Of a stretch of 21,565 nucleotides of DNA, positions 1 to 21,565 are shown piece after piece (positions within the stretch are counted from its first letter, which is position 1; every line of letters begins with the position of its first letter). Source of the DNA: a virus; the IMG/VR virus record IMGVR_UViG_3300010373_001368, positions 1-21,565 of that record. One strand, 5' to 3'. Under the pieces are notes generated by a model, which saw nothing but the letters and a program-made list of their open reading frames with translations, was not told where the DNA came from and searched no databases. The position numbers and the translations under genes were made by a program.

Positions 1-531
1 CTATCCCTCGTTAATTTCGGTATCTATATTAATTTCAGCCCCTATAAATTGTAGCTCTCTCACTGTGCTATAATCATCAAATTTTAAGCTGTAAGTAATG
101 ACCCGTACTCTAAACGGGTCTTTTCTTTTTTCCGTTTCTACACACTTTCTTACCAGCACTCCATAATCATCGCCCGGGCTCCAGCCCTGCAATGCCTGGT
201 GTATTGCCCATTCTATATCATAATAGTTGATCGATTTTTCTCTATACGCTTCGGGTGTCTCCTGGCCCGAGCCACTAAAAGGCTGAAATCCCAACCGGAG
301 TATTACATCGCCTTCTGCAAGCTGGGCGTTTTCGCTCATATTGCTAAATCGCCAGTTGCTGAAATCGATAAGGATACAGGGAAAGCTTACAGAAGGCCTG
401 ACCTTGTAATAATCGAGCTGTCCCAGGTCCTGATCTATACTGGGTATCATCGGTGTATTATCCGGATTCAATACAGCAGTTTGTATTTGTTGCTGTATAG
501 CCAGATAAATGTTGGCAAAAGGGCTATTCAT
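1..531 (-). CDS. Tail terminator / head-tail joining protein (Mu gp37-like)
   Basis: A complete 176-residue protein whose ATG is at 531 and whose TAG occupies bases 1-3. It probably caps the tail or joins it to the head. The middle of the protein (about residues 46-85: RPSVSFPCILIDF, then LAEGDVILRLGFQPFSG) has the look of the small alpha/beta tail-completion proteins in Mu-like Bacteroidetes phages. This is a family resemblance by eye, with no catalytic motif to check. It is the last gene visible of the leftward packaging unit, 240 bases downstream of the portal stop, and that gap is filled by a repeat tract. The start is preceded by an AT-rich leader without a Shine-Dalgarno sequence. Another small connector protein remains possible. 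Confidence 0.6.
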   Translation of the reverse strand: MNSPFANIYLAIQQQIQTAVLNPDNTPMIPSIDQDLGQLDYYKVRPSVSFPCILIDFSNWRFSNMSENAQLAEGDVILRLGFQPFSGSGQETPEAYREKSINYYDIEWAIHQALQGWSPGDDYGVLVRKCVETEKRKDPFRVRVITYSLKFDDYSTVRELQFIGAEINIDTEINEG

Positions 532-584
532 GGTTTAATAATGATTGAAAAATAAATATTCAAATAAATGATATGTTGTTTTCC

Positions 585-842
585 GGTTAACGTTGAGTTT
601 TTATTTGTGAACGCATTACTTTTTCCAGTTAACGTTTTTGTTATTGTTAAGTAAAACGTAACGTTTTTGTTGCGATTTTGGCAGTGAATGTTATGTTTTT
701 CCGGGTTAACGTTGAAAAATGTCCGGTAAGCGTAAACAAAAATTAACTGTGATCAAAATACGTTTTGGCTATTATTCAGGTTGAACGTCTGGTTTTTTCT
801 GGTGAACGTTAGATTTTTCCTGGTAACCGTTGGGTTTAGGGA
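585..842. repeat. Degenerate tandem repeat, 21-bp period, crossing the portal stop codon
   Basis: Copies of a GTTAACGTT-like core followed by a T-rich stretch recur at about 586, 607 and 628, at 684, 705 and 726, and at about 781, 802 and 823, with an isolated copy near 658. Within each cluster the spacing is 21 bases. The last cluster lies inside the portal gene and, read on the minus strand, encodes three related heptapeptides at the C-terminus (KPNGYQE, KSNVHQK, KPDVQPE). The other clusters lie beyond the stop codon (772-774) and are interrupted by stops in the portal frame. The tract therefore looks like a coding repeat array whose downstream part is no longer translated in that frame. 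Unit boundaries are approximate and were found by eye. Confidence 0.7.
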
Positions 843-2034
843 TGCCATAAGTTTCATAGAAATAACTATTGTCAATCGGTAGCCCTAATTTATTGACCAG
901 CTTTACATCAATTGATATCCGTTCTCTCAATTGCTCGACATCATAGCTCTTAGTGAAAGTGAACTTTCCACCGTCTATCGGGAAACCATAGCTTTTAAGA
1001 ATATTGAGAAAGTAGTTGCTGTTCAGCATATTTCTCACATACTGCATGTCGCTTTTGGTTACTTCGAGTTGTTGTTTTGCATGTACTTCACTCTGGGCAT
1101 ATCCACTTGAATCGCTGCTGGTGGTGCTTTCTGTATTGCCTAATATCACTACGCTCATTTCGGCATTGCAGGCATTTCTGAACTTGGCCTGCAATTCGCC
1201 ATCGCCATTACTTTGCTTGCCATCTTTCATATCAAAATCGGCTTGCTTCGGTATCATCAGTGCAAGACTGCTACCACTATTATCCAATATCTTTTTCAGC
1301 TCTATTTTCGTTTGCTCGTCATAAGCATCATATTTTATCACACGCACAGGTTGACCAAACAACTCAATATAGTTTGACCAATCGGCCATATTGCCTCGTT
1401 TATATAACGCATAGGGAGCGCAGCGAAGCAATAATCCAAGGTCGTGCGTATCGCCAATGATCCACAAATTTGCCAGCTCTGTATAATCTATCCCTTCTTC
1501 GCCGGTTTGTTCATAGGAGATCACCTGCCATTTAGGTTTGATATGCTTGCGTGGGATGCGTCTATAATCTATCTCGTTGCCAGGGATAAATTCAAACCCG
1601 GTAATACCCCACATTTGTGTCCACATGATATCGGTAAGTATCTGTCTGAATATCAGGCTATCTATCAGCTTATCCAGTGCGTCTACTTTTTTGCCATCTT
1701 TTTCGAAATAGATCTGCTTATTCAGTACAGTATCAATTCTTTTACTGACAATGCCCCACAAGTGACCATCTAGTAATACATCATCGTACAGGTCGTATAG
1801 TTTTTGCCTGTTTGGATAATAAACAGATTCTGCTTGTATCAAACCCGTGCGCCATGTAAGCACATCTTTAGGCGAGCGGTCAACCGACCTAACCTGCACA
1901 TCGTTGAGTATTACTTTTATTTTTTCGCCTGTCACAGGTTTATCCTGATCTTGTGTAGGGTTCTGATTACCAATATTTTGCTGAAAACTTTTATCAGTAT
2001 CAGCGCTTTGTTTAAGATTTTTCTTTTGCGACAT
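772..2034 (-). CDS. Portal protein (DUF935 / Mu gp29-like)
   Basis: The portal forms the dodecameric ring at one capsid vertex through which DNA is packaged and ejected. The 420-residue product carries the LFGQPVRV motif at about residues 225-232 that marks the DUF935/Mu gp29 portal family, and an upstream helical segment HLWGIVSKRI at 91-100. Length and position just downstream of the terminase genes fit. I chose ATG at 2034. The same frame stays open upstream to a TTG at 2076, but the ATG gives the more natural N-terminus, and a polar Gln/Asp-rich tail of about 35 residues follows it. The last 21 residues are three seven-residue repeats, which continue as untranslated repeats after the stop. 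The neighbouring minus-strand genes suggest co-transcription. Confidence 0.88.
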   Translation of the reverse strand: MSQKKNLKQSADTDKSFQQNIGNQNPTQDQDKPVTGEKIKVILNDVQVRSVDRSPKDVLTWRTGLIQAESVYYPNRQKLYDLYDDVLLDGHLWGIVSKRIDTVLNKQIYFEKDGKKVDALDKLIDSLIFRQILTDIMWTQMWGITGFEFIPGNEIDYRRIPRKHIKPKWQVISYEQTGEEGIDYTELANLWIIGDTHDLGLLLRCAPYALYKRGNMADWSNYIELFGQPVRVIKYDAYDEQTKIELKKILDNSGSSLALMIPKQADFDMKDGKQSNGDGELQAKFRNACNAEMSVVILGNTESTTSSDSSGYAQSEVHAKQQLEVTKSDMQYVRNMLNSNYFLNILKSYGFPIDGGKFTFTKSYDVEQLRERISIDVKLVNKLGLPIDNSYFYETYGIPKPNGYQEKSNVHQKKPDVQPE

Positions 2035-2082
2035 GATTTTATTTTTAAAATTCAGAAGTGTAAAAATGCGTTTCAATAACTG

Positions 2083-2199
2083 TTAATTCATATTAGCAAC
2101 TAATGCTTCACTTAACCATTCTTCAAAAATGAATAGCTCAATGGGGTACGCATATTCTAATTCAATTATTTGGCTTTTGTATGGAAAGTAGGCAAGCAT
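2083..2199 (-). CDS. Possible 38-residue protein upstream of the portal
   Basis: A short minus-strand frame starting at ATG 2199 and ending TAA at 2083-2085, 48 bases before the portal ATG. The product (starting MLAYFPYKSQ, ending EALVANMN) is acidic and aromatic, with a plausible amphipathic helix (IELFIFEEWLSEALV). It would fill an otherwise empty gap in the leftward operon and runs in the operon direction. Nothing in it identifies a family. It could be a genuine small phage protein, the decayed end of a larger gene, or chance. The evidence is only the open frame, its orientation and the residue composition. Confidence 0.3.
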   Translation of the reverse strand: MLAYFPYKSQIIELEYAYPIELFIFEEWLSEALVANMN

Positions 2200-2304
2200 G
2201 TTTTCAGTTTTTAGAGTTTTTGAATAAGGTTAAGCTTTAGTCAAAATCGGCAAGCACTATATTATCTTCAGCATTTTTATTTCTATCTTTCTGAAAATAT
2301 CGGC

Positions 2305-2619
2305 ATGACACATTTTGATAGGACAAAAGACAGTTATTTGCTGGAGGGCCTAAAAAATCCTGAAATGTTTATTGATATCTATAATAACATAGCTGATGAG
2401 ATGAATGCGCTTGAAAAGGATTTGCAAAGTCACGACAGCGATATTGACTACAATGGCGCTTCCGATCTTTTGTATTGCAGGCCTGAGAATGGTGGTATTC
2501 GTTTTCACATAAACAACCAGGTAAATAATTACCACGACAGCACATATATCATATCTATGATCAGAGTAATAGTGGAACGCCATATCAATCCAAATTTTCT
2601 TGTTTATAAAGAACAATAG
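2305..2619 (+). CDS. Hypothetical 104-residue protein, rightward inside the leftward operon
   Basis: Open frame from ATG 2305 to TAG at 2617-2619, opposite in direction to its neighbours on both sides and convergent with the connector gene ending at 2625. The protein is polar, rich in Asp, Asn and Ile, with an N-terminal helical stretch (residues 12-45) and a C-terminal hydrophobic strand. It has no signal peptide or membrane segment and I do not recognise its family. An isolated gene of opposite direction fits a moron or a late insertion. The minus strand over the same bases also has an open frame, but that product is a hydrophobic, low-complexity sequence typical of a shadow. A TATCTTTC box at 2284-2291 resembles the Bacteroidetes -7 element, weakly. 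Confidence 0.55.
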   Translation: MTHFDRTKDSYLLEGLKNPEMFIDIYNNIADEMNALEKDLQSHDSDIDYNGASDLLYCRPENGGIRFHINNQVNNYHDSTYIISMIRVIVERHINPNFLVYKEQ

Positions 2620-2624
2620 CTCAC

Positions 2625-3092
2625 CTAAAAATTATTATTACGCTTTGGGAAATACTGCACATCAATTGCATCTCCTTGTGGCGCAGTTTCGTTCGTTGTA
2701 TCTATATATGGCCAGCCATCAGGATTAACAAGCCCTTTTTGTATATCTTTCAGATATTCAATAGAACGGTTGTATTTCATTTCGAATAAGGTCATATCAA
2801 TATTAGTATTGCACAACGCTAATAGATGCCAGCAGACAATGTCTTTTACTTTGCGTTGCAGATTGTAATCAACTAATGTGGGTGCGACGCTGCCATCTGC
2901 GCTGCCAAATAGCTGTACAAGGTCATACCGGCTTAGGTAGCTTTTTGCTTCCTGTATTGCAACATTGATAGCGTCATTCACAATAGCATCTCCATACATT
3001 GCAGGAGGGTTGCTTTCATTTGCGCGTGTGATCTCGTCGATCACTTCAGGATACATATTAGTGTATAGATCAGATTTTTGTAAATAGCTCAT
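2625..3092 (-). CDS. Head-tail connector, Mu gp36-like (DUF1320)
   Basis: A 155-residue protein with the layout of the DUF1320/Mu gp36 family: an N-terminal helix pair (SDLYTNMYPEVIDEITRAN), a mid-protein helix with AIQEAKSYLSRYDL at about residues 48-61, the conserved LQRKVKDIVCWHLLALCN at 78-95, and a C-terminal NPDGWPY turn at about 123-129. Such proteins join the portal vertex to the tail. The ATG is at 3092, 25 bases after the large-terminase stop, so translation within one leftward message is likely. It ends five bases from the convergent gene at 2305-2619. Assignment rests on motif pattern and position. Confidence 0.72.
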   Translation of the reverse strand: MSYLQKSDLYTNMYPEVIDEITRANESNPPAMYGDAIVNDAINVAIQEAKSYLSRYDLVQLFGSADGSVAPTLVDYNLQRKVKDIVCWHLLALCNTNIDMTLFEMKYNRSIEYLKDIQKGLVNPDGWPYIDTTNETAPQGDAIDVQYFPKRNNNF

Positions 3093-3117
3093 AGCGGCAT
3101 TTTTATTTGTAGTTATA

Positions 3118-4623
3118 TTAGAAATGTTTGTTGGTCAGGTATCTTGGGATGATATTGAAGTTGGCGGCAATTGTTGATGATATCTTATTGTTGATATTCC
3201 AGACAGCGCCTTCTACAGCATCAGGCCCGTCATCGTGTGCCCTGCTGCCTGGAGCCAAAGCAATAAATTGCTCTTCTAATCTTTGCATGTGAGGATTGTC
3301 TTTTTCATTTGCATTCAGGTATAGCTTCCCATTTCTGTTAAGGGGCTCCAGCAGGCTTTCTATGCGCATGAATTTATCAGGCTTCTGTCGTTTGTCTCCA
3401 CTGATAGGAATTGTTTTTCCACGCAATTTTCCCGTATCGTAAAATTCTTTAAGCAGTACATCCTGCATGAATACCTGCTCCATGTAGAAGTAACAATTGC
3501 ACCCGTTTACCAGACTCATGATATCGTAATGCCAGTCTATCATCCTGGCTGTGGTTGTTTGTTCCAGGTAAACTTTGATAACGTGATATTCGTCACGCCA
3601 CTTGCCTACTAATACTGTCGCTTTATAATCATTCTTCTTTGTGTCTTTAAAAGAAGGATCGGTGTAGCATACCAACAATGTATATTGTTCTAATGACGGA
3701 CAACCTTTGTATGCCATTTCTTTAAACACTGATCCTTCAGTAATAGGATTATTAAAATATTCTTTTTGCGCAGCCGCATAGCTTTTCTGGCTCAGCACTC
3801 TGTCTATATCTACCTCACTGTTTTTCTCAGGCCAAATCGATCTTCCTTCACTGTCACGAATATTTATCTCATCTATATGATCTGCAAAATTGGTAGCGCG
3901 CTGCACACAACAATCTCTAGCTATTCTGTTACCGCAAAAAATAATAAGTGTAGGATTGGAAATAGATCGTGTACCGATTGCGGCTTCTTCTACCCACTTC
4001 CACGTTTTTTTGATCATCTCAGGATTTCGGCAATCCTGATCTGTATCCAGATCATCGAACAATAAAATATCTGGTCGCAACTCTTCGCTTCGTGTGCCCC
4101 TTGGTGATTGGCCGGCACCCAATGCCCTGAAGGAAATATTTCTCTGTGTAACGAATTCAGATGATTGCCAGCTCCCTGTTTTCTCCTGCAGGTCATAATC
4201 ATTAATAATGCGCTGATTAAACTCAAGGTTGGCCTTGTAAGGAAGTAAAAGACGAGTAGCATTTTCGAGGCTATTGCTAATAAGCAACACATATTTCTTT
4301 TTGCCGGTGAGGCATAGGTACAGCACCTCCATCATTGTGCGTGTGCTCTTGGCCAGCTCCCTGCTCCACATGCGAACTTCATACCATTCGGGATTGTCTA
4401 TTACTCTTTTTGTAGCCTCTATATGGAAATGTGCAGGTTCAGCAAAAGTGTATTTTGGGAAATAATACTTAAACCAATCCTCAGTATTTAATTCTAAATT
4501 TTTTATTCGCTGCTGTTGCTCTTCCAATGTCTCAATTACATCAATAGCTGTAGAACTGCGGATGTTCAATTCAAATTCAGTCCATTCGTCTACATATTTT
4601 TTATCTGTTTTCAGCTTGTTCAT
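3118..4623 (-). CDS. terL: Terminase large subunit
   Basis: The packaging motor: an N-terminal ATPase pumps DNA through the portal and a C-terminal RNase H-like nuclease cuts the concatemer or integrated DNA. In the 501 residues I see a variant Walker A (SRELAKSTRT, 87-96), the SPRGTRSEELRPD block (173-185) that precedes a Walker B strand (DILLFDD, 185-191), and a first nuclease acidic residue in CYTDPSF (D322). A late HDDGPDA block (about 462-468) looks like the last nuclease acid. Length is normal for the family. ATG 4623 lies two bases from the end of the small-terminase gene, implying translational coupling. The Walker A lacks the usual glycine, as is common in terminases. Confidence 0.92.
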   Translation of the reverse strand: MNKLKTDKKYVDEWTEFELNIRSSTAIDVIETLEEQQQRIKNLELNTEDWFKYYFPKYTFAEPAHFHIEATKRVIDNPEWYEVRMWSRELAKSTRTMMEVLYLCLTGKKKYVLLISNSLENATRLLLPYKANLEFNQRIINDYDLQEKTGSWQSSEFVTQRNISFRALGAGQSPRGTRSEELRPDILLFDDLDTDQDCRNPEMIKKTWKWVEEAAIGTRSISNPTLIIFCGNRIARDCCVQRATNFADHIDEINIRDSEGRSIWPEKNSEVDIDRVLSQKSYAAAQKEYFNNPITEGSVFKEMAYKGCPSLEQYTLLVCYTDPSFKDTKKNDYKATVLVGKWRDEYHVIKVYLEQTTTARMIDWHYDIMSLVNGCNCYFYMEQVFMQDVLLKEFYDTGKLRGKTIPISGDKRQKPDKFMRIESLLEPLNRNGKLYLNANEKDNPHMQRLEEQFIALAPGSRAHDDGPDAVEGAVWNINNKISSTIAANFNIIPRYLTNKHF

Positions 4624-4625
4624 TT

Positions 4626-5108
4626 TTATGCTTGTTTTAGCCTATGCTTGACAAAGGCATCAAATTGTAAAGAGATGAGTTTAGCTGTATCAAGATTGCG
4701 CTGTAAAACAAAACGGATAAACTGCATTCCCGTTTCTATCATCTCACCCATACTCACATCTGTCTCCAGGTTTTTTATTGCTGCAGTGTACTTGATTATT
4801 TTATCTGCGTCCTTTGTATCTCCCAGCTCATCGCTCTCTTTTACCTTAATAGTAATGGCAGCAATAATATCATACAGGTGACGCAATTGTTCCTCTTTGG
4901 AAGTGAGCAATGATCTGCGCATTTTATCCCATTCGCCTTCAGCTATCCATCTTCTTATAGTGCTTTCATCGGCAGCAACTTTTAATGCAATTTCTTTCTG
5001 TGTAAGGTCGAAACGTGTGTAGAGCATTTGCGCCCATTCGCGCTTCTGGTCATTACTTAGTTTGCCTGGATTTTTATTAAAGCCATTATCCATGATGCAA
5101 ATGTCCAT
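4626..5108 (-). CDS. Terminase small subunit-like HTH protein
   Basis: A 160-residue protein that probably recognises the packaging site and recruits the large subunit. Residues 35-60 (LTQKEIALKV then ESTIRRWIAEGEW) form a helix-turn-helix like those of gp27/DUF1804-type small terminases, preceded by a basic linker and followed by a long charged helical region (64-150) suitable for oligomerisation. It is the first gene of the leftward unit and lies directly upstream of the large terminase, with a two-base gap. ATG 5108 is given, but ATG 5093 (residue 6) is equally plausible, since the first five residues are not typical. A transcription regulator is a less likely alternative given the partner gene. 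Confidence 0.75.
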   Translation of the reverse strand: MDICIMDNGFNKNPGKLSNDQKREWAQMLYTRFDLTQKEIALKVAADESTIRRWIAEGEWDKMRRSLLTSKEEQLRHLYDIIAAITIKVKESDELGDTKDADKIIKYTAAIKNLETDVSMGEMIETGMQFIRFVLQRNLDTAKLISLQFDAFVKHRLKQA

Positions 5109-5130
5109 CGCTTGCGGATTTTTATTTCGA

Positions 5131-5138
5131 CAAATTTT
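5131..5138 (-). promoter_or_regulatory. Possible -7 box for the leftward packaging unit
   Basis: On the minus strand these bases read AAAATTTG, seven of eight matches to the Bacteroidetes -7 consensus TAnnTTTG. They lie 23 to 30 bases upstream of the terminase ATG at 5108 and on the far side of the palindrome at 5151-5177. No clear -33 TTG element was found at the right distance, so this is only a candidate. Confidence 0.25.
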
Positions 5139-5150
5139 TATGCTTATATG

Positions 5151-5177
5151 AAAACTGTATAGTCATTATACAGTTTT
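5151..5177. promoter_or_regulatory. Perfect 11+11 bp palindrome between divergent units (candidate operator)
   Basis: AAAACTGTATA at 5151-5161 is exactly reverse-complemented by TATACAGTTTT at 5167-5177, with a five-base spacer GTCAT. It sits between the divergent starts at 5108 and 5293, roughly midway between a -7-like box on each strand. Such two-fold symmetry in a divergent region suggests binding of a dimeric regulator able to act on both transcription units. A terminator is unlikely because no gene converges here. The regulator is not encoded in the window. Confidence 0.55.
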
Positions 5178-5194
5178 ACGATAATGATAAAAAT

Positions 5195-5202
5195 TCGATT
5201 TG
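5195..5202 (+). promoter_or_regulatory. Possible -7 box for the rightward structural unit
   Basis: TCGATTTG matches the TAnnTTTG Bacteroidetes -7 consensus at seven of eight positions and lies 91 bases upstream of the protease ATG at 5293, on the right of the palindrome. No convincing -33 element accompanies it. Weak candidate, based on position and consensus only. Confidence 0.25.
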
Positions 5203-5292
5203 GTGCAGCCTTCTGAGCGTTGCAATTTTACACCGTGAAACATGCTTTTGGTAGTCGCAAATAAAAATCTCTCACTAAATATTATATACTCG

Positions 5293-6291
5293 ATGGCTTC
5301 TAAACAAATCAATAAAAAATTCGTCCTTTCGGATAGCACGGTAAATGAGTACGGCTTTCGCCTGCTCTCATCCGGCTACCAACTGGGGGAGTTTCAAAAA
5401 AACCCAATTGGCTATTACATGCATCAGCGCGATGGTGGTGTAGTAGTGAAATGGTGCGACCTGTGTATGGATGATGACCAGGTAACAGCTTATCCTGAGA
5501 TCAATTTATCAAATACACGTGGACAGCAAACAGCAGATGAAGTAGAGAATGGTTTTCTGAATGCTGCTTCTGTAGGACATATTGTTGTACTGGAATATTC
5601 AAACGATCCTGAACTTATGTTGCCGGGACAAACAGGACCCACTATTACCAAATGGTATAATAAAGAATGCAGCCTTGTAGATATACCCGGCAATTATAAT
5701 GCCCTTACACAATTATATGATGAAGATGACAATGCACTTAACCTCGCCGATTTTACAAATAAATCAATCGTAAACATGAAATCAATCACACTAACACCTG
5801 AATTATTAAAGAGTCTTTCTCTTGCAGACAGTTCGGATGGCACTGATGTTATTGCTGCTATTAATAGCCTCACAGACAGAGCAGCAATAGTCACCACGTT
5901 ACAGGCTGAAAATACTGATCTGCAAACTGAGGTTGCCAACCTGCGTGCAGCCTTTGGTAAGAAACAGGTTGCAGACATGCTAGACAAAGCAATGGAAGAA
6001 AAGCGCATAACAGTAGCCCTGAAAAACAAACTGGCTGCACAGTACGCAAACAACCCTACAGATCTGAAAGACCTGCTTGCCTCAATGCCAAAGTACCAGG
6101 CAATAACTGACACTATACAGGTAGCAGAAAATCTGAGGTCTGAAAAAGCAAGCAGCCTGCTGAAACTAAACTGGGATGAGCTGGATAGAAGCGACAAGCT
6201 TAAAGAACTGAAAGAGCAGTTCCCCGAGCTATATGCTCAAAAATTTGAAGAACACTTTAATCACAAGCCAGGAGAAAAAGCTAAAGCATAA
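5293..6291 (+). CDS. Prohead protease with C-terminal scaffold domain
   Basis: Matures the procapsid by cleaving scaffold and capsid proteins. Numbered from ATG 5293 (332 residues), the N-terminal half has the His-Ser-Glu pattern of HK97-type serine proteases: H44 in YYMHQRDG, S93 in NGFLNAASVGH, and E125 in KECSLVDIPGN, the last being a signature of this family. From about residue 162 the protein becomes a helical, charged region (coiled coil around 195-220, then Lys/Glu-rich to the end) typical of an assembly scaffold, so protease and scaffold are fused. The frame is open back to an ATG at 5242, but that adds 17 residues with no family resemblance. First gene of the rightward unit, followed by the capsid gene 66 bases later. 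Confidence 0.85.
   Translation: MASKQINKKFVLSDSTVNEYGFRLLSSGYQLGEFQKNPIGYYMHQRDGGVVVKWCDLCMDDDQVTAYPEINLSNTRGQQTADEVENGFLNAASVGHIVVLEYSNDPELMLPGQTGPTITKWYNKECSLVDIPGNYNALTQLYDEDDNALNLADFTNKSIVNMKSITLTPELLKSLSLADSSDGTDVIAAINSLTDRAAIVTTLQAENTDLQTEVANLRAAFGKKQVADMLDKAMEEKRITVALKNKLAAQYANNPTDLKDLLASMPKYQAITDTIQVAENLRSEKASSLLKLNWDELDRSDKLKELKEQFPELYAQKFEEHFNHKPGEKAKA
5776..6291 (+). CDS. Possible nested scaffold protein from an internal start
   Basis: An in-frame ATG at 5776 (residue 162 of the protease numbered from 5293), preceded by an AT-rich stretch like the other starts here, falls exactly at the boundary between the protease domain and the helical scaffold region. Starting there gives a 171-residue free scaffold beginning MKSITLTPELL. 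In phages such as Mu and lambda the scaffold is made from an internal start within the protease gene, and this layout would allow the same. The sequence shows only the well-placed ATG; expression is inference. Confidence 0.4.
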   Translation: MKSITLTPELLKSLSLADSSDGTDVIAAINSLTDRAAIVTTLQAENTDLQTEVANLRAAFGKKQVADMLDKAMEEKRITVALKNKLAAQYANNPTDLKDLLASMPKYQAITDTIQVAENLRSEKASSLLKLNWDELDRSDKLKELKEQFPELYAQKFEEHFNHKPGEKAKA

Positions 6292-6322
6292 CATCAGAAG
6301 TCAATCAACAAATCAAAAACTT

Positions 6323-6341
6323 TAATCACACACAACAACTT
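6323..6341 (+). promoter_or_regulatory. Leader motif before the major capsid gene, shared with the sheath gene
   Basis: TAATCACACACAACAACTT ends 16 bases before the capsid ATG at 6358. Almost the same sequence, TAATCACACAACAACA, is found at 9345-9360 at nearly the same distance before the tail-sheath ATG. These are expected to be the two most heavily made virion proteins. The motif is unstructured and A/C-rich, suiting a translation enhancer in bacteria that rarely use Shine-Dalgarno pairing. Confidence 0.4.
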
Positions 6342-6357
6342 AAAAAAACCAGTACTT

Positions 6358-7452
6358 ATGAAGCAATTATTTAAATCTCTTTCACTTATTATCGCTATCG
6401 GTTTTGTTGTAGGCAATGCAGTGCATCTTATCGCAAACCCTGTTATTCCTATCATTTTACTCGCTGCTGCTATCATTTTTCTGAAATCACCTAAGCGTGA
6501 TATGCTAACCGCTGCAGGTATTCAGCGCGAAATATGGGAAAACCACATTGTGGCTAACCTGTTTAAGAACAATGAGTTTTTGCTTAAATCGGTAGATGCC
6601 AGCGAATACGTGGTGCGCGGAAAAATAGTACACATCCCACAATCAGGAGGATTACCTAACATAGTAAAGAACAGGACATCAATACCCGCAACTGTAACAA
6701 GCCGTACAGATACGACCAACGATTACAATCTTGATTCCTATACGTCTGATCCCATACTGATCACAAATGCTGAAGAAGTAGAATTGAGCTATAACAAACG
6801 TGAAAGTATTTTGTACGAACATGAGGCAGCATTGCGCCAGAACATTGCCGAAAATATGCTGTACACATGGGCACCCACTTCAAATATTATATCCAGCACA
6901 GGTATACCTAATTCAAATCCTGCTGATACCCCTACTAAATCCGCTGCCTATTTGCCCGGCGCAACAGGCAACCGATTGAACTTCACTACATGGGATCTGC
7001 GCCAGGCTCAAATGAAACTGGACAGTACTAATGTACCGGAAGAAGACCGTTATGCATTATTCAGTGCGCAGGCATATCAACAGTTGATCACCGATATGAC
7101 CGCAACACAATATCGTGACTTCTCATCTGTGATGGATCCAAGAACAGGAGTAGTTGGTGAGCTGTTTGGTTTTAAAATAATGAAACGCTCTACATCAATG
7201 GCCTACGACCTTAGTGGATCAGCAGCGCCAAAAGTGGTAGGGGCAGCAGGTCTCGCTACAGATTGTGATTCAGTGCTTTGCTGGCAATCACAGGCAGTAG
7301 AACGTGCAATAGGTGACGTGCTGTTCTTTGAGCAAATGAATAACCCGGTTTACTATGGTGACCTGTTCAGTATGCTTGTTCGTATGGGTGGTAGAAAACG
7401 CCGTGCTGCCGAAGAAAACATTGTAGCGATCGTACAAGGAGCTGCCAGTTAA
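6358..7452 (+). CDS. Major capsid protein with hydrophobic N-terminal leader
   Basis: Shell-forming protein, judged from its place right after the protease/scaffold gene, its length (364 residues) and its sequence: VVRGKIVHIPQSGG at about 77-90, ITNAEEVELSYNKRESILYEHEAALRQNIAENMLY at about 127-161, and DPRTGVVGELFGFKIMKRS at about 260-278 are typical of Mu-type and related capsid proteins. Unusually, residues 1-43 hold two hydrophobic stretches (about 8-25 and 27-43) after a short basic N-terminus, resembling a signal sequence or membrane hairpin. The conventional capsid sequence starts near M49, and an ATG there (6502) would remove the leader. I keep ATG 6358 because the leader motif upstream has the same spacing as at the sheath gene. 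The leader may be removed by the prohead protease. Confidence 0.85.
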   Translation: MKQLFKSLSLIIAIGFVVGNAVHLIANPVIPIILLAAAIIFLKSPKRDMLTAAGIQREIWENHIVANLFKNNEFLLKSVDASEYVVRGKIVHIPQSGGLPNIVKNRTSIPATVTSRTDTTNDYNLDSYTSDPILITNAEEVELSYNKRESILYEHEAALRQNIAENMLYTWAPTSNIISSTGIPNSNPADTPTKSAAYLPGATGNRLNFTTWDLRQAQMKLDSTNVPEEDRYALFSAQAYQQLITDMTATQYRDFSSVMDPRTGVVGELFGFKIMKRSTSMAYDLSGSAAPKVVGAAGLATDCDSVLCWQSQAVERAIGDVLFFEQMNNPVYYGDLFSMLVRMGGRKRRAAEENIVAIVQGAAS

Positions 7453-7501
7453 TAAATGAAACGGTAATCAAACTATTAAGTAATCATTAAACCGCTTAGC
7501 T

Positions 7502-7774
7502 ATGCATGACGTTCAGATTTGGGTGCTTTCAGGTATTGTATGTATATCAGGCATCATTATAGGATTCTTTTCAAAGACAGGTTTTAACCTGGTTGTCCAA
7601 TTGCTTAGTGAGATTAAAGATGAGATAAAGAAGCTCACTACTGAAACCACGAAACATGAGCAGAAAATACTAAGCATGAAAGAAAAGCTGGAGGATCATG
7701 AAAGCAGATTGCGCTTAATAGAAAAGCAAAATAATAACTATCAACTATCTGTAACCGATGAAAACATTATATAA
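7502..7774 (+). CDS. Small membrane protein with coiled coil (lysis island)
   Basis: A 90-residue protein with one transmembrane segment at about residues 5-24 (WVLSGIVCISGIIIGFF), followed by a charged coiled coil at about 35-76 with heptad-spaced Ile/Leu. This resembles an inner-membrane spanin or a holin-accessory protein, where the coiled coil extends from the membrane. No lipoprotein partner was found, so a spanin role is unproven. It starts 49 bases after the capsid gene and its end overlaps by 17 bases the start of a second small membrane protein, arguing for coupled translation and a shared function in lysis. Confidence 0.62.
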   Translation: MHDVQIWVLSGIVCISGIIIGFFSKTGFNLVVQLLSEIKDEIKKLTTETTKHEQKILSMKEKLEDHESRLRLIEKQNNNYQLSVTDENII

Positions 7775-7931
7775 AAACTGGCGCACTACATTAGCCGCCA
7801 TAGCCATAGCAGCGCTCACTGTATTACAAACGCTCCATTACATCACACCGACGCAGTTCGCAACCTATTCTGGCGTATTAGCAGCAGTAGGTCTGGGAGT
7901 AGCGAAAGACGGTGCTAATAAAAATTCTTAA
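7758..7931 (+). CDS. Holin-like small membrane protein (57 residues)
   Basis: ATG 7758, TAA 7929-7931. The product starts MKTLYKNWRTTLAAIAIAAL and ends VLAAVGLGVAKDGANKNS. The pattern K-NW-TT, a hydrophobic helix (about 11-27), a short polar loop, a second hydrophobic helix (about 37-49) and a terminal AKD-N segment matches a common class of very small phage membrane proteins found beside endolysins and usually annotated as holins. It overlaps the previous gene by 17 bases in another frame and lies two genes before the CHAP endolysin, which has no signal peptide and so needs a membrane pore. Being short, it is easily missed by gene callers. Confidence 0.65.
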   Translation: MKTLYKNWRTTLAAIAIAALTVLQTLHYITPTQFATYSGVLAAVGLGVAKDGANKNS

Positions 7932-7949
7932 TTCTAAAAAAAGAACACT

Positions 7950-8375
7950 ATGTTTTGCCCTAAGGTAAGCTCTGAAATAAGAGCTGCTTACAAGTCTTTT
8001 GACCAGTACATTAACGCACATATAGATACAGCGCTGCAATTCACCGAAAACCTTCAAAAGGTTTTGCAATCACCAACAGCGGATATTATTACTGCGCTTA
8101 CAGGAAATATAGGTACTGCAATACGCACAGATCTGCTTAAAGTGCTGAATGATGTGATACCTGCTCTAAGCATAGCGGATACATGCAAAAGCTGTACCAC
8201 ATTAGCAAATCAGCTACAATGCTATACCGATAATCTTAAAAAGTTATCCCCTGATCTTCAGGATGGCATACTTGTAAAAATGGCAAGTAAGATAGCCGGT
8301 GCGTTACATGGCAACAAATTGAAGACAGCGCTGTATGATCTATACACACAAGCTAAATACACTGCAAACAAATAA
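7950..8375 (+). CDS. Unknown 141-residue protein in the lysis island
   Basis: A predominantly helical soluble protein, without signal peptide or clear membrane segment, lying between the holin-like gene and the endolysin. It has four cysteines, three of them clustered (C79 and C82 as a CKSC pair, then C91), with C3 near the start, which could form a disulfide or bind a metal. The rest is a series of amphipathic helices. I do not recognise the family. Its position suggests a lysis accessory or a conserved accessory protein of this phage group, but nothing in the sequence decides. The AT-rich leader and normal composition support it being a real gene. Confidence 0.6.
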   Translation: MFCPKVSSEIRAAYKSFDQYINAHIDTALQFTENLQKVLQSPTADIITALTGNIGTAIRTDLLKVLNDVIPALSIADTCKSCTTLANQLQCYTDNLKKLSPDLQDGILVKMASKIAGALHGNKLKTALYDLYTQAKYTANK

Positions 8376-8419
8376 TAAGAAAAAACTCGTGACAGCAGCT
8401 TACCCTTCTGTTAGCTCCA

Positions 8420-8444
8420 TATCGTTTTGTAAACGATAATTTTT
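8420..8444 (+). terminator. Hairpin with T-run between unknown gene and endolysin
   Basis: TATCGTTT (8420-8427) pairs perfectly with AAACGATA (8431-8438) across a three-base loop, followed by ATTTTT. This has the form of an intrinsic terminator or attenuator, although the stem is only eight base pairs and AT-rich. It would reduce, or allow control of, transcription entering the endolysin gene at 8468. Confidence 0.4.
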
Positions 8445-8467
8445 AAACCACAGAGAATAGATAAAAA

Positions 8468-8992
8468 ATGAATCCTACCCAATCATCTCCTGCTGCTGTT
8501 GCTTCACTTCCTCAGCTGGCCCTGCAAATCGCAGTAAGCCAGTTGGGTGTGAGTGAAAAACCGGTAGGCAGTAACTCAGGCCCTGAAGTAGACAAATATC
8601 TCGCATCTGTGGGGTTAAAACCTGGTTACGCATGGTGTCAATCGTTTGTGTATTGGTGCTATGCGCAAGCCGCAAACCAGCTTGGCATACAAAATCCCCT
8701 AGTAAGAACTGCAGGCGTGCAAGACTGCTGGAACAAAACAGCAATACAGTTTAAAGTGTCTAAACACGATGCCATACTACATGCTGCACTCTTGATCAAA
8801 CCCGGTGATCAGTTTATACTAAGCTATAGCCATGGTAATGGGCATACAGGTATCATAGAAAAAATAGATGGATTGGTGATACACACGGTAGAGGGTAACA
8901 GTAATAACAATGGCAGTCGTGAAGGATATGGAGTAGTACGACATCAGCGCAGCATAGGTAGCCCCTATTTACTCGGTTTTATAAAATATTAA
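8468..8992 (+). CDS. CHAP-type endolysin (peptidoglycan hydrolase)
   Basis: Degrades the host cell wall at lysis. In the 174 residues a CHAP/NlpC-P60-like papain fold is visible: nucleophile C57 in KPGYAWCQSFVYWCY, general base H126 in SHGNGHTGIIE, and the polar residues E142/N144 in IHTVEGNSNNNGS. An N-terminal helix with AVSQLGVSEKP (22-32) is typical of these amidase or endopeptidase enzymes. There is no signal peptide or separate wall-binding domain, so release depends on a holin, consistent with the small membrane genes just upstream. It could act as an amidase or an endopeptidase; the sequence alone does not say which. It sits between the capsid and sheath genes rather than at the end of the late region. 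Confidence 0.85.
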   Translation: MNPTQSSPAAVASLPQLALQIAVSQLGVSEKPVGSNSGPEVDKYLASVGLKPGYAWCQSFVYWCYAQAANQLGIQNPLVRTAGVQDCWNKTAIQFKVSKHDAILHAALLIKPGDQFILSYSHGNGHTGIIEKIDGLVIHTVEGNSNNNGSREGYGVVRHQRSIGSPYLLGFIKY

Positions 8993-9002
8993 TCACATTA
9001 TA

Positions 9003-9347
9003 ATGCAACACGCAAAACAATATTTTGATGGGCATCCACAGGCAGATCATTTCTATTTCACTGAAGATGGTTTTGCATTTTTTAAGGAACAGGATGCTAC
9101 AGCACATGCCTTCAGCACAAAACAACATGTGCAAAAAATAACCCGCGCTGAATATGAAGCCTGGGAAACAGGCGACACAGATAAGATGCAGGCTGCTGCA
9201 CAGGCAGCACAAATAAAAACGGAACAGGAAACTGCACAAAAAATCGCAGAGCAGGAAAAATTAACACAATCCATGTTCCCCGATTTACAGGATGCAATTG
9301 AGGGTATAACTCCTAAAGGAAAAATAAGAACAACTAAAAGAATATAA
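9003..9347 (+). CDS. Unknown 114-residue protein before the tail sheath
   Basis: The N-terminal half (HPQADHFYFTEDGFAFFKEQDATAHA, residues 11-36) is a compact alpha/beta motif that I associate with small proteins encoded beside tail genes in Bacteroidetes phages. The rest (about 50-95) is a Gln/Ala/Glu-rich helix, probably a coiled coil, ending in a basic tail. No function can be assigned. It follows the endolysin by 10 bases and precedes the sheath leader motif, so it is probably on the same message. Structural or assembly roles are possible; it has no export signal. Confidence 0.6.
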   Translation: MQHAKQYFDGHPQADHFYFTEDGFAFFKEQDATAHAFSTKQHVQKITRAEYEAWETGDTDKMQAAAQAAQIKTEQETAQKIAEQEKLTQSMFPDLQDAIEGITPKGKIRTTKRI

Positions 9348-9360
9348 TCACACAACAACA
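9345..9360 (+). promoter_or_regulatory. Leader motif before the tail sheath gene
   Basis: TAATCACACAACAACA, overlapping the stop codon of the upstream gene and ending 16 bases before ATG 9377. It is the counterpart of the motif at 6323-6341 before the capsid gene, differing mainly by two extra bases there. A/C-rich and unstructured, it probably aids translation initiation. Confidence 0.4.
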
Positions 9361-9376
9361 TTTCAAACTATAAAAC

Positions 9377-10558
9377 ATGGGTAATGTAAACGTAACACTT
9401 GGTAATGGCGCTCTTGGCTCTGTGCTGCAAACCCAGGACGGTATTGCAGGCATGGTGCTCAACGGCACAGCAGAAGGCACTATCGTGGCAGGCACGCCAT
9501 TCCTTATCACCAGTCTGCAGGATGCAATCACTGCCGGACTGACGACAACTAATAATCCACTGGCATATAAAAATATTACAGACTTCTATGCAAATGCATT
9601 GAATGAAGGAGCGCAGTTATACATAATGCTGGTTCCAGATACTATGACGGTAGCTCAAATGGCAGACAAGACCAATACAAATGGTGCTATCAAGCTATTA
9701 CAATTTGCCGGTGGCAAAGTGAGGATACTTGGAATTATGAGCGATGACGCACATGTATATAGTGTAGGCAGTCCTGTAGTAACCACAAATGGTATCAATG
9801 CGGATGTATATACAGCAGTAACAAACATACAGGCTTTGGCGCAACAATTCTTTTTGGCAGAGCAGCCTTTCCGTGCAGTAATAGGTGGTACATCTTTTAC
9901 AGGTACTGCTTCCAGCTTATCGGACCTGACAACAGAAGCAAACAATCGTGTTGCCGTTTTAATTGGCGATACTGTTAGCGGAGCGAATGCCGCTTTAGGA
10001 TTGTGTCTGGGTACTCTGGCAGCTATACCGGTACAAAGAAAAATAAGCCGCGTAAAGAACGGACCGTTGAATACCAACACTGCGTTTATTGCAACAACGT
10101 CAGCCGACCAATATACACAGACAGATGCTATCACTTCAAAGGGATTTATCACTTTTAAAGCCTATCAAAGCTTAAGTGGATTTTTCTTTACCGGCGATCC
10201 CACAGCAACTACAACAACCGACGATTATGCAATGCTGGCTCGTGGCCGTGTGATAGACAAGGCACACCTCTTAGCTTACGCAACCTTTGTACAGGAAGTG
10301 GATGATGAAGCTCCCGTAGATCCTAAAACAGGATTGATCGACCCAGGCTTTGCACTATACCTGCAGCAACAGATGGAAAACCAGATCAATCTCTCAATGG
10401 TTGCAAATAATAATTGTAGCGGGGTTACATGCTTTATTGATCCTAATCAGAACGTGCTTAGCACAAGCCAGCTAAATGTAACGCTGAAAATAACACCTGT
10501 GGGCTATGCTACAACTATTAACGTGACCCTAAGCTTTGATAATCCAGCAAACGGGTAA
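9377..10558 (+). CDS. Contractile tail sheath protein (DUF2586-like)
   Basis: Forms the outer contractile layer of the tail. The 393 residues start with a glycine-rich segment and a short beta domain. Long alternating strands with AALGLCLGTLAAIPVQRKISRVKNG (about 205-229) and a C-terminal domain with KAHLLAYATFVQEVDDEAPVDPKTGLIDPG (about 296-325) follow, a layout I recognise from DUF2586-family phage sheath proteins. The size is small for a sheath but usual for this family. The C-terminal NVTLKITPVGYATTINVTLSFDNP strand would interlock with neighbouring subunits. The tube gene follows after 29 bases, the classical sheath-tube order. The start is supported by the leader motif upstream. Confidence 0.85.
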   Translation: MGNVNVTLGNGALGSVLQTQDGIAGMVLNGTAEGTIVAGTPFLITSLQDAITAGLTTTNNPLAYKNITDFYANALNEGAQLYIMLVPDTMTVAQMADKTNTNGAIKLLQFAGGKVRILGIMSDDAHVYSVGSPVVTTNGINADVYTAVTNIQALAQQFFLAEQPFRAVIGGTSFTGTASSLSDLTTEANNRVAVLIGDTVSGANAALGLCLGTLAAIPVQRKISRVKNGPLNTNTAFIATTSADQYTQTDAITSKGFITFKAYQSLSGFFFTGDPTATTTTDDYAMLARGRVIDKAHLLAYATFVQEVDDEAPVDPKTGLIDPGFALYLQQQMENQINLSMVANNNCSGVTCFIDPNQNVLSTSQLNVTLKITPVGYATTINVTLSFDNPANG

Positions 10559-10587
10559 ATAATTAATAACTAAAAACAATTTTAATA

Positions 10588-11016
10588 ATGGCAATACAAG
10601 TTTTTAATAGCCAGGAATGCGAATGGTCGGATATGGCAATAACGCTGGCAGGCGCTCCGTTGGGAAAAATACGTAGTGTACAATATACTGTTGAACAGGA
10701 TAAAGCACATCTGTATGGCGCGGGCGACGAACCCATAAGCATACAGAGCGGTAATCGTAAATACACAGGCACTATCAAAGTATTGAAAGGAGCTTTTGAT
10801 GATATCAACGCTGCTGCAATAGAAGCTGCAGGCAGAGATCTGCTCGACCTGGAATTTGATATCGTGGTGGTATATAAAGCAAAAGGTAACAGACCATTGC
10901 AAACCGATACATTGGTGCGTTGCCAGGTGAGCAGCTATAACAGGAACTGGGATCAGGGCGCAAAACAAATGGAAATATCCCTACCCATATTATTTCTGCA
11001 AATAAAATCTAATTGA
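10588..11016 (+). CDS. Tail tube protein
   Basis: Stacked hexamers of this protein form the rigid inner tube inside the sheath. The 142-residue product is mainly beta, with the pattern of tube proteins of the gp19/Mu M type: an early strand pair (ECEWSDMAITLAGAPLGKI), a GAGDEPISIQSGNRKYTGTIKVLKG block at about 46-70, and a late strand with VRCQVSSYNRNWDQGAKQMEISLPI at about 112-136. Position straight after the sheath and before the chaperone and tape-measure genes confirms the role. The leader is very A/T-rich. Confidence 0.85.
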   Translation: MAIQVFNSQECEWSDMAITLAGAPLGKIRSVQYTVEQDKAHLYGAGDEPISIQSGNRKYTGTIKVLKGAFDDINAAAIEAAGRDLLDLEFDIVVVYKAKGNRPLQTDTLVRCQVSSYNRNWDQGAKQMEISLPILFLQIKSN

Positions 11017-11043
11017 TCATCTCACGTAAAATAATCTTCATAA

Positions 11044-11361
11044 ATGTCGCAGCACATATTAATAGGACAGGCAACGGACGAAAAAATAGCCGAATGGAAA
11101 CAGCAATATCCGCAAGGTATCTATGCTATTGAGTCAGATGATCATATCGCATATTTCAAAAATCCTAATCGTAATGAAATGAATTGCGCTATGAGCAAGG
11201 CATCGCAGGAAAAAGCTCTTGATATGTATGAAGAGCTTGCCAATTTAACTTTCATTGGAGGCAGTGAAGACGTGATCAAAAACGACCAACGTTTTTATGG
11301 TCTTGCCGGCCAGTTAAAAACCAAGTTTGAAGGTAAGAAAGCTACCCTGGTAAACTTATAA
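11044..11361 (+). CDS. Tail assembly chaperone (G-type)
   Basis: A 105-residue soluble protein between tube and tape-measure genes, the fixed place of the tail-assembly chaperone. It contains KIAEWKQQYPQGIYAIESDDHIAYFKNP (14-41) and ends at TAA 11359-11361. A second open frame, -1 relative to it, starts within its last codons and runs to 11531, encoding a conserved-looking domain without a start codon at its beginning. Frameshifting would fuse the two into a protein of about 162 residues (G and G-T forms, as in lambda and many tailed phages). The chaperone coats the tape-measure protein during tail assembly and is not part of the mature particle. Confidence 0.75.
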   Translation: MSQHILIGQATDEKIAEWKQQYPQGIYAIESDDHIAYFKNPNRNEMNCAMSKASQEKALDMYEELANLTFIGGSEDVIKNDQRFYGLAGQLKTKFEGKKATLVNL

Positions 11362-11394
11362 CGGAAGCGCGCGGCGGCCCGGAGCGCGACTTCC
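11349..11394 (+). promoter_or_regulatory. Candidate -1 frameshift site with downstream hairpin
   Basis: GGTAAAC at 11349-11355 is read in frame as G_GTA_AAC, an imperfect X_XXY_YYZ heptamer: the A site can re-pair on AAA, but the P site pairs poorly. Seven bases later a strong stem begins: GGAAGCGCGC (11363-11372) pairs with GCGCG (11384-11388) and CTTCC (11390-11394), leaving one bulged A and an 11-base loop. Ten base pairs, mostly G-C, stand out in this AT-rich DNA. The zero-frame stop lies between slip site and stem. Spacing and stem suit a frameshift stimulator. Confidence 0.55.
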
Positions 11395-11531
11395 TTGGGT
11401 TTTATGAAACACTGCTTGAATATTACATGCCGGGCCTCGACCATAAGAAATTAAGCGACCAGGAGTTTGCACAAAAAATAGCTCACCTCGTATATATCAG
11501 GACGAAAGAAAACAATATAAAAAGCACATAG
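11355..11531 (+). CDS. Frameshift extension of the tail assembly chaperone (T domain)
   Basis: In the -1 frame of the chaperone the DNA is open from 11337 (after TAA 11334-11336) to TAG 11529-11531. From a slip at AAC 11353-11355 it adds 58 residues, including GGPERDFLGFYETLLEYYMP and a helical KLSDQEFAQKIAHLVYIR segment. This is clearly protein-like, yet its first part has no ATG, GTG or TTG. The only in-frame ATG (11427) would discard the FLGFYETLLEYYM part. It ends five bases before the tape-measure ATG. In other phages the T domain contacts the tape measure. Independent translation from 11427 remains possible. Confidence 0.6.
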   Translation, partial: LITEARGGPERDFLGFYETLLEYYMPGLDHKKLSDQEFAQKIAHLVYIRTKENNIKST

Positions 11532-11535
11532 CAAG

Positions 11536-12756
11536 ATGGATAGCATTGTACAATTTGCAATACAATCGAGTAATATATGGAACAGCATTGTAACACCACA
11601 GGTGAACATACCTACACTGCCGGATACATTATTGCCTGGCAACAATATTGCTACATCCACAACAGGCAATGTAGATAATTCGTCATCAACTGATGGTTTG
11701 TTGCGGCAATTGAATGAGAAGATAGATGCCTTTACAACATCGATAAATTCTTTTAACGGAAGCGTACATAATTTATTCTCCGGCAATAATACTGCTAGTC
11801 ATTCTATTGCAACAGCAAACAAACTTGACGCACCTGCTAACGCGACACCACCATACATTATACAATGTTGTTGTGGCGAAAACAATAACGGCACAACCAA
11901 TGCACCGCAAAAAGAAGAAAGCACACTAGATAAATTTATGGATAAGGTGGGCACAGTACGTGACGTTTCAAGCACTGTAGAAGATGGAGCAGATCTATTG
12001 GGACCATTAGTTGATGCGTTAGGATGGAAAAAAGCGGGAGGCATCATCAGAACAATCGGTAAAGGAGCAGGAAAAGTAAAAAAATTTACAGGCTTCGTCT
12101 CAGACGTGAGAAATTTAGGCGAGGGAATGGTAGATGTTGCACCCTCGGAAGCAGAAGGTGTTGCAGCAACAGCAACAGAAATGGGGGGCATGGCTGCCGG
12201 CGGCCTCGAAGTAGGAGCCGCCGAAGGAGTTGGCGCATTGGCAACTGCAGGAGAAATACTAGGTGCAATAGCAGCTCCGGAAGTATTAATAGCAGCGGCT
12301 GCGGGCTATGGGTTGTACAAGGCGGAGCAGTATTTATTCTCTGAACCAAAAAATGTATCCGGCCCGGTTATGTTCAATCCTAATTCACCGGCCTCCTCAA
12401 TAAATACAGATAATGGATTTCGCCTTAGTTATTCGGATAACACTGCCGTACACCGACCCTATATTCCTTCTATCGCCGCTAATCAGCCATCCCAATTCCA
12501 ACAGCCTGCAAATACAAATTATATAGCAAGACACTGGAGTCCTAACGCTAATATGTCCGGAGCGACCACACATTTTTTTGGAACCAATACTGATCACAAT
12601 GTCAACACCACAAAGAATATTACTATCAACGTGAGCAAATTCTTCGATAACATAAATGTGTACAACGATAATAAGTTGACCTATAAAGAAATAGAACATA
12701 AAATAATTGGTGTGTTTACTCACGTATTAAACGGCGCAGAAACTTCAAACGATTAA
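11536..12756 (+). CDS. Tail tape measure protein (short)
   Basis: Sets tail length and leaves with the DNA. Identification rests on position after the chaperone and before the baseplate genes, on low-complexity composition, and on the C-terminal ITINVSKFFDNINVYNDN strand (about 364-381), which is seen at the ends of such proteins. Other visible parts are a helical LLRQLNEKIDAFTTSINSF segment (55-73), a Cys triplet (111-113) followed by Gly/Asn, an amphipathic charged region (126-190), and an Ala/Gly-rich hydrophobic stretch (about 215-265) that could enter the host membrane. At 406 residues it is short. With the usual 1.5 angstrom per residue the tail would be about 60 nm. A different tail-core protein is conceivable. 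Confidence 0.68.
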   Translation: MDSIVQFAIQSSNIWNSIVTPQVNIPTLPDTLLPGNNIATSTTGNVDNSSSTDGLLRQLNEKIDAFTTSINSFNGSVHNLFSGNNTASHSIATANKLDAPANATPPYIIQCCCGENNNGTTNAPQKEESTLDKFMDKVGTVRDVSSTVEDGADLLGPLVDALGWKKAGGIIRTIGKGAGKVKKFTGFVSDVRNLGEGMVDVAPSEAEGVAATATEMGGMAAGGLEVGAAEGVGALATAGEILGAIAAPEVLIAAAAGYGLYKAEQYLFSEPKNVSGPVMFNPNSPASSINTDNGFRLSYSDNTAVHRPYIPSIAANQPSQFQQPANTNYIARHWSPNANMSGATTHFFGTNTDHNVNTTKNITINVSKFFDNINVYNDNKLTYKEIEHKIIGVFTHVLNGAETSND

Positions 12757-12762
12757 AAAACT

Positions 12763-13392
12763 ATGGCCGAGATTTCATTTAGTATCCCCGATTTGTTTCA
12801 GCAGGCATTTGGCTTTAGTCCCGATGAACCACAATTTCAGGATTTAAGCGTTCCTGTACTGCAATCAAAGAATGGCAGCCCATACTATGGGTTTGACGGC
12901 AAAGGAAGACGATACTTTATGCCGGTAACATTGGGCGGACTTACGTTACAATATCCTGTAGTAGATATTACAGTGAAGAAGACTATTGTAGATACACCCA
13001 TGGTGAATCGCAGAGGAAGTGTGAAAGAACTTATAAGCATACAGGAGTATGAAATTAATATTAAAGGCCTGATCGTGGGACTAACACCTGATTACCCGGA
13101 AAATGAGGTTACTGCATTGCGCGAGCTGTTTGAAAAGAATGAATCGGTAGCAATAGTGTGCCCTAAAACAGATATTTTTTTAATTACACAGGACAGAGCT
13201 TCTCAAAATAACCAGGGAACAAATTTATTTGGTACCCAGGCTAAAAACCAGGTAGACCAGGTTGTGATCACGGAGTTGAAGTTGGTAACAGCCGGCAAAT
13301 CTTTTGCTCCCAATGTGCAACCTTATGAAATGAATCTTTCAAGCGACACACCTTTTTCATTGATCTATGGCATTCCTTTTTCTTTAGACTAA
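12763..13392 (+). CDS. Baseplate/tail-tip protein, DUF6046-like
   Basis: A 209-residue beta-rich protein between tape measure and hub, the position held by LysM or DNA-circularisation-type proteins in other myophages. The ITVKKTIVDTPMVNRRGSVKELISIQEYEINIKGLIVG stretch (about 70-107), followed by YPENEVTALRELFEKNESVAIVCP, resembles a Bacteroidetes-specific family I recall as DUF6046. This is a tentative name given from memory. It probably links the tail tube to the baseplate hub. The gene begins six bases after the tape measure ends, and its stop overlaps the ATG of the next gene (TAATG), so translation is coupled. Confidence 0.6.
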   Translation: MAEISFSIPDLFQQAFGFSPDEPQFQDLSVPVLQSKNGSPYYGFDGKGRRYFMPVTLGGLTLQYPVVDITVKKTIVDTPMVNRRGSVKELISIQEYEINIKGLIVGLTPDYPENEVTALRELFEKNESVAIVCPKTDIFLITQDRASQNNQGTNLFGTQAKNQVDQVVITELKLVTAGKSFAPNVQPYEMNLSSDTPFSLIYGIPFSLD

Positions 13393-14423
13393 TGTATATA
13401 CTGACATCTAACGTAACAATTAACAGAGTAAGGCAAAACGACTCTATCACATTTACATCAGTGAATGATGTGAACATACAGAAGAGTATACACTCTTATA
13501 CAGATACAGCTACGCTAAAAATACCCGCGACTGCCAGGTTGCAAACTTCAAATACTTTACAGGCATTGCCGCTTTTATCACAGATATCTGTAAGTTCAGA
13601 AACTGCAAAGATCTTTTCGCAAGGTGATAAAGTGACAATACAGTTGGGCTATGATGGTCAGTTGCAAACAGAATTTGTGGGATTTATTAAAGCAGTAGGT
13701 TTTTCCACTCCATGCCAGATAGATTGTGTGGGCTATGTGTGGCAATTGAGCCATACGCAAAAGTTTACAAAATACTGGAAAAGCGTTTCACTAAAACAAG
13801 TGCTGCAATTAATTATTGCCGGTACCGATATAAAGCTGGATCCAAACATATCTGATTTTCAACTCTCGTCATTTAAAATAGACGAAAAGACAGGAGCAGA
13901 AGTCCTTGATCTTCTAAAGGACCAGCATGTTACCACCTATTTTCTTGGAAATATGCTTTGTGCAACTATCAAAGATGTATACCAGACAAATGATATGGTA
14001 ACATACAAGCTGGGATGGAACACCCTGGAAGATGACAACCTAAAATTTACAGGACTCCAGGATGTGAATGTAAAGGTTAAAGTGACTTATAAAGATGCTG
14101 TAGGAAAAGAACACCAGGTAACAAAGCAATACGGAACAGGCCTGCAATCATCACAAGTAACAAAGAGTTTGAGATTGACCAATGTCCCCGATGATGCTAC
14201 AATAGATGCTAAGGCCGAAAATTTTGCTTTGAAAAATATTTTTCACGGCTATAAAGGAAAGATAACAGCATTTTTAACACCGTACTCGCTACATGGCTGG
14301 GCGACAAATATACTCGACGACAAATATCCTGAACGCCAGGGAAAATATTTGATCGAAAGTGTGGAAATACAATTTGGGCAAAAAGGTGCAAGGCGCATTG
14401 TAGAACTCGGTAAAGCTTTATAA
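13392..14423 (+). CDS. Baseplate hub protein (Mu gp44 / gpD-like)
   Basis: Forms the central hub that ends the tail tube and holds the spike. The 343 residues show the gp27/gpD type of layout: an N-terminal beta-barrel (DTATLKIPATAR then FSQGDKVTIQLGYDGQLQTEFVGFIKAVG, about 37-100), a helical middle (SLKQVLQLIIAGTDIKL, and EVLDLLKDQHVTTYF at about 169-183), and a second beta domain ending DKYPERQGKYLIESVEIQFGQKGARRIVELG, which is typical of late-control D proteins. It starts at ATG 13392, overlapping the previous stop by one base, and the spike gene follows after one base. Confidence 0.8.
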   Translation: MYILTSNVTINRVRQNDSITFTSVNDVNIQKSIHSYTDTATLKIPATARLQTSNTLQALPLLSQISVSSETAKIFSQGDKVTIQLGYDGQLQTEFVGFIKAVGFSTPCQIDCVGYVWQLSHTQKFTKYWKSVSLKQVLQLIIAGTDIKLDPNISDFQLSSFKIDEKTGAEVLDLLKDQHVTTYFLGNMLCATIKDVYQTNDMVTYKLGWNTLEDDNLKFTGLQDVNVKVKVTYKDAVGKEHQVTKQYGTGLQSSQVTKSLRLTNVPDDATIDAKAENFALKNIFHGYKGKITAFLTPYSLHGWATNILDDKYPERQGKYLIESVEIQFGQKGARRIVELGKAL

Positions 14424-14424
14424 A

Positions 14425-14919
14425 ATGGTAAATAGCAGGCAGGCAGAACATTTAAGAGATCTGTTAAAAACGTTTACGCGGAGAGATAGTGCAACACTCG
14501 CAGGCGTGGCATCCGATGTTGATACATCGGCTTACACCTGTAGTGTAACACTCGCGAATGGGCTGACGTTGCAGGATGTGCAATTAAAGGCGCTAAAGCA
14601 GGATACTAACGGAGCTGTACTAATACCTGCTGAGGGTAGCTGGGTACAAATACTGGATATTGGCAACCCTGATTACCTGGTAGTGAGCTGCGAAGTATTG
14701 CAGAAAGCTATCATCACCATCAACGAGCAGGTCTTCACGATGGACGGAAATACCTACAGCATAAAAAGCGGAGATGAAAGCCTTTTTAAAATATTAAATG
14801 ATCTGCTGACACAAATACTTGCTTTGACTGTAACTACCAGCAGCGGCCCAAGTGGCACACCAATAAACGCAACAGATTTTCAAGACATACAAACAAGATT
14901 AAGTAACCTTTTAACATAG
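14425..14919 (+). CDS. Baseplate spike / assembly protein V (Mu gp45-like)
   Basis: Tip or spike protein below the hub that pierces the outer membrane. In the 164 residues an N-terminal helix (RQAEHLRDLLKTFTRRD) leads into an OB-fold-like beta region (residues 21-90: TCSVTLANGLTLQDVQLKAL, then GSWVQILDIGNPDYLVVSC). A short beta stalk follows and the C-terminal helix LFKILNDLLTQILALT (about 118-133) ends with a low-complexity tail. The order hub then OB-fold protein matches gp44-gp45 in Mu. No His-x-His metal tip motif was seen, so a separate tip cap may exist elsewhere. Confidence 0.72.
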   Translation: MVNSRQAEHLRDLLKTFTRRDSATLAGVASDVDTSAYTCSVTLANGLTLQDVQLKALKQDTNGAVLIPAEGSWVQILDIGNPDYLVVSCEVLQKAIITINEQVFTMDGNTYSIKSGDESLFKILNDLLTQILALTVTTSSGPSGTPINATDFQDIQTRLSNLLT

Positions 14920-14924
14920 AACTG

Positions 14925-15143
14925 ATGGCACTGGATACAACAACACTGGAGAACAGCATCAAAAGTGCTTTTCTCGATCAAAGAAGCAATACAAATGATG
15001 CCGAAGGTGCAGCAGCAGATCTTGCCGGTAAAATAGCCGAAGCAATGAAAACATTTGTTACAGGTTTAACGATTACATACACAGCAGGCCTTGCAAACGG
15101 TGCAGGTGCGGTAAGCGGCACATTTGAATATACTCTTAGTTAA
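14925..15143 (+). CDS. Unknown 72-residue baseplate-region protein
   Basis: A small protein with an N-terminal helical part (TLENSIKSAFLDQRSNTNDAEGAAADLAGKIAEAMKTFV, 6-44) and a glycine-rich beta C-terminus (GLTITYTAGLANGAGAVSGTFEYTLS). I do not recognise a named family, though small proteins of this kind occur between spike and wedge genes in related phages. It starts five bases after the spike gene, ends 23 bases before the gp25-like gene, and clearly belongs to the same operon. A spike-tip or hub cap role is conceivable but not shown. Confidence 0.6.
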   Translation: MALDTTTLENSIKSAFLDQRSNTNDAEGAAADLAGKIAEAMKTFVTGLTITYTAGLANGAGAVSGTFEYTLS

Positions 15144-15166
15144 TAAATAATAAAAGAAAGAACCCT

Positions 15167-15463
15167 ATGACGAAAATGCTCGACCTCGCGCTGGATGAGA
15201 ATGACGACATCAATACACTAAACGGAGATTTTATTTGTGTAGAATCTACTTATCAGCATCAGCGCCAATTGTTGCTGAATGGTAAAGGTTCCTTCAAGCA
15301 AAATCCTACTATATGCGTAGGTATCTACAGCTACCTGGATGATGAAGGCCTGCAAAATGTGCTGCGTGCCATCAATATAGAATTTACAAGAGACGGAATG
15401 AAAGTGGCGAGTTTAGCTTTAACACCAAACGGACAAATCAATAGCAATGCTTATTACCCCTAG
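15167..15463 (+). CDS. Baseplate wedge protein W (gp25 / Mu gp46-like)
   Basis: A 98-residue protein of the gp25-like wedge class that nucleates sheath assembly on the baseplate. The start LDLALDENDDINTLNGDFICVESTYQHQRQLLLNGKGSFKQNPTICVGI is the characteristic first half of the Mu gp46 type, with a terminal SLALTPNGQINSNAYYP strand. The classical EPR triplet of gp25 is absent, as in other gp46-type members. It overlaps the next gene by 17 bases, so the two are likely translated together. Order (spike, W, J-like, I-like) matches myophage baseplate operons. Confidence 0.7.
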   Translation: MTKMLDLALDENDDINTLNGDFICVESTYQHQRQLLLNGKGSFKQNPTICVGIYSYLDDEGLQNVLRAINIEFTRDGMKVASLALTPNGQINSNAYYP

Positions 15464-15719
15464 TCAAACAGTGCCCGACGCCGGAATAATGGCAGCAGGT
15501 ACTATGGAATCCCTGTTCAGTATTCTTGCAGCAAATGGATTAAGTATAACTGACCAGCTACAGGCAGGGACAGATATTACAGTGCCCACAACTATTACAC
15601 TGGATACAGATACACTCCTGTATTTGCAACAAAATAATATCTCTATCGGCACCGCTGATACTACAATATATAAAGGAATCGGCTTCTGGAAAGTGGGTAT
15701 AGATCTTACAATAATGTGA
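15447..15719 (+). CDS. LysM-like baseplate protein
   Basis: A 90-residue protein starting inside the W gene in another frame. Residues about 16-46 (AGTMESLFSILAANGLSITDQLQAGTDITVP) follow the LysM pattern of a helix pair ending in a Leu-x-x-Gly-x-x-Ile-x-x-Pro turn. The same type occurs in small baseplate genes of Bacteroidetes phages. LysM domains bind peptidoglycan or serve as structural joints of the hub and tube. The C-terminus is hydrophobic (YKGIGFWKVGIDLTIM). A short gap of 31 bases separates it from the J-like gene. Confidence 0.6.
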   Translation: MLITPSQTVPDAGIMAAGTMESLFSILAANGLSITDQLQAGTDITVPTTITLDTDTLLYLQQNNISIGTADTTIYKGIGFWKVGIDLTIM

Positions 15720-15750
15720 TCTGCTTTCTACATCAAAACAAACAAAAATC

Positions 15751-16590
15751 ATGGCTCGTACTATTTCGCAAATACAACAATCGATCATTGATGCAAAGAA
15801 TGCAGATCCTGTATTGTCACTGCTGCTCACAAGCACCAGCAATGTAGCTATATGGACATTGTGGACCTATATCGTTGCAGTATGTCAATGGACATCGGAA
15901 AATCTCTTTGACCAGCATGTGGCTGAAGTAAACAATATAATAGCCACAATGAAGCCTCACACGCTGCAGTGGTATGTTACAATGGCTAAAGCTTTCCAGT
16001 TTGGTTACTCATTACCTGCCGATAACGATACTTATGATAACACGGGAATCGATCCATCGGTAATAACTGCAAGCCAGGTAGTAAATTATGCTGCAGCCAC
16101 TGAATTGTCCAAAAATTTAAGAATTAAAGTCGCTACAACTACAGCCGGTGCGTTAGCTCCATTAAGCAGTACGCAATTAACAGCATTTGCAGCTTATATG
16201 AATGTGATAAAAGACGCTGGCGTAAAGCTGCAAATCACGAGTGGCAATCCGGATTCTTTAAGATTAAACCTGGATGTTTATTACGATGCATTGGTACTCG
16301 ATAATAACGGCGCAAGGTTGGATGGAACAGAAAATACGCCGGTGCAGGATGCTATAAATACATTTTTACAAAACCTTCCATTCAATGGTTTGTTTGTCGT
16401 GAACTACCTGGTTGCTTATTTAAATGCCGTAAGTGGTGTAGTAAATGCTGATGTAAAATTAGCCCAGGCAAACTTTGGAGCACTACCGTATGCAACTATT
16501 GATCCAGAATACCAACCGGATGCAGGCTACCTGAGAATTATTAACCCTTCTGATCTGACAATAAACTTTATAGCACATGCCCCTATTTGA
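15751..16590 (+). CDS. Baseplate wedge protein J-like (Mu gp47-type)
   Basis: Main wedge protein linking hub to periphery. The 279 residues begin with a helical part (TISQIQQSIIDAKNADPVLSLLLTS, then WTLWTYIVAVCQWTSENLFDQHVAEVNNIIATMKPHT at about 31-71). A beta/alpha core follows, including LRLNLDVYYDALVLDNNGARLDG and AINTFLQNLPFNGLFVVNYLVAYLNAVSGVVNADV at about 204-238. This is the J-domain layout with the conserved terminal wedge region. It is followed, with a 14-base overlap, by an I-like gene, the usual J-I order. Assignment is by family pattern and position. Confidence 0.72.
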   Translation: MARTISQIQQSIIDAKNADPVLSLLLTSTSNVAIWTLWTYIVAVCQWTSENLFDQHVAEVNNIIATMKPHTLQWYVTMAKAFQFGYSLPADNDTYDNTGIDPSVITASQVVNYAAATELSKNLRIKVATTTAGALAPLSSTQLTAFAAYMNVIKDAGVKLQITSGNPDSLRLNLDVYYDALVLDNNGARLDGTENTPVQDAINTFLQNLPFNGLFVVNYLVAYLNAVSGVVNADVKLAQANFGALPYATIDPEYQPDAGYLRIINPSDLTINFIAHAPI

Positions 16591-17062
16591 TATCAGTTAT
16601 AAAGCACTCGTAAATATTCTTTTGCCACCCAGGCTGCGCAATAGCAAAATGGTGGCCTGGCTGAGTGTATTAACTGCACCCGTGGTTTATATCTACAGCT
16701 TATTTACCACAAACAGGAATAGCAATTTATACAACCTCGCACACACAAGCCAGGTGTGTTTCATGCAGGGCGTATTAAATGATACGTTCGATTATGCGCT
16801 AAGAAGAATATATATAATAGACGGACCTGAATTTGATCCACTATACATATATATAGCATTAGAAGAAAAGCCATTATTCATATATACAGCATCAGAAAAT
16901 GATCCGCAATGGTTATACACAACAGCCGAAACAGCATTAGGCAGCTACGATTTTGTTGTAGTTGTGCCGCACGCCGTAATATTTGATGAAGCCAGGATGC
17001 GTGCTCTTATAGATGAATATCGTTTAGCTTCTAAAGAAAATTATAAAATACAAATTATATAG
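16577..17062 (+). CDS. Baseplate protein I-like (Mu gp48-type)
   Basis: A 161-residue protein overlapping the end of the J-like gene by 14 bases. In contractile phages the J partner is the I/gp48 protein, which completes the wedge. Here an N-terminal hydrophobic part (ALVNILLPPRLRNSKMVAWLSVLTAPVVYIYSLF, about 10-43) precedes a region of repeated aromatic strands with YIY motifs (about 81-102) and a terminal alpha/beta unit (VVVPHAVIFDEARMRALIDEYRLA). The hydrophobic stretch could be mistaken for a membrane segment, but its place in a wedge operon argues otherwise. Sequence similarity to classical I proteins is not evident. Confidence 0.55.
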   Translation: MPLFDISYKALVNILLPPRLRNSKMVAWLSVLTAPVVYIYSLFTTNRNSNLYNLAHTSQVCFMQGVLNDTFDYALRRIYIIDGPEFDPLYIYIALEEKPLFIYTASENDPQWLYTTAETALGSYDFVVVVPHAVIFDEARMRALIDEYRLASKENYKIQII

Positions 17063-17063
17063 C

Positions 17064-17867
17064 ATGAGAAAATTTGACTTTTCGCAGCCCGGAGGTTTTC
17101 CGCTCACACAGGATACTTTAGACTGGCTGCAAACTGCTTATACAGAAACAATATTAGCATTAGCAGCAATAGGCGGAAGTGGTCCCTTTATTGTTTCCGG
17201 CTTTACTGCAACCGGTTGGACAGTTGCTCCAGGATGGATTTTTTACAATGGGGAGTTATTATATTTTGTTGGGTGGCTAGGCCCCTTGCCTCCTTTCCTT
17301 CCGCCTGGTTCTCCGGAGAAACTTTGCATGATAATTGTAGAAACTGATACTCCATTAACCTTTAACGATGGTAGTACGCCGTCGGTTAAGCAGATACGAC
17401 AGCTTACATTAGGTAATGCTGTGCCAACTGTGGGTTCATCATTTGCGTGGAGTGGTAATGAGATGCCGACATTTGTCAAAGAAACAGCATTCGGTTCTTT
17501 AGATGTAATAGCCGGGACAGGAACGACAACTGGTCAGATATTTTATAAAAAAAATACACTAAATAATACTTTGCAGATCAGAGCTGTGTTAACTGTCACA
17601 GACCCTTCCTCATTGGCATCTGTATCAACTAACCCTCCATTTATTTTAATTGCAACATTGCCAGCGGGATATCGTCCTAATAATAGTGTTCCTTTTACAG
17701 GATATGTAAGCATAAATCTTTTTAAGGATGATGCAGGTGTAGATTTTATTAAACAAGTAAATGGCGACATAGGCACAGATGGTAGAATAAACATAGGATT
17801 GTTGAAATCGGATGCTTCGATATCCAATTACGAGTTTTATTTCAATTGCATTATCCCACTCGACTAA
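17064..17867 (+). CDS. Baseplate-distal / tail fibre attachment protein
   Basis: A 267-residue beta-rich protein starting one base after the I-like gene. The start (FDFSQPGGFPLTQDTLDWLQTAYTETILALAA, 4-35) is a short helical anchor of the type that fixes fibres or pins to the wedge. The remainder is Gly/Pro/Thr-rich with features of exposed strands, including GFTATGWTVAPGWIFYNGELLYFVG (47-71) and a C-terminal fibre-like domain. No enzymatic motif is visible. By context it is the first of three successive proteins that build the fibre complex. A tail pin or a short fibre are alternative labels. Confidence 0.5.
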   Translation: MRKFDFSQPGGFPLTQDTLDWLQTAYTETILALAAIGGSGPFIVSGFTATGWTVAPGWIFYNGELLYFVGWLGPLPPFLPPGSPEKLCMIIVETDTPLTFNDGSTPSVKQIRQLTLGNAVPTVGSSFAWSGNEMPTFVKETAFGSLDVIAGTGTTTGQIFYKKNTLNNTLQIRAVLTVTDPSSLASVSTNPPFILIATLPAGYRPNNSVPFTGYVSINLFKDDAGVDFIKQVNGDIGTDGRINIGLLKSDASISNYEFYFNCIIPLD

Positions 17868-17877
17868 ACAAATTGTA

Positions 17878-18264
17878 ATGGCAATACAAACCAGAGATAC
17901 ATTGAAATCATATTTCCAGACCGGTGATATTCCCACGCAGGGGCAGTTCGGCGATCTGATAGATACTATAGTGATCGGGACCGATCTGACAGTTGTAAAG
18001 ACTATCCAGGATAAAACCTGGACAATAAAAACATTGCCTTCAGGCAATCCTGCAGATATGCAAAAACCGGAGGGAAATACTTTGCAGGACGATAGCCTGA
18101 AAAATGTTACTCCACTGGGAGTAATATTTATTGATAATCTACCTCTTCAGTGGGTAACTGCAGGAGTAACATTTGATGCTCCTTCAGGCAAATTTGATTT
18201 TACAAGTTCCACTTATGGAGCGCTAAAAAATAATTCAGTTATCACCATACAATACAATTCTTAA
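17878..18264 (+). CDS. Short tail fibre adaptor protein
   Basis: A 128-residue protein. The frame is open from ATG 17812, but ATG 17878 is chosen because it avoids overlapping the previous gene by 56 bases and begins MAIQTRDTLKSYFQTGDIPT. The TRDTLKSYFQTGDIPTQGQF block followed by GDLIDT is a motif I associate with small or N-terminal modules of tail fibres in Bacteroidetes phages, giving reasonable confidence in a fibre role. The rest is beta-rich (WVTAGVTFDAPSGKFDFTSS). The large fibre gene starts three bases later. Confidence 0.6.
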   Translation: MAIQTRDTLKSYFQTGDIPTQGQFGDLIDTIVIGTDLTVVKTIQDKTWTIKTLPSGNPADMQKPEGNTLQDDSLKNVTPLGVIFIDNLPLQWVTAGVTFDAPSGKFDFTSSTYGALKNNSVITIQYNS

Positions 18265-18267
18265 TAA

Positions 18268-20742
18268 ATGAAAAGGATACTATTTAGTTTGCTAACACTC
18301 GTTAGCTGCTACTCTGCTTTTGCACAAACCTATATGGGCTCGCCGGCAAAGTGGTATGAATATCAGGGAATACTCGGCGCCGACAGCGGAGTAAAAAGCA
18401 AAGGCGCATTTGTCTTAAACCAAAATGACACTACTACCAAAGCTGTGACGATTACACAGTTGAATGATAGTACTTCTGGCTTAACCCATTATAGCGATAC
18501 TACTTCTGGTTTAAATTCAAAAATTGCAACTACTTATATTGTAAAACAATTGATAGCAGGTGGCGGTTTACAAGGTGCAGCAATTCCGTCAACAAGCCCA
18601 GGTTCACATTTGCAAGGCAAATATTGGTTTGCCAGTACTGTTGGAACGTATGCAAATTTTGGCGGTATCGTTTTGGCTTCAAACGAATATGCTGCACTTA
18701 TTGATAATGGGACGAGCTATGATAAAGTGGATATTCCCACAAACTTAACACCTGTTTTAGATAGTATTTATAAGCTGGATACTGCATATAATAACGCTAA
18801 CAATATTTATTGGTTTAGCTCTAATCCAATTACCTATACGGCATCTGGTAATAATATTAATGTCACAGTTCCTTCAGGTTTTATTGTATCAGGTAGTTAT
18901 AGTTCTTCATTTATCGCATGTCCCTCCTATTCTGGCACAATAAATCACTTAAATGCTTTAATACTTGACATGAGCAATCCTTCAAGTCCTACATTTATTA
19001 ATGCTTCTCCTATAAATGCAAATGTTAAAGCAAATGCAGCGAGAAAGATATTTATTGGGTGTGCTTACGGATTGCCATGGTCAACAATATCGAGTGTACA
19101 AGGCCAATTTACACCTACAAGTATAACAAATGGTATGAATGCATTAGGATTGACATTAAAAGTATATGTGCCAGCAACAAATCAAACTGTTACAATTAAT
19201 AACATATCAGGGAATACCGTACAACTTACGATACCAAATGGTTTCGTGGTATCCACTGGGTATCCCCAAAGTTTCACAGCAATAACAGCTCATACGGATA
19301 CATTGAATAATACGCAGGTATTATATTTAGATGTTTCAAACCCATCAACTCCAGTTTGGACTAAAGTGTCAAGTGCAGGTAATGGTATTGCAAGAATCTT
19401 AAACTATTACGGTCAGCTTTTTAGCGAAAGCGGCTCATTGAATACTCTGCTATATAATGCATATGTTGTTTATAATTCGCCTAGCACACCGTCTATTCAA
19501 CATTATCTAATTCGTAAGCCGGCAAATGGAGGGATAATAAGTGTTAATTGTTTTGATACTTCTATAACAACAGCGCAAAATAGGATTACAAATGTAACAG
19601 CTACGAAAAGAGTGGAATTAGATTTAGCACCTGGACTATATTTAGAACCAGGTGATGGTGGTAATGGTTTAGTATGTCACGATTTTATAGATATACATGG
19701 TCTACAACGTGATAGCTGTATAATAATGGGACCTCCCCTTTCTCATGGAAGCCAAGCGAACGGTAGTGCAATGTTTGTAGCAAATAGTAATATCAGCAAC
19801 TTAACTATTTTAGGTTATAAGAATAAGTATTGTGTTCACTTAGATAATGCTGGTGGCAGCAATCCTGTAGATAATAACAGGGTTGCTTACTTTGATCATG
19901 TAAACTTTAGACATTTGGGTTCGGATGATGGATTTGGATTTGATTTGGGATTTGGAGAATATTTTTCACAGAAATATGTATTCACTGATTGTAATCTTTT
20001 AGGATGGGGTATGTTTTGGCACAATGCGCAAAGCGGAGGAACTTCAAGACAATCTGGTTCGGCGCTATTATTAAAATTCAAAGGATGTAAAATGAAACAG
20101 GCATTCTTTACTGATTTTGCTTCGTATAATAATGATAGTATAGTATTTGAAGGGTGCCAAATAGATAGTATAACACTAGATGCACAAACAGGTACTTATA
20201 ACTCTAATCCGACTGATACAAACTGTAATAGAGGGTGGTATCCGCCTTTTACAAAAATATATGATGATGGAGCCAATAAAATTGGGTGGGTTGGTTATAG
20301 GGATACTGCTGCGGCATTATTTGGTAATCATCCAGCAAAGTTTGTATCACTTAATGAACAAGATTATAATAGCACTTCATCTACTATTCCTCAAGGCTAT
20401 GCGGTAGTAAAAGGAGCGGATAGTGCATTGGCTGATGTTTATCCATCCAATATTATTTATTGGGGTAACGTTTCTCCCTATACCGGAAGTGGTGTTTTAG
20501 CTGGAGTAGCTGAAGAAAATATTAGTGCTTATTCTTCGGGTTCAGTGCAGTATAGAGGAAAGCCATTAATGTATTTTAATAACAGTGCTGGAAGTATTTC
20601 TTATAATTCCCCCCTAACAGTAAATAGCATAGGACAATTTATTTTTTGGACAGGAACTGGTCAGATATTTGGTTATGCTCTACAACCAGCAAGTAGTAAT
20701 GGTTTAATTCGAGGGCAGCTAATAAACACAACTAGGCTTTAA
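18268..20742 (+). CDS. Large tail fibre with signal peptide and beta-helix domain
   Basis: Probably the receptor-binding fibre. Residues 1-19 look like a signal peptide (basic KR, hydrophobic ILFSLLTLV, then SAFA before Q20); LVSC at 11-14 also fits a lipobox, so a lipoprotein is possible. Then come a short 10-residue repeat (DSTSGLTHYS / DTTSGLNSKI), two related modules of about 110 residues (from about 178 and about 288), a beta-helix region (about 419-641, with DIHG at about 472 and DDGFGFDLG at 553-561), and a C-terminal region with GVLAGVAEENISAYSSGSVQ (from about 742) that resembles DUF2190-like knob domains. No classical catalytic residues of pectinesterases are seen. The 254-residue protein that follows is a paralogue of the beta-helix part. 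A signal peptide is unusual for a virion protein. Confidence 0.7.
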   Translation: MKRILFSLLTLVSCYSAFAQTYMGSPAKWYEYQGILGADSGVKSKGAFVLNQNDTTTKAVTITQLNDSTSGLTHYSDTTSGLNSKIATTYIVKQLIAGGGLQGAAIPSTSPGSHLQGKYWFASTVGTYANFGGIVLASNEYAALIDNGTSYDKVDIPTNLTPVLDSIYKLDTAYNNANNIYWFSSNPITYTASGNNINVTVPSGFIVSGSYSSSFIACPSYSGTINHLNALILDMSNPSSPTFINASPINANVKANAARKIFIGCAYGLPWSTISSVQGQFTPTSITNGMNALGLTLKVYVPATNQTVTINNISGNTVQLTIPNGFVVSTGYPQSFTAITAHTDTLNNTQVLYLDVSNPSTPVWTKVSSAGNGIARILNYYGQLFSESGSLNTLLYNAYVVYNSPSTPSIQHYLIRKPANGGIISVNCFDTSITTAQNRITNVTATKRVELDLAPGLYLEPGDGGNGLVCHDFIDIHGLQRDSCIIMGPPLSHGSQANGSAMFVANSNISNLTILGYKNKYCVHLDNAGGSNPVDNNRVAYFDHVNFRHLGSDDGFGFDLGFGEYFSQKYVFTDCNLLGWGMFWHNAQSGGTSRQSGSALLLKFKGCKMKQAFFTDFASYNNDSIVFEGCQIDSITLDAQTGTYNSNPTDTNCNRGWYPPFTKIYDDGANKIGWVGYRDTAAALFGNHPAKFVSLNEQDYNSTSSTIPQGYAVVKGADSALADVYPSNIIYWGNVSPYTGSGVLAGVAEENISAYSSGSVQYRGKPLMYFNNSAGSISYNSPLTVNSIGQFIFWTGTGQIFGYALQPASSNGLIRGQLINTTRL
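18466..18515 (+). repeat. Short tandem repeat in the tail fibre gene
   Basis: GATAGTACTTCTGGCTTAA at 18466 recurs as GATACTACTTCTGGTTTAA at 18496, a 30-base spacing, encoding DSTSGLTHYS and DTTSGLNSKI. It lies between the N-terminal part of the fibre and its first large module, and may be a flexible or trimeric shaft segment that varies in copy number. Confidence 0.5.
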
Positions 20743-20757
20743 TTTTAGTTCTCTCAA

Positions 20758-20786
20758 AAATGTATGTAAATTGCATGTATACATTT
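20758..20786 (+). other. Imperfect inverted repeat between the fibre and beta-helix genes
   Basis: AAATGTAT (20758-20765) is reverse-complemented by ATACATTT (20779-20786), and the inner ATGTATACAT (20775-20784) is itself palindromic. It lies in the 58-base gap before ATG 20801. TACATTTA at 20780-20787 resembles a -7 box. It could be a protein-binding site, a weak hairpin or chance in AT-rich DNA. Confidence 0.25.
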
Positions 20787-20800
20787 AATCAAATACCTAT

Positions 20801-21565
20801 ATGCTTAAAGGGATTTTAAGTAGACATGCAAAAATTATAAAAGAGCGAGACGGTAGCAAATTAGTACAGATCTACATCAGTAAATCCGGAGATTTTACTT
20901 CCATAACAGACGCTTTAGCTTCCATTAAAGATAATGGTTCGAAAAAAAAATACATTCTCCATATTTCTAATGGTATATACGAAAATGAAGGTGGTTCAAA
21001 TGGATTCGGAATTGAACTAAAGCATTTTGTTGATATAAAAGGTGAAAGCAGGGAAGGAGTAATAATTTCAGGTGCAATGGCTCCAGGCGATAGAGAAAGT
21101 CAAAGAAAATATTCCACAATACATAAACCTGCCCATTGTAGCATTGAAAATTTGACTATCTATACTCCCAATAATAAGTATGGCATTCATGCTGATACCG
21201 GTAGCCCCAGCAATTATAATTTAAAAGTAAAAAACTGCGTCATTCATAATGATGGCGGCTATGATGGTTTCGACGTTGGCATCGGAATTTATTTTAATCA
21301 ATCAATAAGCTTCGAAAATTGTCAATTTAAAGGAAAGGGCATATTTATCCATAACGCTTCTTCCATTAAAAATGGGAAAAAGAATAATTTCTATTCTTTT
21401 TCGTGCGTAGAAAGCGAAATGAGTAATTTTCATTTTTCAGAATATATTAGTTGCAATCCAGGGAAAATATTGCTAAGCAAGAATAAAATAGATAAAATAA
21501 CTCACGATAAAATTCCTGGGACAATTGCTGGCAATATAGACTACAAAGCTCAAATGATAAATTAA
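20801..21565 (+). CDS. Beta-helix (pectinesterase-like) protein, paralogue of the fibre domain
   Basis: A complete 254-residue protein ending with TAA at the last base of the window. SKSGDFTSITDALASI (28-42) is the entry motif of the pectinesterase/pectate-lyase beta-helix fold, and the next rungs (HFVDIKGESREGVIISG, IENLTIYTPNNKYGIHAD, YDGFDVGIGIYFNQSISFENCQFKG) align with residues about 419-641 of the preceding fibre. It lacks the signal peptide, shaft modules and C-terminal knob. Pectinesterase catalytic motifs are not recognisable, so a binding or depolymerase role on host surface sugars is inference. It is more Lys-rich and AT-rich than the structural genes upstream, suggesting separate acquisition or rapid divergence. 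Confidence 0.7.
   Translation: MLKGILSRHAKIIKERDGSKLVQIYISKSGDFTSITDALASIKDNGSKKKYILHISNGIYENEGGSNGFGIELKHFVDIKGESREGVIISGAMAPGDRESQRKYSTIHKPAHCSIENLTIYTPNNKYGIHADTGSPSNYNLKVKNCVIHNDGGYDGFDVGIGIYFNQSISFENCQFKGKGIFIHNASSIKNGKKNNFYSFSCVESEMSNFHFSEYISCNPGKILLSKNKIDKITHDKIPGTIAGNIDYKAQMIN

Follow-up and report, generated by a model that had tools for sequence, protein, structure and literature searches.

A probable programmed -1 frameshift with an asparagine slip codon in the tail assembly chaperone gene of a Bacteroidota-type phage

The DNA analysed here, called the window throughout, is the whole of the IMG/VR virus record IMGVR_UViG_3300010373_001368 (positions 1-21,565; 21.6 kb). Sequence comparison indicates that it very probably comes from a contractile-tailed phage of the Bacteroidota type whose tail assembly chaperone gene would give two products, a -1 frameshift being the best explanation of the locus. 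Such a programmed frameshift had been proposed in a first-pass annotation made from the sequence alone, and it is strongly supported by the relatives, in which the second domain is always found in the -1 frame, the slip codons are frozen and the downstream hairpin covaries. Frameshifting in tail chaperones is known, and the differences here are confined to the shift codon and to how the stimulators are balanced; open-access papers yielded no earlier description of this frameshift in phages of Bacteroidota. The features of the locus are collected in Table 1.

Table 1. Features of the tail chaperone locus in the window, with the evidence for each
Feature	Position	Strand	Evidence
Tail sheath	9377..10558	+	DUF2586 (E 3e-50); phrog_907 tail sheath
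Tail tube	10588..11016	+	phrog_4579 tail protein (E 4e-14); FP_Mushu homologue annotated 'tail tube'
Predicted tail assembly chaperone, short form (105 aa; 0-frame gene)	11044..11361	+	ORF; phrog_19076 (E 7e-15); AF2 model; gene position
-1 frame ORF, without a start codon at its beginning	11337..11531	+	T-domain profile in the -1 frame in 103/103 relatives
Putative slip site G_GTA_AAC (core A_AAC at 11352-11355; AAC to AAA in the -1 frame)	11349..11355	+	Junction at the same place in 103/103 relatives; codon freezing
Second ('T-like') domain, residues past the slip (58 aa)	11355..11528	+	Helical AF2 model (pLDDT 82)
7-nt spacer with Leu codon TTA and 0-frame stop TAA (11359-11361)	11356..11362	+	Sequence
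Predicted stimulatory hairpin (10 bp, bulged A 11389, MFE -18.6 kcal/mol)	11363..11394	+	Fold; compensatory changes; folding peak
Short tape-measure-like protein, immediately 3'	11536..12756	+	phrog_305 tail length tape measure protein (weak, E 0.0015); position; annotated tape measure genes there in relatives

The genes of the window follow the order sheath, tube, chaperone, T ORF, tape-measure-like gene and then hub proteins, the chaperone gene being flanked by those of the tube (major tail protein) and the tape measure; from sheath to tape-measure-like gene the relatives share this order. At only 406 aa, the product of the tape-measure-like gene would, if it is the whole ruler, point to a very short contractile tail. 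In one relative, the Bacteroides phage BS-TP1 (L005, PQ571274), the sheath-like and tube-position genes are annotated as 'DarB-like antirestriction' and 'portal protein', which is probably wrong.

The chaperone of the window and 49 of 55 sampled relatives match phrog_19076, a family of unknown function. An AF2 model built on an alignment of 48 relatives reached a pLDDT of 90.8, and among solved structures it matches 3fgx best (RBSTP2171; Z 7.7, TM about 0.56, sequence E 1.6e-4), whose protein is uncharacterised; the similarity to the HK97 tail assembly chaperone 2ob9 is weak (Z 3.6). The position between tube and tape measure and, less clearly, the resemblance of the model to these structures support the prediction that the product is a tail assembly chaperone. 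The known tail chaperone families in Pfam and PHROGs showed no sequence match to either domain, and a TOPRIM_C match to the chaperone (E 0.003) fell below the Pfam cut-off and was judged to be due to chance. The search of the 58-residue extension against phage domain families, which the first-pass annotation had suggested, gave nothing in Pfam or PHROGs. A Foldseek search of its model against the PDB gave no match under E 0.001, an absence that is not evidence of a new fold.

Regarding the reading frames, the -1 frame is closed upstream by a TAA at 11334-11336, remains open over 11337-11528 and ends at the TAG at 11529-11531. These limits, the chaperone stop, the missing start codon and a fusion of 162 residues (104 + 58) had been described at first reading and were confirmed. 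Relatives were gathered from IMG/VR scans, a phage collection and cellular genomes, and profile HMMs built from the first homologue set yielded 103 distinct junctions in the first round. The relatives include prophages, namely L172 (contig 2831999959) and the Chryseobacterium prophage loci L139 and L140. Clade-wise alignments were used because a mixed profile of six homologues was too divergent for pattern scans. According to the profile HMMs, the T domain lies in the -1 frame in all 103 distinct loci and in none of them in the 0 or +1 frame, which bears out the earlier view that this frame encodes a protein-like domain. The loci from cellular genomes and the newly found clade members present the same relation wherever both domains were recognised.

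The slip codon is placed one or two codons ahead of the 0-frame stop in the 103 loci. The junctions fall into the classes AAA_AAR (33), GAA_AAG (24), GTA_AAG (17), GTA_AAC (12), AAT_TTN (5), GCA/TCA_AAG (3) and others (9), the commonest form in the family being A_AAG after AAA, GAA or GTA. When the sequences were read by eye, a Z_ZZN tetramer in the right frame was counted in the last codons of 100 of the 103 junctions; six of the nine in the last class have one (G_GGG, A_AAG one codon earlier, T_TTA or T_TTT). In three loci related to one another, L049 (2786-2794), L054 and L090, the junction CTG-GAG-GAA-TTG-TAG has no Z_ZZN, although their T domain also lies in the -1 frame, and re-pairing of the Glu-tRNA on GGA via G.U pairing may be needed there. 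A proposal of this kind, with G.U re-pairing, exists for the actinophage sites GGGGGAA and CCCGGAA (PMC10885494). In L157 and L159, from G+C-rich cellular genomes, the chaperones are distant and the T domain again follows in the -1 frame, but the last codons show no slip motif; the overlap between chaperone and T domain in L157 is long (84 nt).

Conservation of the slippery sequence, close to the 3' end of the first ORF, extends to the codons. Across 18 members of the window's clade, whose last four codons are CTG-GTA-AAC-TTA, CTG and GTA never vary and a single deviation occurs at each of AAC and TTA, while a single codon was kept in 0 of 32 other conserved residue columns (mean 2.9 codons). 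Among six close relatives all of the last four columns keep one codon, versus 6 of the 55 amino-acid-invariant chaperone columns elsewhere. CTG and GTA are upstream of the shift and hence not dual-coding, yet they are frozen. Moreover, the 15-nt string CTGGTAAACTTATAA is also present at the junction of the faecal phage L006, whose chaperone is only 23% identical and in which TTA makes up 6% of the leucine codons. The sites of the GTA_AAC form occur in the window's clade and in at least two other lineages; on the chaperone tree, many forks of which are poorly resolved, AAC loci occupy at least three separate places.

In terms of known classes, the window presents a Z_ZZN tetramer, with an AAN codon after A in the zero frame. 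A canonical X_XXZ_ZZN heptamer is found in relatives with A_AAA_AAG and A_AAT_TTN and is absent from the window, where the XXX of G_GTA_AAC would be GGT. A homogeneous purine or pyrimidine ZZN gives high -1 efficiency in E. coli, and the AAC of the window is mixed; in E. coli A_AAG is the best tetramer, and with the IS3 pseudoknot A_AAC was outside the ten above background there (PMC4066793). Since A_AAC is not above the E. coli background and the GTA tRNA would pair poorly on GGT, the efficiency could be low. Shifting at a low percentage is nevertheless plausible, because U_UUA_AAC shifts about 2% (data cited by PMC6787027) and a frequency of about 1 in 30 is enough for lambda (PMC5009743). 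Queuosine at position 34 (Q34) of tRNA-Asn influences how AAC and AAU compare in shifting (PMC6787027). The slip site is a non-canonical variant in an otherwise standard frameshift architecture. The earlier remark that it differs from GGGAAAG was right and can be sharpened, the family using mostly A_AAG and the window's clade A_AAC. The further suggestion that the mechanism in the host group may differ went beyond the data: the architecture is standard, and the differences are limited to the shift codon and the stimulator balance.

The same frameshift could also take place one codon later, on A_AAC_TTA, with tRNA-Asn in the P site and tRNA-Leu in the A site, and this would predict an identical fusion sequence (VNL-ITE). 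TTR comes after every AAC site (TTA in 11 of 12 and TTG in 1 of 12), the sister loci L011, L012, L037 and L173 carry a canonical A_AAT_TTA or A_AAT_TTT, and AAC and AAT sites adjoin on the chaperone tree. However, re-pairing from TTA to CTT requires a first-position mismatch, GTA and the G before it are frozen as much as AAC, and the TTR preference is equally explained by avoidance of proline, since AAC followed by CTN would give a proline in the -1 frame. Slippage on A_AAC_TTA is considered unlikely, though it deserves some weight beside the slip on G_GTA_AAC. The close relatives L173 and L171 have nearly the same hairpin, one with GTA_AAC_TTA and the other with GTA_AAT_TTA, and form a near-single-base natural pair.

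The second domain could also be a separate small protein, made by reinitiation after the chaperone stop. Overlapping genes are common in phages, an ATG, GTG or TTG of the -1 frame is present between -40 and +36 nt relative to the stop in 27 of the 103 loci, and some annotators called a truncated T gene, as in FP_Mushu gp39 and pippi8-1 gp39, where the annotated start is inside the T domain. On the other hand, this start is an ATG in only 7 of the 103 loci, the other 96 having no ATG near the junction, and seven loci, including the close relatives L002 and L095, have no ATG, GTG or TTG anywhere in the -1 ORF. In the window itself the earliest of these codons, an ATG at 11427-11429, falls midway through the conserved part of the domain, and the ORF overlaps the chaperone gene without a start of its own. 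Reinitiation also leaves the frozen slip codons unexplained; it is very improbable and was rejected. The first-pass annotation had made its proposal depend on homologues whose second domain does not start on its own and whose slip site and stem are kept, and this is the pattern found. The public annotation of the Winogradskyella phage Peternella_1 omits the frameshifted T domain; the omitted or truncated stretches lie after 2736 in L007, at 2867-3046 in L008 and at 3048-3176 in L009.

The imperfect heptamer, the seven-base spacer and the ten-pair stem with a bulged A are all present as first described, with GGAAGCGCGC (11363-11372) facing GCGCG (11384-11388) and CTTCC (11390-11394). The stem had been called exceptional. 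Owing to the very high G+C content of its 45 nt, the stem taken alone does not stand out from their dinucleotide shuffles (z about -0.75), so the case for it is comparative and draws on its conservation and on the folding peak over the 103 loci. When 45-nt stretches were folded across these loci, the lowest mean energy (-10.9 kcal/mol) was located at offset 0, that is, at the 0-frame stop just past the slip site, where the mean z was -1.26 versus -0.28 to +0.04 at four control offsets. Six close relatives alone gave no clear covariation, in part owing to two lineages whose pairing is register-shifted, and the signal became clear once 11 more loci were added. For 11 loci of the window's clade in one shared register, 90% of the cells are paired, with 11 double-change cells versus 2.4 expected; for the upper stem in 17 loci the figures are 8 versus 2.5, and in both cases the observed number was reached in 0 of 500 shuffles. 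The Chryseobacterium-type clade, mostly with A_AAA_AAG, has another hairpin at the same place that also covaries (8 versus 2.2 expected, 0/500 shuffles). Judging from these alignments, the predicted hairpin is preserved through compensatory changes. A pseudoknot formed from the conserved GGNGGNCC loop was rejected, as the encoded Gly-Gly-Pro accounts for its invariance.

A hairpin seven bases 3' of the site is typical of ribosomal shifting and speaks against slippage of the RNA polymerase. Some relatives, with A_AAA_AAG/A sites, could in principle slip in this way, but the run of A at the site is only three long in the window and its clade, too short for the polymerase, and transcriptional slippage was rejected as extremely improbable. 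A sequencing error or a decayed gene, in which an indel has broken one chaperone gene, would look the same in a single sequence with a one-base deletion, but it is refuted, with practically no probability left, because 103 distinct loci, sampled independently, share this frame relation and protein motifs are conserved on both sides.

Under programmed -1 frameshifting, most ribosomes would terminate at the TAA at 11359 and release the 105-aa chaperone. A minority would pause with the hairpin at the mRNA entrance and GTA and AAC in the decoding sites, where the tRNA on AAC would slip back one base (AAC to AAA), probably together with the GTA tRNA (GTA to GGT). Decoding would go on in the -1 frame and give the 162-aa fusion of chaperone and T. 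If lambda gpG/gpGT is a guide, the tape measure would be coated by the chaperone part and tail tube subunits would be recruited by the T part (PMC5009743).

Two kinds of stimulator appear to be used in the family. A Shine-Dalgarno (SD)-like element centred 12-15 nt before the slip codon exceeds synonymous shuffles over all loci (p about 3e-5); the signal is present in the GAA_AAG, GTA_AAG and AAA_AAR classes and was not found in the AAC class. L003, L013-L015 and other A_AAA_AAG or G_GAA_AAG loci carry an AAGGAGG-like SD element within the coding sequence, in phages whose hosts are believed to make little use of SD for initiation. The hairpins of the AAC class are stronger than those of the AAG tetramer class (mean -16.6 versus -7.8 kcal/mol, p about 4e-6; p 0.016 for the four gut-type AAC loci alone), a difference that is partly due to higher G+C (0.62 versus 0.47). 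As the loci are also non-independent, the sequences point to a trend, not a proof, in which AAC sites would pair with strong hairpins and no SD-like stimulator, and many AAG sites the reverse.

It can be tentatively proposed, at somewhat under even confidence, that in the probable Bacteroidota hosts a -1 shift of useful frequency takes place on A_AAC, with a mismatched GTA in the P site, against the E. coli rule. The cause might be properties of the host tRNA-Asn or ribosome together with the unusually strong hairpin, and lineages might trade an easy slip codon with an SD-like stimulator for a poor slip codon with a strong hairpin. About 120 homologous frameshift cassettes are now available that differ naturally in slip codon and in the strength of the stimulator, and among them is an asparagine slip codon which would be rated poor by current bacterial rules and prediction tools. 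With them it can be tested if the rule measured in E. coli extends to other phyla. Furthermore, phrog_19076 gains a predicted function and a second domain that annotators omit or truncate (Peternella_1, FP_Mushu, pippi8-1).

Comparison with known systems places the locus as follows. Canonical A_AAU_UUA heptamers are known from retroviruses, and A_AAT_TTA stands at the homologous place in L005, L011, L012 and L173; unlike in this type, AAC replaces AAT in the window and breaks the X_XXZ_ZZN rule. Among insertion sequences, the slip site of IS1222 is CGA_AAG. Frameshifting on Z_ZZN tetramers is described for bacterial insertion sequences, such as those of the IS3 family (Sharma et al. 2014, PMC4066793). 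As in those sites, a single AAN codon would re-pair on AAA after a variable P-site codon, with a strong 3' structure or an upstream SD-like stimulator; unlike the E. coli data, A_AAC is conserved here in at least three lineages. PRFect covers slip motifs of actinobacteriophage tail chaperones beyond XXXYYYZ, including GGGGGAA with G.U re-pairing; it was trained mostly on high-GC actinophages, and GGTAAAC is absent from the example compositions in its main text (PMC10885494). Its GGGGGAA is close to the exceptions GGGGGAG and GGAGGAA among the relatives. A conserved frameshift in the tail assembly chaperones of tailed phages was reportedly described by Xu, Hendrix and Duda in 2004. In lambda, the tail assembly chaperone frameshift of this kind is that of G/GT (Atkins et al. 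2016, PMC5009743). Lambda slips on GGGAAAG, unlike most relatives here, which have A_AAG with a tolerant P site, and unlike the window's clade with A_AAC. As in lambda, the gene lies between tube and tape measure, a short and a long product are predicted, the shift would occur near the end of the first ORF and the T-like domain is in the -1 frame. Apart from the weak fold match to HK97, the locus fits the lambda G/GT type on every testable feature.
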